Origin: Acetivibrio alkalicellulosi
GTDB taxonomy: Bacteria > Bacillota > Clostridia > Acetivibrionales > Acetivibrionaceae
NCBI GenBank assembly: GCA_008125075.1
Contig: VLTH01000002.1
Location: 1,657,451-1,721,450 of the forward strand
DNA length: 64,000 nt
Direction of reading: 5' to 3'
Shown piece after piece: positions 1-64,000 of this stretch (position 1 is the stretch's first letter; each line of letters opens with the position of its first letter). The position numbers and the translations under genes were made by a program. The notes under the pieces were generated by a model. The model made no database searches. It had not been told where the DNA came from and saw nothing but the letters and a program-made list of their open reading frames with translations.

Positions 1-3000
1 AATGAAGGATACTCAAGTTTTGAAAAAGTACCGGACACCCCAAGATTTATACCGTTATTAGTAGTAATAGTTGCTCTTGCATTGCGAAAATCATATCTTA
101 CTGATAAATCACGCGCAAGCTGAGGAGGCTTTATATTAATATCTTTCCAAATTTCTGACTCATTCGGAAGATTTATCGCAGTTCCTGAACCTGTAAGAAA
201 CTCTACCAACCCATCTATACCTTCTGTATCTGGATTTGTTGCTTCTCTGAAATTCCTTTCTATACTAGAAATCCATGATACTTCATTTAAAATTTTCAAT
301 TCTGGCGCCACAACCAATTTTGCATCTATATAAGGGGTTTTGTATATACCATAAATCCCTGCTGTTTTTACAGCAAACTGAATTCTATCACCAGGAACCA
401 TCTTGCTTTTTATGTTATCAATAGTTATCAGTCTACTTTCAGATGATCCACTATACTTTATACTTCCATTTCTATTTACTATCCTGTAGAGATAATCAGT
501 AACATTACCTGCATCTTTTAAGTCTGTATTTACCCAAAAGCTTATTTCACTTGAAATAAGATTCAGCGGCACTATTGAACTTCTACTGTTTTTACTGCTT
601 GAGTACCCAGAATAAACCTCTGTTATTTCGGGAAGCCTTGATAGATCTATCCTTAAATATGTCCCATTCCTAAGATTTTGATGTACAATCTTATCAGGAA
701 ATCCATCTGCTTTTACCGTTACTCTTGTTGTATTAAGCTCAATATCTTTAAAAATAAAATTTCCATATCCATCAGTTACACATGTATTAGAACCAATAGT
801 GACAATTGCACCTGGAAAAGGAGAGTTGGTATCTTTATTCCAAACCCTACCTCTTACACTTCCAAATTGATCATCATTTAAAAGGTTTGCATCAATAACA
901 CGAATTCTCTGGGATTCAGTAATTCCTATATCAGGCTTAACTTTAAATGAGAAAAATTTCCTCCCACTGTCATCTACACTAACTTCTCCAATGCTACCCC
1001 CTTTGTAAATATATACTCCATTTTCATCAGTGGTCACAGTTTCTGTCACATTAAACAATTCATCGTGTATTGTCAATACACATGATTCGCTTATAGCTAC
1101 ATCATCAGAAATACCTCTGCTTGTTTTAATCTTCAAATCGGGCATAATATCAGTTTCCCCGTTACGATATTTTGTAAGATTTATAACATCATATTTAATC
1201 TCATTTCCTGTTTCAGGGTCAATGACATATATCTCAGGCTTTGTCCTTCCAAAGGTACCATATTTAACAGGCCTGATTTCTATAGGTATTCTCATTCCTC
1301 CTAATGCCTTAGACGCATACTCTCTTAATCTAAGAAATACATTGTGTCCCTCAAACACTTCAGTATCTACAGAGTATTCAAACCATAATATTTCACCTGG
1401 CCTTAATATCTCAGAAGATGTATTAATAAGAGACATACTCTGAGAGGTTTTATAACTTCTTATAAAGTCAGATTTTTCCATAGATATCCTTGGTCTGTAT
1501 ACATCAGAATTTCTTTCATTTACAAATCCAACTCTGTAAAGCAAAATATCATCCCTATATTTTTTATCTTCTACCTCAACAATAAGCCTAAGCCTAGAGC
1601 TATCCTCAACTACAATAGGATTAGAAGAAACTATCTTAGCAGAAACCACCTCATTAAATGATTCCAATATCCCGCTAAAATCAGCTGTTAAATTAAAGCT
1701 GCCTGCCCTTTCACCTCGAACTATCCAGTTTATCATTTTACTTCCCATAGGAGGTAAGGAATCAAATTTGACAGTTTCACTCTCTCCCCCTACTACTCTA
1801 AGTCCATGAGGAGTGTTTAATTTTACAACACAGTCGTTTATATGATAATCTCCCTGAGTGTTGAGAAGTTGAAGCTTAACATCAAAGAAGTCTTTCAACC
1901 ATGTTGCAGTTCCCGGAAGATCAAGTAATACAACTACATCTTCTCTTCCCGTTCTTACTGTATTTACCTGTACTTTTCTATTTCCTACAGTATGTGTAGA
2001 TTTACTACCGGGACTTGAAATATGAGAAATAGTATAAGGCTTATTATTGTATTCAAGGTTTATCTCATATTTAAATATATTTTGATTACCTGGAGCATAT
2101 ATATTTATACCTGCTTGCTTTATTTCGTCAAGGGTCATTTTTGTTGCAGTCATACTTCCCACAACAAGCTGTGCCTCTTCTAAAATAAATCTCAAATTGT
2201 TTGTTCTTCCTTCTAAGACCATAACCTCTTGCTGTTTAGGAGCATAGCCGTCTCTATATGCACCTATTTTATAAACCCCTGGCTCTAATTTCAAGGATAA
2301 TCTGCCCCCACTATCTGAAGACCTTATATATTGATTTTCCTCTCCTAAATTTACATAGATATTTGTATTAGAGAGTATGTTCCCACGGATGTCTACAATA
2401 GAAATATCCAATGTTCCCGTAAAATCTTTCTTTAAAATTCTTATATTTCTTTGAGCAACACTATAATTACCAGAAAAATCTGTTACTTTAAGTGTAACTG
2501 TGTATTCTCCAGTCTGGTTGTAGGTGTGCATAACAATAGCACCCATTTTTTTTGTTCCATCACCAAAATCCCATTCATATTTTTCTATTCCAACATTATC
2601 CCTAGATGCCAAGCCGTCAAACTGAATCACTGTGTCAATTTCAGCTGATGAAATACAATTAATCACAGGCTCAGGAGGAATATCATCCTTATCTACAGGT
2701 GAAACAGCTTTACTCTCTGTAGAGGATGAATTACCAAGGCCATCTAGTGCGGTTACTTTATAAATATACTGATATGATGGATCAAGATTTTCGTCTAAAA
2801 ATTCATAATTAGAACTATCAAATCCACCTATAACTGTATAAAATTCAGATAGAGCAGTCCTTCGGTATATTCTATATTCTTTGACATTTTCATCATCACA
2901 GGACCATGTTATCTTAATAGCTCTATTTAGAGGTTCTGAAATAATTACAGGAGCTTTAGGAGGAACATTGTTTATTGTATAGTTCCTGTACTCATAAATT

Positions 3001-6000
3001 CCCACATTCCCCTTCATATCAACTGCATATGCTCTGATTCTAAGAACAGTTCCTGCCTCAAACTTTGAAGTATCAAATTCTTCAGTAAAACCATCACTTG
3101 CATATAAAGAGTTTTGCACCCGTAAGTCTTCCCATTTAACATTGTCTGTGCTGTATTGAACTATTATCCTAGAAAGTCTTAGATTGTCCTCTGCTACAAC
3201 AGCCAGTTGCAGTTTATTACCTATTACAGTGTTGTTATCTGGGTATATGCTTGTTATTTGGGGCAATACGTTATCTATTATATCATCCATATTAAGTAGC
3301 GACGCTTCAACAGGTATGCTTGGCTCACTTGAATTACCAGCTATATCTGTACATACTACTTTGTAATAGTATACGATACCTGGTTTCACTGTTTGATCTA
3401 AATAATTCAATGATGTTATTCCAGAAGCAACAACTTTGTATTCTCCATCAATACTATCAGATCTAAGTACTGTAAAGTCTCTTATATGCGGTTCTGAATT
3501 CATTCCCCACCTAAGCTCAATATAATCTATCGTGCTAAATACTGACACATCACTTACTTTTTCTGGTGGTGTCCTATCTATTATGTAGTGGTTATAAGGA
3601 GCACTCTCAGAGCTGTCACTTCTGTTGCCACTAGTATCAACAGCTATGGCACGAATATAGTAGTCTCCTTCCCTTATTTGTGATACATCAAGACTATAAT
3701 TCCAAACATATCTTTTGGACGAGCCATGTAATGAAACAGTAGTGACATCTCTCCAGTTTTTACTGTCAAGGGAGTCTTGAAGTATTATGCTCTTAATCCC
3801 CACATCGTCGTCAGCTATAATTGTTAAAGGTATTGTATTGGCATAGCATGATGGCAAAGGTCTTATAGATGAAATCACTGGACTTACAATGTCATCTGTC
3901 TCATGTATATTTATGATATTAGAAAAATCCTCATCCATATTTCCATCTCTGTCTACACCCCTATATCTTATGATATATTCTCCACTTTTAAAGTTCTCAA
4001 TATTTATCGTCATGGTAAACAAAAGTCCGCTAGGAGTAACTGTATATGTATTAACTGTACCTAGGCTCCACCATGTTTCACCATTATTCATTGAGTATTC
4101 AAAGGTAACTCTTATACCATCTGTGTTAAAAATATCAGTTGATAATGCCTTTAATGTCAGTACTTTTATATTTTTAGCTACCACATTATAACTTCCGTCA
4201 TAAGCATCCTTTATGCTAGTAAGTTCCGGTGCATGAGTAATAACTTCACTTAAGTCTGAGTAGTTCAATGACGGGTCAAAGGCTCTTACCTTATAACTGT
4301 ATTGAGTTCCTGTATTCAAATTTGTATCTGTAAAACTTGCTGTATAGGAAATCCCAACTCTTTCATCATTTCTGTAAATCTCATATCCTGATACATAACT
4401 GTTATCTGTTGATTCATCCCATGAAAGTGTTATGCTGTTTCCAGCATGAGAAATAACTTTTAGGTTTTGAGGCACCGAAGGTGCTTGTGTATCATCTACT
4501 GTCACAGTTATTTCAACAGGCTCAGATTGATTGCCTGCTAAATCCGTTGCCATCAACCTGAAAACATAAGTTTCTCCTTGAGTAAGTCCTACTGCAATAT
4601 ATTCCTTATTATAGATTTGAGATGAAATAAGATTACCATCTCGCCATATAGTATAACTACATGTATTTGCATCTTCCACATCCCATGAAATTCTGACACT
4701 GTTTTGTCCTTGTGCTACTGTAGTATAGTTTATTAATACAGGTGCTGTACCATCTATCCTTGTCCTATAGTTGTTATAACTTGGAACTCCATTAGAGTCC
4801 TCCGCATAAATGTTATAGAATCCATCGTTTGCAATATTTAGCATGCCTTCAAATCTACCTTCCTGATTTGCAACCACTTGGGTACTGTAAGTTGTTCCTG
4901 ATACTCTAACACCGTTATTATTAATTGGATATGCAAAAATATTAACGTTACTGCCAGAAGTAGCACCGCTTCCTTTTACTATTATATTGCTTTTATTATG
5001 TGAAGCTAAATTGGAAATTTCAATCCTAGGCCTAACAATAACATTTTGAGAATTAGTTATATTTCCAAACATATCAGTTGAAACAATTTGAGCCCTCTGT
5101 AAATTAAGTGCATGACTTCTTATTACCTCATTAGAATAATAGTCGGTACCTTCTTCATTTACAAGATTAACAACATGAGTCCCTGTATTTAGCATTCGAA
5201 GAATTGCCCATACAGAATGAGGTTTATCAGAAACCGTTGCAGATATTGTCAAATCACTGTTGTAATTTGTATTCTCTTTAGGAGAAATAATTGAAATAGT
5301 ATTTAGATCCTTTAAATAAGCTCTAAAAACTTTTATTTCACTTTCTCTACCACTATCATCAGAAAATTGATAATAAAGTATTTTTTCTTTCTCTTCACCT
5401 TCGAACTCATAATTGATACTATTTGTCACCTGTTGGTAATCTGCATCTAAGAGTTCTTCAATACTTTTTCCATAACGGATCTTATTATAATATAGTGTTC
5501 TAATGATTAATTCTACACTATTACTCGAAATAGCAAGACTGTTGTCATTTTTGTCCATCCACTCCTGGGCAAAAATCATAGGCCTTGGCTTTATATCGCC
5601 TGAATAATAAAAATGTGCTACACCTATTGTATTTCCATTTAACTTTACATGAACAACATAATTTTCAGCAAACAAATCTGATAAATTACTGTCACACAAT
5701 TCAAGTACGTTTTCTCTTTCTCTTTTAGTAAGAGGAATGTCTGTTTTTACTTTATGTACATCTCTATAATCAAAAATATCAGCAGTATAAATTCCCTCAT
5801 CTATTAGATTGTTACCAAGTATAAGGTGAGGATGACCATTAAGAAATTGCTCTATAGTTGGAACAGGTTTATCCACCGAAACAGTATATGAAGCAGAATG
5901 TTTTAATGTGTCATCCCCATCAAACATACGAAAAGTATATGATCCATATCTTATAGGGACACTTGTTTTTAAATTTATATAGGTATTTCCATTTATTCCT

Positions 6001-8870
6001 CGCCTTGCACTTTCCAGTATAAGCTCACATCCAATGAAATTGTCTAGAGAATCCATTATTTTAAAACTATATCCTTCAACTGTATTACAAGAAGGTATTG
6101 ATAGTGTAACTTTATTGCTATTATTTTGGGCATGGTGTACTGTAAAGGAAATTGCACCCTCTGGTTCTATTACCCTAACATGCTTATTAAGGCTAAATAT
6201 TTCTTCTCCTGTTTTAATAAAAACTTCATATATCTCATTTATAGGAATTTCAGACAAATGGACAGATATTGAAATATCTCTGTACTCCCCATCATAGTAT
6301 GTGTTTTCTGTACTCCATCTACCAGCATCTATTTCTTCATGTGTGTTGGTATTTACCATGAGAAGGGTTACCTCTTCATCCTTAGTTTTAACCCAGCCAG
6401 CACTTATTTCTAAAGGATGATGATTGGTTATATCATATACTAATATAGATGACTCCTCAAAAGAAGAATAACTATAATGCTTTATTTCTACATAACAGTC
6501 CCGTACTATTTCATTTATTGAATTGTAAAAATACTTATAGTCTGAGCCATTTATTCTAATATAGTATTGAATGTCTTCTTTTAATGGTTTATAAACATCA
6601 AGTATTCCCTTTACTACTACATGGTTTATACTGTAATTTGAATTGGCTCTATACAGTGAAGCATTTTTTATAATTGTATCCTTTTTTATTTCTCCAAATA
6701 TTTCATCATCTGCTACCAATTCTATATTAATATTTTTATTATCTACACCCATTATTCCATTTTGTATTTCAAAGCCGCTTATTGTAAATTCAATGTCCCC
6801 AACAGAAGGTATTACAGGTGGATAAAAAGCAACATTTTTGTCTACATCTGAAAAATCAGGATTTGGTGGCATATTAAAACTTATCCTTGATATATCAGTA
6901 AAACCTGAAGGGGTTTGGTATGAAAATGCAAGGTTATACGATACCCCTGGAATTAAAAGGGGCATTGTGCTTTTTTGTGGAAAATCCAATGTAAAAGCAC
7001 CCTGTTCATCAGGCCTAACCCCTGATATTTCAGAAATGGGAATTGTTAATTGTCCATTTATTCTGTTTAGTACAACATCATATTCAATGTTTTTGTCACA
7101 GTCATATGTTTGTACACCTATAATTAAATTTTCAAAATTCAATACTTTTGCAGATTTAAGATTTAAAAAGCCGGATGTATAAGCTGATATAGATGAAATA
7201 GTTGTATTTACATATAACTTTTCGGGATAACTGATTTTCAGACTGTAATCTTTCGAAAGCTCTAGCGGTTTATTTATTTTTAGTTTATATAGCATTGTTG
7301 ATACTTTATCTGGTTGAGGATAATAACTCATGTAAACATACTCCGAATTAGAAGCTACAACATTTCCGGATAAGTCAATCAAATGTACTGAAATATCATC
7401 GGGATTACTGTTGTTAATATTGTAAAAATCCAAATATACTTGTAATTCTGTACTTGTATCTCTGAGTGAAGATCCATATGACGCACTATTAAGTATCAAT
7501 CCATCAGTAGATATAACCTTAGCAGTTGTATTAAATTCAGACACTCCTGCCACCAGCTTTATATTGTATTCCCCGTCAGGTTTTAAAGGCTCATTAAGAC
7601 TTATATTTGAAATAGAAGAATAATATAGTCTTTTAGTAAACTTTTCATCATCATAACTATGAGAAGTCATTGAATAATTAGAAAAATAAGAACTACCTAC
7701 AGTTGTATTGGAGATATTCACTGTACCACTTGATCCAATTATTTTATCCTCATCAAGTACCACAAATCTTCCCCTATTAGTATTTATATTTTTAAAGTAG
7801 ACTCTCTGACTACTACTACCTGAGTAATTCATACTATCAGAAGGCATGTATATAGAAATGGTATTTCCTATTTTAACAATTCCCTCACAACTTTCTATTA
7901 CTATATTCCCTTCCGTGTCCTTACAGGTAATTTTTATAGTATACTCTCCATATTCAACTTTTCTCTCAAACTGGCATACAAATTGAAGTATATTGTCCTC
8001 AGGCGTACCTGTTCCTCCTCGAATATGTTCAGCAGGTATTTGCAGTATTGTCTCAATCAGTTTACCGTCTTTTAATAGTTCTGCTTCAATAATTATGTCC
8101 CGGTCTAGTACTCCAAATAATATATCTGCAGGCACATTTGGTATATTTACAATTACAGAAGGGTTTTCATCTTCGGTGTATGTATTATCAACAAATGTAT
8201 ATGTGAGTTCAGCCCTTCCTGATTCAAATTTTTTTACCAAAACCTCTGTAGGCTCATCAAGGCTAACATCCGATAGACTTATAAAATACTGCTCCCCTTT
8301 GTATAGCTTTACAGCTAAAGAATTGCTCCATTTTGGGTAGGTTCTTATACTGCCTATACTGTTGTTTGCACCGTCATAAATATATATGTATGGAGTTCCT
8401 GTTCCAAATGCCGTAGTAGTGTACACCCCTGTTTCCTCAGGAGTAAATAGTAACAAATAATAGGACTCCTTTTCTTCACTACTCTCCTCATTAAGAACAA
8501 TAATTTCATTTTCATTTATATTAATAGCATTAGGTGGAATATATGTTCCACCAAGGGAATTTACCATCAAATCCATATCCTCGATTTGATCTTCTTTGTC
8601 ACTATATTCTATTGACCGTCCTAATAATTGAGTTTTTGATGTAACAGGAGTCTTTTCTAAAAAAGAACTCTCTTCTTCTGCTAAAGGTAGTATTATAGTA
8701 GATTGGCTGTTTTGATAATTTTCATTATTTTCTCCTTTGGTTTCAAATGTTTCAACTAAGTTATACCAAGACTCATCACTTGCCAGACTGGTCATTCCTG
8801 GTATTAGCATATTTAACAATACTGTTACTACAATCAACAGCGTTATCTTGTTGATTATTTTTTTACTCAT
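1..8870 (-). CDS. Giant secreted multidomain protein (FN3, PKD, carboxypeptidase-regulatory-like repeats), C-terminus outside window
   Basis: An uninterrupted minus-strand frame of about 2956 codons runs from ATG at 8868-8870 to the window edge, so the C-terminus is missing. Residues 1-30 form a signal peptide (short basic start, hydrophobic core). The first 1300 residues are unassigned beta-rich repeats. Bases about 4740-4240 and 2950-2690 encode fibronectin type III modules (APSVPQNLKV at the start of one, SYKVRAFD near its end). Bases 2640-2440 encode a PKD domain with the motif YEWDFGDGT. Bases 2430-2200 and 860-690 encode carboxypeptidase-regulatory-like domains. No catalytic domain or dockerin is seen in this part. 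It is probably a surface or adhesive scaffold-like protein; the role is inferred. The ORF is certain and the domains are likely. Confidence 0.9.
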   Translation of the reverse strand, partial: MSKKIINKITLLIVVTVLLNMLIPGMTSLASDESWYNLVETFETKGENNENYQNSQSTIILPLAEEESSFLEKTPVTSKTQLLGRSIEYSDKEDQIEDMDLMVNSLGGTYIPPNAININENEIIVLNEESSEEKESYYLLLFTPEETGVYTTTAFGTGTPYIYIYDGANNSIGSIRTYPKWSNSLAVKLYKGEQYFISLSDVSLDEPTEVLVKKFESGRAELTYTFVDNTYTEDENPSVIVNIPNVPADILFGVLDRDIIIEAELLKDGKLIETILQIPAEHIRGGTGTPEDNILQFVCQFERKVEYGEYTIKITCKDTEGNIVIESCEGIVKIGNTISIYMPSDSMNYSGSSSQRVYFKNINTNRGRFVVLDEDKIIGSSGTVNISNTTVGSSYFSNYSMTSHSYDDEKFTKRLYYSSISNISLNEPLKPDGEYNIKLVAGVSEFNTTAKVISTDGLILNSASYGSSLRDTSTELQVYLDFYNINNSNPDDISVHLIDLSGNVVASNSEYVYMSYYPQPDKVSTMLYKLKINKPLELSKDYSLKISYPEKLYVNTTISSISAYTSGFLNLKSAKVLNFENLIIGVQTYDCDKNIEYDVVLNRINGQLTIPISEISGVRPDEQGAFTLDFPQKSTMPLLIPGVSYNLAFSYQTPSGFTDISRISFNMPPNPDFSDVDKNVAFYPPVIPSVGDIEFTISGFEIQNGIMGVDNKNINIELVADDEIFGEIKKDTIIKNASLYRANSNYSINHVVVKGILDVYKPLKEDIQYYIRINGSDYKYFYNSINEIVRDCYVEIKHYSYSSFEESSILVYDITNHHPLEISAGWVKTKDEEVTLLMVNTNTHEEIDAGRWSTENTYYDGEYRDISISVHLSEIPINEIYEVFIKTGEEIFSLNKHVRVIEPEGAISFTVHHAQNNSNKVTLSIPSCNTVEGYSFKIMDSLDNFIGCELILESARRGINGNTYINLKTSVPIRYGSYTFRMFDGDDTLKHSASYTVSVDKPVPTIEQFLNGHPHLILGNNLIDEGIYTADIFDYRDVHKVKTDIPLTKRERENVLELCDSNLSDLFAENYVVHVKLNGNTIGVAHFYYSGDIKPRPMIFAQEWMDKNDNSLAISSNSVELIIRTLYYNKIRYGKSIEELLDADYQQVTNSINYEFEGEEKEKILYYQFSDDSGRESEIKVFRAYLKDLNTISIISPKENTNYNSDLTISATVSDKPHSVWAILRMLNTGTHVVNLVNEEGTDYYSNEVIRSHALNLQRAQIVSTDMFGNITNSQNVIVRPRIEISNLASHNKSNIIVKGSGATSGSNVNIFAYPINNNGVRVSGTTYSTQVVANQEGRFEGMLNIANDGFYNIYAEDSNGVPSYNNYRTRIDGTAPVLINYTTVAQGQNSVRISWDVEDANTCSYTIWRDGNLISSQIYNKEYIAVGLTQGETYVFRLMATDLAGNQSEPVEITVTVDDTQAPSVPQNLKVISHAGNSITLSWDESTDNSYVSGYEIYRNDERVGISYTASFTDTNLNTGTQYSYKVRAFDPSLNYSDLSEVITHAPELTSIKDAYDGSYNVVAKNIKVLTLKALSTDIFNTDGIRVTFEYSMNNGETWWSLGTVNTYTVTPSGLLFTMTINIENFKSGEYIIRYRGVDRDGNMDEDFSNIINIHETDDIVSPVISSIRPLPSCYANTIPLTIIADDDVGIKSIILQDSLDSKNWRDVTTVSLHGSSKRYVWNYSLDVSQIREGDYYIRAIAVDTSGNRSDSSESAPYNHYIIDRTPPEKVSDVSVFSTIDYIELRWGMNSEPHIRDFTVLRSDSIDGEYKVVASGITSLNYLDQTVKPGIVYYYKVVCTDIAGNSSEPSIPVEASLLNMDDIIDNVLPQITSIYPDNNTVIGNKLQLAVVAEDNLRLSRIIVQYSTDNVKWEDLRVQNSLYASDGFTEEFDTSKFEAGTVLRIRAYAVDMKGNVGIYEYRNYTINNVPPKAPVIISEPLNRAIKITWSCDDENVKEYRIYRRTALSEFYTVIGGFDSSNYEFLDENLDPSYQYIYKVTALDGLGNSSSTESKAVSPVDKDDIPPEPVINCISSAEIDTVIQFDGLASRDNVGIEKYEWDFGDGTKKMGAIVMHTYNQTGEYTVTLKVTDFSGNYSVAQRNIRILKKDFTGTLDISIVDIRGNILSNTNIYVNLGEENQYIRSSDSGGRLSLKLEPGVYKIGAYRDGYAPKQQEVMVLEGRTNNLRFILEEAQLVVGSMTATKMTLDEIKQAGINIYAPGNQNIFKYEINLEYNNKPYTISHISSPGSKSTHTVGNRKVQVNTVRTGREDVVVLLDLPGTATWLKDFFDVKLQLLNTQGDYHINDCVVKLNTPHGLRVVGGESETVKFDSLPPMGSKMINWIVRGERAGSFNLTADFSGILESFNEVVSAKIVSSNPIVVEDSSRLRLIVEVEDKKYRDDILLYRVGFVNERNSDVYRPRISMEKSDFIRSYKTSQSMSLINTSSEILRPGEILWFEYSVDTEVFEGHNVFLRLREYASKALGGMRIPIEIRPVKYGTFGRTKPEIYVIDPETGNEIKYDVINLTKYRNGETDIMPDLKIKTSRGISDDVAISESCVLTIHDELFNVTETVTTDENGVYIYKGGSIGEVSVDDSGRKFFSFKVKPDIGITESQRIRVIDANLLNDDQFGSVRGRVWNKDTNSPFPGAIVTIGSNTCVTDGYGNFIFKDIELNTTRVTVKADGFPDKIVHQNLRNGTYLRIDLSRLPEITEVYSGYSSSKNSRSSIVPLNLISSEISFWVNTDLKDAGNVTDYLYRIVNRNGSIKYSGSSESRLITIDNIKSKMVPGDRIQFAVKTAGIYGIYKTPYIDAKLVVAPELKILNEVSWISSIERNFREATNPDTEGIDGLVEFLTGSGTAINLPNESEIWKDINIKPPQLARDLSVRYDFRNARATITTNNGINLGVSGTFSKLEYPS

Positions 8871-9120
8871 TTCTACGCCCCCTAAATTATATTATCCTTT
8901 TTTTGAGATGATTTTGACTTAAGAAAATATTACTGTTTGAGTTGGTTCTTTTTTAAATTAATTTACATAATCTCATATCAATTATAACATAAATCTTAAG
9001 GTTTTCTAGCTTTTTATTGGAAATTCTTAAATAACTGTCGGACTCTTATTTGCTAATACTTTGCTGGTGTTTACTCCTTTTCATAACTAGTATGTAAATA
9101 ATCCTTTTAAAGTTTTTTTA

Positions 9121-9420
9121 TTACAAGCAATTCACTTCTTTATATTTAAAAAAAATAAAAAGGGACATACAATCAAAATGTACACCCCTTTTTATAAGAC
9201 TAAATTGCATTAGTTTACTTCTATTTGCAGTAACCATCATTGTTTTATCATTTTTGTCTATCAATACATCTTCTGATAGAGCAATAAAGGGTTCATATTC
9301 AACCATCTGGGTATCTTCCACATAAACTGCAGTTAGTACAGTATCTCTCTTAGGCATAAAGAAAGAAAATGTACTCTTATTGCTTATTCTTACTCCATCC
9401 TGCTCCCAATGAATATCTGT
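9121..9420 (-). pseudogene. Remnant of a surface-protein repeat (InlB B-repeat-like)
   Basis: The minus frame reads DGVRISNKSTFSFFMPKRDTV then LTAVYVED. This is the pattern of InlB/MucBP-like repeat modules (W..DG...S....F.MP..D..LTAVY). A 78-codon ORF starts at the internal Met at 9357, but the homologous reading continues upstream without a start codon to about 9420. There it meets an unrelated plus-strand fragment. It has no ribosome-binding site, signal peptide or second repeat, so it is read as a leftover of a larger secreted protein. The family assignment is from motif pattern only. Confidence 0.5.
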
Positions 9421-9631
9421 AAAAGACTTTATAAAAGATGATATTTATATAAATGATTGGCTTATCAATTCGGAATATGAAATGGCAGACTCCTTCACGT
9501 TTGAATATGTAGACACAAACCTAATAACAAATAATTATTGCGAGATTCAAATATTTGTGCCTGTAAAGAAAAAATCTATAAAAAACTCATTCTCCCTATT
9601 AATTCCAACTCAGATCAATATAATTGACTAA
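9413..9631 (+). pseudogene. Fragment of a GyrI-like (AraC-type effector-binding) domain
   Basis: A plus-strand frame with no start codon follows TGA at 9410-9412 and ends at TAA 9629-9631. It reads WLINSEYEMADSFTFEY, then CEIQIFVPVKKK. This is the usual C-terminal half of GyrI-like small-molecule-binding domains, where a conserved FE.Y segment precedes E..I..P. The N-terminal half is missing. It lies on the opposite strand to its neighbours and abuts the surface-repeat remnant, so a deletion junction near 9415 is likely. Confidence 0.5.
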
Positions 9632-9632
9632 C

Positions 9633-11159
9633 CTATTCAACATACAAACAATCTATAAATATCTCTGTTGTTCCACACGTTCCCTCGGGAACATCAAGCT
9701 CAACGCCAATACTTTTAACATCATCTAAGTCTGTTATTTCTGATAAATCAAGTGTTAGTATAACTTCATTTTCAGAGTTAATATTTAAATAGCTTGAATA
9801 GTTCCAATTCCAATACTCACCTGTCCTAATAAAAGCTCTTGCTGGTATTATTCCCTCAAATTCTCCTAGTTTCAATGCTAATTTTAAGCTACTTTTGCCC
9901 TCTATATTAAGATCTTGATTTTTAAATATAGTTATTGTAGAACACTCTGCTAATGTTAAAAAACTTTTTAATGAATGCTTTCCGTCCTTTGTCCATTTGT
10001 TTGACACAGAAAGATTTGGACCATTCCACCCATTAATACTACCATCTTTCCAACTTTCTATTATAGTTTTAGATGTACTCGGTGCTAAACTTGGTCTTTT
10101 CCTATTTTTCGAGTTATCTATCGGTGTCCATGTTTGTGTTGGCATCGGCGTTGGCGTTGGCATCGGTGTCGGTGTTGGTGTCGGTGTTGGCGTTGGTGTT
10201 GGCATTGGCATTGGCGTTGGTGTTGGTGTCGGTGTTGGTGTCGATGTCGGTATTGGATCAAATCCTATAATTTTTTTCATATTTAAATCAATGCTATCAA
10301 AATCTACTGTGTCTAGCATCTCATAAATAGTTTTATCCATAAACACATCAATAGGCATATCAAAATGTTGCTTAGCCTCAATATAAAGTGCATATTTTCC
10401 CATTGAAACATTGTTCTCTAAAGCTTGTATTCTTATACTTTGATCTAGAATAATTGCTTTAACTTTTGTTTCATATCCTACGATATTACTTAATTCATAA
10501 CTAACATTTAATAGCTGACTTATAAGCTTATTTTCTTCTTCAAAACTATCATTATTATTTATATCACTATTTAAAGAAGCAGATATTAGTATAACTTTTT
10601 TTTCTTCTTCAAAACAATCTTTACTATAAAAATTATTTAAAAAAGTTTTAATAGAATCTTCAAAAGGAATACCTTCTAACTCCAAGCCTTCTATGAACAC
10701 TTTATCAAAATCACTAATTACACCTACTTCATTTACAATTCCATTTTCATCTATAACTAATGTAATAGTAGGATTAATGTCTACATCAATATATGCAAAT
10801 CTATTAATATCCTCATGATTATTTTCTAAATTAAACAACTTGATAACTATAAACAACACTAAGAAGGCAGCAGCAATTGCAGATATCTTTGCAAAGTTTT
10901 TTATCATTTTTTTTATATTGTAATCATTTTTAATTTCAGATTCACATAAAGAATCTATCTCTTGAGTCTCCTTATCAATTGATTGAGTTTCATTTTTTGA
11001 TATATGCAAAAAATCCATTAAAATATGTTCAGTTGAAAATTGTACCTTGTCACCAATGTTTACTTTATTTTCTGTTTTAATGCGAACAAATTCGTAATCC
11101 TTTGTCATTACAATTGCTTCATCATCTATTATTTTTACTACTTTACCGCTGTACGGCAT
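9633..11159 (-). CDS. rsgI: RsgI-type anti-sigma factor with C-terminal carbohydrate-binding-like domain
   Basis: A membrane anti-sigma factor expected to hold an alternative SigI factor until an extracellular ligand is sensed. The ATG at 11159 is chosen because AGAGGTG lies 5 nt upstream; a longer frame starts at 11192. Of 508 residues, 1-50 form the RsgI N-terminal domain (MPYSGKVVKIIDDEAIVMT). Residues 88-108 are a transmembrane helix. Residues 120-300 form the conserved extracellular domain, containing DINPTITLVID; the Asn-Pro bond there matches the autocleavage site reported for clostridial RsgI proteins. Residues 305-348 are a Pro-Thr linker, and residues 366-508 a beta-sandwich resembling a carbohydrate-binding module of unassigned family. 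No sigI gene precedes it; the upstream gene is a peptidase. It therefore looks like an orphan sensor acting with a SigI encoded elsewhere. Confidence 0.87.
   Translation of the reverse strand: MPYSGKVVKIIDDEAIVMTKDYEFVRIKTENKVNIGDKVQFSTEHILMDFLHISKNETQSIDKETQEIDSLCESEIKNDYNIKKMIKNFAKISAIAAAFLVLFIVIKLFNLENNHEDINRFAYIDVDINPTITLVIDENGIVNEVGVISDFDKVFIEGLELEGIPFEDSIKTFLNNFYSKDCFEEEKKVILISASLNSDINNNDSFEEENKLISQLLNVSYELSNIVGYETKVKAIILDQSIRIQALENNVSMGKYALYIEAKQHFDMPIDVFMDKTIYEMLDTVDFDSIDLNMKKIIGFDPIPTSTPTPTPTPTPMPMPTPTPTPTPTPTPMPTPTPMPTQTWTPIDNSKNRKRPSLAPSTSKTIIESWKDGSINGWNGPNLSVSNKWTKDGKHSLKSFLTLAECSTITIFKNQDLNIEGKSSLKLALKLGEFEGIIPARAFIRTGEYWNWNYSSYLNINSENEVILTLDLSEITDLDDVKSIGVELDVPEGTCGTTEIFIDCLYVE
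10138..10250 (-). repeat. Pro-Thr linker microsatellite inside rsgI
   Basis: Degenerate GGTGTT/GGCGTT hexamers (plus-strand reading) encode alternating Pro-Thr/Pro-Met. This is the flexible linker between the membrane-proximal and carbohydrate-binding-like parts of the RsgI protein. The repeat is prone to length change by slippage. It is a coding repeat, not a CRISPR or a satellite outside a gene. Confidence 0.85.
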
Positions 11160-11372
11160 AACTACACCTCTAATTCTATAAATGTTCATCAAATTTTGTC
11201 ATATGTTGTTAAATAACAGTTATCAAGGAATTATACCTAAGTTATACTTTGTATTTGAAACTACCATATCTACAAGTAAGGTTACTTTTTTAACTTCAGT
11301 TAGAGTAAAATCCTCATCTAAAGATCCCCTGCTTAGCTTAATCGTAAGATAAGTTTACTATTACAAATAATC

Positions 11373-14237
11373 TTATAACTCAAATTCACTAATAATACCT
11401 AATATATATCTTTTTATTAAAACGCAATCAGTTGAATTTATACTACCATTTTTATCTACATCTGCTGCTAATGTCCCGTATTTACTAGGAAACTTATCAA
11501 TAATGCCTAGTATATATCTTTTTACAAGGACATAGTCAATTGAATTAATAAAACCATCTCCATTTACATCACCATATTTAAATATGCTATCTATATCAAC
11601 AATTTCAACAGCATCCGAGAAAGCATGGGGTAAAATAAATGAAGTGATATAATTTGACCCACCATGGATAACAATGTTGTTTTTTGAGGTAGACACCTTA
11701 ACACCATTTCTTGCCATCAAATTAATATGATTTTTGTACCATTTGTTGGTAGCAGGATCATACTTCATAATTCCTATAGTACTTTGATTTCTATAAACAG
11801 AGTATATTTTATTATTTACCGATACAACTCCCATAGAACCATATCCCTTCGGTATACCCGTCTTATCTTCCCATACATCCTTAACTATATCGTATGACAT
11901 CATAACATTATCAACATAGTATCCTCCAAGTCCACCACCTATGCCACTTGAAATATCTGCGCCTCTTTTTCCCCCTATAAAATAAATTTTTTCATTTATC
12001 ACTACAGAAGAAAAATTAAGCCAGTCAAGTTCTTTTTCTAATATAGTCTTAATTGTATTAGAATATGGATCATATTGCTGAATTTTAATTTCTTTTCTAG
12101 TCTCCTCTTCCTTATCATTTTCCGTATCATTCTCCTCATCTTCCTCTATTTTAATTTCATTATATTCAATTATTAATATTTTTCCCATAATTGCTATTAA
12201 CCCTCTACAATTATTATAATCAATGTCTAGCTTATGTGTCCATATATCTTTAATAGGATCATATTCTTCAATTACAGCCCTTAAAATATACTCAACTTTA
12301 CCTTCATCATCAGAATCTTCAACTTGTTGTTCTATTAACAATTTTCTAGTTATATAAATTTTATCATTTAGTGTTGTACCATGTATTACACCCCAATAAT
12401 CTCCTTCTAGTTCTGACTTTTCTGTCCATATGTCATTTTGGACATCATACTCATACACAGTATTAACATAACCTTTTGATGGTTCTACGCCTCCAATTAT
12501 ATACAGATTATCATTTAGCGAAATTGAAGCCTCATTGTATCTTTTAATAGGCATGGCATTATTAAGGGTATTTCCTTTAGGTTTTATTAAACTCTTTTCA
12601 ACATTTACAGGACCAATTATTAAAGATTGGTTAGAAAACTCTATTGGCATATCATCTATATGATAATAGGTTTTATCATTATACAGGTCAATAAACTTAA
12701 GATTTTTTAGTACCCCAGAATTTCCAGAGCCCTCATCAATTATATTTAAGTACCAATTCCCATCTTTGTTATCATACATTTCACTAAAATCTGTAAGGTC
12801 AAAAACAAATGTAGCATCACATGGTGTTGAAGTCCCATCAAAGCTTAAATGTCCAATATTAACAACAGGATATATGTTAATTGAATGAGGATCCCAAAAA
12901 GATACTGGATGATAGGTACTAGAATTTGAAAAACCAAAAAGAGTCTTAATATCGTATCTGTTTGATGTATTTATAGTGTATTCCACCAAAAACTTTGGGG
13001 TGTAATTAATACGTGGAGTTATCCAATAAGCATAGTTATTATACCTGAATGCATTTCTTCTTTGGGGTATTTCTGGACTATCTGATACGGCTGAAATTCT
13101 ATTTAGAGCATCATATGCCAACCATATAAAACCTTCATTTGAATACCATGTGAAATCATAATTTTTAAATTCAATTATATCATCTGTCCCCCATGAGTTA
13201 GCAATCTTAAATGCACCCTTTTCACCTGGATCAACTATGCCATTATTATTAATGTCAACCCATATATGATCATTATATCCTACTATTGTCATAACATGTC
13301 CATCAGCATCAATAACTGATTTTCCACTTGCGTAAGCAGCATAATCATTTTCAAACATGTCATCTTTCTCAGTAGCTGGATCATCTCCAACAGTTGTAAA
13401 TCTCCATCCAGTGATATTTGTTTCCAATACAAGAACATGTCCATTATTAATAAGCTGTTTAATTTTATTAAGGCTTTTGCTTTGAGGATTTTTCACAGGT
13501 GTATTCTCATTACTCTCATCCCATATCTCAACATAACCATAGTTATCAATTCTATAGTCTAGCGCATTACGCCAAATAGACCTTTCAACAGGCCACTCTA
13601 AATAATTTTCTTTGATGTCTCCATTGTTATCATATGGAAATTCATTCCATGTTGCCGCCCCTGATTTCAAAAACAATCTATAGGAATCAAATACTGACAT
13701 ACTATAATTCTGACCACCATTTGTAAGATTAAATGTCCATTTAGGCGAAAACTTTTTTACATTATCAACATCATTCTTTACGTCCCATCCCTTTTCCATA
13801 CCAATCATATGTGTTAATTGATAATATGTAGTGTTAAAAGCTGAGCAAGATCCAATTGAACCCTGATCGCCAATAGGCGGAAAAGATTTAAGCTCACTAT
13901 TATCAACTGCAGATGGCAGTAATGTGTCAGCATCATTTACTGAAAAAATAGATACCGCCCAATCAGAGTTTTGATTATATTTATTATGTCTTTCTTTTTC
14001 TATTCGATGTTTTGCTAAATTATTAGGTTTAATATCCTCAGGACTTAGCAAATTTTCTTTTATCCATTGGTGCTCGTCTTTTTCAAATCCTGCATGTCCA
14101 GATACAAACTCTCTTAAATTAGTCTTAGCTGCATTTAAATATGTGTATTCTTTTAATGTAAATGTAAATATACCTTCTGTAACAATGTAGGAAAAAATGA
14201 AAACCGTTAAAAAAAGCTTAAATAACTTTATTTTCAT
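11373..14237 (-). CDS. Secreted papain-like cysteine peptidase with kelch repeats and C-terminal type I dockerin
   Basis: A predicted cellulosomal protease of family C1A. ATG at 14237 is chosen because AGGGGAG lies 9 nt before it and directly abuts the alternative ATG at 14246. Residues 1-25 form a signal peptide or anchor. The catalytic set, numbered from 14237, is Gln125 and Cys131 in GDQGSIGSCSAF, His314 in DGHVMTIVGY and Asn347 in IANSWGTD. A beta-sandwich-like segment follows (about 410-540), then kelch-type repeats (about 565-870, e.g. SLNDNLYIIGG). The dockerin occupies about the last 68 residues with two calcium-loop halves, DVNGDGFINSIDYVLVKRYI and DVDKNGSINSTDCVLIKRYI. The dockerin implies docking onto a cohesin scaffold. 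The substrate is unknown. Kelch and C1A modules on one dockerin protein is an unusual architecture. Confidence 0.92.
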   Translation of the reverse strand: MKIKLFKLFLTVFIFSYIVTEGIFTFTLKEYTYLNAAKTNLREFVSGHAGFEKDEHQWIKENLLSPEDIKPNNLAKHRIEKERHNKYNQNSDWAVSIFSVNDADTLLPSAVDNSELKSFPPIGDQGSIGSCSAFNTTYYQLTHMIGMEKGWDVKNDVDNVKKFSPKWTFNLTNGGQNYSMSVFDSYRLFLKSGAATWNEFPYDNNGDIKENYLEWPVERSIWRNALDYRIDNYGYVEIWDESNENTPVKNPQSKSLNKIKQLINNGHVLVLETNITGWRFTTVGDDPATEKDDMFENDYAAYASGKSVIDADGHVMTIVGYNDHIWVDINNNGIVDPGEKGAFKIANSWGTDDIIEFKNYDFTWYSNEGFIWLAYDALNRISAVSDSPEIPQRRNAFRYNNYAYWITPRINYTPKFLVEYTINTSNRYDIKTLFGFSNSSTYHPVSFWDPHSINIYPVVNIGHLSFDGTSTPCDATFVFDLTDFSEMYDNKDGNWYLNIIDEGSGNSGVLKNLKFIDLYNDKTYYHIDDMPIEFSNQSLIIGPVNVEKSLIKPKGNTLNNAMPIKRYNEASISLNDNLYIIGGVEPSKGYVNTVYEYDVQNDIWTEKSELEGDYWGVIHGTTLNDKIYITRKLLIEQQVEDSDDEGKVEYILRAVIEEYDPIKDIWTHKLDIDYNNCRGLIAIMGKILIIEYNEIKIEEDEENDTENDKEEETRKEIKIQQYDPYSNTIKTILEKELDWLNFSSVVINEKIYFIGGKRGADISSGIGGGLGGYYVDNVMMSYDIVKDVWEDKTGIPKGYGSMGVVSVNNKIYSVYRNQSTIGIMKYDPATNKWYKNHINLMARNGVKVSTSKNNIVIHGGSNYITSFILPHAFSDAVEIVDIDSIFKYGDVNGDGFINSIDYVLVKRYILGIIDKFPSKYGTLAADVDKNGSINSTDCVLIKRYILGIISEFEL

Positions 14238-14286
14238 TCTAAACATCTCCCCTAAAATAAAAAATCCCTATCTAAGATAATAATAA

Positions 14287-14401
14287 CATATCGCAGCGGA
14301 AGCTGCAATCAAAGTAGTAAGTTCCGCTGCGATAAACAGATGAACTATATCTTCTAAAAAAGTTTGCTAAAAAAGCAAACTTTTTGAGAAGAATAGTATA
14401 T
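14287..14401. repeat. 115-bp structured intergenic repeat, copy A
   Basis: Near-identical to 15421-15535. It contains a 13-bp perfect stem (TATCGCAGCGGAA at 14289-14301 with its complement at 14322-14334). A second long hairpin covers about 14347-14396 (TCTTCT..AAGTTTGC/GCAAACTT..AGAAGA). A short stem, TTGCAG/CTGCAA, follows at 14401-14418. It lies between the 262-residue gene and the peptidase gene and could act as a terminator. Confidence 0.85.
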
Positions 14402-14502
14402 TGCAGAAAAAGCTGCAATCAACACATCTCAATAGGTTATATTTAAATAAAGTGTTCAAAAATTTTCCATTAACTTAGATTCGGAAGTTTACAGCATGTT
14501 AA

Positions 14503-15291
14503 TTATAGCTGTTTATTTTTCTGTAATGCACCATCTTTACCTAATGAAAAAAGCAGTTTTACATCAGTTTTTAAAATCTGAGACACCAAATCTTCTGCAG
14601 AACCAACAGGATTATTCACATCATGAATTGGAAACTCAGTATCAAAAAATTCAAAAAGTTCATATTCCAATTCTTCAAAATCCCTATCATTTAACTGTGT
14701 TGATCCTTCTAGTTTGAAGAACTTAATAAACTCTTCTTTCCTTTGCTCATATACATCTATTAACAATTGTTTTAGCGTATTGTGTAAATAATTTATTGCA
14801 ATGTTATCTAAAAATGAAGACTTATTATCTATATCATTTAGATAGTCGTTATCACCATTTAACATTGTCTCAAAATCAAACATAAAGTCGCCTAGTTCAT
14901 TATAATTATTTATATTATAGTTCCCATGCTTGCTTATGCTTTCAGACTCTTCATTATACTCATACTTATTTTCAAACAAGATTATATAAGCAAAACTCTC
15001 TGCAACTTCCTTTATAAAATAATCCATTTTCTCTTTAATTTTTTTCTTAAATTTAAAATAAAACCATTCATATGTTAAAACTGAATTAAGTTTACTTTTA
15101 ATAAGGTTTATATCCTTCTCTTCTAAGTAGTCCGACAAGTCATCACTTTTTAAATATACTCGTATGATAAACATTGGTTTTTTATCTATAAGTTTAAGTA
15201 TAGTATCCCTAAGCTCATAACTCTCAATTGTATGGTCAGCTATTCTTTCTCGTATTTGTCTTGGAAATTGCCTTAAAAGGCTCTTTTTCAT
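14503..15291 (-). CDS. Protein of unknown function (262 aa), flanked by 115-bp repeats
   Basis: I do not recognise this gene. It starts MKKSLLRQFPRQIRERIADH after an AAGGTAGA-type Shine-Dalgarno. It is a soluble, acidic, alpha-rich protein with no signal peptide and no membrane segment. Its C-terminal third is rich in Glu/Phe (EELEYELFEFFDTEFPIHD). No catalytic motif stands out. It is a single-gene unit, bounded on both sides by copies of the same structured repeat, which suggests a separately acquired cassette or repeat-associated insertion. The length and the clean start support a real gene. Confidence 0.7.
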   Translation of the reverse strand: MKKSLLRQFPRQIRERIADHTIESYELRDTILKLIDKKPMFIIRVYLKSDDLSDYLEEKDINLIKSKLNSVLTYEWFYFKFKKKIKEKMDYFIKEVAESFAYIILFENKYEYNEESESISKHGNYNINNYNELGDFMFDFETMLNGDNDYLNDIDNKSSFLDNIAINYLHNTLKQLLIDVYEQRKEEFIKFFKLEGSTQLNDRDFEELEYELFEFFDTEFPIHDVNNPVGSAEDLVSQILKTDVKLLFSLGKDGALQKNKQL

Positions 15292-15383
15292 TCTACCTTA
15301 CCCTTCCTTTCACATCATTGTCATTTATATTCGAGTGAATAATATTTAAATAAAGAAAATTATAGAAGAAACATTATGAAGCA

Positions 15384-15424
15384 AGTTAAATTTCTGGAAT
15401 ATTTTTCTTTACATTTATTACATA
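15384..15424 (-). repeat. Short interspersed repeat copy (GTGCATGTAA family)
   Basis: On the minus strand it reads ATGTAATAAATGTAAAGA, then AAAATATTCCAGAAATTTAACTT. It matches copies near 17.1, 19.1, 22.0 and 49.0 kb. It directly abuts 115-bp repeat copy B. Confidence 0.65.
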
Positions 15425-15535
15425 TCGCATCGGAAGCTGCAATCATAGTAGTTAAGTTCCGTTGCGATAAACAGATGAACTATATCTTCTAAAAAGTTTG
15501 CTAAAAAAGCAAATTTTTCGAGAAGAATAGTATAT
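15421..15535. repeat. 115-bp structured intergenic repeat, copy B
   Basis: The second copy of the 14287-14401 element, in the same orientation. The first stem has one mismatch (TATCGCATCGGAA against TTCCGTTGCGATA). The second hairpin (AAGTTTGC/GCAAATTT inside TCTTCT/AGAAGA) is kept. Together the copies bracket the 262-residue gene as direct repeats. Confidence 0.85.
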
Positions 15536-15546
15536 CTTTATATTCT

Positions 15547-15996
15547 CTATTCTTGACATACATTTAACAATTCAAAACCAGATTTTTCATCTAAAAGCCT
15601 TTTTGCATCTGTATCAAGTATTTCAAATATAATCACTTCTCCAACAAGCCAAGTTTTTACACCTTCCCTTAAACACCCAGTTATAGTTCTCTCACCTCTC
15701 CCTAGTGCTCCATGAATATGTAATATGCTTTTTCCCTTGCAATTTGGAGCAATCAGTCCTGATGCGACAACCTCATGAGCTTCATTAAAAGAATAGATCA
15801 TTTTTGAAGGTGGAAGTTCTTCTGTTTTTTTAGGACCCACAACTATATTTCCCTTATCTACACCTCCAAAAAAAGTAACATGGCCAACCTTAATACCTTT
15901 CTCATCTGCAAATTTATCTATACACTCAGGAATCATATCTCCATCTTCTAATCTTATTACAAAAACTCGTCCAATTTTTCCTTCTGATACTTTCAT
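15547..15996 (-). CDS. PPC/DUF296-domain protein
   Basis: A 149-residue single-domain protein of the PPC (plant and prokaryote conserved, DUF296) family. It shows the fold's conserved pieces: RVFVIRLEDGDMIPECIDKF at the N-terminus, a GHVTFFGGVD strand, and the His-rich core SILHIHGALGR. In bacteria these proteins form trimers and some bind DNA, but the molecular role is poorly defined. The start is supported by AAGGAG 7 nt before ATG. It appears monocistronic and lies downstream of the TVP38-type gene with a 145-bp gap. Confidence 0.88.
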   Translation of the reverse strand: MKVSEGKIGRVFVIRLEDGDMIPECIDKFADEKGIKVGHVTFFGGVDKGNIVVGPKKTEELPPSKMIYSFNEAHEVVASGLIAPNCKGKSILHIHGALGRGERTITGCLREGVKTWLVGEVIIFEILDTDAKRLLDEKSGFELLNVCQE

Positions 15997-16141
15997 TTTT
16001 TTACTCCTTTTTTGTATACTAAATTTTCCACAAACAACTTTTCAAAGAAACTCGTGACATTGAGCCCCTCTCTTTTAATGTCTTTTACTGCTTTCAAAAA
16101 CTTCTATTAAAAGCTTGAAACACTAAGCCACTTCTTATTTT

Positions 16142-16846
16142 TCACTTCACTGGTTTTAAAGCTTCCTTCTCACGTTCAAAAGTCTGCTTTCTTCTTGTGT
16201 ATAAATGAGTTCCAATGTTAAATATTATAATCAAAACAGTAGGTATTATTAAACCATAAGGATTGTCTCTGATTTTTATTGCCTTAGAAGAAAAATAAAC
16301 TGATACTATCGTTCCAGGCAATGATCCCCACAAACTACCTATAGCATAATCCCTTAATGATATATTACTAACTGCACACACTATATTAGTAATTGAGAAA
16401 GGTAAAATAGGTATCATTCGCATATTTCCCACAATTAGCATTCCATGTTTATCAATTTTTTCTGGTATATTATACTTCATTACATCTTTATTTTTATATA
16501 CTCTATTTAAAACTCCTGTAATTAATTCTCTTCCCAAAATTCTATATATTAAAAAACAAATATTTGTAGCAACGTTAGTTGCAAGCCAAACAATAATTAC
16601 TCCGGGCCAAAACCCAAAAATAACGCCTCCACCCATTTTCACCCATGATATTGGAATAAATAACAATGAAGTGATAACAATTCCTACAATGTAAATAACG
16701 TATATATATGGATTGTTTTTAATTAATATAAGCCAGTCGGTAAACTCTTTTATATTTTCAATCGAAATCTTTGAATAAACAAAAATTATACTGCATAAAA
16801 AAACTACACCTGCTACAATTTTAATAGTGCTAATCTTATTATTCAT
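16142..16846 (-). CDS. TVP38/TMEM64 family (VTT domain) inner-membrane protein
   Basis: An integral membrane protein of 234 residues with about six hydrophobic segments (residues 8-26, 44-66, 70-105, 135-160, 163-190, 200-218). The family signature region is GVIFGFWPGVIIVWLATNVA, followed by FRILGRE-like RILGRELI. The later motif RMIPILPFSITNIVCAVSNI is typical of SNARE-associated/DedA-like proteins, some of which are lipid scramblases. The C-terminus is short and basic. No operon partner is obvious. Function in this organism is inferred only from the family. Confidence 0.9.
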   Translation of the reverse strand: MNNKISTIKIVAGVVFLCSIIFVYSKISIENIKEFTDWLILIKNNPYIYVIYIVGIVITSLLFIPISWVKMGGGVIFGFWPGVIIVWLATNVATNICFLIYRILGRELITGVLNRVYKNKDVMKYNIPEKIDKHGMLIVGNMRMIPILPFSITNIVCAVSNISLRDYAIGSLWGSLPGTIVSVYFSSKAIKIRDNPYGLIIPTVLIIIFNIGTHLYTRRKQTFEREKEALKPVK

Positions 16847-17217
16847 ATATAATAATCCTCATATAAAAGTTCGGAACTTTGAGCCCCTTTGATTTTGATT
16901 CTTCCACGACCTTCTATTATCTTATCATAAAATACACAATAAACATACTTTTTTTCTATTTTACAAGGGTATAAATCATGTGTATAATATATTAATCAAT
17001 ATATTACAACTATAACTTTACTATTTTGAAAATACTTTTCAGACATAGTAGCTGTGTAATTTAAGTTTCAAGAATATTTCTCTTCACATTCACTAAATGC
17101 ACACGTTTGTGTTTTTTATATTGACAAAACCCATTTCTATTATATAATGTATAATTATAATTATCTAAATTCTGTCACACATATTCACCAAAACTTATAA
17201 ACAGGCAAGGAGCAAAT
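16847..17217. other. Divergent intergenic region between TVP38 and PQQ-propeller genes
   Basis: This 371-bp, very AT-rich gap must hold promoters for both divergent genes. A copy of the interspersed repeat lies at 17056-17102. TTGACA at 17142-17147 followed by TATATAATG (about 17159) on the plus strand is a plausible but poorly spaced promoter for the PQQ-like gene. No further coding potential was seen. Confidence 0.4.
17056..17102 (-). repeat. Short interspersed repeat copy
   Basis: On the minus strand it reads GTGCATTTAGTGAATGTGAA, then GAGAAATATTCTTGAAACTTAAATTAC. This matches the consensus shared with copies at 15.4, 19.1, 22.0 and 49.0 kb. Confidence 0.65.
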
Positions 17218-18918
17218 ATGAAAAAATCTAAAGTAATTTTAATAATAAACTTAATAATTTTAGTCCTTTGTATACCTGGTATTTTTGCATTAAATAATTA
17301 TCTATCTAAGCAAATCCCTGAAATTATTGAACCTGATGCCTCTCCAATTCCGGGTGATGAGACTATTACAACTGAAGAGCCTGAATTAGTTGAAGAAATT
17401 GAAGATATTGACGAGATTGAAGAGATAATAGAGCTAGAAATAGTGTCCGAGGCTATGCCTTCTAACCATAATTTTAATTGGGATGTTTTAAAAGAAAATA
17501 CTATACTTGAAAACTACAATAATAGTGAATACATAAGTTTTGACTCCTATTTAAATTACAATGACATCAAAGGTGTAACCACATTTAGGGGAAATAATTA
17601 TAGGAACTCTGCAAGCTTTGGTTATGTTAATGCTACTGAGGAAAAGCTTGAAAACATATGGGATATTAAAATTGGTTCAATAGACACTTGGACAGGAGTT
17701 GGTTGGAACGGTCAACCTGCTATAGTAAAATGGGATGAAAAATTACAAAAAAAAATGAACCTCTATAAAGATAAAAAAAATAAAAAAGATTTGGTTGAAG
17801 TTATCTATGCTGCTCTAGATGGCAAAATATACTTTTTAGATCTAGATGATGGATCCTATACCAGAGATCCAATAAATGTAGGTGCACCATTAAAAGGCAG
17901 TGTTACAGTTGACCCTAGAGGTTATCCTCTTTTATATTCTGGCCAGGGAGTTGATGAAGTAAATGGTCAACGGGTTCGGATAGGATTTAGAATATTCAGT
18001 CTTATTGATCAGAAAATGCTATACTTCCTAGATGGTATAGACTTAATGTCTTACAGATTATGGGGAGCTTTTGACTCAACCCCCCTTGTTCATAAAGAAA
18101 CGGATACATTAATTTTGGGTGGTGAAAATGGACTCGTTTATTCTATTAAATTAAATACAGATTTTAATTTAAGCAAAGGAGAACTATCTATAGATCCTGA
18201 TATAACAAAATATAGATATACTTCTCCCATAAATAGAAGACTAGGCATAGAAAATTCAATTGCAGCATACAAAAACTTTGGTTATTTTGCTGACAATAGT
18301 GGAACTTTTAAATGTATTGATTTAAATACTCTAACCCCTGTATGGGTTAGGAATGTTACTGATGACTCAGACAGTACCGCAGCTATAGAAGATTTAGGAG
18401 GAACAAATGTATTTGTCTATACTGCAAATGAAGTTGATTTGCAAGGTGAGAACGGATATAGCTATGTAAGAAAAATACATGCTCTATCTGGTGAACTCAT
18501 CTGGGAAAAAGGTTATAAGTGCACTTATAACGCAGTACTAGCTGGAGGCGCATTAGCTTCTCCCGTCGTTGGAAAAAATGACATAAGCAATTTAGTAATA
18601 TACAAATTGTCTAGAGCTTACAAACAAAATGGTGGGAAACTAATAGCATTTGACAAAGAAACTGGTGAAGAAGTCTGGGTTTTAGATATGGACTTTTATT
18701 CATGGAGTTCACCCGTAGATGTTTATACTAAAAATGGTAAGTCATATATTATTCAATGTGATTCTGGAGGAAATATGCTTTTAATAGAAGGTTCAACTGG
18801 CAAAATACTTGACAGAATACCTCTTGGAGGAAATGTTGAAGGTTCTCCAGCTGTATATGATGATATAATTGTAGTTGGAACAAGAGGTCAAAAGATATGG
18901 GGTATTCAAATTAAGTAA
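17218..18918 (+). CDS. Membrane-anchored PQQ-like beta-propeller protein
   Basis: A 566-residue protein with an N-terminal uncleaved membrane anchor (residues 4-26) and a Glu-rich spacer (about 40-80). A repeat domain then resembles BamB-type PQQ-like propellers: blades contain AALDGKIYFLDLDDG, GENGLVYSIKL, GTFKCIDLNTLTPVW, LSGELIWEKGY and AFDKETGEEVWVLD. No PQQ-dehydrogenase active-site residues are evident, so it is probably a binding or assembly scaffold outside the membrane. It stands alone on the plus strand among minus-strand genes. The start is supported by AAGGAGC 4 nt before ATG. Confidence 0.88.
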   Translation: MKKSKVILIINLIILVLCIPGIFALNNYLSKQIPEIIEPDASPIPGDETITTEEPELVEEIEDIDEIEEIIELEIVSEAMPSNHNFNWDVLKENTILENYNNSEYISFDSYLNYNDIKGVTTFRGNNYRNSASFGYVNATEEKLENIWDIKIGSIDTWTGVGWNGQPAIVKWDEKLQKKMNLYKDKKNKKDLVEVIYAALDGKIYFLDLDDGSYTRDPINVGAPLKGSVTVDPRGYPLLYSGQGVDEVNGQRVRIGFRIFSLIDQKMLYFLDGIDLMSYRLWGAFDSTPLVHKETDTLILGGENGLVYSIKLNTDFNLSKGELSIDPDITKYRYTSPINRRLGIENSIAAYKNFGYFADNSGTFKCIDLNTLTPVWVRNVTDDSDSTAAIEDLGGTNVFVYTANEVDLQGENGYSYVRKIHALSGELIWEKGYKCTYNAVLAGGALASPVVGKNDISNLVIYKLSRAYKQNGGKLIAFDKETGEEVWVLDMDFYSWSSPVDVYTKNGKSYIIQCDSGGNMLLIEGSTGKILDRIPLGGNVEGSPAVYDDIIVVGTRGQKIWGIQIK

Positions 18919-18932
18919 CCCCTCTGACATGG

Positions 18933-19105
18933 GTGCATGTAACAAATGTTTAAAAAAACATTCGCCAAACTAATGTTTCGCAATTTAAAGCCTGTAAATA
19001 CTCATCGTAGCCAAGTAAAACTCTCTTAGGTGTGAAATTCCTTGTCGTATTAACAGGCTCTAAAACTTGCTTCACAATATTTCTCTTGACTTAAATAACA
19101 TGCAC
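18933..19105. repeat. Intergenic element bounded by inverted GTGCATGT ends
   Basis: The left end (18933-18949) reads GTGCATGTAACAAATGT and the right end (19064-19105) carries the inverted version (ATAACATGCAC). The interior holds an inverted repeat, AGCCTGTAA near 18988 and TTAACAGGCT near 19050. It may be a complete copy of the short repeat whose halves occur elsewhere. It could fold between the convergent PQQ and ABC-lipoprotein genes. Confidence 0.5.
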
Positions 19106-19128
19106 TCACATTTCAAATTAATGGTGTG

Positions 19129-20115
19129 CTACTTAACACTATTAACTGCATTTTCTGCAAATTCTGTTGTTACAATATCTTCATAGGGAAGTTTTCCCCT
19201 TAATTCTCCAGCTTTTATCATAACTTCTTGAAGACGATCAAAAGCATCTTTTCTCATAATTGGGTCACTGCTCCATGCATCATATTTTTTATATCTTTGG
19301 GCAACTTTTATTAAAATATCTTCGTCTGCATCTGGAAAAGATGGTTTAATAACCTCAGCAATTTCCTCCGGTGTATGATTTTCAACCCATATTTGCCCCT
19401 TATATATTGCATTTGTAAATCTTTGAATTAAATCTTTGTTTTCTTCTATGTAGCTCTTTCTTGCAAAGTATGCTGTGTAAGGTATTTCTCCACTTTCTTC
19501 ACCAATAGATGCAAGCACACATCCTCTTCCTTCCTTTTCAAGCATTGACGCGGTAGGCTCAAACAAAGTAACATAATCTCCATAACCACCTGTAAAAGCT
19601 CCTGCCATGAGAGCAAACTGTATGCTGGTATCAACATATACATCTACATCAGGAACTATATAATTTTGTTTAAGCACGTACTCTAAAGTCATGTGAGGAA
19701 CGCCTCCTCTTCTACCACCAATTATAATGCTATCTTTAACACTTTCCCAATTAAACTCATCATCTGGATTTCTTCCAACAAGAAATGAGCCATCTCGTTT
19801 GGTGAGCTGGGCAAAGACCAATGCATAGTTTTCACTGCCTTCATTATAAACATAAAGTGCTGCTTCAGGTCCAGCAAAACCTATGTCTGACTGTCCTGAC
19901 AAAACAGAAGTCATAACCCTGTCTGCCCCTTGGCCTGTTGTAAGTTCTATTTCAATGCCCTCTTCCTCAAAAAAACCCAGATTCAATGCAACATACTGGG
20001 GTGCATAAAAAACTGAATGAGTAACTTCATTTAAGCGCACCTTTTCATATTCATTTTCACCACATGCACATAGGAGAAGTAACATTACTGATAATACAGC
20101 AAAAAACCTTTTCAT
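19129..20115 (-). CDS. ABC transporter substrate-binding lipoprotein (NMT1/THI5-like, SsuA/TauA type)
   Basis: A solute receptor for the importer encoded just upstream. ATG at 20115 is preferred over the longer frame (20166) because GGAGGTG lies 5 nt before it and the frame then opens with a lipoprotein signal: MKRFFAVLSV, then LLLLCAC with Cys18 as lipid anchor. The NMT1/THI5-like fold is indicated by LNEVTHSVFYAPQYVALNLGFFEEEGIEIEL and LSGQSDIGFAGPEAALY. The family binds sulfonates, nitrate, taurine or thiamine precursors (HMP). The ligand cannot be read from the sequence. It follows the permease gene by about 80 bp, in the order ATPase-permease-receptor. Confidence 0.9.
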   Translation of the reverse strand: MKRFFAVLSVMLLLLCACGENEYEKVRLNEVTHSVFYAPQYVALNLGFFEEEGIEIELTTGQGADRVMTSVLSGQSDIGFAGPEAALYVYNEGSENYALVFAQLTKRDGSFLVGRNPDDEFNWESVKDSIIIGGRRGGVPHMTLEYVLKQNYIVPDVDVYVDTSIQFALMAGAFTGGYGDYVTLFEPTASMLEKEGRGCVLASIGEESGEIPYTAYFARKSYIEENKDLIQRFTNAIYKGQIWVENHTPEEIAEVIKPSFPDADEDILIKVAQRYKKYDAWSSDPIMRKDAFDRLQEVMIKAGELRGKLPYEDIVTTEFAENAVNSVK

Positions 20116-20197
20116 AAAAACACCTCCAAAATCAGTATATTCTGTTGACCTGCAATGGTGAATCATCTCCTCTAAAAATCCTTATTTTTAAGTAAAC

Positions 20198-21016
20198 TCA
20201 CTTTATTTTAACAATAAGTCTTTCAACATAAGCTACTACCTGATACATTAATGCTGCTGCTAAAGAAAGAATTAATACACTTGCCATAACTAAGTCAAGC
20301 TGAAATACCTGTCCACCATAGACAATAAGATAACCTATTCCTGCTCTTGATACCAAAAACTCTCCTACTATTACTCCAACCCAAGATAATCCCACATTAA
20401 CCTTAAGTGCATTTACAATAACAGGCATAGATGATGGTAGTATTACTTTTAGCAAAACTTGAAGCTTGCTGGCTCCAAAGGTTTTAACAAGCTTAACCTT
20501 ATCTTTATCCACTCCAAGAAATCCATTTAAAACTTCAAGTATAGTGACTACTATAGATATTGACATAGCTATTACAATTATTGCCGCAGGCCCAGCACCT
20601 ATCCAAACTATAAAGACAGGTCCTAATGCTATTTTAGGTAAACTGTTTAATACAACAAGATAAGGCTCCATCACCTTTGACAAAAAATCAGACCACCATA
20701 GGATAACAGCTATAATTGTACCTAGAAGTGTACCCAACAAAAATCCCACAACTGTTTCTCCACAGGTTACACCTATGTGTTTAAAAAGATGTCCTTCTTG
20801 GTAAAGGTTTGAAAGTGTCCTTATAATCCTGGAAGGCTGGCTAGTTATAAATGGATCTATAATTTTATATCGTGCAGTTACTTCCCATAATATAAAGAAT
20901 AAAACTAACAAAGCAATTTGAGTAAGCAATATAGATAATTTCCGTATTTTTATTTTTCTCAAATACTCTTTATGCTCACCTGATACAACTGGCTCTTTTA
21001 TATTAAACATAAACAT
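20198..21016 (-). CDS. ABC transporter permease (SsuC/TauC type)
   Basis: A membrane permease of 272 residues with about six helices. It has the binding-protein-dependent transport loop GASKLQVLLKVILPSSMPVIVNALKV (EAA-type, residues about 180-205), preceded by IVWIGAGPAAIIVIA. The N-terminus is cytoplasmic and basic. It overlaps the ATPase gene end by 14 nt, which suggests translational coupling. With the ATPase and lipoprotein it forms a complete importer of the nitrate/sulfonate/taurine/HMP superfamily. Confidence 0.92.
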   Translation of the reverse strand: MFMFNIKEPVVSGEHKEYLRKIKIRKLSILLTQIALLVLFFILWEVTARYKIIDPFITSQPSRIIRTLSNLYQEGHLFKHIGVTCGETVVGFLLGTLLGTIIAVILWWSDFLSKVMEPYLVVLNSLPKIALGPVFIVWIGAGPAAIIVIAMSISIVVTILEVLNGFLGVDKDKVKLVKTFGASKLQVLLKVILPSSMPVIVNALKVNVGLSWVGVIVGEFLVSRAGIGYLIVYGGQVFQLDLVMASVLILSLAAALMYQVVAYVERLIVKIK

Positions 21017-21770
21017 CTAGCTCCTTCCATATCTTATTAAAGTACTCTCTGAATTCTGGTGCTTCCCTTGATGACAATGTGCTTTTCTTATCTACAGATA
21101 ATGCAATATTATGAATACTTTTGACACTTCCCGGTCTTTTTGATAGCACCATAACTCTGTCTGACAAACTAATACTCTCAGCTATGTCATGAGTAACAAG
21201 TATTGCTGTTTTGTTTTCTCTCTTGATTATTGAGTAAATATCATCTGCAACAGAAAGCCTTGTTTGATAGTCAAGGGCTGAAAAAGCTTCGTCAAGAAGG
21301 AGTATTTCTGGTTTTGATGCAAGAGTTCTTATTAGAGCTGCTCTTTGCCTCATTCCACCTGATAATTGGGAGGGATATTTGTCTTTAAATTCAGCAAGAC
21401 CATACATATCTAAAAGATTTAATACATAATTCTTATTTTCTTCAGTAATTTTTTTTCTGATTTCAAGTCCTAAAAGTACATTTTGAAATATATTTCTCCA
21501 TTCAAAAAGATAATCTTTTTGAAGCATATAACCAACCTTTTCGGAAGTTCCTAAAACTGGTTTGCCATCTATCAAGACCTGTCCTGATGACGGAATTATA
21601 AGTCCTGCTATCAGAGAAAGAAGAGTTGATTTCCCACATCCGCTTGGCCCTACAATACTAAAAAACTCACCCTTTTTTACTGAAAAATTTACATTCACTA
21701 AAGCATCTGTTTCACCATTTAATGAATGATACCTCATAAACAAATTACTTACCTCAACCAAACATTTCAT
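21003..21770 (-). CDS. ABC transporter ATP-binding protein (SsuB/TauB type)
   Basis: The importer ATPase. Walker A is GPSGCGKST (about residue 40), the Q-loop sits in MLQKDYLF, the signature is LSGGMRQRAAL, and Walker B is ILLLDEAFSALD followed by H-loop VTHDIAES. ATG at 21770 is preferred over GTG at 21782 because GGGGGG lies 4 nt upstream. It is the first gene of the importer operon. The 5' region contains a short hairpin (21841-21857) but no riboswitch class that I recognise. Confidence 0.93.
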   Translation of the reverse strand: MKCLVEVSNLFMRYHSLNGETDALVNVNFSVKKGEFFSIVGPSGCGKSTLLSLIAGLIIPSSGQVLIDGKPVLGTSEKVGYMLQKDYLFEWRNIFQNVLLGLEIRKKITEENKNYVLNLLDMYGLAEFKDKYPSQLSGGMRQRAALIRTLASKPEILLLDEAFSALDYQTRLSVADDIYSIIKRENKTAILVTHDIAESISLSDRVMVLSKRPGSVKSIHNIALSVDKKSTLSSREAPEFREYFNKIWKELDVYV

Positions 21771-21840
21771 TTTACCCCCCACCCCCAGGTCTTTATATCA
21801 GTATATTACTTTTATATGCAATATGTTCGCTAAACAAACT

Positions 21841-21857
21841 CCTCCTACATAAGGAGG
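21841..21857 (-). other. Small hairpin in the ABC operon leader
   Basis: CCTCCT/AGGAGG is a perfect 6-bp stem with a 5-nt loop, about 70 nt upstream of the ATPase start. The arm carrying AGGAGG resembles a Shine-Dalgarno, so it could be a decoy or a structured leader. No gene-specific role is shown. Confidence 0.35.
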
Positions 21858-21872
21858 CAATTCTATAAATGG

Positions 21873-21918
21873 CAAAAAAATACCCATGTATTCTATGAAA
21901 GGTAGGAGAACACATGGG
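21873..21918 (-). terminator. Rho-independent terminator downstream of the RCC1/dockerin gene
   Basis: On the minus strand, CCCATGTGTTCT pairs with AGAATACATGGG (12 bp with one G-U), followed by seven T residues (21875-21881 as A on the plus strand). It lies about 160 nt past the RCC1-gene stop and before the ABC importer. Confidence 0.8.
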
Positions 21919-22034
21919 AATGTTTAGGGGAGTAATTTGTTTTTTATTAAATTCAAATAATATATCGTAATAGTTGCTAAATAACATTAGTCTTTTTTAT
22001 AAAGTTTTTAAAATATTTTTTTTATTATTAATTA

Positions 22035-22065
22035 GTGTGCATTTAATAAATGTGAAGAATAATAT
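22035..22065 (+). repeat. Short interspersed repeat copy (inverted relative to others)
   Basis: GTGTGCATTTAATAAATGTG, then AAGAATAATAT. It matches the family consensus and is oriented opposite to the copies at 15.4, 17.1 and 49.0 kb. It sits immediately after the RCC1 gene stop. Confidence 0.6.
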
Positions 22066-22077
22066 GTACCTTATTAA

Positions 22078-24549
22078 TTACTTTGCCTTTACAGGATTAA
22101 GTACTTTATCAATTTCACCTATGCCTAATGCTCCATTATGGTTATTGCCCATGCTGAGCAAGCTCCCGTCTTCTTTTATTGCTATTGTAAAATCTCCTCC
22201 AGCTGATATAGCTTTAACTCCCTTTAATTGTTCTATTTCTACTGGTATTAATCTGTTTTCATTAGTTCCATCACCTAATTGACCAAAACTATTATCTCCC
22301 CAACCCCAAACTGTGCCATCTTCTTTCATTGCAATGGAGTGATCTCGTCCTGCTTCAATTACCACTACGTTTTCAAGTCCTTCTACCTGTACAGGAACCC
22401 GGCTTCTAGTTGTTGAGTTGTTTCCAAGTTGACCCTGGCTATTTTTACCCCATGCCCATACAGTTCCATCTTCCTTTAACGCCAGCACATGAGCCATACC
22501 AGAAGATATGGATATAACATTTTCTATATCTTCTACTTTAACAGGCACCAAACTTATATTATTAGGTCTACCATTACCTAACTCACCATTTAAATTGTAT
22601 CCCCATGCCCAGACTGTGCCATCCTCTTTTAGAGCTACCGAATGATCCTTACCTGTTGATATGTCAATTATGTCTGATAGACCAGTTGCTTCTACACTAG
22701 AAACAAAGTTGTCTCCAAAATTATTATGATGATTTTGAGAACCATTTCCCAATTGCCCCCAATAACTATCTCCAGATGAATACACTTTTTTGTCATCTCC
22801 AATTGCAACTATATGCTTATCTCCAACAGCTATTTTTTTAAAGCCTTTAAAAAACCCTATCTCAGAAGGAGACAATAAATTATTTGCCACAATTGATGTA
22901 GCATACATCATAATAGTTCCGTCTTTTCTTTCTAATACTGTTCGAGTTGGACCTGCAACAATGTTATTAACTTCTGCTTCTCTGGTAATCTTAAAAGGTA
23001 CATTGGCAATCTTATTTATCTGATTAACAGGATTATTTTCTATTAATTGATAATTTTCATTGTTTCCCCATGCCCACAAGCTGCCATCTTCATCCAATGC
23101 AACTACATGTCTTAGCCCAGATACTACTTTGGTTATTCTTGAAACATCTAGAATGTGAATAGGAGTATTTGAAAAATTCCCTTCACCATTTCCCAACTGT
23201 CCATATTTATTAGATCCCCAACTCCATGAGCTTCCATCATACTTTAGTACTGCTACATGATTTTCACCAACTGAAATGTATTTAACTAAATCCAATCCCT
23301 CAACCTTAGTTGGAGTGTTGTTATTCTCAGTAGTTCCATCCCCTAATACTCCATTAAAATTTTGTCCCCAGCTCCAGACAGTTCCATCATTTTTTAATGC
23401 TGCCACATGCTCTCCGGCTAAACTAACAGTTCTTATATTATCTATTCCTTCATACTTCTTTGGAGTATCATAAATTAAAAATGCCGAATAATTTTTACCC
23501 ATTATTTCTGAATTATTATTTCCCCATAACCACAAACTACCATCTTCTTTTATTGCAGCAGAAACTTTCTCACCTGCTGTTATAAATTTTATATCCAAAA
23601 GACCATTTACTTTTACAGGTTCAAGGGTATTTAGTTCTAAAGTACCGTTTCCAACCTGTCCAAACAGACTAGCCCCCCATGCCCATACAGTTTTGTCATC
23701 TTTTAGGATCAATACATGATCTTGTCCAGCAGCTATCATTTCAACCCCATTTAAACCATTAACTTCTATGGGAGTAGACCTATTTATAGTAGTTCCATCA
23801 CCAAGTTGTCCATTACTATTGTTTCCCCAGATCCACACTGTACCATCTGTTTTTAATGCAACAGAAAAATCACTTCCAGCTCTTATATCTTTTACTCCTG
23901 TTAATCCTTTAACCATAACAGGCCTGTTTTTTGAAATGTTTGTTCCATCACCTAATTGACCGTTATTGTTTCTTCCCCAAGTCCATACCGTACCATCTTC
24001 TTTTAATGCCATTGAATGATCTTTACCGGCAGATACCACGACAACTTTCTCCAAACTGTTAACATTGGCAGGTTCCGTCTTATTTAGACCTTCACCTATT
24101 CCCAATTTACCATAATTATTGTCACCCCATGTCCATACTGTGCCGTCATATTTTAAAGCAATTGTATGAAACTGTCCACACTCAACTTGTATATAATCGT
24201 TTCTAGTCTCTTTGGGAAATTCCGTTATACTTTCAATTATGTATCTTTTCAACAATGCATAATCAGTTGAATTTATCAAATTGTCTCCATTTAAATCAGC
24301 TGACCACAAGTTATCTTCAACTTCAAAATCTGATATAATCTCAAGTATATACCTTCTGAGCAAAGTTAAATCTGTTGAATTTACCTTGTTATCACCATTA
24401 ATATCTCCTATTCTACCTGTTGGCTGTGGTATGAAAAACTCTTGATCTAAACTTAATTCATCTTTAACATCTACTGCTAATGAAGGCACAATTATGCTCA
24501 TCACAATAATGCATAACAATGACAAATCCGTTATAATTTTTTTTAACAT
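22078..24549 (-). CDS. Secreted RCC1-repeat protein with N-terminal type I dockerin
   Basis: An 823-residue cellulosome-type protein. It has a signal peptide (residues 1-26, ending near PSLAVD). A dockerin sits at the N-terminus (about 48-112) with two loops, DINGDNKVNSTDLTLLRRYI and DLNGDNLINSTDYALLKRYI. About twelve RCC1 repeats follow (118-823), each with a core such as IALKYDGTVWTWGDNNYGKLG or VALKEDGTVWAWG. Two seven-bladed-type propellers or one extended array are possible. RCC1 propellers bind proteins or carbohydrate-associated ligands. No enzyme domain is seen. The dockerin implies cohesin attachment; placement at the N-terminus is less common than C-terminal. GAGGGGG precedes the ATG. 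Confidence 0.93.
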   Translation of the reverse strand: MLKKIITDLSLLCIIVMSIIVPSLAVDVKDELSLDQEFFIPQPTGRIGDINGDNKVNSTDLTLLRRYILEIISDFEVEDNLWSADLNGDNLINSTDYALLKRYIIESITEFPKETRNDYIQVECGQFHTIALKYDGTVWTWGDNNYGKLGIGEGLNKTEPANVNSLEKVVVVSAGKDHSMALKEDGTVWTWGRNNNGQLGDGTNISKNRPVMVKGLTGVKDIRAGSDFSVALKTDGTVWIWGNNSNGQLGDGTTINRSTPIEVNGLNGVEMIAAGQDHVLILKDDKTVWAWGASLFGQVGNGTLELNTLEPVKVNGLLDIKFITAGEKVSAAIKEDGSLWLWGNNNSEIMGKNYSAFLIYDTPKKYEGIDNIRTVSLAGEHVAALKNDGTVWSWGQNFNGVLGDGTTENNNTPTKVEGLDLVKYISVGENHVAVLKYDGSSWSWGSNKYGQLGNGEGNFSNTPIHILDVSRITKVVSGLRHVVALDEDGSLWAWGNNENYQLIENNPVNQINKIANVPFKITREAEVNNIVAGPTRTVLERKDGTIMMYATSIVANNLLSPSEIGFFKGFKKIAVGDKHIVAIGDDKKVYSSGDSYWGQLGNGSQNHHNNFGDNFVSSVEATGLSDIIDISTGKDHSVALKEDGTVWAWGYNLNGELGNGRPNNISLVPVKVEDIENVISISSGMAHVLALKEDGTVWAWGKNSQGQLGNNSTTRSRVPVQVEGLENVVVIEAGRDHSIAMKEDGTVWGWGDNSFGQLGDGTNENRLIPVEIEQLKGVKAISAGGDFTIAIKEDGSLLSMGNNHNGALGIGEIDKVLNPVKAK

Positions 24550-24769
24550 TAAATTTCCCCCTCAAAACGTATAAAGCTATCCTCATACTACCTAGATAAC
24601 AGGCATAGAAAATATCTCTTATACTTTAATACTAATACAAGTTGAGAATAACTTCAATATATCAAAACTTCATTCTATTTTAATTTTTTATTGAGAGAAT
24701 AAATAAATTTTGCAAATACTTGACAAACACCATGGTTGTATCTTTCCAACTATTGTTTTCAAATCCCCC

Positions 24770-25978
24770 TTAATCTTTTAATTTTTGCTTCTGTATCCTA
24801 ATCTTATTTATTGAATCTAAAAATGGATTAATGCTAATAGAATATCTTATATTTTCAGGATCATCCTCTTTTCTACAAATCAAGTACTTTTCATTTTTTT
24901 CTACTTGTTTATTCAGTATAATATATCTAACATCATACTCCTTAGATTGGTAAACAATTGTTATGTATAAATACTCAATATTCTTTTCAATCTTAAAATG
25001 ATATCTCTTATATTCATATAAAATAGATTTATCCTGCTCTACCTTCATGTAATGTCTAACCCTATCTAATAGTGATACCTCATGAATGTTATTTTTAGTC
25101 TGTTTTTCATATACATTTCTTTTTATACCCATAAATTGTTTATCTACAAAACTTGAATGACTATTATAATTGGGATCTGAATTCTTTGTAACATGTTGCT
25201 GTTGTTCCCTATATTGTCTCTGAGTTTCTCTCTTTTTTTTATTTATTTCCCTTCTGTTTTTTATATTTTGAAAATATTCACTTTTGAGTTCAGGAACAAT
25301 TATTGCTCCACTGTTAATTTTTATTTTTTCCAATGGAACTTCTACTGAAATATAATTTAATAAAGTATTTTTTCCAACTATATCCCACTTTTCCCCTGTA
25401 AAACCTTTATATACTTTGCAAACTTCTTCTTTTATTGCGTAGAAATAAAGTTCTCTCTTATTTGACCTATAGTAAGTGCGTTGATAGGGAGATCCAATAG
25501 AAAAATTCATGTCCTCTTGTATAAAAAACCATATATCATTAATTTTATATTTTCTGTAGAGATCTCTTCTTTTTATAAATGTAGGATTGCTAAATTTTTT
25601 AAACTGAATTTCTATAGCTATTTTATAGTCTCCCAACTCAAAATAGATATCCGTAAAAAGTTCATTATTTATATAATAGTCAGGATAAACATTTACATCT
25701 GGAAATTGAGCTTTTACCCAATCAACAAACTTACAAACTAAATTATCATGTTTTACAGTAGTAGAATAGTCATAGGATCTATAAATTCCCATAGGACAAT
25801 CCCCTAATTTATGATGATTAAAATGTGCTATCTTTTCTCCTTCTTCACAAAAATAGACAGAGGTTTTACACACAGGACAAAGCAGTTGTCCTCGTCTTCC
25901 AAGATTATACTTATCCTCTGTTGTATATCCTTCTTGTTTTGTTGTAAAGATTTTTCCATCATAAATGCAACTCAGCAT
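24770..25978 (-). CDS. CoiA-like predicted nuclease
   Basis: A 402-residue protein of the competence-protein CoiA-like family. Residues 34-61 form a zinc-binding N-terminal module (CPVC, then AHFNHHKLGDC). Residues about 75-175 contain a PD-(D/E)XK-type core (DIYFELGDYKIAIEIQFKKF, with the acidic pair and Gln). The C-terminal half is Lys/Arg/Gln-rich (about 255-300) with a beta-rich tail and may bind nucleic acid. Start ATG is preceded by AAGGTGG. Family members take part in processing DNA during uptake in competent bacteria. Here it stands next to a defence block, so a defensive role is possible but not shown. Confidence 0.83.
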   Translation of the reverse strand: MLSCIYDGKIFTTKQEGYTTEDKYNLGRRGQLLCPVCKTSVYFCEEGEKIAHFNHHKLGDCPMGIYRSYDYSTTVKHDNLVCKFVDWVKAQFPDVNVYPDYYINNELFTDIYFELGDYKIAIEIQFKKFSNPTFIKRRDLYRKYKINDIWFFIQEDMNFSIGSPYQRTYYRSNKRELYFYAIKEEVCKVYKGFTGEKWDIVGKNTLLNYISVEVPLEKIKINSGAIIVPELKSEYFQNIKNRREINKKKRETQRQYREQQQHVTKNSDPNYNSHSSFVDKQFMGIKRNVYEKQTKNNIHEVSLLDRVRHYMKVEQDKSILYEYKRYHFKIEKNIEYLYITIVYQSKEYDVRYIILNKQVEKNEKYLICRKEDDPENIRYSISINPFLDSINKIRIQKQKLKD

Positions 25979-26079
25979 TTTATACCACCTTACACAAATA
26001 AATAAATCATCTTAATTATATACTACCTTTTTATGTATACATTCATTTTTATAATAACTCTAATGGAGTACCGTAACTG

Positions 26080-26235
26080 GTTACATAAGCCGACTTCTGT
26101 GCCCGAGTAAAATCCCCCAACAGATTCTAAAGCTCCTTCTTCTTTAAGTTTGGCATTTTTTTCTCCACTGACCTTTTAAATATATCAATTAACTTAGCTA
26201 CTTCAAGAATAGTTATTCTTTCGTTCTTTACTTTA
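26080..26235 (-). pseudogene. Remnant of a winged-helix C-terminus (RecG-like/AlbA_2 or Fic type)
   Basis: On the minus strand one frame reads NERITILEVAKLIDIFKRSV and, after a shift at a run of A, LKEEGALESVGGFYSGTEVG. Combined, this matches the wHTH found at the end of AlbA_2/RecG-like ATP-binding and some Fic proteins (IT..E.A.L....R.V...I..LKEEG...R.G). Start and end are lost. It is decayed DNA at the island edge. Confidence 0.45.
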
Positions 26236-26353
26236 ATAACTAATTTCAAAAATTTACTCTGAACTCTTAACCGAACTTTTCTTCGCTGTGTTCATTTCAA
26301 AATTCTTACTTTTCAAAGTAACATTTAAATATTAAATGGTGTCTTTTTTTGTT

Positions 26354-27634
26354 TTATTTAGTGTTTATATCTAAATCATCACAAATATCTTTTGTTAATT
26401 TTGATAATATTTCTGTATTTAAATTTTCTTCATCGTCATAATTAGAAAATATCATTTGTACAATCTCTTCTCTACTTTCAAATAAATCTGGACAATAATT
26501 ATTGTATAATTCATCTATTCTACTTGAAGTATAAACAATAGCTTTTTTAATGATTTTTCTCACATCTTTTTTATGAAATTGATAAAAGTCTTCTAGTAGA
26601 AAAGTTTCTTTACAATTTTTTATTTTTTCATTTGTTTCATCAATCTCAATTTTAAAATTATTTGAATTACCAAAAAAGAATTTAATGTCGTGCAAATCTT
26701 TTTCTGGTAGTTTATTTTTAACATTTAAATCCTTTTCATTATATAATCTTGCAGTAAACTTTACGCCTTTTCCAAACTGCTCTGAATACGGGTATAGTAT
26801 TCTTTCTTTTACAGTATCTTTTTGGCCTTTTTTAAAATTACAAATATGGCAACTAGGTATAAGATTATATAAAGTTAAGGCAAAAAAGGGATAAATAGAT
26901 TTAGGGTAAAAATGGTCTAGTTCCGGTCTTGCCTTACCTGTTTTAGAAATTATTGTGTTAACATAACTTCTGTTGCAATATGGACACACATTAATATCTA
27001 GATAACTGGCAAGAAAATATGCTGACCATTTATCTGTTTCCTTAACAAAGCTATCATAATCAAATATTTCTAAAAGATATTTTTTTACTAGTGCAATCTT
27101 TTTGTTATCTTTATCAGTTATACGTATCTTCAAATCATTTAAATCTTTTTTAAATTCACCTTTATTCTTGTATTTACCACTTTTTTCAAAGTAACTGTTA
27201 TTATCTAATGCAAATTTTTGAATCAGTTCACAAAGATTTTCTATTTTGTTCAGTCGTCCTGTATTCATATCATTTTTTCTGAAATAAGGAATTTCATTCT
27301 CGTACTTATTAATTTCATCTTCGCACTTTTTAATTTTACATTGTAAGTCTAAATATTTATTGATAAAATCAAAAGAACAGTCATTTTCGATTGATATTGG
27401 AAAGTTAAGCAAATTTTCTTTATCCATTAAGATAATTTTTTTTAATAATGAATCTGGTGTATCTAATAATTCTTTTAAAAATTCAACAAAGGATTTGCCA
27501 AATTCATCCGAACAATTATCCTCTATTTCTTTTAATTTTCTATTAATTTTGTCACAAATTAATTCTTTTGTGTATTCATAATGTTTTTTCTCTATGTCTT
27601 TTATTTTTTCAGCATTAATATTAATCAATATCAT
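26354..27634 (-). CDS. HNH endonuclease partner of the overlapping ATPase (Septu PtuB-like)
   Basis: A predicted effector nuclease of about 426 residues. The HNH/zinc-finger core near residues 215-265 reads CPYCNRSYVN, then ELDHFYPKS, then IPSCHICNFKKG. The two CxxC pairs and the DH motif are intact. The N-terminal ~200 residues are helical, with Lys/Glu-rich coiled-coil-like segments. The start may be GTG 27637 or ATG 27634; both lie inside the end of the ATPase gene, so translation is probably coupled. The layout ATPase-then-HNH matches Septu (PtuA/PtuB) and retron-Ec78 effector pairs. The nuclease is longer than the classical PtuB (about 200 aa), so this may be a distinct subtype. Confidence 0.82.
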   Translation of the reverse strand: MILININAEKIKDIEKKHYEYTKELICDKINRKLKEIEDNCSDEFGKSFVEFLKELLDTPDSLLKKIILMDKENLLNFPISIENDCSFDFINKYLDLQCKIKKCEDEINKYENEIPYFRKNDMNTGRLNKIENLCELIQKFALDNNSYFEKSGKYKNKGEFKKDLNDLKIRITDKDNKKIALVKKYLLEIFDYDSFVKETDKWSAYFLASYLDINVCPYCNRSYVNTIISKTGKARPELDHFYPKSIYPFFALTLYNLIPSCHICNFKKGQKDTVKERILYPYSEQFGKGVKFTARLYNEKDLNVKNKLPEKDLHDIKFFFGNSNNFKIEIDETNEKIKNCKETFLLEDFYQFHKKDVRKIIKKAIVYTSSRIDELYNNYCPDLFESREEIVQMIFSNYDDEENLNTEILSKLTKDICDDLDINTK

Positions 27635-29957
27635 CACAAGTACCTGCTTTCTTTTTTAATTCCTTTATTTGCTGACTTAATACTTTCATAACATTATCGA
27701 TATTATTAATGCCTTTTAATTCAATCATTTTTTGTAATCTATCTTTTTCTTCTTCAAGTTCTCTTATTTTTAAAGAATAATTTTCTGTTGCTTCAGAGAA
27801 CTTTTTATCGTAAAGCTTTTCTAATTTTGATTTTATTATATATTCACCAATGTTATTTATAATATGTTTAATTTCTTTTTTTCGGATTTCATCTACTTCT
27901 CCATCACTTGTAAGATCTTTTATTACTGCTTTTATCTTTTTAAGTGCAAATTCACCAATGGTGGTATCTAGAAAAAAATTATCAGTAAATAACGTATGTA
28001 TATTAGCCCCAAATGTTTGTTTTTTTGTTATGTTATCAACTACTTCAATATTATCATTTTCTTTTTTATCTGTTTTTCTTAAGTGTATTACATTAGTTTT
28101 AGTTATATCTGTAAGGGCTATTGGATTATTAGCTGTAAAAACAACTTGTATTGTTTTACACTTAATTATCATTGGAATAAACTTTATCATTACTTCTAAA
28201 AATCTTCTTTCCCATTCAGGATGAAAATATGTTGCTGGTTCATCCAGTATAATAAATACATTATCATTTATTCTTTCATTTGAAAGTAAATGATTAAATC
28301 TGCTATAAAAATTCAGAAAGGCATGTTCTCCCGAACTTATTCCTGACCATTCAAAAAATAAAAATTTCGCCTCAGAATACAATTCTTTGTAGCTATTTAA
28401 TAAACCCTTAATTAACTCTAAATCTTCTTTGTTAGTTTTCATTATTATACGGCCATACAAATCCTTCTTAGTAATTATTTCTACTGCATTATCATTATAT
28501 TCATATTTATATGTTTTACTGTTAAATATTTCTGTTCCTTTAACCTTTACTTTCGAATAAAAACCATAAACTTTAAATTCTGTTGTGTCAAGATTTGTAA
28601 AGTTCAAAAATTCACTGATTAATTTTTTATATGAAATAATAACATTTTTAACGTCATCTATTTCAATTATATAGTCCTCATTAGTTTTATTTAACTCTTC
28701 AATACTTTTAATTGCTATATTTGAAAATTCAGTGAGGATTCTAATAATATCATTAAACGAGCTATAATCAATATCGGCCTCTTTTTTTTGCACGTTCTGT
28801 ATGTTTTCTTCAAAAAACAATAATTGATTAAGATCTTCAAAAAATGCATCTAAAATTCTTTGTAAAAAGTGTCTTTCTATAACTTCTCTTTTCTTTTTAT
28901 CATTCATAGTTTTTATATATTTCTCAAAATCAACATATCCTAAGTCATCATTAATACACATATTAAGCATGTTGTATATTTTTTCCTCCGACTTGTATTT
29001 ATTAATTGTTTCATCTTCGCATCTCATGAATTTTCCATTTTCATAAATCATAGCAGTTTCTTTTCTCTCGTGAAAAATGTCAGTTGAAACGGATAATTCT
29101 TCAGGAAGTATAAAAGGTATTATGTCATATTTATCTTTATCCCCAACAAATTCAAGCTGTTTTATAAATTCATTTAAATAAAAATTTTTTATTATACCTT
29201 GGTTAAATTTGCTTTCTATGTTACGTTTGCGAAAAGGTTTAACATTCCCGCCCAACATATTGCTTTTATTAAAACTAATGTTTTCTTCATACCCTTTTAA
29301 TAATCCCATTAGTGATATATCATAATAAGATTTTTCTTTTCTACTACTTACAATAGTATTATAATTGTCATAAAATACATTAGAAAAAATTATACTAGTT
29401 ACTTTTTCAATAAATTCACTTCCTATAACTCTTTGCAGGTCTGTTCTTTTTGTGTTATCTTTTTGTTTCATGCTTTCCTTGTTGTTTTCATCATAAACTA
29501 TAATCTCAAATTTGTATTGCTCCTCATTTTTAATTTTATCATTTTCATAAAGAATCTCAATCTCACCAGTTAATTTCTTTAACACTATTTTATCAATAAG
29601 ACTTTTATAGAAAATAACTCTTATTTTATTGTTTAAATTTGCAGCCAAAATTCTTTTAAATACCCATGAATCATTTTCTGTTATTTGCCTTAAAATCCCA
29701 CCGTCATGTAACATTCCACTTAAAGCATCTAAAACTGTAGTTTTTCCCGAGCCATTTTTACCTACTATTGCTGAAATATTTACTATTCTTGATTGTTCAT
29801 TTGAACTATTATAGAAGTCCTTAAAATAATTTGAGTTTTCATTAATAATTAACTCTTTATTTTCTTTTTTATACTCAAAAATATATTCTCCACCAAAATT
29901 AAATCCCTGTTCTTTAATCTTTCTATATTTGTCGACCCAATAATATAATAATTCCAA
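27621..29957 (-). CDS. Large AAA/SMC-like ATPase (Septu PtuA-like)
   Basis: A predicted sensor/regulator ATPase of an anti-phage pair. TTG at 29957 is the likely start because GGAGGTG lies 5 nt upstream and falls inside a longer frame that begins at 29978. Walker A, GKNGSGKT, is near residue 67. A long insertion follows (about 100-540), with a helical stretch near 380-450. The signature-like WSGISSGEHAFLNFY (about 570) precedes Walker B, NVFIILDEPATYFHPEWE; VVFTANNPIAL is the switch region. The C-terminus (about 690-778) is a coiled coil (LRELEEEKDRLQKM-type). This is the AAA_15/AAA_21 overcoming-lysogenisation-like architecture. The HNH gene follows with a short overlap. Confidence 0.85.
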   Translation of the reverse strand: MELLYYWVDKYRKIKEQGFNFGGEYIFEYKKENKELIINENSNYFKDFYNSSNEQSRIVNISAIVGKNGSGKTTVLDALSGMLHDGGILRQITENDSWVFKRILAANLNNKIRVIFYKSLIDKIVLKKLTGEIEILYENDKIKNEEQYKFEIIVYDENNKESMKQKDNTKRTDLQRVIGSEFIEKVTSIIFSNVFYDNYNTIVSSRKEKSYYDISLMGLLKGYEENISFNKSNMLGGNVKPFRKRNIESKFNQGIIKNFYLNEFIKQLEFVGDKDKYDIIPFILPEELSVSTDIFHERKETAMIYENGKFMRCEDETINKYKSEEKIYNMLNMCINDDLGYVDFEKYIKTMNDKKKREVIERHFLQRILDAFFEDLNQLLFFEENIQNVQKKEADIDYSSFNDIIRILTEFSNIAIKSIEELNKTNEDYIIEIDDVKNVIISYKKLISEFLNFTNLDTTEFKVYGFYSKVKVKGTEIFNSKTYKYEYNDNAVEIITKKDLYGRIIMKTNKEDLELIKGLLNSYKELYSEAKFLFFEWSGISSGEHAFLNFYSRFNHLLSNERINDNVFIILDEPATYFHPEWERRFLEVMIKFIPMIIKCKTIQVVFTANNPIALTDITKTNVIHLRKTDKKENDNIEVVDNITKKQTFGANIHTLFTDNFFLDTTIGEFALKKIKAVIKDLTSDGEVDEIRKKEIKHIINNIGEYIIKSKLEKLYDKKFSEATENYSLKIRELEEEKDRLQKMIELKGINNIDNVMKVLSQQIKELKKKAGTCDDID

Positions 29958-30084
29958 AATAGCACCTCCACAAAACATGTGTATTTTTCTCTGTTTAGAT
30001 AGTTTTTAAAACTTACCTATCTCAAGCTAATGACCTACAAAAAACCTGTTTTCAATCACTATCATTTAAATTCATCTTCAAACT

Positions 30085-33000
30085 TTAACAATCCTCAATG
30101 AACTCTTGAAGTAAGACGCTCTCCTTTTCATCTTGTATCTTTTGAATACACTCATCTAAATATGCTCTATGTTCTATATAATTGAACCCCTTTAGCTCAT
30201 CTTTAATATCATTAAGAAAAGAAATTCTATCTTCTAATATAGGAACTTTACTTCCTGACCACGAGATGATATTTGACATTAATCTAATTTTTCTAAAATC
30301 AGAATACAAACAATTATATTTACAAAATAGCAATATAGAATCTTTTTTTCGCTTATTTGATAATTGGCGTATTATCTCAAATATAAAAATCGTTGAATCC
30401 ATATCTTCATTATTTTTTTTAATATAATTATTTATCCAATTATCTTGTTTCAAGCATTGTTCACTTTTCCCTCTTCTGCATGTTAAAAGTCTTTCACCTA
30501 TCCAATTAAATTCATAAAATGAAGGTCTTAAGTTTTCTTTTAGTGCTTTCATAAAAACTGTAACTAACTCATCATAATTATCTTGATTCCAAAAAATATC
30601 TAAATTAATATGATTTATATAATAGCTATTATTACTTAATATTTCTTTCACAAAAGTTGAAATATAATTAATATCCTTTTTAACTATTTGGATTAGCAGT
30701 TGTCTTTTTCTGTCTACACCAACTCCACTTTTTAAAGCATTGATATAAGCAATTTTTAAAACATTCAGGTTATCTTTAAAAGAATTTACAAATTCACTAC
30801 TTTGAAAAGAATTTCTCATATCTATCTGATTTAAAAATGTAGAAATCACCCGATGATATTTTTTATCCAGCCCATTCATTGCTTCAACATATTTTATAAT
30901 AAACCCTTGATACAGTAAATTAATTCTGAAAACAGTAGTCAAAGATAATGTATATACTCCATCTTCTTTTCTTTGCTCAAGCAGTTTTTCTATAAAATAT
31001 TTAGGTGTTTTTTCTTTGATTTTGCTATCAGGAATATTGTTATAAATACAGTTAATCCACATACTCTTATTAATAAATTCAACACTGCTAATAAATTTAA
31101 GTGCATTATCATAACCTAATATATCAATTAATTTATTTACTAATACATTGCAAGTAAATTGGTCACCAAATGGTGTTCCATGTTTAATATAGGACTTTAA
31201 AATTTTTACAAATTTATTTCTGTTATTTTTAAATGACTCAAACAGTAATTTAATTACTCTAGAAATAGTCCATTGATCCCAATGGTAAAAGTTGTAGCTT
31301 TTTAAAGATATCCAAAGACTATCGAATTCCTCGTCTGTTGTTTCAAGAGAGAATTTATATATTTCATTTTTATAATCTTCTGTATTTATATTCAAATCTA
31401 TTTTATCATAATCATAAATGGACAAGTATAGCATAAAAATATGGTTATTTTTAAATTCCAGTAGCATTTGAGGATAAGAAACACTTCTTTGTTCACAGAT
31501 AGTTTGAAAATGATGGATAATCATACAATTCTCAAAGTTTTTTGTATCTAGTAAATTGGAAAAGCTATTGGTAAATGCAAGAATATCTTTCTCTAGTATT
31601 AATTTATTCTCGCCTGACTTAAAATACCCTGAATAATCCAGAAGAGTTTTTATTGTAAACCGTTTATGTTTAATATTGTAAAACATAAATGCTAAAGCCT
31701 CAAAGCATCGTGACCGTATTTCAAAGATTTCTTTGCATTTTGGTAAGTCAAACTGAATAAAATTTACTGTTTTATTTTGCTTGCTTTCTGTTTCAGAGAA
31801 GTGATATCTTAAACAGTTTGATATACAGAAAGTTAAACATAAAGCTAATTTTAAAGTATTTTTATCTTTATAATACTCAATAAGTTTCTCAAGTAAAAAT
31901 CTTTCTTTCTCAAAACTATATTTATAAGAATTTTTATCAAATCCTAATTTTTCTCCAAAGAAAAAATAAAAATCCATTGGATACTTTGAATTCTTCTCTA
32001 AAAAGTAAAAAGCTACTTGTAATGCTTCTTCAAAGTACTTAGTATACTTAAATCCTGTTAACAATTCTATAATTTCCGATTCAAATGCATGAACATTACT
32101 TGTTTTATCAAAATCATATGTACCAAAATCTGTATGTTCTTCGCTCATCTGATCTATTTCTTGTTTTATAAAACTAAGAGTCTGTAAAGGTATTGCTTCA
32201 TAAAAACTTTTCACAAACTGAAATACTCTATCACTCGATTGTACTTTTATTTCTGCCCATGATTTTTTAATTTCAGTATCAATATATTGAATAATTTCTT
32301 TATTACGAAAAAGATCAACAATAGTATTAAATGCATAAATAACTCTTTTTGTGTTATTAAAAAATGTACTGCGTATCATATATGATGGGGTAATCCACTT
32401 TTCTTTGCAAAAAACATAGTATAGCAAATAGTCTCTCAAATTCTGATCTTCGAATTTTATAGCTAGATCATTAAAAATGCTAACAATTTCTTTATTATGT
32501 AGACTGTAGCAAATTTCAATAAACTCTTCAAAATCAATTCCCTTTTCTATTGCAATTTGAATAGGTTTTTCTTTTTCTCTAAGTATCAGAGAATCAAAAA
32601 AAGCAATCAGTGTTGCTGTAATAATTTCTTTTCGATTCATACTATCTATTATTTCTGCAAAATAAATATCAAAGATATCAAAAGCATTGTTGATTGATTC
32701 AAATGAACCTTTATTACCACATTCTGCTGCCATAATAGCTAAACGAATATTCCCCTTTGATATATTCTTAATCTTATTAATAGTTATATCATTTTTAATA
32801 TTATAATTCTCTACAATAATCTTTTCAATACAATTATCATCAAGCGATTCTAGCTTGTAAATAGAAGGCTCTAAAACTTTTTTTGTTCTTTTAAGTAGTA
32901 TTTCTTTTGCATAATTTCTTACAGTCATTAATACTTTCAAACTATGTTTACGCTTTCTAGAAGTGCATAAATCAAACAAGTGATTTATCTGTGTAAGCTG

Positions 33001-33792
33001 ATCTGCATCATCTATAACAACAAGAAAATCTTTATCATCTGTAAATGTTGAGTGTAAATCATCATAAATTGATTCATTATTAGATTTTATAATTTTAACG
33101 ATACAGTTGTTCTCTTTTCTGTAAAGTTCTGCTGCTTCTAGTGCAAGACGTGTCTTTCCAACTCCAGACTTTCCTAAAATCATTATAACTTTTTCTTTAT
33201 TTAATAATTTCAATAAATCTGTAATTTCTTTTTCTCTGCAAATTAGTGTTGTATCCAATGGTGTTGAATATATATTTCTAGAAGTATATTCGATATATTC
33301 TCTTTTGTCAAAAATTTGGTTTGTATCGATTTGAATAGATAAAAAATCCTTTGCAATAGCTTGATATTTAAAAAATAAATCCTGTGAAAGCTCTCCTAGA
33401 CCAATAAGCATAGTGTTCTCATAGTGTTTGCAAATTTGCTTGCATTGACCAGGACTAATATTTGTAGATGTATGGCAGCAAATTATTTGTGATATATCTT
33501 TTATTTTAATTCCAGTTTTTAATTCATCTAAACAGGAGAGAATATCATTTTCTAATTTTGAATAAGGTTTTTCGCTAACTGAACCGTAAACAATAAGAAT
33601 AAATTTTCCTTCATCAGTTATAACATAAGAATCTGGAGTACCTTTTGTTGTTTTATCTGTCCCAGCATGTGAGCCTAATGGCATAATATTTTTAAATTCA
33701 AATCTTTTGTATAGATATGCATCCATTAATTTTTGATATGCTCCACCACTAAGTTCTCTTATTGCATTTTGAATTTGATTTATTTTTGACAT
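30085..33792 (-). CDS. Avs-like STAND NTPase with N-terminal restriction-endonuclease-like domain
   Basis: A 1235-residue predicted antiviral sensor. Residues 1-110 resemble a PD-(D/E)XK-like domain of this family (LSGGAYQKLMDAYLYKR, then GTDKTTKGTPDSYVI, with KFILIVYG as the catalytic-strand position). The usual Glu/Asp-x-Lys pair is not clear, so activity is uncertain. Residues 190-440 form the STAND ATPase: Walker A GKSGVGKT at 207-214, Walker B FLVVIDDADQ near 255, and sensor LKVLMTVRNYAKEILL. The remaining ~780 residues are helical repeats likely to recognise a phage protein. GGAGGAG precedes ATG. It stands about 130 bp upstream of the Septu-like operon on the same strand. Confidence 0.83.
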   Translation of the reverse strand: MSKINQIQNAIRELSGGAYQKLMDAYLYKRFEFKNIMPLGSHAGTDKTTKGTPDSYVITDEGKFILIVYGSVSEKPYSKLENDILSCLDELKTGIKIKDISQIICCHTSTNISPGQCKQICKHYENTMLIGLGELSQDLFFKYQAIAKDFLSIQIDTNQIFDKREYIEYTSRNIYSTPLDTTLICREKEITDLLKLLNKEKVIMILGKSGVGKTRLALEAAELYRKENNCIVKIIKSNNESIYDDLHSTFTDDKDFLVVIDDADQLTQINHLFDLCTSRKRKHSLKVLMTVRNYAKEILLKRTKKVLEPSIYKLESLDDNCIEKIIVENYNIKNDITINKIKNISKGNIRLAIMAAECGNKGSFESINNAFDIFDIYFAEIIDSMNRKEIITATLIAFFDSLILREKEKPIQIAIEKGIDFEEFIEICYSLHNKEIVSIFNDLAIKFEDQNLRDYLLYYVFCKEKWITPSYMIRSTFFNNTKRVIYAFNTIVDLFRNKEIIQYIDTEIKKSWAEIKVQSSDRVFQFVKSFYEAIPLQTLSFIKQEIDQMSEEHTDFGTYDFDKTSNVHAFESEIIELLTGFKYTKYFEEALQVAFYFLEKNSKYPMDFYFFFGEKLGFDKNSYKYSFEKERFLLEKLIEYYKDKNTLKLALCLTFCISNCLRYHFSETESKQNKTVNFIQFDLPKCKEIFEIRSRCFEALAFMFYNIKHKRFTIKTLLDYSGYFKSGENKLILEKDILAFTNSFSNLLDTKNFENCMIIHHFQTICEQRSVSYPQMLLEFKNNHIFMLYLSIYDYDKIDLNINTEDYKNEIYKFSLETTDEEFDSLWISLKSYNFYHWDQWTISRVIKLLFESFKNNRNKFVKILKSYIKHGTPFGDQFTCNVLVNKLIDILGYDNALKFISSVEFINKSMWINCIYNNIPDSKIKEKTPKYFIEKLLEQRKEDGVYTLSLTTVFRINLLYQGFIIKYVEAMNGLDKKYHRVISTFLNQIDMRNSFQSSEFVNSFKDNLNVLKIAYINALKSGVGVDRKRQLLIQIVKKDINYISTFVKEILSNNSYYINHINLDIFWNQDNYDELVTVFMKALKENLRPSFYEFNWIGERLLTCRRGKSEQCLKQDNWINNYIKKNNEDMDSTIFIFEIIRQLSNKRKKDSILLFCKYNCLYSDFRKIRLMSNIISWSGSKVPILEDRISFLNDIKDELKGFNYIEHRAYLDECIQKIQDEKESVLLQEFIEDC

Positions 33793-33947
33793 TCTACTCC
33801 TCCATAAATCAGTAGCAAAAATTTTGTTTTAAATCTATATATTATATTTATCATTTTTGCAATGATGTTTACCATTCATTAACTTTTCTTTTGAGTATTT
33901 TAAGCTCAAAATAGGATTTATTAAAACATTGTGATTATAATTATACA

Positions 33948-34085
33948 TCATATATGAGTATATTTTTCATAAGTTTCTTTTTCATGAAAACAGTTCTGTT
34001 CTCTATTAATAAAATTGTTTATACTTTCATATGCTAAATTTATATTTCTATAGTCAATTTTCCTACTAAGTAACTCCACACTCAT
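33948..34085 (-). other. Short 45-codon ORF, possible gene fragment
   Basis: It reads MSVELLSRKIDYRNINLAYE and continues for 45 residues to TGA. The composition looks protein-like, and the frame is open a few codons upstream of the ATG (RNNG). No Shine-Dalgarno is seen and I do not recognise the family. It is probably part of the remnant zone upstream of the STAND gene. Confidence 0.3.
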
Positions 34086-34098
34086 CCCGTTATTTCTA

Positions 34099-34278
34099 CT
34101 ATAAACTTATTAAAATTATTTCCATTAAACGACTTATCAAGCACTTATTTTTTAATTGAAAACTATCTATCTTAACCAATATTCTACAAAAAACCAGTCT
34201 TTCCTCTTTTTTTATATCTAAACCTTCATAAACTTTTTCTGTATTAGTTAACATCTCATGAGAAATAATAACTTTTTT
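34099..34278 (-). pseudogene. C-terminal fragment of a MarR-type regulator
   Basis: A 59-codon frame without start reads ISHEMLTNTEKVYEGLDIKK, then EERLVFCRILVKID. This resembles the C-terminal helices of MarR proteins (LT..G......GL..EE...L..IL.KI). The winged-helix DNA-binding part is absent. It follows an in-frame TAG. Confidence 0.35.
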
Positions 34279-34285
34279 CTATTCA

Positions 34286-34910
34286 AACCAACACATAAAA
34301 TTTCTATAGAAGAAACTCTATAAAATTATTTATGAGTCAAAAATAAGGTGTTTTGTAATAATAAATAGAATACTGTATATTTTCAAAAAAGAATTCCAGA
34401 GAAGAATTGTTATATATTATTGTAAAAAATTAAATTTTTATTATCCCTGAATAGAAACTGTTGATATACTTTGATGTATTTCCTTCCATACAAACAATAG
34501 CTGTCGTAATGTCAAATAACAAATTAAAAGGAGCAAAACTATAGTCTACTCCTCATTAAGGAATTACCATTTCATCTATCTAATTTATTCAATAAAACAT
34601 TTACCTCTCAATATTCTGGTTATTTTAGATTACTATTCCTGTTTTAGAACTTGTATGTTGTAAGTTTAAATCAACTGTCGTTTTTATTCTTATACCCAAC
34701 TTATTTCATTACTTCTAACGACATAATTATCTCCTTCTACATAAAGAGAACCCGCATCTAGCAAGTCATTCAAATATCTCATGATTAAATTAATCGAATA
34801 TTGCTTTAATAAACTAGAGTCTTTTTGTAAATCAGAAATATTAAACTTTCATTTTTTGTTCAAAATAACATTAGTAATTATAAAAGCAGCATCTACTGAT
34901 TCTACTTCTG
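34286..34910. other. AT-rich region with weak decayed coding traces
   Basis: No intact gene is present. On the minus strand about 34695-34835 reads SLLKQYSINLIMRYLNDLLD, then AGSLYVEGDNYVV, which looks like eroded protein. Another frame just after the WYL-type fragment reads TILTEVESVDAAFIITNVIL. Neither has a start codon or identifiable family. Confidence 0.3.
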
Positions 34911-35186
34911 TCAATATTGTTTTAATTGCTCTACAGCAAACATTAATGAATTATACTCATCCAATGTTAGATCAAGAAAAGATAAATAATCTTCATCTTC
35001 TATTTCATATCCCCCATATCTTCCAGGAGTAGAATTTATGTAAATACCTGCTTGTTCAAGATCATCCTTATATCTATTGACATTGCGTTTGTCAACTTCT
35101 AGTTCATCAGCAATTTCTTGTATTTCCATTTTTCCTCGGCTTTTAAGTAATATTAGCATCTTTAACGTATTGGAAACTTTACTCAT
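34911..35186 (-). pseudogene. Truncated WYL/YafY-type HTH regulator
   Basis: The 91 residues comprise the N-terminal HTH_11-like domain (LKMLILLKSRGKMEIQEIAD, then ELEVDKRNVNRYKDDLEQAG) and the linker GRYGGYEI...LTLDEYNSLMFAVEQLK. Full WYL regulators have about 300 residues with a ligand-binding WYL domain. Here the frame stops directly after the linker and no WYL domain follows in any frame. WYL regulators often control phage-defence islands, so this may be the former regulator of the block next door. It could still make a small DNA-binding protein. Confidence 0.6.
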
Positions 35187-35745
35187 ATTTAAACCTTCTA
35201 TTTTTATTTAATGTAAGAGGCTTTTGATTAACCCATTTTACTATATTTTAAAACTGACTACATATCTCAATGTTCCTAATATAGAACGTTTTTTCTTTTA
35301 ATAAACAAAGAAAAACTCTGACCATTTGTTTAGATGAAGCATACCCTCTTGCCAAATTTATATTTTGCACGAAATTCAAAAATAGATAGATATTTGCGTT
35401 CTCATTATAACATATCAAATTTTGCATTTCTATGTTAAATTTATAGTTTTCTAAAAAATACATTTATTTGCTCTATACTAAAATGTAAAAACATAAAAGA
35501 ATGATAATTTTATGTCTTCAAACAAATAAACTAAACAAGAAAAATTCGTAAACTTAGAGTCTATTTTAATGAGACAAGGTCAAAAGGCTCCTGTCTAGAT
35601 CTGGCAAAAGCTAGAGATCGCATCAAAGGCTTACCTAGGCAAAAGATTCAAAGTTTTATACTTATACATTATCAGGGGATTTTATAGAGTAAACTTTCTG
35701 TCTCAATATTTTTGTAATTTTTTGATATATGAAAATACAAAAGAC
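35187..35745. other. Intergenic region without a supportable gene
   Basis: An AT-rich stretch between the WYL-type fragment and the ATPase remnant. A 71-codon minus ORF (35248-35463) has no Shine-Dalgarno and a composition like spacer DNA. Nothing else was recognised. Confidence 0.4.
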
Positions 35746-35889
35746 AACTCTCTTTTTAGTAACACCTTTAGGAATGTAATCATCTATCATAATAACCAAA
35801 TCAGCCACATCAAAGTAATCTCCTAAGCAACCAACAACCAAAACAGTTGAAACTTCATATTCCCTGTATAGATGTTTGGTATGTCTTAA
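35746..35889 (-). pseudogene. Fragment of an ABC-class ATPase (COG3044 type)
   Basis: The minus frame reads LYREYEVSTVLVVGCLGDYF, then DVADLVIMIDDYIPKGVTK. This is the characteristic late segment of the predicted ABC-class ATPase family, where (V)STVLVVGGSGDYFDVAD and M(D/N).Y.P..VT follow one another. It is bounded by stops, has no start, and about 400 residues upstream are missing. Confidence 0.55.
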
Positions 35890-35912
35890 TTACAATAAAA
35901 TAAGACTATCAG

Positions 35913-36164
35913 TTAAGTAGTCTTATAAACATCTCCTCTATTACCTATATTTATTACTCTAATTAAAAGCACATCATTATACATTTCATAAATAATTCTA
36001 TACTCGCCAACACGTAGACGATACTGTGATAGACCCTTTAATTGTTTAATATCGCCATCAAAAGGTAATTTATAAATCGCTTTTAAAATACGTTGTTGTT
36101 CTTTTTGTTCAAGCTTTAAAATAAATTTCTGAGCCTTCTTTGATAATTCAATTTTGTAATTCAT
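35913..36164 (-). CDS. RelE/ParE-family toxin
   Basis: An 83-residue toxin of a type II toxin-antitoxin pair. It reads MNYKIELSKKAQKFILKLEQ, then IKQLKGLSQYRLRVGEYRIIYEM and a C-terminal VINIGNRGDVYK. This is the RelE/Txe mRNA-interferase fold with basic residues (Arg in YRLRVGEYRI and GNRGDVY). The antitoxin gene lies directly upstream and overlaps by 17 nt, which supports coupling. Expected target: mRNA on the ribosome, from the family. Confidence 0.88.
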   Translation of the reverse strand: MNYKIELSKKAQKFILKLEQKEQQRILKAIYKLPFDGDIKQLKGLSQYRLRVGEYRIIYEMYNDVLLIRVINIGNRGDVYKTT

Positions 36165-36381
36165 CTGGATTTAACCCCAATTCTTTTACAAAATTATTTA
36201 TATCAATATATTCTTCATTATCAGTTTCCGCTTCTTTTATAAGGTGTAAATCAAGTTCATCAGGTTTTACAGTTGGAATGCTTAGTATTTTAATACTTTT
36301 CATTATATTAAATATTTGTTCCACTTGCTCATCTGTAAGGTTATCTATAAGCTTGTGTGTTAGCTTTTTAATATTTGACAT
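36148..36381 (-). CDS. Antitoxin partner of the RelE-type toxin
   Basis: A 77-residue acidic protein. ATG at 36381 is chosen because AGAGGTGA lies 4 nt upstream, rather than the frame start at 36399. It reads MSNIKKLTHKLIDNLTDEQV, then an acidic tail NEEYIDINNFVKELGLNPDEL. It lacks a clear ribbon-helix-helix or Phd motif and resembles small antitoxins of RelE-like pairs. The two genes share one transcript by overlap. Autoregulation is expected but no operator is identified. Confidence 0.75.
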   Translation of the reverse strand: MSNIKKLTHKLIDNLTDEQVEQIFNIMKSIKILSIPTVKPDELDLHLIKEAETDNEEYIDINNFVKELGLNPDELQN

Positions 36382-36399
36382 ACTATCACCTCTTGCCAA

Positions 36400-36732
36400 T
36401 ATAATTATAGTAATATTATACTATAATTATCATTTGAGTACAATATATATTCAATAGAGTCATTTTCCCTCCTTGATATTGTTTAAATTATTTAATTTAT
36501 CTAACATATTTTTATTATATAACATAGTTATATATCAAGCATACATATTAAAAATGCGTCTACTGATTCTACTCGCATAATTTTAGAGACAGGCTATGCG
36601 AAGAAAAGCTTAAGGATATATTTACCATGCTAAGATCATATTAGGCAATGTACTTTGCTTAAGGATCTTGTAAGATAAAAAAAATTAGATCTTAATAAAA
36701 TCTTATGCTATAAAAAAATTTATAAAAAAATA
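36400..36732. other. Intergenic region between TA pair and MerR gene
   Basis: A divergent spacer, AT-rich. Two TTAAGGAT words occur near 36610 and 36659. No coding potential or RNA gene was recognised. Confidence 0.35.
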
Positions 36733-36763
36733 TTGACTTAGACCTCAGGTATTAGTTTATAGT
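36733..36763 (+). promoter_or_regulatory. MerR-type promoter with 19-bp spacer
   Basis: TTGACT at 36733-36738 and TATAGT at 36758-36763 are separated by 19 bp, the elongated spacing on which MerR proteins act by twisting DNA. The spacer contains the small palindrome ACCTCAGGT (36742-36750). It lies just upstream of the MerR gene itself, implying autoregulation. Confidence 0.7.
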
Positions 36764-36786
36764 AATCATTAAAGGAGGCGATTAAG

Positions 36787-37719
36787 TTGAAAATAAGTGA
36801 AGTTATAAAGTTAACCGGTCTTACAAGAAAGTCAATACTTTACTACGAAGAACAGCAATTGATTAATCCTTCAATAAATAACAACAATAATTATCGGGAT
36901 TATTCTCAAAAAGACATTGATAGACTAATAAAAATCTCTATCTTACGGCAAATGGATGTACCAGTTAATCAGATTAAAGATATTCTAGAGAACCCTTATA
37001 AAATGAAAGTTATACTTGAATCTCATTTGAATAAACTTCAACAAAGCATTGAAAAAATAGAAAGAACGGCAGGTATTTTAAAAACATGTTTATCTGATTT
37101 TGATAGCAGTAGTAACACATCTAAGCTAACCAACCAATTACTGTTACTAAAGGACTGTCTTCAAATGGATGCAAAAGGACGAAAAGGCTTTATTAAGAAA
37201 GAAATTCAACGTATTTTCCCTGGCTCTTTAGGTAAAGCTTTTTTTCTTCAGTATGGTGCATTTTTAAATGAACCAGTAGACACTGTTGAAAAAAATACTG
37301 CTTGGGTTTCACTTGTTAAATATTTGGATAAATTAGAGGAGATTGATGATTTAAATGACAGTCTATTTCCTGAGGAATTTGTTAAAATATATTCTAACTT
37401 GCCACATGACAAGCTTGACCAAATAGAAAATACTATATTCAGCAGCCTAAAACAAATTGTTTCATTTACTGATAAAGAATTTCAAGAATACAAGTCTAAA
37501 ATTTATGAAAGCTTATGCAATAGCACAAATATGACAGAAATCAAATTAAATACAGATCAATACTCCATCATAGACTCTAAAATAAAAGAAAAACTTAAAT
37601 CTATAGGATTCTATTACAATGTTGAGAAATATATAAAAATACTGTGCCCTGATTATCAAAGATATTTAGAAAGAATTCAATCTATTGAGAAATACATTAC
37701 TGAAAAATTGAGTAGTTAA
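36787..37719 (+). CDS. MerR-family transcriptional regulator with long C-terminal domain
   Basis: The start codon is TTG at 36787, with AAAGGAGG 8 nt upstream. Residues 1-70 form the MerR winged helix (ISEVIKLTGLTRKSILYYEE, then YRDYSQKDIDRLIKI). Residues 75-110 form the dimer coiled coil. The 200-residue C-terminal domain is unassigned and helical, likely the ligand sensor; there is no Cys cluster for metal or redox sensing. No efflux or resistance gene lies next to it, and the next gene is convergent. The 19-bp-spacer promoter directly upstream indicates self-activation. A strong terminator follows. Confidence 0.9.
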   Translation: MKISEVIKLTGLTRKSILYYEEQQLINPSINNNNNYRDYSQKDIDRLIKISILRQMDVPVNQIKDILENPYKMKVILESHLNKLQQSIEKIERTAGILKTCLSDFDSSSNTSKLTNQLLLLKDCLQMDAKGRKGFIKKEIQRIFPGSLGKAFFLQYGAFLNEPVDTVEKNTAWVSLVKYLDKLEEIDDLNDSLFPEEFVKIYSNLPHDKLDQIENTIFSSLKQIVSFTDKEFQEYKSKIYESLCNSTNMTEIKLNTDQYSIIDSKIKEKLKSIGFYYNVEKYIKILCPDYQRYLERIQSIEKYITEKLSS

Positions 37720-37726
37720 GCACCTT

Positions 37727-37759
37727 GCAACAGGTGGAGTCTCCAATTCCACCTGTTGC
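37727..37759 (+). terminator. Terminator hairpin after the MerR gene
   Basis: A perfect 12-bp stem, GCAACAGGTGGA (37727-37738) with TCCACCTGTTGC (37748-37759), and a 9-nt loop, 8 nt past the MerR stop. The T tract is short, so it may act for both convergent genes. Confidence 0.8.
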
Positions 37760-37774
37760 TTTAAGTAAACTCCC

Positions 37775-38416
37775 TTATTCTATCACCTTAATTTTTAATT
37801 CAGAAGACAAATTACTTTTGCTCTCTTGGATATCTTGAGTTAAAGAAAAATCACCTATAGCTTTTATTGTATACTCACCCTCTGGCAAATATAAATCCTT
37901 TTCTGAATAAAACATTCTCCAAAAATCTGCTTTTGGATCATCTTCTGAGAATCCCCCACTTTTAGCATAATCAAATTTATAAATTTCATCCTTATCTAAA
38001 ATGGTAGAAGTCAATATATCATGCCTAAACCATCCCGTATTAAATTCTTTACCATCAGAGATTTTAAAATTTATATAGGGTTTTCCATGCCATATTTCTA
38101 TTTGATTATCATTTCCAATGTATTTTAGAGTTGCCCAAATCTCAATCTTATCAGTTGTTTTATAAACATCTTTATCAGAAAAAACTTCAAATTCAAATAG
38201 TTTATTATAGTTTTCATCAATTAATTGATTTACTAAAGTGGTTTTATCTTCATCAGTTTCTTGATTTGCTAAAGGAGTTTTATGTTCATCATTATATGAA
38301 TGTGCATTAAAAGCATTTAACTGCTGTACTGTTTCCTCCCTCTCAAACTTTGCACTGTTACAGCCCATTAATAAAGCAAGTAAAATTATCAATATTTGCA
38401 CCTTAATTATTTTCAT
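37775..38416 (-). CDS. Lipoprotein, beta-sandwich type, unknown function
   Basis: A 213-residue predicted lipoprotein. The signal peptide MKIIKVQILIILLALLMGC has lipobox LMGC with Cys19. A short polar spacer follows. A C-terminal domain (about 70-213) is of immunoglobulin/BsuPI-like type: FEFEVFSDKDVYKTTDKIEI, then LYLPEGEYTIKAIGDFSL. BsuPI-like domains are small protease-inhibitor-like folds, but the match is only by pattern. It is monocistronic. AGGAGAGG precedes the ATG. Confidence 0.72.
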   Translation of the reverse strand: MKIIKVQILIILLALLMGCNSAKFEREETVQQLNAFNAHSYNDEHKTPLANQETDEDKTTLVNQLIDENYNKLFEFEVFSDKDVYKTTDKIEIWATLKYIGNDNQIEIWHGKPYINFKISDGKEFNTGWFRHDILTSTILDKDEIYKFDYAKSGGFSEDDPKADFWRMFYSEKDLYLPEGEYTIKAIGDFSLTQDIQESKSNLSSELKIKVIE

Positions 38417-38580
38417 AGCATATCCTCTCCTAACAAAAGTTTTTTCTTTTATTAGACTTAAATATAAATAAAAAGTTCCTCATTACTGATTCAATCACTA
38501 TAAGTAAACTTTCTAACTTTATTCACGAACAGCTTATTTTTTGCAATCCAGACAATTGAGTATCTCACACTAATCTTTAT

Positions 38581-39645
38581 TCAGTTCAAAATCATATTAA
38601 GTACCGGGTCATGATGTATATAATCTTTGGCTTTCTTTCGATTTTCGTCTAAATGTATGTACGTATATCTTGTAGGCTTTATAGATGGTGCTAAATCTAT
38701 AGCCTCAATAAAACAATCTTTTTGAAGATTTAGTGTTTTTACATAGTCCCAAAAACCTGTATCCCTAAGAAAAGTATCAACCCTCACATGTCGGTGTTGC
38801 TGAACTAGGCTCATGATATAAGTTGCAATACCTACTTGAATTCCATGAAGTTCATTTTTATCAAGAATTTGATCAAGGGCATGGGAAATGAGGTGTTCAC
38901 TGCCACTTGCAGGGGCACTATTGCCGGCCATTTCCATGGCAATACCACTCATTGTCAAAGAATCCACCAATTCTTTTAGAAAAAAATCTTCCTTTATATC
39001 ATTAAAAGGCATTCTAGCAATACTGTTAACTGATTTTTTAGCAATCATGACGGCAAAATCATTAACTTTTGTCTTCTTATTTTCTTCTTCAAATTTCCAG
39101 TCACGAACTGCAGTAATTTTAGAGATAATATCCCCTATACCCGAAAAAACAAAACGCTCTGGTGACCTTTTAATAATACCAATATCAACAATGATTCCAT
39201 ATGGCATTCTAGCAGATACTGAAGTTCTTTTATTATTTATATATAATGAACAGCCAGAACTTGCAAAACCATCATGAGAAGTTGAAGTGGGTATACTTAT
39301 AAATAGAATATTATTTAAAAATGCTACATATTTTGCAACATCTAATACTTTGCCACCCCCAATCCCTACTATTACTTGTGTTTCTTTAGGGATATCAAAA
39401 GCATTGGCTATAATGGCATTGATGTTAATATCTTCATTTACAAACTCTTTAATAATATCTAAAGTCGATTCTTGGTTAACCGAATTTATAAAATCCATAC
39501 CAAACATATCTTTCATGCCTTCGCCATAAAAGACAACCATCTTTTTTATATTAGCTTTCACCAAATACTTTCCAGCATTTTTAATAGTATCAATGCCTAC
39601 CTCAAGTATTTCTGGAATTGTTATGCTACTAAAATTATGCTTCAT
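38581..39645 (-). CDS. sn-Glycerol-1-phosphate dehydrogenase (AraM/EgsA family)
   Basis: A 354-residue NAD(P)-dependent dehydrogenase of the iron-containing-ADH-like superfamily. The dinucleotide motif is VGIGGGKVLDVAKYVAF (about 95). The family stretch is ISIPTSTSHDGFASSGCSLY. Metal ligands are in the GIGDIISKITAVRDW region and in the conserved His residues of SEHLISHALD and LHGIQVG. It makes sn-glycerol-1-phosphate from dihydroxyacetone phosphate. The stop of the upstream HAD gene overlaps its start (TAATG), so the two are translationally coupled. Confidence 0.9.
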   Translation of the reverse strand: MKHNFSSITIPEILEVGIDTIKNAGKYLVKANIKKMVVFYGEGMKDMFGMDFINSVNQESTLDIIKEFVNEDININAIIANAFDIPKETQVIVGIGGGKVLDVAKYVAFLNNILFISIPTSTSHDGFASSGCSLYINNKRTSVSARMPYGIIVDIGIIKRSPERFVFSGIGDIISKITAVRDWKFEEENKKTKVNDFAVMIAKKSVNSIARMPFNDIKEDFFLKELVDSLTMSGIAMEMAGNSAPASGSEHLISHALDQILDKNELHGIQVGIATYIMSLVQQHRHVRVDTFLRDTGFWDYVKTLNLQKDCFIEAIDLAPSIKPTRYTYIHLDENRKKAKDYIHHDPVLNMILN

Positions 39646-40295
39646 TAAAAATGACCTCTTTCTTCCATATAGTTTATAATTTCAGAAAAATCTTCAAAGG
39701 GAACAAAGGGAATGTTTTCTTTGACCAAAAGGTCTTTTAATTCACCTTTACCAAAAGCCAAATCAGCTGTTTTTGCTGCCTGAAAATCTGGTTCACTATC
39801 TCCTGCAAAAAACACTTCTTTGTATCTTGACTTAAGATACTTTATAACCTTTCCTTTATCAATTCCAAATATGCTAGAATAATAAGGGCTATCTTCATTA
39901 GGTATAATTTTTATACCTCCTTCTAGATAAATCCCTTTCATAGAAATAATTTCAACATCTGTGATGTTCAAATGTTCAAAAAGAACTTTAATATAATAGG
40001 ATGTCCCAGCACTTAAGATGTAAAAATTTCCATCTCTTTTTTTAACTTCCTGTATTAATTTAATGGCACTTTCATCAACAGGAATTTTAAAGATTTCCTG
40101 TTGCAATTCTTCTTCATCTAATCTAATTGAAGAAAAGATTCTATTTAAAAATTCTACATTTATTTTTTTAGTTTTTTTCCAGTTGTGATAAAAATTCTTT
40201 CCTTGGTCGCCAAGATATTTATCAATTATTATGTGATAAAAATCTTTTAAAGAAAAAGTCCCATCAAAATCTGAAACAAAAGCAAAATCCTTCAT
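39645..40295 (-). CDS. HAD-superfamily phosphatase (MtnX-like)
   Basis: A 216-residue HAD hydrolase. ATG at 40295 is preferred over GTG at 40304 because GGTG precedes it. Motif I is FVSDFDGTF with the nucleophile Asp; motif II is ILSAGTSYYIKVLF; motifs III/IV are KVIKYL and EVFFAGDSEPDFQAAKTADLAF. The phosphoserine-phosphatase/MtnX-type cap starts near residue 25. Coupled to the G1P dehydrogenase by a TAATG overlap, so it may act on a glycerophosphate-derived product or its pathway. The substrate is inferred only. Confidence 0.85.
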   Translation of the reverse strand: MKDFAFVSDFDGTFSLKDFYHIIIDKYLGDQGKNFYHNWKKTKKINVEFLNRIFSSIRLDEEELQQEIFKIPVDESAIKLIQEVKKRDGNFYILSAGTSYYIKVLFEHLNITDVEIISMKGIYLEGGIKIIPNEDSPYYSSIFGIDKGKVIKYLKSRYKEVFFAGDSEPDFQAAKTADLAFGKGELKDLLVKENIPFVPFEDFSEIINYMEERGHF

Positions 40296-40304
40296 AAACA
40301 CCAC

Positions 40305-40607
40305 TTTCTTTAGATTACTAATAATAAATACTACCCAGTTACTTTTATCATTGTACTATATTTACACTATCTATACAATCAATTTGGCTAACATAATTTG
40401 CTCTAATGCACCCAAAGATGGTGTATACATCCTAGTGTGTTGGATGCTTCTATAAATATAATTTGGTTGAGGTTTTATTTCTGATTTTATTAATAATCTT
40501 TCTTTTTTAAAAGGGTGTAAAGTAAAAAAATATAGGATTTTTTTAAGAGAGTATTGGAATTAGGAGGAAAAATCTCATTCTATACTTTTTATATTCATGT
40601 TAGTTCA
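40305..40607. other. Intergenic region upstream of HAD/G1P pair
   Basis: AT-rich; contains the promoter region of the HAD gene. An imperfect hairpin GTATACATCC/GTTGGATG lies near 40420-40450. No gene was recognised. Confidence 0.35.
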
Positions 40608-40641
40608 AAAAAGGGGCATTCTTTAAGGAAATGTCCCTTTC
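40608..40641 (-). terminator. Terminator of the spore-coat genes
   Basis: A stem formed by AAAGGGACATTT and AATGCCCCTTTTTT on the minus strand with an 8-nt loop, ending in a T run. It lies 60-90 nt past the stop of the CotF-type gene. Confidence 0.75.
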
Positions 40642-40703
40642 ATAAGAAGTGTCCCTTTTATAAAGTAAATCTTTCTCAGTTTCGCTGATCAATTGTACTA
40701 CTG

Positions 40704-41006
40704 TTATTTAGGTTGAATCATAGATTTTGAATGTTCCACGGAAATCTGAAGCTGCTCTATTGGAGATTCATAAGGCTTAAACCAACCCTTACTTACAGAT
40801 AGAGTAGCTAAGGCCTCATGCTCCTTAATTATTTCATTAGTGTAAGCATTCAACATTCTTCTAACATCTGGAGTAGTAGAATCTAATGTAGCAGTAAGGT
40901 AAGAAATAGCTGAAGCTGCTGCACCTGCCATAAGAGTATAAGCAAAAGTTTCATCAGTGGGTTTGTTTGCAAGATTAGTTCCAAAAATGTTTTCAAGTAT
41001 AGCCAT
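40704..41006 (-). CDS. CotF-type spore coat protein
   Basis: A 100-residue CotF-like coat protein (ferritin-like helical fold): SAISYLTATLDSTTPDVRRM, LNAYTNEIIKEHEALATLSV and SKGWFKPY. CotF proteins are deposited in the spore coat. The gene follows its 72-residue partner by 3 nt, with GGAGGTGG upstream. Presence supports a sporulating host; expression is expected in the mother cell, from the family. Confidence 0.85.
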   Translation of the reverse strand: MAILENIFGTNLANKPTDETFAYTLMAGAAASAISYLTATLDSTTPDVRRMLNAYTNEIIKEHEALATLSVSKGWFKPYESPIEQLQISVEHSKSMIQPK

Positions 41007-41009
41007 AAA

Positions 41010-41228
41010 CTAATGTCCACCTCCAATAGAAACCAAGTCATTATCACTAAGGAATTGCTGAAGTCCCTTAATCCTGTTTTCAGCAGACTCTATACCGGCT
41101 TTGACGACAGATTTTAATTTATTATCTGAGATTAAGCTAAGGCTTGTATTGGATACAGAGAGATTCGTTGCTTCAAGCTGCAAAATTTTACTCAAAAATA
41201 TCACTTCACTGGATGTTAATTGCTTCAT
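41010..41228 (-). CDS. Small CotF-associated coat protein
   Basis: A 72-residue helical protein (SKILQLEATNLSVSNTSLSL, then AESRI-like AENRIKGLQQFL). It resembles the short N-terminal half of CotF-type two-helix proteins and is usually encoded directly before a CotF gene. AAGGAGG precedes the ATG. The two genes form a compact operon ending at the terminator near 40.6 kb. Confidence 0.75.
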   Translation of the reverse strand: MKQLTSSEVIFLSKILQLEATNLSVSNTSLSLISDNKLKSVVKAGIESAENRIKGLQQFLSDNDLVSIGGGH

Positions 41229-41551
41229 ATTTTTCCTCCTTAAATTTTCATGTATTATATATTATTTCACCTGTTGATAATAATTATTATGTAATTTATT
41301 CAACCTTTATCAAACTCTTTCAAAGTTTCTTATTTGATAAATATCAACTTTTTCTTATAAAATCACAAAATATTTCATTTTTTAACTATTGCATTTATTG
41401 CCATGTTTTCCTTGAACCATTTTTACTATATTGTACCTTTTTAATCCTCTAAAAAGTTTTTTTAAGTTTTGAATACAAATAATCCATTTAGTCCTTACCA
41501 TAATGCTAATATTAATAAACCTATCCAGACAAACTTTAATTATCGTGTTAT
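41229..41551. other. Intergenic region upstream of the coat operon
   Basis: AT-rich, no coding or RNA signal recognised. It should contain the (probably sporulation-sigma) promoter of the coat genes; no confident sigma motif was assigned. Confidence 0.35.
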
Positions 41552-41588
41552 AAATAAAAAAACAACAGATGCTCCTATAAAAGGAGCA
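41552..41588 (-). terminator. Terminator of the SLH amidase gene
   Basis: On the minus strand, GTGCTCCTTTTATAGGAGCAT forms a stem (GCTCCT/AGGAGC) followed by CTGTTGTTTTTTTATT. It lies about 45 nt past the amidase stop. Confidence 0.75.
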
Positions 41589-41630
41589 CCCATATCAATA
41601 TAATTTACTATATATTATACATAGAATAAT

Positions 41631-42371
41631 TTAGTCAGAATTATGTTTTGCTAATATAATCGCTACAACTTCAGCCCTAGTAATTGGTTTATCTGGTTGA
41701 AATGTTCCATCAGGATAACCCTTTATCCATCCGTCCTGATAAGCTTTTATGATTTGCTCCTTCGCCCAGTGTCCTGATATATCCAAAAAAGGTTCACTGT
41801 AGTTTCTCAGATAATCAATTATTTCATCAAAAGGAAACAATTCTCCTGGGCAGTTTGCCCTTTGCACTTTGTCTATCTCCTTATGGCCAATAATCCTATC
41901 TCTATTAGGCTTAATTTTAAAACTATATTTGTCATAAATATATTCAATTATATAGCTATGAAGTATTTTTGTAGATTCTAACTGCTTGGGAGTTAATTGA
42001 CCTTTAGTTTGTGAATAAACACCTTCATGCTCTATACTTACAGAATACCAGTTAGGATTTATATCTTTTCCTTTTTGCAACACTACACTTGCTGTTGCAT
42101 TGCCTATTCCTGAAGTCAAACCATTTGCCCAGGCATTGTCCTCTATATCTACAAACTGATATACTTTACCCTGTCTGTCAACTGCAAAATGTGCCGAACT
42201 CTCTGTATTGGTGGTATTTGTAAACCAATTTATCAAACTTGATATGGATCCTTCTGAGATATGATTTACAATCATTTCGGGACGATGTCCCCTTCTATTT
42301 GATCTGTTTGTATTTGAATTTCCAACAAAAATAATATTTTCGTCTGCCCATTTCATTAATTTCTTATTCAT
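41631..42371 (-). CDS. N-acetylmuramoyl-L-alanine amidase with one SLH domain
   Basis: A 246-residue peptidoglycan hydrolase. The Amidase_2/PGRP-like domain covers about 20-190: PEMIVNHISEGS (first zinc His), SSAHFAVDRQGKVYQFVDI, SIEHEGVYSQ and the late zinc motif DRIIGHKEIDKVQRANCPGE with His and Cys. The C-terminal ~45 residues are an SLH repeat (FLDISGHWAKEQIIKAYQDG, then WIKGYPDGTFQPDKPITRAE), usually one of three that bind cell-wall pyruvylated polymer. No signal peptide is seen, so export, if any, may be unusual. AGGAGG precedes the start. Confidence 0.92.
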   Translation of the reverse strand: MNKKLMKWADENIIFVGNSNTNRSNRRGHRPEMIVNHISEGSISSLINWFTNTTNTESSAHFAVDRQGKVYQFVDIEDNAWANGLTSGIGNATASVVLQKGKDINPNWYSVSIEHEGVYSQTKGQLTPKQLESTKILHSYIIEYIYDKYSFKIKPNRDRIIGHKEIDKVQRANCPGELFPFDEIIDYLRNYSEPFLDISGHWAKEQIIKAYQDGWIKGYPDGTFQPDKPITRAEVVAIILAKHNSD

Positions 42372-42669
42372 TGTTATCCTCCTAATACTAATGTTTAATG
42401 ATGTATATTATTTTACATATCTATTCTGCAAATAAATTTCAGAATAGAAGCTTTAGTTTTATACATGTTCCATTTGTTTGCTTCACAAACACACACATGC
42501 TCACAGACATTCATTCGCATTATACTTTTTCATCCTATTGCGTGGAGCCTTATTCTCATGAAATTCTATTACTCAAACTAAAAATTCTTGCCTATAACTT
42601 GCAAGGATATTGATAAATACCTTCACCATATTATTGTATATTCAAACTATACTTTTGTTACAACATTTT

Positions 42670-42846
42670 TCACACAATTCGTTTAAGTAATTTAAAACAG
42701 CTTATAATCAGCAACTCTAATAGCATTGATACTACTTCGCCTAGTATTGCTGTTTGAGCATATAAGCCTTCACCAAAAAAAGCTCCAAATAGCGGTATTA
42801 TAAGTTTGGTACCATACGCCATAAGTGGTGTCATAGTTATAAACAT
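42670..42846 (-). pseudogene. C-terminal membrane fragment, MATE/efflux-like
   Basis: A 58-codon frame reads MFITMTPLMAYGTKLIIPLF, then GEGLYAQTAILGEVVSMLLE and a basic tail KLLKRIV. It is two hydrophobic helices followed by Lys/Arg, as at the end of MATE-type or similar transporters. No Shine-Dalgarno is seen. The 240 bp upstream has no compatible open frame, so it is probably decayed. Confidence 0.35.
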
Positions 42847-43089
42847 ATTTTAGTATTGAATTATAACCATATAGGAATGTAATAGAGGAATCATTTGAAA
42901 AGAGAACAGATTTCCCGCATAAGTCTCTTAAATAAACTCGCTTACGTAATCAAACAAAACATTCTCTTAACTGGTAAATTCGTTCAACGAGGTTTGAGAT
43001 GCTCGCAACATTATTTGTAATAAAAACTCAGTGAGCAATAAATGGATGTTTGCATTTATAACCACAATATTAGCCCTTCAATTTCAGTA

Positions 43090-43509
43090 CTAAAGTTTAA
43101 AGTCAACATTTTCAAGCCCGTGATAGTAGTTTCCTTTATGAGCAGTAAATCGCAATACACTATAGTCAGGGTCTTTTACACCTAAAGGATAATATTTTTC
43201 ACATCCATCTCTCCAAAGCCTTTTCCTTGACTTATCATCTTGAAGAACTTCTATTTTACCTACAAGCATTAAGCCTTCAAAGTTTTCTAAGTCAGCAAAA
43301 TAAACACATGCCTTAGGATTATTTAACAATTGACAAACCCTTTTAGATGAAGTATTTGTACTAAACCAAATTTCATTTATACCATTGTTTTCCATTCTGT
43401 ACATCGCCTTTATATTAGGATAGCCTTCTTCTCCATTAGAACCCAACATAGCAAATGTGGATCTGTTGATTAAGTTCAAGCCTTTTGATATACCCAATTC
43501 TTTTTCCAT
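43090..43509 (-). CDS. Pyridoxamine 5'-phosphate oxidase-like FMN-binding protein (general stress protein 26 type)
   Basis: About 139 residues with split-barrel flavin fold features: STFAMLGSNGEEGYPNIKAM, IWFSTNTSSKRVCQLLNNPK, ACVYFADLENFEGLMLVGKI and the C-terminal VLRFTAHKGNYYHGLENVDF. The family includes FMN-dependent oxidoreductases and general stress proteins. Start ATG 43509 is preferred over GTG 43518, although the Shine-Dalgarno GGAG spacing is long. It follows a short unidentified frame upstream and sits alone. Confidence 0.87.
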   Translation of the reverse strand: MEKELGISKGLNLINRSTFAMLGSNGEEGYPNIKAMYRMENNGINEIWFSTNTSSKRVCQLLNNPKACVYFADLENFEGLMLVGKIEVLQDDKSRKRLWRDGCEKYYPLGVKDPDYSVLRFTAHKGNYYHGLENVDFKL

Positions 43510-43534
43510 AGTTCTCACATCTCCAATCTTTTAA

Positions 43535-43645
43535 AACAATGTGTATATGTTTACACTGAATTTATCTACTGATTCGAAAACAGCATCTTTCTTTCCATCA
43601 TACACCAACATAATTCTATCACTATACATAAAGTTAGGCCAGATG
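43535..43645 (-). other. Short unidentified frame upstream of the FMN-binding gene
   Basis: The minus frame reads MYSDRIMLVYDGKKDAVFES, then VDKFSVNIYTLF and stops about 25 nt before the FMN-protein start. It is protein-like but has no clear start or family. It could be the end of a lost gene, in a stretch that also carries a DinB tail remnant. Confidence 0.3.
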
Positions 43646-43696
43646 CTAAAACATTATAGAAATAGTTTATCAACAAATCACCAATAATTCAACATA

Positions 43697-43780
43697 TTAT
43701 ATAGATATATTCCATTTATCAAACTTACTTTTCAATTTTTTGCAATCATTTAAATGTACAGTTTGATGCTGGGTAATTGG
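43697..43780 (-). pseudogene. C-terminal tail of a DinB-family protein
   Basis: The minus frame reads PITQHQTVHLNDCKKLKSKF, then DKWN. It matches the end of the intact DinB gene at 53.6 kb (PITRHQIVHLNDCSKLKSKV). Only the last ~25 residues remain; the upstream frame hits TGA. Confidence 0.6.
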
Positions 43781-43799
43781 CTTATATCAAGGCCTCTTC

Positions 43800-44086
43800 A
43801 ATCACTGAAAGATAATAGCAATCAGAAGAATTATATATAATACTATCAAATATTTTGTAATCTCAAATATTAATTATATTATGTTATGTTATTCTATCTT
43901 TTTTATAATGTAAGACTCATTCACAGGATTTCGGAATAAATATTACAAAACAACTTAGAATTGACTATCTTTGACTGTATGGTACTAATTACTCTTTTGT
44001 AATTTAAATCATGATCTTTTTACACATACCTTATTAAATCGGCATATATTATAAAAGATTGCTTTATGTAAAGGTGTGATTTGAAA
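43800..44086. other. Promoter region of the LysM gene
   Basis: AT-rich spacer between the divergent FMN-protein/DinB remnant and the LysM gene. No gene is recognised. AAAGGTG (about 44071) is the ribosome-binding site of the LysM gene. Confidence 0.35.
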
Positions 44087-44680
44087 ATGTATTTGCAATA
44101 TAATAATCCTTCATTAAGAAGTTGCCCAATAGGTGCTAGTCCTTATATAATACAACCTGGAGATACATTTTGGTTAATTTCACAAAGGTTAGGTGTACCT
44201 GTAGATCGCATTATTGCACTTAACCCTGGTGTTGATCCCAGATTTTTAATGATAGGCCAACAAATCTGTATTCCCGAACCACCTATAATAAGACTTTTTT
44301 GCACCATTCCCCTTTTACCCATAGGAGGACATCAACGGGCAGGGGGAAGCGTTTGGATTAGAGAAGATGAATTTAGTGTTACCGGTTACTCCACATTGTT
44401 TGCCGCAACGTTTTTACCTGAGCCGCAGACCTTAGGTGATTTTAATGCATATATAGGCCGTCTAAATATAGCTCAACCCTATCCTGACCCGCCTATAATA
44501 CACTCAGTCATTCTAACGAGAATTGAACGTCCTATTCATCAAGTTACATGGGCAGGTACAAGAATACTGCCTGAAGGACCAATGCCAACAGATACAGCAG
44601 AAATAAGACCTTATAATACAAATACAGATGTGATAGGTCCAGCATTACTCAGGAATACTTTTCAGAAATGTAAAAGGTAA
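44087..44680 (+). CDS. LysM-domain protein
   Basis: A 197-residue protein with one LysM repeat at residues about 20-62 (SPYIIQPGDTFWLISQRLGV, then LNPGVDPRFLMIGQQICIPE). A beta-rich C-terminal domain of unknown function follows (about 70-190, ending IRPYNTNTDVIGPALLRN). LysM binds N-acetylglucosamine chains. No signal peptide is apparent; in clostridia such proteins are often spore-coat or cortex associated. The start may be TTG 44081 or ATG 44087. It is the only plus-strand gene nearby and is monocistronic. Confidence 0.78.
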   Translation: MYLQYNNPSLRSCPIGASPYIIQPGDTFWLISQRLGVPVDRIIALNPGVDPRFLMIGQQICIPEPPIIRLFCTIPLLPIGGHQRAGGSVWIREDEFSVTGYSTLFAATFLPEPQTLGDFNAYIGRLNIAQPYPDPPIIHSVILTRIERPIHQVTWAGTRILPEGPMPTDTAEIRPYNTNTDVIGPALLRNTFQKCKR

Positions 44681-45130
44681 AATAGTGATTCTACTGGATA
44701 GAGGGAGACACAGTTTGTTTAACATTAGTCTCCTCTCTAAACAATACGAAAGTGTAACAATGCTTCAAAATACACACAACCCTTTAACAATAATTTTATA
44801 TCCTGAAATATTAATATGTTATTATTTATTCTATCTTTTTTATATTGTATAATTAATTCAAGAAAGGATTTCAAATTAGTTTCTTATACTCTTTAGATTT
44901 ACTTCTTTTTTACGTTTCAAAGGTGCTATCTTGTTTTATTCCAGCTAAAACCAATTTTAAAATGATTATTTTTAGAGATTAACGGGGAGTGTCAAAAAAG
45001 ATATTTAGGGGAGATTAGATTACCATATGAATTAGGGGAAGGTTAGTTTATTAGATAATAACGTACATAATGAATTTATACATAAATAAATTCTTTTTAC
45101 TCTTTTTATTTTTTTGGGGGGGTAGTAAAG
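44681..45130. other. Intergenic region with structured ends
   Basis: A hairpin (AGAGGGAGAC/GTCTCCTCTCT, imperfect) near 44698-44740 may terminate the LysM gene. The rest is AT-rich; the run GGGGGGGTAG at 45117-45126 is the ribosome-binding region of the following small gene. Confidence 0.4.
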
Positions 45131-45235
45131 ATGAAAAATTTAAAAACAAAATTAATTGTTGGTTTTTTAGTTGGTGGAATCGTTATCAGTCAGCTGGTAA
45201 CAATAAGTTATGCATCTTGGTATAGATTTAGATAA
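45131..45235 (+). CDS. 34-residue hydrophobic peptide
   Basis: The frame ATG 45131 to TAA 45233-45235 encodes MKNLKTKLIVGFLVGGIVIS, then QLVTISYASWYRFR. It has a basic N-terminus, one transmembrane segment (about 8-27) and an aromatic basic tail. A G-rich Shine-Dalgarno lies 8-14 nt upstream and a strong terminator starts 12 nt after the stop, so this small unit looks real. It may be a membrane peptide or a secreted signal or toxin. No homology is claimed. Confidence 0.6.
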   Translation: MKNLKTKLIVGFLVGGIVISQLVTISYASWYRFR

Positions 45236-45244
45236 TTTTCTTTT

Positions 45245-45269
45245 AAAGCACCCGCAAGGGTGTTTTTTT
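45245..45269 (+). terminator. Terminator after the 34-residue peptide gene
   Basis: Stem GCACCC/GGGTGT (45248-45253 and 45258-45263), loop GCAA, extended by AAA/TTT and followed by seven T. It is placed immediately after the small gene's stop. Confidence 0.88.
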
Positions 45270-45523
45270 ATATATTTTAATTTTAATCTATTGTTTAAGT
45301 TCACTCAATCTCCATAATACTTTGCCTTATCAACTTTTTGTCTTTTTACTTTTTCAAATTAGACTCTCGACTGATACTAATATCATATTCACTCCTGAGT
45401 CCTCTGCCTTATTTCCTACACATTAAAATAGTCTTCGCTGTTTAACAATTCTTAAAGCCCTCTAGTAATTATCAATTTGATTGTATTACAATGATACTTG
45501 TTATCAACCATAACTTAATACTA

Positions 45524-46378
45524 TCAAAATTCCTTTTCATGTTTTTTAAAAAAATCATAATATATTCGTACATTTTCCAATTCTGTCCATGATTTTATAT
45601 CAACAGGCTTTTCATCAAGATTATAAATTGTTGCTCCTCGAATTGAAAGTAGAAATGGTGAATGTGTTGATATAATAAATTGACATCCAAAAAATCTTGC
45701 AGATTTCTCAATAAAATTTACTAGTTCCATTTGACGTTTTGGAGAAAGACTGTTTTCAGGTTCATCCAGTATATAAAGTCCATTCTCACCGATTTTTTCA
45801 GTAAAATACATAAATGCGCTTTCGCCATTTGAATACTCTTTAACATTATCAATCAATTCATTTCTTACAAAACGAGATTGGGTTTTAAATTTTGCATTAT
45901 TTGCTTTTTTAAGTTTCTCGTAGTCTTCTATAGATTTCAGCTGGAAATGAGAATATTTTGCATCCAAATATTCTTCAAAAAGTTTATCACGTTTTTGGTC
46001 AATTCCTTCATTTAGATTACGGATATTCAACATATAGTCAAATACATCATCACTGGTAATAATTTTGCTATTATCAGGTATATCAGTTTCAAGATACATC
46101 TCACACATATTAACATAGTCTGGAAAAAAATTAGATTTGTTATATATAGAATCACGACTAATTCCTGTTTTTTCTGCTATTATATGTAATGCTGTTGATT
46201 TTCCCGAACCATTTCCACCATATAAAATGGTAATTGGCTTAAAGTCAATTCTTTCAAGACCGTGTCTTGATAGTACCTTAAATGGATAGAACGAGTCATA
46301 GCATGTTCTTTTTACACTCATAAAAAAGTTAAATTCCATATCCTCATTTGGAAATGTAAACAGATTTAAGTAAACCAT
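45524..46378 (-). CDS. AAA-family ATPase (SMC/RecF-like single-gene type)
   Basis: A 284-residue ATP-binding protein with a short arm. Walker A is GGNGSGKST (about residue 56); the middle arm (about 130-175) is charged. The signature is KEYSNGESAFMYFTEKIGEN, then Walker B GLYILDEPENSLSPKRQMEL and the H-loop region FIISTHSPFLLSI. Members of this group occur alone or in defence systems as OLD-like or PtuA-like ATPases. No nuclease partner is adjacent here. AGGAGA precedes the start. The role is unknown. Confidence 0.82.
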   Translation of the reverse strand: MVYLNLFTFPNEDMEFNFFMSVKRTCYDSFYPFKVLSRHGLERIDFKPITILYGGNGSGKSTALHIIAEKTGISRDSIYNKSNFFPDYVNMCEMYLETDIPDNSKIITSDDVFDYMLNIRNLNEGIDQKRDKLFEEYLDAKYSHFQLKSIEDYEKLKKANNAKFKTQSRFVRNELIDNVKEYSNGESAFMYFTEKIGENGLYILDEPENSLSPKRQMELVNFIEKSARFFGCQFIISTHSPFLLSIRGATIYNLDEKPVDIKSWTELENVRIYYDFFKKHEKEF

Positions 46379-46606
46379 TCTTTTCTCCTAACCTAAACAC
46401 TATATAAATAATCTTTAATCCCATATATTTTTTATAATAAACATTAATTAAAAGGGATAAATTAGAATAACGTGATCTTTATGCTCATGAATGTCTATTT
46501 ATAAATCTATTATGCACTGCTATTCTTTTAAAATCAAGAGCTAAAAAAGAACACCACACAACTTAAACCATCATTAAACTTTGCAAATGGTGGAGTATAA
46601 AACATT

Positions 46607-48742
46607 TTACCTTGATTTTATAACGGGTAGTGATATATAAAAAGCAATACCCCTATTTTCATTTTCTTCAAACCACATTTCTCCTCTAAACCTGCCTTTT
46701 ATAGTTGAATATGATAAAAGTAAACTTAAACCTGTTCCATTTTTGCCCTTTGAAGTAACCATATGTTTAAATATTTTCTCCTTTATTTCAGAAGACATTC
46801 CATCACCATAATCCTTAACACTAAAAATAACTGAATTTCCGTCTGAATATATTTTCATATCCACAATATAAGAATTTTCATCATTTTTATTATATGAATC
46901 AATACAATTGACTATAAGGTTCTCAAGAATCTGCACTAGACTAGATATGTCTCCTAAAATTTTTGTCTTAGTGCTTATAGTTGTTTCAATATTAAGGTTA
47001 CACAAATTAACCTTAATATTATTATTTTTAATAAATTCAATTCTTTGCAATAATTCTTCAACAGTAAAGTCATTTGTAACATTAGAATTTAAGTGTATAG
47101 TCTGTGATTTTACAGTTGAAATAACTTTTGACATATATGAGTTATATTCTTTCAGCCTATTATTCCATAGTTCCATTTCGTCTGAAATCTCAATATGATC
47201 TTCCTCAGATACTTCCGGATCTCCTACAGCTTTTCTATATTCATTTATTAGATTTTCTAAAGCAAACTGTACTCCTGATATTGACATAATGGGAGACATG
47301 AGGTTGTGAGAAATTCCTCCTACTAATTGTCCTAACGATGATAAACGCTCACTTTCAAGTAAAATCTTTTCCATATTATCTCTTTCTAGCATTATAAGTG
47401 CTCCCTTTAATGTATTGCTTATTTCTCCCCTTAGTGCCTCAATTTCAATAACATCATCATTTGACATCTCAATGCATAAAAATCCAAAGTTGTCTTTATC
47501 GAAAAACAATGGATTCACAAGATAAATAAACCTTCTTTCTGTAGGTAAATAGCACTCAGGTACTATATCCTTTGTATTAAAGTGTTTATCACTATTTTTT
47601 ATTTCAATTCTTTCATCATTATAATATGCATATAAAAGTTCAGACCTCTTAGGAACATTAAAAGATTTTTTGAATAATAGTGAGTCATTATATTGAATTG
47701 TTCCTTCGAAATATATGGAAATAAAACAACTTTTTAAGTTGCACATCTTTAAAACATCTGTAATTTTATCATAAAGGCTATTTAAAGAATAAGTTTGTAC
47801 CTCTGTATGTATGCCAACATTTGGTATGAGTCTTAAATATCTGTTAGATAGGTCATCTAAATCCCCTTCAACTTTACATCCACATGATTGTCTTTTAACA
47901 AAAACAGCAGGAAAAGTTACTAAATCATCAGTCTTTTTTCCTTCTATTTTCTCAAGTAATATTTTAACTGCACCCTCACAGAGCTCTTCAAAAGGCTGAC
48001 TTACAGTTGTCAAAGAAGGTTTAGTTAACTTTGACATTATTGAATCGTCAAAACCACACATAACTTTTTTTCTAGAAATATCAAAGTTATGTATTTTAGA
48101 TAAATCTCCTATGGCTTTTAAACTACCTAATGCCATATCGTCGTTTGAGAAAACAATTGCGTCATATTCAATATTATTAGAAATAATTTCTTTCATTATT
48201 TTATAGCCTGTTTGAGAATAAAAGTCTCCTTCAAAAATTATTTTGTTATCTATAGGGATATTGTTTTCTTCTAAAACTTCTATATACGCTTCATATCTCT
48301 CTTTAGCTTCATAATTGCTTTTAGGACCTGTTACAAAAGCAATCTTTTTATATCCATGATCTTTAACTAAATGTTGTATCTGGTTTTTCATTCCCTTTTT
48401 GTTATCAACTAATATACTTGTAGCACCGGGTACCACTTTTCCAATAGATACTAAAGGTATGCCTTCGTATCTTTGTATAAGTTTTTGAAAATCGTCAGAA
48501 CTTATATGATTTGATAATGGAGAAGTAATTATTAGTCCATCAATTCTACAATTATCTACAAAACCATATACTATGGAGTGTTTGTCAGTAATTACAGAAT
48601 TTGAATTCAAAGCTTTTCCTTGATATACTATCAAATTACAGTCTAATTTTTCAACAGCCTTTTTTATCATAAGCCAAAAATGAGTTAAATAACTTCCGTC
48701 AAGCCCATTTATCATTAGTCCAATAGTCTTACGATTTTTCAT
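46607..48742 (-). CDS. Soluble hybrid histidine kinase with LacI-like sugar-binding sensor
   Basis: A 711-residue protein. ATG at 48742 is chosen because AGGAGG lies 5 nt before it, rather than the frame start at 48790. Residues about 1-290 form a LacI/PBP1-type ligand-binding domain (TIGLMINGLDGSYLTHFW, ISSDDF, HGYKKIAFVTGPKSNYEAKE, VMCGFDDSIMSKLTKPSLTTV) without the usual HTH. A GAF-like region follows (about 330-440). A HisKA-like domain is near 470 (LGQLVGGISHNLMSPIMSIS, with His of SHNLMSP). A HATPase_c domain (about 560-711) has N-box ENLIVNCIDSY, DYGDGM and GTGLSLLLS. There are no transmembrane segments, so it senses cytoplasmic sugar. No response regulator lies next to it. Confidence 0.87.
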   Translation of the reverse strand: MKNRKTIGLMINGLDGSYLTHFWLMIKKAVEKLDCNLIVYQGKALNSNSVITDKHSIVYGFVDNCRIDGLIITSPLSNHISSDDFQKLIQRYEGIPLVSIGKVVPGATSILVDNKKGMKNQIQHLVKDHGYKKIAFVTGPKSNYEAKERYEAYIEVLEENNIPIDNKIIFEGDFYSQTGYKIMKEIISNNIEYDAIVFSNDDMALGSLKAIGDLSKIHNFDISRKKVMCGFDDSIMSKLTKPSLTTVSQPFEELCEGAVKILLEKIEGKKTDDLVTFPAVFVKRQSCGCKVEGDLDDLSNRYLRLIPNVGIHTEVQTYSLNSLYDKITDVLKMCNLKSCFISIYFEGTIQYNDSLLFKKSFNVPKRSELLYAYYNDERIEIKNSDKHFNTKDIVPECYLPTERRFIYLVNPLFFDKDNFGFLCIEMSNDDVIEIEALRGEISNTLKGALIMLERDNMEKILLESERLSSLGQLVGGISHNLMSPIMSISGVQFALENLINEYRKAVGDPEVSEEDHIEISDEMELWNNRLKEYNSYMSKVISTVKSQTIHLNSNVTNDFTVEELLQRIEFIKNNNIKVNLCNLNIETTISTKTKILGDISSLVQILENLIVNCIDSYNKNDENSYIVDMKIYSDGNSVIFSVKDYGDGMSSEIKEKIFKHMVTSKGKNGTGLSLLLSYSTIKGRFRGEMWFEENENRGIAFYISLPVIKSR

Positions 48743-49025
48743 AATGTCCTCCTGTCTTCCGGGATTATATAATGAGGCTAAAGATGTCACTAATATTTAA
48801 ACCTCATATATTGTATCGGAAGAAATAGAGTGTAAATTATTCATTTTTCATCTCAAAAAAGTTAATCTTATTTAAATCATAGAAACTTTGTACACAATGT
48901 GTAATTTTTCAATTTTATCATCTTTAGGGTCTTTGTTTATCTTTAATATGTTTTATTGTTGGTTATCAATCTGTTCCCTTCTGCATATATAAAAGTTCTT
49001 TTCGCTCTTACAGGCTCACGGGACA

Positions 49026-49069
49026 ACTTAAGTTTATGGAATATTTTTCTTCACATTTGTTACACTCAC
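49026..49069 (-). repeat. Short interspersed repeat copy
   Basis: On the minus strand it reads GTGAGTGTAACAAATGTGAA, then GAAAAATATTCCATAAACTTAAGT. It matches the family at 15.4, 17.1 and 19.1 kb. GAGCCTGTAAG continues downstream (49007-49018), as in the 19.0-kb copy. Confidence 0.65.
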
Positions 49070-49159
49070 CCTCTTTTTTGCTACTTATTGATTAATTTAC
49101 TAAAACCATGTAAACTAATCCTATATACTAACGTGACTACCTGAATCAAAAAAAACATT

Positions 49160-49190
49160 ATCGTTATTTTAGTTATGACGAAATAACGAT
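49160..49190. promoter_or_regulatory. Perfect 10-bp inverted repeat upstream of the zinc-ribbon membrane protein
   Basis: ATCGTTATTT at 49160-49169 and its complement AAATAACGAT at 49181-49190 with an 11-nt spacer, 28 nt before the next gene. It could be a repressor operator. T-tracts are weak, so a terminator is less likely. Confidence 0.5.
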
Positions 49191-49218
49191 TTATCTGTTA
49201 AAACTTAGGGGGTATCAT

Positions 49219-49596
49219 ATGGGTGACTTTCGAAAGCATCCTGATAGTAATTATCGTAATGATTATAAAAATCAATTTTATGCAAAAAGAGGCTCTGAAA
49301 ATAAAGGCGAGGCTGTAATGGCTTTTTTAAAAATCGGTTCACCTATTTTTATTATTTCTATTATTTTACTTGGTCTAAAATTTTCGTTAGTGGGCTCATT
49401 TTTTCTTTATCTTTATTGCATCATGTTTATTGGGCTTATATTGTATTGTATTAAACCTATACCAAAAATCAAATGTTCCAAATGCGGACAGAAAATGAAA
49501 AAGAACTATTGGGATATTGGAGGAGGCTATCATGCAATATTTCTAATTTGCGAAAAGTGCAAGTTTTATGTTGACACTGGCTACTCAATTGATTAA
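49219..49596 (+). CDS. Small membrane protein with C-terminal zinc ribbon
   Basis: A 125-residue protein with a polar N-terminus (about 1-30), two hydrophobic helices (about 38-82) and a cytoplasmic zinc ribbon, IKCSKCGQKMKKNYWDIGGG, then LICEKCKFYVDTG. Four cysteines in two CxxC pairs suggest metal binding. The family is unknown to me. AGGGGGT lies 8 nt before the ATG. The palindrome upstream (49160-49190) may regulate it. Confidence 0.72.
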   Translation: MGDFRKHPDSNYRNDYKNQFYAKRGSENKGEAVMAFLKIGSPIFIISIILLGLKFSLVGSFFLYLYCIMFIGLILYCIKPIPKIKCSKCGQKMKKNYWDIGGGYHAIFLICEKCKFYVDTGYSID

Positions 49597-49692
49597 ATAC
49601 AGAAGTATATGCAATACTCAAGAATTTCCACGTATAGATTTTGATAAACATAGAAATTCTTACATCTTTAATATTTGCATGCTTTATTTAAT

Positions 49693-51249
49693 TTATACAA
49701 CCTTAGTCGTCCAGTTCTCAACATTCCACACCTCTGTAATCCAATCCTCATAAAACTCCGGCTCGTGACTTACAAGAACTATAGTACCCTTAAATTCTTT
49801 GAGAGCATTTTTAAGCTCGTCTTTGGCATCTACATCTAGATGGTTTGTAGGCTCGTCTAGCACTAACCAGTTTACATCCTTTAGCATGAGTTTGCACAAC
49901 CTGACCTTTGCATTTTCTCCACCACTTAAAACCATCATCTGGCTTGTTATATGCTCATTGGTAAGTCCACATCTAGCCAGAGCAGCACGCACTTCTCCAT
50001 TACCCATGCCTGGATACTCGTTCCATACCTCTTCCAAAGCAGTGTTATTATTATGCCTAGATGATTCCTGTTCAAAATATCCTGGATGCAAGTAGTGATC
50101 CAAATTCACTTCTCCTGATACTGGCTTTAGGATTCCCAGTAGAGTTTTTAGTAAAGTAGACTTACCCAATCCATTTACTCCTCTTATTGCTACTTTTTTA
50201 CCTCTTTCAAGACTAATATTTAAAGGACTTGTAAGGGGTTCATCGTAGCCTATAACCAGATCAGTAGCCTGAAAAATATATTTCCCAGGTGTACGGGCTT
50301 CTCTAAATTTAAAGCTGGGTTTGACCTTGTCCCTGACTTTTTCAATAATCTCCATCTTATCAAGCTTCTTTTGCCTACTCTTTGCCATATTTGTAGTGGC
50401 AACCCTAGCTTTGTTTCTTGCAATAAAGTCCTCAAGCTTCTCTATTTCCTTTTGCTGTTTTTCATATGCCTGTTGAGTTTGTACCTTTTTAAGCTGGTAC
50501 ATTTTCTCAAACTGATCATAATTCCCTGTATATCGGTTTAATATAGAATTTTCAACATGATAAATTACATTGACCACATCGTTAAGAAAAGGTATGTCGT
50601 GGGATACAAGAATAAAACTATTTTCGTAGTTCTTAAGATAGTTCTTAAGCCACTGGATATGTTCAGCATCAAGGAAGTTTGTCGGCTCATCAAGTATTAA
50701 AATCATAGGACTCTCAAGTAAAAGCTTTGTAAGCAGTACTTTTGTCCTTTGACCACCACTAAGATCACCCACATCCCTGTCAAGCCCAATATCACCTAGC
50801 CCCAAACCGTTTGCTACCTCTTCAATCTTAGCATCAATTATATAAAAACCGTTGTGTTCAAGTGTGTTTTGTATATCTCCCACTTCTTCCATCCTTGAGT
50901 TAATTTCACTCTCTGATGCATCGGACATTTTTTCATATATACTCAACATTTCCTGCTCAAGGTCAAACATATGCTGAAAAGCTTCCCTAAGCACATCCCT
51001 TATTGACTTCCCTTTTTCTAAAACAGTATGTTGGTCAAGGTAACCTGTAGTAATCCTGTTGCACCATTCCACCTTGCCCTCATCTGGCATAAGTTTTCCA
51101 GTTATTATATTTAAAAATGTTGATTTGCCCTCACCATTTGCACCAACCAGACCAACATGCTCACCTTTTAAAAGTCTGAATGTGGCATCCTCCAGTATCT
51201 TTCTGCCACCAAAACCATGACTTACATTCTCTACATTTAAAATACTCAT
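49693..51249 (-). CDS. ABC-F family ATPase (ribosome-associated type)
   Basis: A 518-residue twin-ABC protein without membrane segments. Domain 1 has Walker A VGANGEGKST (about 35), signature GDLSGGQRTKVLLTKLLLES and Walker B LILDEPTNFLDAEHIQWL. The linker P-site tolerance motif region (about 240-310) is charged. Domain 2 has Walker A GVNGLGKST, signature MVLSGGENAKVRLCKLMLK and LDEPTNHLDVDAKD. ABC-F proteins act on the ribosome, either as translation factors or to give antibiotic resistance. The length and linker resemble YkpA/Uup-type members; resistance is not indicated. GAGGAGT precedes ATG. Confidence 0.9.
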   Translation of the reverse strand: MSILNVENVSHGFGGRKILEDATFRLLKGEHVGLVGANGEGKSTFLNIITGKLMPDEGKVEWCNRITTGYLDQHTVLEKGKSIRDVLREAFQHMFDLEQEMLSIYEKMSDASESEINSRMEEVGDIQNTLEHNGFYIIDAKIEEVANGLGLGDIGLDRDVGDLSGGQRTKVLLTKLLLESPMILILDEPTNFLDAEHIQWLKNYLKNYENSFILVSHDIPFLNDVVNVIYHVENSILNRYTGNYDQFEKMYQLKKVQTQQAYEKQQKEIEKLEDFIARNKARVATTNMAKSRQKKLDKMEIIEKVRDKVKPSFKFREARTPGKYIFQATDLVIGYDEPLTSPLNISLERGKKVAIRGVNGLGKSTLLKTLLGILKPVSGEVNLDHYLHPGYFEQESSRHNNNTALEEVWNEYPGMGNGEVRAALARCGLTNEHITSQMMVLSGGENAKVRLCKLMLKDVNWLVLDEPTNHLDVDAKDELKNALKEFKGTIVLVSHEPEFYEDWITEVWNVENWTTKVV

Positions 51250-51459
51250 CGTTACTCCTCAAATAAAATAAAGTTTTTTATTATTATACCATCTCTTTTA
51301 GTAATTGTCCTATTCTCAAAATAATTTTCAGAATTAATTCTAATAAACTCTTTTACATAGATGGTATTTAGAACCTAATAAGTTTGCTGTCTCCCATTAT
51401 AAATGTAGTTTATTATCCTATTATAGTTACTCAACATAAGAGCATTTGACATATTTTTC
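51250..51459. other. Spacer upstream of the ABC-F gene
   Basis: AT-rich, no gene recognised. The ABC-F promoter and any leader should lie here. No obvious attenuator peptide or ermC-like hairpin was seen. Confidence 0.3.
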
Positions 51460-51615
51460 CTATACGAATTTGGGTTGTATTAATAACAGGAACGGAAACG
51501 GAATTTCAGTACACCCCAACAAAATAGAATCAGCTCTGTGCTGCTCTATATATTTCTCAGCAATAGTAATCATCTTTTTCTTGTCTTCCTCTATTTTTAA
51601 ATTATGCTGTGTCAA
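51460..51615 (-). pseudogene. C-terminal fragment of an aspartate/glutamate racemase
   Basis: The minus frame reads IAEKYIEQHRADSILLGCTE, then IPFPFLLLI. GCTEIP with its catalytic Cys is the second-Cys signature of the Asp/Glu/hydantoin racemase family. The remaining 70% of the gene is missing, and the frame starts without ATG and ends early. It is a remnant. Confidence 0.55.
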
Positions 51616-51643
51616 CCCAAAAAATAATTTTATTTATCCCACT

Positions 51644-52060
51644 TTATAACAACTCTTCTATTGAAAATATATTATTCTTCGCAAAATCCTCAAGAATGTC
51701 TGGATGCAAAAGTTGCTTTAATTGGGCTTTAGTAGACCAAAGATATTCTACGTGCTCCGGAGATAGATTAACATCAATCACTTCACTTCTGCATATATAC
51801 GTGAGAATAACTACTTGCCTTGTTGGGGATGTTTTAAAAGTGGTAGCATATAAAAGTTTCTCAACTGTAATATTCAAACCAATCTCTTCCTTTATTTCTC
51901 GGATAAGTGCAGTTTCTAATTCCTCTCCAAATTTAATTCTGCCAACTACGCATTCCCAAGTTCCTGCACCAACTTCATCGTTATTTGCACGTTTTACTAT
52001 TAATACTCTCCCGCCATTTATAATTATACCTTTAACAGCAACTACTATTTTATTATCCAC
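51644..52060 (-). CDS. Nudix hydrolase
   Basis: A 138-residue Nudix protein. The start codon is GTG with AAGGTG upstream. The Nudix box is GRIKFGEELETALIREIKEE, then IGL, with all catalytic Glu residues. The preceding VVAVKGIIINGGRVLIVKRA strand and following WSTKAQLKQLLHP are typical. Substrate class (NTP, ADP-ribose or cap-like) cannot be assigned. It appears to be monocistronic. Confidence 0.9.
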   Translation of the reverse strand: MDNKIVVAVKGIIINGGRVLIVKRANNDEVGAGTWECVVGRIKFGEELETALIREIKEEIGLNITVEKLLYATTFKTSPTRQVVILTYICRSEVIDVNLSPEHVEYLWSTKAQLKQLLHPDILEDFAKNNIFSIEELL

Positions 52061-52283
52061 TATAAAGCACCTTCCTCATAAAATTGAATGTAGTTTTATG
52101 TCTTCCCAACTCATATATGCTTTCCCCGTTCTCTACTTAACTTCATTTGAATGACTTACTTCTTATATCCTACAACTTTTTCTTATCCTGGGGCACCTCA
52201 TCCTCAAAGTTACATGCTTCCATAACCTAAAATTGGGCTCGTTCCAGCCTTGACCTTCAATTTACTCTAATGATTTATCTTTA

Positions 52284-52487
52284 TCAAAGTGAAAGTATTT
52301 TTCCATTATATTTTTCTCCAACAATCAATAACGGTAATATTATTACATTATCAAGATACCCAAGTATAGGTATAAAGTCAGGAATCAAATCAATTGGTGA
52401 TACATAACTTAAAAAGGGATAATAAGAACTAGTATGTTGGCAAGGTAAATATTCCTCGTTCCTCACAAGACTTAATAAAAGCCTCAT
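52284..52487 (-). pseudogene. Truncated DUF1232 (YkvA-like) fragment
   Basis: The reading SYVSPIDLIPDFIPILGYLD, then NVIILPLLIVG matches the DUF1232 core (SPIDLIPD.IP..G..D). DUF1232 proteins usually have an N-terminal region of about 40 residues before this. Here the N-terminus overlaps the end of the lipoprotein gene in another frame, and the tail is short. It looks like a broken copy rather than an active gene. Confidence 0.55.
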
Positions 52488-53166
52488 CCATTTCTTCTAT
52501 TGTTCTATAAAAACTGTCCTTCCATTCATTGTATATGGATGCTCCGATAGTATCTGCACTTGTTATCATCCATGTTCCATCAATTCTTTCAAACTCCAAT
52601 GTTAAACCAATTCCCATACCATTTACACTTGGTTCCTTCCGTGTATAACCAATATCTGCAAATGCTTCGTATAGAAACTTATTTTCTAATGTTTTTTCAA
52701 ATCTTTTACTTGAAATAACCACTCTATCTATTGATACAAGTTGCTTCCATGTATTTTGAGTTCGGTCTGCAACCTCAAAATCTATCCATTTTAAAGCCAA
52801 GTGTGTATCTAAATTGTCTATTAAATACGTACTCATATCTATCCGTTTTAAATTCAACCAACTATCTGCCATATCATTACAAAATCTTTGTGCCAAAGAA
52901 CGAGCACTTATCTCATCCAAATCACTCTCTAATTCTGTATTGTTATTATCTTTTATAAAAGGGTCACTTTCTAGATTTTCTTTAAAAGTATTGTTGTTAT
53001 TAATATCAATATCCGTTTTATAAGTACTTAAACTACTTTGTTTTGATGGCTCTAAATCACTTGAATTAGTGCCTTGTTTAGATATATTTGAAGAATTATT
53101 TAAGTTTTGACAGCCTGAAATAACTATAAAACTAAGCATAAAAATAAGAATCATTATTTTTTTCAT
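52429..53166 (-). CDS. Lipoprotein, unknown function
   Basis: A 245-residue lipoprotein. ATG 53166 has GGAGGAC upstream (the longer frame begins at 53178). The signal MKKIMILIFMLSFIVISGC ends in lipobox ISGC. The spacer is Ser/Asn-rich (about 20-75). The C-terminal domain (about 80-245) is a possible NTF2/DUF4829-like fold (ARSLAQRFCNDMADSWLNLK, then GMGIGLTLEFERIDGTWMIT). The role is unknown. It is on its own transcript. Confidence 0.72.
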   Translation of the reverse strand: MKKIMILIFMLSFIVISGCQNLNNSSNISKQGTNSSDLEPSKQSSLSTYKTDIDINNNNTFKENLESDPFIKDNNNTELESDLDEISARSLAQRFCNDMADSWLNLKRIDMSTYLIDNLDTHLALKWIDFEVADRTQNTWKQLVSIDRVVISSKRFEKTLENKFLYEAFADIGYTRKEPSVNGMGIGLTLEFERIDGTWMITSADTIGASIYNEWKDSFYRTIEEMDEAFIKSCEERGIFTLPTY

Positions 53167-53227
53167 AAAGTCCTCCAATAAACTTTTTTTATTTCTGCAC
53201 TTTAGATATTTAACTTCATCTCAAGTT

Positions 53228-53560
53228 CTATATCCCATATGCGTCCTCACTGTACACTTTACTACCAGTAATATTGTTAAATCCAACTTTAGACCAAAAT
53301 CTTAACCCCGCCCAGTTTTTTAAAGCAACAATCAATCTCATACTCAAGAATTTGAAGTTTCTTTCTTGATTAAATAGCCCTCTTATTATTTCTTGACCTA
53401 TTCCTTTTCCCTGTAAATCTAATGTTATGTAAAAAAACTCAATATATCCTTTCCAATCAATATTTCACTGACTGCCACTGGAAAAACAGCACATAGCCCA
53501 TTTACTATTTATATCTGTTTCAGATACTACAAACCATATACTTTTACTTGCTATATATTA
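53228..53560 (-). pseudogene. Broken GNAT acetyltransferase
   Basis: The minus frame reads SIWFVVSETDINSKWAMC and, after a stop and frameshift near 53465, GYIEFFYITLDLQGKGIGQE, then RLIVALKNWAGLRFWSKVGF. The acetyl-CoA loop QGKGIG and the N..GLRFW.K.GF end are clear GNAT motifs. The N-terminus is missing and at least one lesion interrupts it. It lies directly behind the DinB gene as if once co-transcribed. Confidence 0.65.
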
Positions 53561-53625
53561 CATTTATCAACCTTACTTTTCAATTTACTACAATCATTTA
53601 AATGTACAATTTGGTGACGGGTAAT
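53508..53625. repeat. DinB-tail/GNAT junction repeat, copy 1
   Basis: About 110 bp shared with 55860-55965 and partly with 43697-43780. It contains the last DinB codons (HLNDCSKLKSK), the stop and the beginning of the GNAT reading (ATATCTGTTTCAGATACTAC on the plus strand). This suggests copying of this junction. Confidence 0.6.
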
Positions 53626-54234
53626 AGGCATGAGAAGTATTCCTGCTACTGTCTTTTTACCCCAAAAGTCTAATAACCAAATTGATTCAGGATGTTCCAC
53701 AATTCCACCTTCAATTAATACCCTGTCCAACTGAGTTTTTGTAAACTTACGCTTTAAATCCTCTTTTCTCAAGTTTTCAATAATTTTCCTTGTCCGAATT
53801 CCAACTGAATTACGATAATTTCTCAGTTCTTCTAAATTTATCTCATTACTAAAATATATAGTTTCTTCATCACTCATTGAATTTCCTGTATCTTTAACTC
53901 TGATATTCAATCTTTCAAGCCACTCATTATTTAACACTTGGTTCGTATTGGCCATTAAGATGTTAGAAGTTATGTCCTCAATGCGAGTTATATGCCAGAT
54001 ATTCCAGGCAATTGTAACATCATTTATAGATGGTCTAATACGAAAGACTTTTTCCATTGGAATTTCCCATATTTCATCCATATAAGAAGGTTGTTGTTTT
54101 TCATAAACTTTTGCTGAATGTACTACTGAATGCAATTCATATAATAAGATTTTAGCATCTTCTATTTTACCTTCTTTTAGAGTTTCCTTCAAAGATGCTT
54201 GTTTAGGATTCCAGTATTGCCCCACACTAAACAT
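53551..54234 (-). CDS. DinB-family protein
   Basis: A 227-residue four-helix-bundle protein of the DinB/DfsB group. It has LHSVVHSAKVYEKQQPSYMD, IAWNIWHITRIEDITSNILM (His-containing helix) and PITRHQIVHLNDCSKLK. The His residues of VHSAK, WHITR and RHQIVHLND fit the metal-binding triad. Such proteins are thiol-dependent transferases or metalloproteins of unknown substrate. AAGGAGG precedes the start. The broken GNAT follows it. Confidence 0.85.
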   Translation of the reverse strand: MFSVGQYWNPKQASLKETLKEGKIEDAKILLYELHSVVHSAKVYEKQQPSYMDEIWEIPMEKVFRIRPSINDVTIAWNIWHITRIEDITSNILMANTNQVLNNEWLERLNIRVKDTGNSMSDEETIYFSNEINLEELRNYRNSVGIRTRKIIENLRKEDLKRKFTKTQLDRVLIEGGIVEHPESIWLLDFWGKKTVAGILLMPITRHQIVHLNDCSKLKSKVDKCNI

Positions 54235-54348
54235 TTATAACCTCCTTGAGTTAGTTATGTTTTATTATAGTGTAACATTAAACTCCTCTCAAAAAAACTC
54301 TCAAATCCCTGAAACTAGAAATATATCTAAGAATATATTTAACTTCAT

Positions 54349-54606
54349 TCATTTAACTCTTGCCCTTACCCTTGAAAAAACTTTTTCGTGAGAATGCCTT
54401 TCATCTGTTAATTCCGCTTCTATATCAGCTTCATCTAATTTAATCTCAATATCATCTACTAATTCTGAATATTTTTCAAGACTTAGTACTACCATAGATC
54501 CATAACCGTTTTTTGTAAGAAATACAGGTTGACCTTCTTTAGTTATGATCTTTTCAATTTCTGGAAATTTATTTCTCAAATCAGAAACAGGTCGAATTTG
54601 AATCAT
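54349..54606 (-). CDS. YefM/Phd-type antitoxin, apparently without a toxin
   Basis: An 85-residue antitoxin. ATG 54606 has GGAGTG 7 nt upstream. It shows IQIRPVSDLRNKFPEIEKII, then PVFLTKNGYGSMVVLSLEKY, the Phd/YefM DNA-binding fold, and a charged C-terminal tail that would wrap a toxin. The toxin gene (RelE/YoeB/Doc) normally follows directly, but the next gene is DinB, about 115 bp further. It is therefore an orphan, or the toxin was lost. Confidence 0.8.
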   Translation of the reverse strand: MIQIRPVSDLRNKFPEIEKIITKEGQPVFLTKNGYGSMVVLSLEKYSELVDDIEIKLDEADIEAELTDERHSHEKVFSRVRARVK

Positions 54607-54633
54607 AGATCCCACTCCTTTTTTTGATATCAT

Positions 54634-54961
54634 AATTATATCTCAATTTTATTACAATTTAGCTTAATTGACTATGTAAATTTTTCAGACATTTTTTCCA
54701 TCACCAGCAGTTGTAAAGTATTACTCTCTTCTATGTACTCGTTTTTCTCCAAGACATAGTGAATTTAGCATATATATTCTACACTCTTCTTGAGTCATTA
54801 ACATCCCCTAAATTCTTAATCAATACCATAATGGCTCCCGGTAATCAAATGTATTAATATCAAATATATATTGGTCTATACTCAGCCCTACTTTTTATTA
54901 ACATCCATAAATATGGATTAATAGTGTCATCACCTTTTGAACTTTGATGCAAAATATTTCT
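54634..54961. other. Intergenic region with short remnant frame
   Basis: On the minus strand near 54740-54815 a 26-codon frame reads MTQEECRIYMLNSLCLGEKR after TTAGGGGATG. It ends quickly and has no known family. The rest is AT-rich without features. Confidence 0.3.
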
Positions 54962-55032
54962 TTGACATTATTTTAATATTAAATATAATTACTGAAATCG
55001 ATGTTGGAGGTGATCATATGATAATTAAATAG
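54962..55032 (+). promoter_or_regulatory. Strong promoter and Shine-Dalgarno leading to a 4-codon frame
   Basis: TTGACA (54962-54967), a 16-bp spacer and TATAAT (54984-54989) form a near-consensus promoter. GGAGGTGATC (55006-55015), nearly fully complementary to the 16S end, precedes ATG 55018. The frame then stops after M-I-I-K (TAG). This looks like the start of a gene whose body was lost or replaced. Confidence 0.65.
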
Positions 55033-55819
55033 AGAATTTAATACTCTTACCTAAATCAGTAATGCAATATGCAACATACTCCTTTTCAAAATGATAGCCT
55101 AATTTTTCTGCTAATTTTACTGACTCTTTGTTTGCAGCATCCCAACTTGGATAAAGTCCTCTATCTAAACATTCCAGAATTAGTTTTGAAGCACTCGCAA
55201 GTGCCAACCCTTTTCTTCGATAGCCCTCTATTGTATCTATCTCAATCTCTATTCCCTTATCATATACTGTATAGGATGATGCTCCTGAAACAGGCTCATT
55301 ATTATGAAGTACTACAAAACCAAGCCCTTGCCTTTCAAAATCACTATAAGTATAGAACTGAGAACATAAATATTTTAACCACTCTTGATTCTGAATCTTA
55401 TTGTATATTTCCTTATCTATCTTTCTTATACTGTACTCAGAAGGTAGTTTTTCAATATATGAATTTAGTTTTTGCCTGTCAAATATATCTGGCTCCTTCT
55501 TAATTGAATACCTCATAAATTTTTCTGAATTGTGGCTATATTCCTGCTCAATCAATTGTGACCACTCACCATTTTGTGGTATCATTATGATAAAATCACA
55601 AGGATAGAACTCAGGTATATTTTTCACCAGTTCTACATTTGGTACACCTGAGAAGAAACAAAAATCCGCAGTAATAATTTGTGCTGATTTTGGGTTCTGA
55701 ATATCATCTACCCAAGCATTTCCCATATATCCTTGCAAACACGACCATATAAGAGTATCTTTCCAACCATCAAAAATTGAACCAATCCTATGCCTATCTT
55801 CCTTTTTTAAATAATACAC
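55025..55819 (-). CDS. GNAT acetyltransferase (PF12746-like)
   Basis: An acetyltransferase of 264 residues. GTG 55819 is the likely start because GGAGG lies 8 nt upstream and inside the longer frame (55840). N-terminal part: a helical region (YYLKKEDRHRIGSIFDGWKD). C-terminal GNAT: LGFVVLHNNEPVSGASSYTV, EIEIDTIEGYRRKGLALASA (acetyl-CoA loop), then YPSWDAANKESVKLAEKLGY. The two-part layout fits the GNAT_acetyltr_2 group, which includes some antibiotic-resistance-like members, but the substrate is unknown. It ends where the 4-codon plus-strand frame begins. Confidence 0.85.
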   Translation of the reverse strand: MYYLKKEDRHRIGSIFDGWKDTLIWSCLQGYMGNAWVDDIQNPKSAQIITADFCFFSGVPNVELVKNIPEFYPCDFIIMIPQNGEWSQLIEQEYSHNSEKFMRYSIKKEPDIFDRQKLNSYIEKLPSEYSIRKIDKEIYNKIQNQEWLKYLCSQFYTYSDFERQGLGFVVLHNNEPVSGASSYTVYDKGIEIEIDTIEGYRRKGLALASASKLILECLDRGLYPSWDAANKESVKLAEKLGYHFEKEYVAYCITDLGKSIKFSI

Positions 55820-55859
55820 TGTGCTATCCTCCAATTTCAAATTAAATTATGCTCTCTGT

Positions 55860-55965
55860 AGTTATATCTGTTTCAGATACTACAACTCATATACTTTCAC
55901 ATGCTATATTTTGCATTTTTAGACTTACTTATCAATTTGCTACAATGATTTAAATGTACAATAAA
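55860..55965. repeat. DinB-tail/GNAT junction repeat, copy 2
   Basis: Shares about 100 bp with 53508-53625 (ATATCTGTTTCAGATACTAC, then the ATTTAAATGTACA tail). Read in the DinB frame it gives IVHLNHCSKLISKSKNA. In the frame of the upstream gene it gives CTFKSL, the last residues of the 55940-56374 ORF. The upstream gene therefore seems to have been spliced onto a copied tail. Confidence 0.6.
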
Positions 55966-56251
55966 CTTTTGCGCCACATGCTGCACACATTTTTGCCCTT
56001 GGAGTCCTTAATGGTATTCCACAATTTTTACAGGGTTGTCCATATGTAGAAATTCTATGATGCATTATTGCATTATGATGAAAACCCTTAAATCCAGTTA
56101 TCTTCTCATATTCCTCAACAACAGGTCTAAATAATTCATCGACAGGAGTCTCAGAAAAAGTAGTTTCATTAGTTTCTCTATATGCCTTTGTCCTTTTTAT
56201 ACACTCTCCGTAAATCTCATAAACCCTGATATATTCTTCTTCATTAAGCAT
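55940..56251 (-). CDS. Small zinc-ribbon protein, possibly truncated
   Basis: From Met at 56251: MLNEEEYIRVYEIYGECIKR, then a C-terminal ribbon PCKNCGIPLRTPRAKMCAACG. The two CxxC pairs indicate zinc binding; the helical N-terminus is unassigned. A longer frame starts at 56374 but its first ~40 residues belong to a YgjP remnant and a Cys-rich join (CSCPCCRRCK). The Shine-Dalgarno of 56251 is weak. The last residues come from the duplicated DinB-tail repeat. Confidence 0.55.
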   Translation of the reverse strand: MLNEEEYIRVYEIYGECIKRTKAYRETNETTFSETPVDELFRPVVEEYEKITGFKGFHHNAIMHHRISTYGQPCKNCGIPLRTPRAKMCAACGAKVYCTFKSL

Positions 56252-56338
56252 TTCGACTTCTTGCTTACATCGCCGGCAACACGGACATGAGCATATCCCA
56301 AAATTCCTGAGAATGGTTTTTATAATACACATGGCACG

Positions 56339-56470
56339 TACTACAATATAGTCTAATACATGGGAAGGAGCCATAACACAACGCCAGTTAAATAATAATT
56401 CATCCTTCGAGGTACAACTAGCCCATCTCTTTTGTTGCTCTCTTACCCTGATATCAAAAGGCTTCTTCTT
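56339..56470 (-). pseudogene. Remnant of a YgjP/DUF45 metallopeptidase
   Basis: The minus frame reads IRVREQQKRWASCTSKDELL, then NWRCVMAPSHVLDYIVV. This is the signature preceding the HELCH zinc site of YgjP-like hydrolases (RWGSC...N.NW....AP..V.DYVVVHEL.H). After YIVV the expected HELCH is replaced by RAMCII, so the catalytic site is lost. N- and C-terminal parts are absent. Confidence 0.6.
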
Positions 56471-56494
56471 AAAAAAATGCTAATAGTACTGTAT

Positions 56495-56664
56495 TCTCTC
56501 TAGTACCTTTTCCATTGTTCATACCATACTGTTAGAATTTATTTGCCATTATTATAGACTTGAAGAAGAGAAGGTTAAATTATTTCAGCAGGTAAGTGAT
56601 ATTGCTGGATTTATAGAAGGTTTTAATACACAAAAGGATATATTAAATATGCTTTCAGAGATAT
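56495..56664 (+). other. Unidentified fragment frame
   Basis: The plus frame from TAG near 56483 reads HYYRLEEEKVKLFQQVSDIA, then GFIEGFNTQKDILNMLSEIF. It is protein-like, lacks a start and ends at 56710 inside the MATE remnant. No family is recognised. Confidence 0.3.
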
Positions 56665-56945
56665 TTATAAGGAGACGATTTTCCGAACCAGATTTTCCGA
56701 ACCATAAGTAACCACCATAGAAAGCCCCGCTATAAATGAAATCAATATAAATGTTATTGGAAAACTAACAGAAATAGCCCCAAGTGCTTTGTGACCTAAA
56801 AATCTTCCCACCCATATACTATTTATAATACTATATAAAACTTGTAGTATATTGCTATATTGTCTAACAGCATAGGCACGGAAAATCATATAAGATTTTT
56901 CAATATACTTCCTTATGTAAAATTTATACCTGTTTTAGCAGTCAT
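56665..56945 (-). pseudogene. MATE efflux N-terminus with stops and frameshift
   Basis: ATG 56945 has GGAGGAGGG upstream and reads MTAKTGINFT, then TAA. In the same frame GSILKNLI, TGA, FSVPMLL follows; the reading then shifts to LQVLYSIINSIWVGRFLGHK, then ALGAISVSFPITFILISFIA. The combined sequence matches MATE N-termini. Two stops (where E and W are expected) and one shift show decay. After GLSMVVTYGSE the homology ends. Confidence 0.75.
56677..56704. repeat. 14-bp tandem duplication
   Basis: GATTTTCCGAACCA occurs twice in direct succession (56677-56690, 56691-56704) at the broken end of the MATE remnant. It may mark the deletion or duplication junction. Confidence 0.7.
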
Positions 56946-57079
56946 TAATGTTCCCTCCTCCTTAATAAACAGGCGAAGCCTCAAATAACAAGAGCCCTAT
57001 ATTACAAAATATGGGCTCCAAAATTAAAATAACCATTTTCAATATATCCTAAAAATCTAAATATTTATATATAGGCCTC

Positions 57080-57463
57080 TTAATTATGTAGAATAAATTC
57101 AATACTATATGAAGCATCATTTTCTACTGCCTCTACATTAACTTTCCAGTTTCCTTCCATTAATTCTAATGATTCTTTTTCAAATACCATTAAATCACTT
57201 TTTAAAACCTGTTCATCAACCACTTTTTCATCTGGATTAACTAATGAAACTTCTATAATACTATCAGCTGTCCGATTAGTTACAACTATTGATATCTTTT
57301 TGTATCCATCAATAGCAAAAAAATCATGTGTATTTATTCCTTCTCCATAAGATACTTGGGCTGATATAACATACTTTTTATTTTTGATTGCATTACCCAA
57401 AAACACTCCTCCGATAATTAATATGATTAAAATACTGATTAAAATAATAGGTTTTTTCTTCAT
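57080..57463 (-). CDS. Small membrane-anchored beta protein of the ABC locus
   Basis: A 127-residue protein with an N-terminal membrane anchor (about 5-24) and an outside beta-rich domain (YVISAQVSYGEGINTHDFFA, then GNWKVNVEAVENDASYSIEF). The role is unknown. It follows the ATPase gene by about 100 bp on the same strand and may be an immunity or accessory protein for the peptide exported by the locus. AGGGGG precedes the start. Confidence 0.6.
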   Translation of the reverse strand: MKKKPIILISILIILIIGGVFLGNAIKNKKYVISAQVSYGEGINTHDFFAIDGYKKISIVVTNRTADSIIEVSLVNPDEKVVDEQVLKSDLMVFEKESLELMEGNWKVNVEAVENDASYSIEFILHN

Positions 57464-57565
57464 AGTGTTCCCCCTTATAAATTTTTTTTTGAAAATTTAA
57501 AAAATACTACATTAGACCCTTCATATATTATTTTACCAATAAATATAATGCAACATTACTTGTTT

Positions 57566-58264
57566 CTATATATCTTTACTGTTGACGCTAAAATTAGAAT
57601 CTATTATTTCTCCATCTGTAATGGTGATTTTTCTGCGACATTTATCTGATACATCTTTATCATGTGTAACAATAATTATGGTTTTACCATTTTCATTTAA
57701 TTCTTTAAAAATATCCAATAGTTGATCTCCATTTTTTTTATCAAGTGCCCCAGTTGGCTCATCAGCTAAAATAATATCTGGATTGTTTACTAATGCTCTT
57801 GCAATTGCTACTCTTTGATTTTGCCCTCCTGATAATTGTCGTGGAGTCTTGTTTATTTTAGATAAAATACCAAGTCTATCTAGTGTTTCATGTATAATTT
57901 TTTTCCTCTTTCTGCGACTAATCCCTGCATATTCAAGAGGTATCTGAACATTTTCATAAACAGAATATGTATCAATTAATGCAAAATGTTGTACGATAAA
58001 GCCAAATTTTTTATTCCTTATTTTAGCTAGTTTACCAGTTTTGTGTTTTGTAATGTCATTGTTTTCAAGAAAATATTTTCCACTATCGAATTCATCAAGA
58101 CATCCAATAATATTAAGTAGTGTTGATTTTCCTGAACCTGATGCACCCATTATAGAAGCAAATTCACCTTCATCTATTTTAAGATTTATATTTTTAAGTG
58201 CTTCAACCTTTGCTTCCCCTTTACCGTATGTTTTATTTATATTTTTTAAATCAATTAATGTCAT
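57566..58264 (-). CDS. ABC ATP-binding protein (LolD/MacB type) of the peptide locus
   Basis: A 232-residue ATPase: Walker A MGASGSGKST, Q-loop FIVQHFALID, signature RQLSGGQNQRVAIARALV, Walker B IILADEPTGALD and H-loop IVTHDKDVS. It belongs to the group that pairs with FtsX-like permeases for antimicrobial-peptide export or resistance; FALIDTYSVYEN is typical of bacteriocin-linked members. It starts 1 nt after the permease stop, with AAGAGTAG upstream. Confidence 0.92.
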   Translation of the reverse strand: MTLIDLKNINKTYGKGEAKVEALKNINLKIDEGEFASIMGASGSGKSTLLNIIGCLDEFDSGKYFLENNDITKHKTGKLAKIRNKKFGFIVQHFALIDTYSVYENVQIPLEYAGISRRKRKKIIHETLDRLGILSKINKTPRQLSGGQNQRVAIARALVNNPDIILADEPTGALDKKNGDQLLDIFKELNENGKTIIIVTHDKDVSDKCRRKITITDGEIIDSNFSVNSKDI

Positions 58265-58265
58265 T

Positions 58266-59576
58266 CTACTCTTTCCTCCTTATCATTTCATTGATGCCCA
58301 TTCTATATATTCTCAGAACAGGTAAAATTGAAACCATTAATAAAAAACTTAATTGAAAAATAATTATATTTAGTAAAATATTATAATCACTTACTATGGA
58401 TTTTTGCAGGAATAATCTTAATATAATCTCTGATAAAAAGGTTGAGGTAATAATTAAATATGCCAATTCCATGACAATTCGTGCAGATAATCTAAACAAA
58501 GTACAGCCTGTCATAATATGTATACCATATTCAGCTGTTCTTTTATTTATATGATTTAAAGTAGATAGTATAATCCCTCCACCAGAAAAAATTATAATAA
58601 TTAAAAAAATAATATCATAATATTTAAATAATTTTGACCGTAATGATAAAATATAATCTATATAATAATCTACGTTTTTCAATCTGAAATTAAAGGATTC
58701 TCTTATTTTCCCCTCAATATCATGTATAATCCTATCAATATCTTGATTCTCTGTTGGTATTATATATGAACTAAGTAGATTATTTCGGATTTTCATAGCA
58801 TTTTGAACAATAGAATTTTCATCATTGCTATTAAATTCAGTTAGATTCTTTTGTATGGGGATAATAAATACACTACTAATATCAGTACCTTTTAATTGAC
58901 CATAAAGAGAATTTGTTGGAATATAAAAAGCTTCACTATTAATAAACCCTTTTACTATATATTTATCTTTAGAATTAGACCAAGCATCAGAATAGTTAAT
59001 TACATCTCCTAAGCTATAGTACTCTTTTAAATTTTCACCTAGCAAAATAGGCGTTTCTAAATTATTTTCCAATTCAAAATCTTCTTTTGATAAAGAACTT
59101 CCTTCAATAATGTTATAATCAAAATGCCTTAAAAACTTATAATTTACATAGAGATTGTTGTTATAAAGAAGATATGATTGATTGTCACGAGATACACTTC
59201 TTGTTCTCATTTCATTATATTTTGAAGTTATTGTTCTACTTATTTGATTTTCTTCTAAAAATAATGTGCCTACTTCACCAGTTACATAATCAAACTCATC
59301 TGATTCAGTTAAATATATATAACTTTCGCTAAGATTTTTATTAAGTTCTAAGTCAGAAAACTCGTTTATTATTGTTTGGGTTTCATCAAAATCTTCGAAA
59401 ACATAAAATTCTTTATCTGAATAAAAACTGTTCATATGTATAACCCCTTCTTTTAAATCATGTTTAATTTCAAAAGAAAGTGTCAAAAAAACCAAGGAAG
59501 TAGCAATCTGAACAATAATTATTAGTGAATACAGTAATCTTTTTGAAATTCCGAAAAATGTATATTTTATATCCAT
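58266..59576 (-). CDS. FtsX-like permease, second subunit
   Basis: A 436-residue membrane protein: an N-terminal helix (about 12-32), a large outside domain (about 35-310) and three C-terminal helices, including GGIILSTLNHINKRTAEYGI and the coupling loop GCTLFRLSARIVMELAYLII. This is the FtsX/MacB_PCD arrangement with divergent sequence. It sits between the first permease (10 nt upstream) and the ATPase (1 nt downstream), so the two permeases probably pair as a heterodimer. Confidence 0.85.
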   Translation of the reverse strand: MDIKYTFFGISKRLLYSLIIIVQIATSLVFLTLSFEIKHDLKEGVIHMNSFYSDKEFYVFEDFDETQTIINEFSDLELNKNLSESYIYLTESDEFDYVTGEVGTLFLEENQISRTITSKYNEMRTRSVSRDNQSYLLYNNNLYVNYKFLRHFDYNIIEGSSLSKEDFELENNLETPILLGENLKEYYSLGDVINYSDAWSNSKDKYIVKGFINSEAFYIPTNSLYGQLKGTDISSVFIIPIQKNLTEFNSNDENSIVQNAMKIRNNLLSSYIIPTENQDIDRIIHDIEGKIRESFNFRLKNVDYYIDYILSLRSKLFKYYDIIFLIIIIFSGGGIILSTLNHINKRTAEYGIHIMTGCTLFRLSARIVMELAYLIITSTFLSEIILRLFLQKSIVSDYNILLNIIIFQLSFLLMVSILPVLRIYRMGINEMIRRKE

Positions 59577-59585
59577 TTTAGTCTG

Positions 59586-60644
59586 TCATCCTTTCATTAT
59601 ATCACTTGGAGGTACTTTAAGTGTTCTTGAAGCTGTCGCAATTATTGAGAAAAAAGCAAATGCCAAACAAATTAAAAGTACAATAAAACTTGTAGATATA
59701 TATATATCAGAGTTAAATAAGTTGAGTAAATTAAACTTTATTATTATTATATATACAATAAGACCAGCAAGAAATGAACATGACGCAAAAAACATATATT
59801 CTAAAATTAATCTTTTAATAATTTGAAAGTTTCTTGCACCAAATGCCTTTCGCACTCCAATTTCTTTGCGCTTTGAATCAATCCAGTACACACTAATACT
59901 TGCAGTGTTTAGAAAAAGCACAATAAATAACACTACCAAAGTAATCACAACCATATTATAATCTCGCATTACACTAGCTAATGCACTTGAAGATTCTTTA
60001 TCATCTAAAAATTCTATTTCGACATTTAAGTTTTGTTTTAATGAATTAGTTATTTTTAATAAATCTGATTCATTTTCTGTGTATATACTCCATTCGTCTT
60101 CAATGTTTTCAGGTGATTCATTTGCTAGATAAGGTAATAAATTTATATAAAACTTATAATCATATATGGTATCTTTATTTTGATACCCCATAATTCCAAT
60201 AAGTTTATACTCCACTCCATTATAAAATATGTAATCATTACCACTTTTGCTAATTGTACCAAAATGTTTAACAAGGGTTTTGTTCCCAACCATAACTGGT
60301 TCTTCAGAGACAAACTCCTCTTCATTAAAGAAACGACCTTCTATTAATTTTGGAGAATCATAGTCAAAATTTTTTATTAATATTGCCTCTCCTTCAAAAG
60401 CCCCTATACTAATATTTCTCTTTGATATAGCTGAATCTTCAAAATCAAACACTAAATATTCCATAAAATTTGGAATTTGTACATTTTTAATGTTCAAGTT
60501 CCTTGCATCTTTTGAAAACAACAAATTTTTTGTAACATTGTCACGATATGCAGTTTCTAAAGTAGATATACATAACGAACTCATTATAGCTAAAACAAAA
60601 AACAAAGCAACTATAAAAAATGAATTTCTCATATTACTTTTCAT
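59586..60644 (-). CDS. FtsX-like permease, first subunit
   Basis: A 352-residue permease with an N-terminal helix (about 8-28), an outside domain (about 35-215) and three helices. It has the classic coupling segment YWIDSKRKEIGVRKAFGARN, then FQIIKRLILEYMFF. This motif is diagnostic for the MacB/FtsX superfamily. Preceded by GGGAGATA. It begins the export part of the locus, about 200 bp after the peptide gene, with a palindrome between. Confidence 0.9.
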   Translation of the reverse strand: MKSNMRNSFFIVALFFVLAIMSSLCISTLETAYRDNVTKNLLFSKDARNLNIKNVQIPNFMEYLVFDFEDSAISKRNISIGAFEGEAILIKNFDYDSPKLIEGRFFNEEEFVSEEPVMVGNKTLVKHFGTISKSGNDYIFYNGVEYKLIGIMGYQNKDTIYDYKFYINLLPYLANESPENIEDEWSIYTENESDLLKITNSLKQNLNVEIEFLDDKESSSALASVMRDYNMVVITLVVLFIVLFLNTASISVYWIDSKRKEIGVRKAFGARNFQIIKRLILEYMFFASCSFLAGLIVYIIIIKFNLLNLFNSDIYISTSFIVLLICLAFAFFSIIATASRTLKVPPSDIMKG

Positions 60645-60784
60645 AAATGTATCTCCCTACGAGTTAAGTATATTTTACAGCTTATATTTTAACATATTTA
60701 TTTTTTTCTTACAATTCAAATTGAAACAAAATCTCAAGAATTTAAACCATTTGATTTTAATGAATATTTCATTAAATTATTAAA

Positions 60785-60830
60785 AATTACACACAACAAA
60801 AATAATATATTATTTTTGTTGTGTGTAATT
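60785..60830. terminator. Perfect 46-bp palindrome between peptide and permease genes
   Basis: The arms 60785-60807 and 60808-60830 are exactly complementary (AATTACACACAACAAAAATA, then ATA, against its complement). It sits 13 nt past the peptide stop. It can form a 23-bp hairpin and may partly terminate transcription, so that the peptide is made in excess over the transporter. A regulatory binding site is an alternative. Confidence 0.85.
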
Positions 60831-60842
60831 GTCATTTGATTT

Positions 60843-61124
60843 TTAATTTATTCGATCATACCATGAAGTTGCATTTCCTATTCCTTGAATAACAGGCGTT
60901 TGAGTATATGAAACTCCACTTCTTGATGCTTGAGTAATCCCAATTTTCATAACAGTCATATGATTTACATTTTCCCACTCAGTCCAAGCATATCCAGCTG
61001 CATATGGACCAAATCTATTAACATCTGCTCCGTGAATAGCACTTGCACTTGTAATAAATGGTACAGAAGCTACACAACCTACTATTAATCCAGTTGCCAA
61101 TATGGCTTTAATTTTTTTAATCAT
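60843..61124 (-). CDS. Secreted peptide, lactococcin 972-like
   Basis: A 93-residue precursor. ATG 61124 is chosen (AAGGGG 7 nt upstream; the longer frame begins TTG 61142). It has a Sec signal (MIKKIKAILATGLIVGCVAS, then VPFITSASA, with cleavage expected after ASA). The mature ~64 residues are rich in Trp/Tyr/Gly: GYAWTEWENVNHMTV, then SRSGVSYTQTPVIQGIGNAT and SWYDRIN. Length, aromatic spacing, SG and GN..WY endings resemble lactococcin 972-type bacteriocins, which block lipid II. The overall identity is low. It is followed by an ABC system like those of lactococcin-972 loci. Confidence 0.68.
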   Translation of the reverse strand: MIKKIKAILATGLIVGCVASVPFITSASAIHGADVNRFGPYAAGYAWTEWENVNHMTVMKIGITQASRSGVSYTQTPVIQGIGNATSWYDRIN

Positions 61125-61142
61125 TTTTCTACCCCTTTTCAA

Positions 61143-61765
61143 TAATTTTTTTGTTAACTTTAATACTTACTTTACAAAACCTACTTTTCATCCAATTGGA
61201 AATTCAAATGTACTTTCTAATAACTTCTTTCCTTGATTTTTGATATCAGCAACTGATACACTTTAACTAATTTGGAATATTCCTTTAGCTTCGTAATCTA
61301 TTATATATATATATAATAAATGTCAATATATTTCTTGAGTTTTTTTTACATTTTTTCAGTATTTTTTGATTAAAAATGTTTTTTTGCATGTTACTATGTT
61401 ATTTAATTCGCTTTTTAAATTATAACTTTTTCATTTTTAATCACCAAGATTAATTAAGTATATTAATTATGTCCTTCAAACTAAATTTATATATGTTAAA
61501 CTTATGTTATTAAAAACTCATAAACAAAAGAACACTCTATGAAGCTTGGAGAAGAATCAACAAGGCAGCAGTAGCAACTAATAAGAATTTGCTTTTATTA
61601 TTATAATATAAATATAATTTAACCCACTATATAACATAAATGCAACATAAAAATCCATAATAACCTATAATTGTTTAAGTAATGACATATTATTTCAATA
61701 CTTATTCTTAAACTTTTTATGAGAGCTTAAAATTAACATGGTAAAATAGATCCTGCAATAAAATA
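61143..61765. other. Promoter/leader region of the peptide gene
   Basis: Very AT-rich. On the minus strand TTGACA (about 61321-61326) is followed after 15 bp by TATAAT, a possible promoter ~175 nt upstream of the peptide start. No other gene was seen. A TA-dinucleotide run (61299-61315) lies in the spacer. Confidence 0.4.
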
Positions 61766-62526
61766 TTAAAAATCATCGTAGGGATTTCCCTGTGAAAATT
61801 CATCTTCATATTTTGCATTGTAAACGTCTTCATAATACACTTGCTCTAGATAAGAGTATCCACAAGCTGTAGTTTTATTTTTTACAAGTGGGTCATGGTT
61901 GTTCCATAAGTTAAGATGAATCAGATAACCTCTTCTTCCATCCTCTATAAATGCTATAATTTTCATTTTGCATGAACATTTTGGACTCTTTAGAATTTCT
62001 AGAACTTCATTAGTTTCATCAATTAACTCATCATCGATTAACTTACCTCTATACTTATAATAGTAATGTGCTATTTCCATCCATTCAATCCAGATAAACG
62101 AATATAATGATTCTAAAAACCAATCTCCCCAGTATGTTGGTTTAGTATCATTTGGGGAATTGTGTTTGGTAAAATATCCTTTACACAGTAGGCTGGCGGA
62201 AATTTTAAATCATGTACATCATTTACATTTTTTCCATATTGTAATATTGCCATTGCTCCACATACCCAGTTTAGGTAAGTTTCCATATTAAGGCAATAAA
62301 ACTTTCATCGTCAATACGCCTTCGAAGTATTCCTATAATGTCAATGTTTTTTTTTAATGGTTAGACATATAGCCTAACCTATATACAACCTAAAGTCCTC
62401 TCAAAGCATCTTTGTACAACCCACATTCACTAATTCTTCTAAATTTCGGTTTAGCATTTGATTTCTCCAAGTAACTTTCAAAATCTTTGAATACTGGCAC
62501 AGCTCCATAGAGACCAAACGAAAACT
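61766..62526 (-). pseudogene. Broken gene of about 250 codons, unknown family
   Basis: Four minus-strand pieces in different frames join into one protein-like sequence. They are FGLYGAVPVFKDFESYLEKS (from about 62518), ILRRRIDDESFIALI (near 62310), TYLNWVCGAMAILQYGKNVN, then TYWGDWFLESLYSFIWIEWM, continuing into the 104-codon ORF MEIAHYYYKYRGKLIDDELI. A stop near 62391 and at least two shifts (near 62295 and 62180) interrupt it. I do not recognise the family. Confidence 0.55.
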
Positions 62527-62544
62527 ATTATAATGTATAATGAC

Positions 62545-63352
62545 TTAATTTGCTTGTAAATCTTTCATCTCAGCTAGTGTCAATCCAGTAACTTCTGATA
62601 TAGTGTTATCATCAATTCCTTTTGATTTCATTTTTCTAGCAATTTCAAGTTTTGTTCCTGTAATCCTTGTTATTTCATCATGAATCTGTTTTTCTCTCAG
62701 TTCATAGTATCTTACCATTTCTTCGTTTGTTCCTAAGTATTCAATCACCTTTTCAGCTTTTTCAATTGCGGACTCTTCCTTTATTGCCATTTCTAAAACC
62801 TCCTTTGGCGAATCTTCCAAAAATAACAACCATCTATCAATTGGTTTTTTAAAATCAGGCTGAACTTTTTTAAATTTTGAAAGCTCCACAAAATGTATTT
62901 CCAAAACATCTGTTAGTTTATAATCCTTGTTGCTATCTTCCCATAAATGAAAAACTGTATGATAATCAATTATTCCCACATAGTCAAAATCAAGTATATT
63001 AATGGTAATTGTTTTTTTTAAATCATTAAAGGGTCTTCCTTCTCCTAATTGGTCAGAGAATAGCTTTGCCCAATAAAAAAGAGTTCGTTTATCCATGTTA
63101 TATTGATTAATCAGTTGTACTTCAATTGTGATTTGAACTCCTGCAACTGTTCTACCCAAAACATCAACAATCCCCTGTTTATCTTCCATTCTGTCTTTTT
63201 CCAGCTTCGTATTCTCAATTATTTCTATATCCTCAAGTAAATTATCGTCACTTAATTCCATTATAGCATTTAAAAGCTTATTAAAATATCTTTATTTTCC
63301 TTGCGTCCGAATATTCGTTGAAATATAAAATCATTCTTAACCTTTTTTTCAT
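62545..63352 (-). pseudogene. Rpn/PD-(D/E)XK transposase-like nuclease with frameshifts
   Basis: The main frame (62545-63261, 238 codons) begins MELSDDNLLEDIEIIENTKL, then QGIVDVLGRTVAGVQITIEV, QLINQYNMDKRTLFYWAKLF and a C-terminal MKSKGIDDNTISEVTGLTLA. This is the Rpn/PDDEXK_2 family; D...EIQ catalytic residues are present (here TIEVQ). The missing N-terminus lies in another frame (NDFIFQRIFGRKENKDILIS) up to ATG 63352. Shifts occur near 63272 (a T lost before LNAI) and near 63340. It is likely inactive or a decayed mobile-nuclease gene. Confidence 0.75.
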
Positions 63353-63460
63353 ATGTTTTTCACCGCCGTTAAATCTATTAAACCATGTATAGAAAAGTTT
63401 GAAAATCACACAAAAATCCCCGCAGCAATTCAGGATTTCTCCTGCATTTACTACGGGAAT

Positions 63461-63520
63461 TTGGAACCGACTTTATTATTACGGAACCAACTTTATTATT
63501 TTGGAACCGACTTTATTTTT
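63461..63520. repeat. Three tandem 20-bp repeats
   Basis: TTGGAACCGACTTTATTATT is repeated at 63461-63480, 63481-63500 (ACGGAACCAACTTTATTATT) and 63501-63520 (last bases TTT). It lies between the Rpn-like and glmS genes. It is slippage-prone; no known function. Confidence 0.88.
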
Positions 63521-63554
63521 GATATATATTTGGAATACACGAACTACTATACCA

Positions 63555-64000
63555 TCATTCTACCGTTACACTCTTTGCGAGATTTCTCGGCTTATCTACA
63601 TCACAGCCCTTTTCTAAGGCCATATAGTATGCAAATAGTTGCAATGGTGTTACTGCCACAATAGGAGCAATAAATGAATCCACATCAGGAATAGTAACAA
63701 CCACATCAGCAGCCTTGTAGACATGTTTATTACTTTCCTTTGCTATTGCCATTACAGTTGCACCTCTTGCTTTAACTTCTTTGATGTTACTTATCATTTT
63801 ATCCATCAAACTATCTTGTGTCATTGGACATATAACCAGCGTCCCCTCTTCTATGAGAGCAATTGTACCATGTTTTAATTCTCCGCCTGCATAAGCTTCA
63901 GAATGTATATATGAAATCTCTTTAAGCTTTAAAGAACCTTCCATAGAAAGAGCATAATCAAGTCCTCTTCCAATAAAGAAAATACTCTTTGCATTACAGT
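63555..64000 (-). CDS. glmS: Glutamine-fructose-6-phosphate aminotransferase, C-terminal part
   Basis: The open frame continues to the window edge, so the N-terminus is outside. The visible ~148 residues are the end of the isomerase domain: IFFIGRGLDYALSMEGSLKL, SYIHSEAYAGGELKHGTIAL, PMTQDSLMDKMISNIKEVKA and the conserved C-terminal DKPRNLAKSVTVE. The active-site Lys and C-tail motif are present. GlmS makes glucosamine-6-phosphate for wall and glycan synthesis. A glmS ribozyme, if any, would lie upstream outside the window. Confidence 0.95.
   Translation of the reverse strand, partial: CNAKSIFFIGRGLDYALSMEGSLKLKEISYIHSEAYAGGELKHGTIALIEEGTLVICPMTQDSLMDKMISNIKEVKARGATVMAIAKESNKHVYKAADVVVTIPDVDSFIAPIVAVTPLQLFAYYMALEKGCDVDKPRNLAKSVTVE

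Follow-up and report, generated by a model that had tools for sequence, protein, structure and literature searches.

A putative bacteriocin-like locus with a secreted peptide, a perfect palindrome, and a two-chain FtsX-type ABC transporter

Gene content of the locus and the secreted peptide

Five genes and a palindrome lie on the minus strand at positions 57080–61124 of the window (the whole 64,000-nt stretch of Acetivibrio alkalicellulosi DNA analyzed here), in the order peptide, palindrome, P1, P2, ATPase, and 127-aa protein (Table 1). Open reading frames and coordinates thus confirm the arrangement given in the original prediction. The genes are separated by gaps of 198 nt (peptide–P1), 9 nt (P1–P2), 1 nt (P2–ATPase), and 102 nt (ATPase–127-aa protein). 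The peptide gene has an ATG start with AAAAGGGG immediately upstream. Its candidate promoter has a 15-nt spacing, which is outside the range of our promoter scan; the scan itself found no excess of promoter-like sites in the region (32 observed vs. 39 in shuffles). Inspection of the ORF list by eye showed no XRE- or ComR-type regulator near the operon.

Table 1. Features of the locus, with positions in the window
Feature	Position	Strand	Evidence
Precursor of the small secreted peptide, 93 aa (mature part 64 aa)	60843..61124	-	ORF and ribosome-binding site; Sec-like N-terminus (eye and script rule)
Signal peptide coding part, 29 aa, ASA at end	61038..61124	-	Read from translation
Putative promoter, TTGACA-15-TATAAT, upstream of peptide	61300..61326	-	By eye
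Perfect 46-bp palindrome, hairpin just 3′ of peptide gene	60785..60830	-	Folding, shuffles, terminator scan
P1, FtsX/MacB-type permease, 352 aa	59586..60644	-	PF02687, 51.2 bits; four hydrophobic segments, 1+3
P2, second FtsX-type permease, 436 aa	58266..59576	-	Weak Pfam match; homology to P1; four hydrophobic segments, 1+3
ABC ATPase, 232 aa	57566..58264	-	PF00005, 114 bits; TIGR03608, 231.9 bits, under cut-off
127-aa protein, single N-terminal anchor	57080..57463	-	No family; perhaps cotranscribed

Translation supports the predicted Sec-type precursor, and cleavage after ASA, placed by eye, would leave a mature peptide of 7.1 kDa with a pI of 6.9. The precursor fits the pattern of lactococcin 972, a Sec-type precursor of about 90 aa, by our own signal rule and by eye. 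The mature part had been called aromatic-rich, which holds only mildly (F/W/Y/H at 10/64 positions, 16%, vs. 21% in lactococcin 972).

The proposed likeness of the peptide itself to lactococcin 972 was not recovered. Lactococcin 972, used as a positive control, matches PF09683 at 3.4e-15, while the window peptide has no match at E ≤ 1 in Pfam or NCBIfam. The profile search suggested in the original prediction gave no PF09683 match to the peptide, nor to anything in its own genome at E ≤ 10. Against a profile built from eight other split-module peptides, the window peptide reaches 1.9 bits (485/2000 shuffles equal or better), and against one built from three lactococcin-972-like peptides it stays at 0 (1721/2000 as good). 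With no profile match and scores no better than shuffles, we rejected membership of the lactococcin 972 family by sequence. A motif attractive to the eye, H, then SGR.[WY], then A.[ST][FWY]Y, which the window peptide appears to have in common with six other peptides and lactococcin 972, also failed against shuffles (485/2000 as good for the window peptide, 1314/2000 for lactococcin 972). Against a profile of the peptides of loci L028, L124, L126, and L031, only 3/2000 and 2/2000 shuffles do as well as L034 and L108, respectively, and 959/2000 do as well as L147.

The window peptide is the sole real copy in its own genome. We found no convincing relative among 147 other genomes (best E 0.004, within a 294-aa frame), and a tblastn search of plasmids returned two chance matches only. 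Two AlphaFold structure predictions were poor (pLDDT 50 and 40); the first, an AlphaFold2 model of the window peptide, has a single beta hairpin and is too poor for a comparison with the beta-sandwich of lactococcin 972 (PDB 2lgn). Mediterrocin, which is annotated in the lactococcin 972 family, is described in the available text of PMC12345188 as 18% identical to lactococcin 972 with a similar predicted fold, so the window peptide may still have a fold in common with lactococcin 972.

Permeases, ATPase, and the one-piece lactococcin 972 transporters

Known lactococcin 972 loci (PF09683, TIGR01654, and TIGR03608; also streptococcin B scbABC and mediterrocin) resemble the present locus in having a Sec precursor of about 90 aa followed by a membrane protein and an ATPase. 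In contrast to them, the present locus has its membrane part in two genes, a peptide outside PF09683, an ATPase under the TIGR03608 cut-off, and a pronounced hairpin in the peptide–permease gap. MacB/FtsX-type and ADOP duplicated permeases (PF02687, TIGR03434) have the 1+3 layout and FtsX domain in common with P1, but in the present locus the two permease chains differ, the ATPase is a protein of its own, and a small secreted peptide takes the place of efflux partners.

Both permeases had been predicted to be FtsX-like. P1, with the 1+3 layout and a PF02687 score above the 25.5-bit cut-off, is of FtsX/MacB type; P2 reaches 10.2 bits, far under that cut-off, yet is homologous to P1 by profile–profile comparison (E 4e-14). 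P1 scores 11.2 bits against the one-piece model TIGR01654 (cut-off 189.35), and at E ≤ 1e-10 the window's own genome has no one-piece TIGR01654 protein. For comparison we used eight TIGR01654-type proteins, comprising all matches at E ≤ 1e-10 in six genomes, two of them over the curated cut-off. They have 6–8 hydrophobic segments, and the complete ones are arranged as 1+3 followed by 1+3. In the alignment with these proteins, the P1 profile covers residues 7–280 of the N-terminal half (E 4e-10), and the P2 profile aligns to residues 351–734 in the C-terminal half (E 1.1e-5) and, slightly better, to residues 103–335 in the N-terminal half (E 2.7e-6); P2 matches both halves because P1 and P2 are mutually related. 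Since the pair aligns to the two halves, the split form seems to be this machine made as separate chains, and judged from these alignments P1 and P2 look like the halves of a lactococcin-972-type membrane protein. The predicted departure from a single large protein was therefore real, and the two genes correspond to its halves. Locus L124 holds both forms, with peptide, P1, P2, and ATPase directly before a TIGR01654 protein (210.8 bits, over the cut-off) and its ATPase, and with an ATPase over the TIGR03608 cut-off. In the accessible text of open-access PMC literature on lactococcin 972-type and FtsX-permease bacteriocin loci, we found no description of the two-chain form.

The window ATPase carries Walker A and LSGGQ motifs (by script) and IILADEPT (by eye), and at the sequence level the split and one-piece forms are told apart by their ATPases. 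Two ATPases beside one-piece proteins pass the TIGR03608 cut-off of 254.85 (263.7 and 272.3 bits); three split-module ATPases fail like that of the window (237.2, 231.5, and 225.8 bits), and the ATPase of L028 is not among the matches listed. In a tree of 50 ATPases, a 100/100 branch divides the 43 split rows from the 3 fused ones. The tree has only those three fused rows, is rooted at the midpoint, and includes four unlabeled rows; one of the four, L033, is placed with the fused rows at a weak fork at the root. Nearest to the window ATPase are those of L114 and L107. PADLOC gave generic ATPase matches on the locus, and when the operon was searched against plasmids by blastn the best 5 of 494 records match the ATPase part.

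The window ATPase also gets high scores from the MacB and LolD models (253.5 bits for MacB, with a cut-off of 966 set for the fused protein), and NCBI names TIGR03608, the nearest subfamily, “putative bacteriocin export.” Both points would suit a transporter acting after Sec, in the manner of LolCDE or MacB, by releasing, folding, or detaching from the membrane a peptide that might still be a bacteriocin. The peptide carrying its own Sec signal speaks against such a role, which we regard as fairly unlikely also in light of the peptide losses described below.

Recurrence of the module and its hairpin

At E ≤ 1e-12, the P2 profile matches 27/391 genomes of the class and 40/348 of the phylum (the samples overlap, and weaker matches may be other permeases). 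The stronger of these loci, the window, and four further loci gave 43 adjacent P1–P2 modules in Bacillota, among which L104 and L148 are on one contig and L034 and L146 are near-identical. We called a peptide where a small ORF whose N-terminus passes our own rule for Sec-like signals ends ≤250 nt upstream of P1, and used other genes of ≥200 aa in the same loci (n = 187) as controls. The co-occurrence proposed originally was borne out for peptide, P1, P2, and ATPase: a small Sec-type ORF precedes P1 in 18/43 modules vs. 8/187 control genes (P = 1e-9), and in 16/40 modules without the window and two near-duplicates (P = 1e-8). Three homologues missed by the rule (L138, L132, and L086 at a contig edge) bring the modules with a peptide to 21/43. 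In the other 22 we found no peptide, although two of them retain remnants. One module is plasmid-borne, in Paenibacillus polymyxa, and its peptide is annotated as a hypothetical protein.

The original prediction named two outcomes as counting against it: absence of profile similarity to known bacteriocins, which we did observe, and absence of the peptide beside homologous ABC genes, where peptides are in fact present. Across modules the divergence of the peptides equals that of the transporters, or the peptides form unrelated groups, and PF09683 matched neither the ten module peptides scanned nor six further split-module peptides. The peptides beside homologous ABC genes have no significant sequence similarity to the window peptide. 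Searches of plasmids by tblastn with P1 and the peptides of L144 and L124, of the PDB with the L144 peptide and with a peptide profile, and for related loci with P2 alone returned nothing useful.

The 127-aa protein had been put forward as a possible immunity component. It has no family match in Pfam or NCBIfam, and none of the other modules has a similar neighbor. An anchored small ORF follows the ATPase in 6/42 modules, window included, none of the others similar to the 127-aa protein; elsewhere it has weak partial matches in 4/59 other genomes (best E 0.001). With no similar protein in other modules we rejected it as a recurring immunity gene, and it may be a local addition.

The perfect palindrome noted originally is confirmed as a hairpin that begins 12 nt past the peptide stop, with a 21-bp stem, a 4-nt loop, and zero mismatches. 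The 121-nt stretch around it folds at z = −6.3, with 0/200 dinucleotide shuffles as stable. Only two terminator-like sites occur in the region, namely the palindrome on each strand, where shuffles give 0.8, and the hairpin has a terminator-like T-tract.

Hairpins recur at this position in other modules. Perfect Watson–Crick stems of at least 10 bp are present in 6/18 peptide–P1 gaps vs. 12/112 controls; this count admits no GU pairs or bulges, and we therefore replaced it with hairpin energies. The energies cover 15 gaps, leaving out L034 (near-duplicate), L031 (overlap), L131 (18-nt gap), and L138, L132, and L086 (recognized later). A hairpin is found in 12 of the 15 (10 at z ≤ −3, L121 and L124 at about −2.5), the exceptions being L036, L116, and L128. 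Control codirectional gaps, some of which will contain ordinary terminators, reach z ≤ −3 in 28/95 cases (Fisher P = 0.007, or 0.013 without the window; mononucleotide shuffles). The recurrent hairpins start 1–35 nt past the peptide stop, and by eye their sequences are unrelated except among close relatives.

The peptide and the transporter could instead be chance neighbors, separate transcription units divided by an ordinary terminator. This would agree with the orphan status of the window peptide, the T-tract, and the 198-nt gap, which is the widest among peptide-bearing modules. Against it, the same order is found in 17/42 other modules vs. 8/187 control genes, including close relatives of the window in the same genus (L117) and the same family (L122), and we judge chance adjacency to be quite improbable.

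We propose the palindrome as a putative internal terminator or mRNA-stabilizing stem-loop. The available text of PMC9045158 describes stem-loops behind binding-protein genes of Ruminiclostridium cellulolyticum that end transcription early and leave the first gene in excess; selective RNA processing, as in the accessible part of PMC4423207, is a second possible mechanism. As described there, the ABC importer operons of cellulolytic clostridia resemble the present locus in having a secreted first gene, a stem-loop, and two membrane genes, but they encode importer permeases and large binding proteins, whereas the present locus encodes FtsX-type permeases and a 64-aa peptide (PMC9045158). By analogy with stem-loops that keep secreted binding proteins in excess over their transporters in this same layout (PMC9045158), the peptide might be no antibacterial at all but a secreted protein that works with the transporter, whether as sensor, as signal, or to capture substrate, and is needed in excess. 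This we consider unlikely: the peptides are small, they diverge as far as the transporters or belong to unrelated groups, and they are lost where the transporter stays. MacB/FtsX-type permeases are not known to be importers, which is also at odds with this role.

Peptide loss and a putative self-protection function

Several modules keep the transporter with a decayed or missing peptide. L146, L034, and L108 have intact, mutually related peptides; in L104, from the same close group, only the last 55 codons are left (85% identical to those of L034) and no signal-bearing start. L029 retains a remnant of about 52–55 codons behind in-frame stops. The gap after the remnant still folds strongly in L104 and L029 (−25.4 and −26.1 kcal/mol, energies given without a shuffle comparison). 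In L030 the peptide is untraceable, while P1 is 92% identical to that of L034. Decay or loss of the peptide with retention of the transporter, as in these three loci, is predicted by an immunity function and not by an export function, and would be unexpected of a peptide exporter. A similar state is known from pneumococci, where scbBC without scbA is reported for 157/571 genomes (available text of PMC11796350). Lactococcin 972 loci and the split modules thus both have peptide-less transporters in some genomes.

On balance we favor, with moderate confidence, a bacteriocin-like peptide with a dedicated self-protection ABC transporter; the antibacterial role of the peptide is putative. Our best reading is that the locus works like a lactococcin 972 locus, although by sequence its peptide does not fall in that family. 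The signal peptide suggests that the peptide would leave by Sec and then be cleaved, and by this route export would not require the ABC system. Together, P1, P2, and the ATPase would form a MacB/FtsX-type complex, the two-chain counterpart of the lactococcin-972 membrane protein and ATPase, which could shield the producer by pulling the peptide off its membrane or envelope target. Lactococcin 972 binds lipid II, according to the available text of PMC8538875. The hairpin would terminate or protect most transcripts, so that peptide mRNA is high and transporter mRNA low. More tentatively, such loci may represent widespread, unnamed competition loci of Bacillota, in which several unrelated-looking groups of small secreted proteins each come with a MacB/FtsX-type transporter in two chains for self-protection and with a hairpin setting the ratio of peptide to transporter, the peptide diversifying or vanishing and the transporter being kept; this wider picture is a real possibility that we put at somewhat below even.

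If this reading is correct, lactococcin-972-like competition systems would reach further than the present peptide profile can detect, and the transporter would offer a route to peptides undetectable by their own sequence. The functions of the B and C components are called unverified in any lactococcin 972 locus in the accessible text of PMC11796350; the present loci would help to probe the role of membrane protein and ATPase, as in the two-chain form each membrane half is separately deletable.

Some observations sit less easily with the favored reading: the window peptide is an orphan, no peptide was found in 22/43 modules, the ATPase is under the TIGR03608 cut-off, and P2 aligns slightly better to the N-terminal than to the C-terminal half of the one-piece protein. 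In its favor, besides the plasmid-borne case, the modules of L029, L032, and L124 have XRE-domain regulators as neighbors, one of them with a sub-threshold RNPP C-terminal match; these are reminiscent of the ComR-type regulator that precedes the streptococcin B scb locus (available text of PMC11796350).

Tandem, fused and mixed module architectures

Among the loci fetched from other genomes, L124 (5088-15972) carries the P1-P2-ATPase module (two FtsX-type permeases and a separate ABC ATPase) in two tandem, near-identical copies, followed downstream by a one-piece TIGR01654 protein with an ATPase of its own. The ATPases of the two tandem copies are almost identical in the ATPase tree. P2 and the ATPase are apparently fused into a single 647-aa ORF in L136 (4384-7376), preceded by a 118-aa Sec-type ORF and P1. 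The PF09683-type (lactococcin 972 peptide) locus L142 (4434-8056), whose peptide is that of L143, has a 289-aa P1-like ORF (22 bits) upstream of the peptide in addition to its one-piece membrane protein.

Possible peptide decay

Relative to the L131 peptide, that of L128 (3794-4382) stops early, and by eye its missing end is seemingly encoded by bases 3' of the stop; L128 perhaps holds a further decaying peptide gene. Visual comparison also shows a likeness between a short ORF in L124 (9213-9353) and part of the L029 region that holds the peptide remnant.

Neighboring genes and a P2-ATPase pair on an Actinomycetota MAG contig

XRE-type regulators lie near three split modules (table below), and one of them matches an RNPP C-terminal model below threshold; they may exert quorum control. 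In the window, the two short ORFs at 61766-62286 look like fragments of a single gene.

Genes neighboring the operon and split modules
Feature	Position	Details
PDDEXK_2 family transposase-like nuclease gene	window 62545-63261	PF12784, 155 bits; upstream of operon
Two short ORFs	window 61766-62286	second weakly DUF6678-like, below cut-off
XRE-type regulator	L029:8129-9049	304-306 aa (range over the three)
XRE-type regulator	L032:4033-4947	as above
XRE-type regulator	L124:8185-9105	as above

A P2-ATPase pair on a contig of an Actinomycetota MAG (Candidatus Hydromicrobium; L149:132-1491) suggests either transfer or a binning error; its ATPase is nearest to that of L147 in the ATPase tree. ORFs resembling transposase and reverse transcriptase, judged by eye, lie downstream of the pair.
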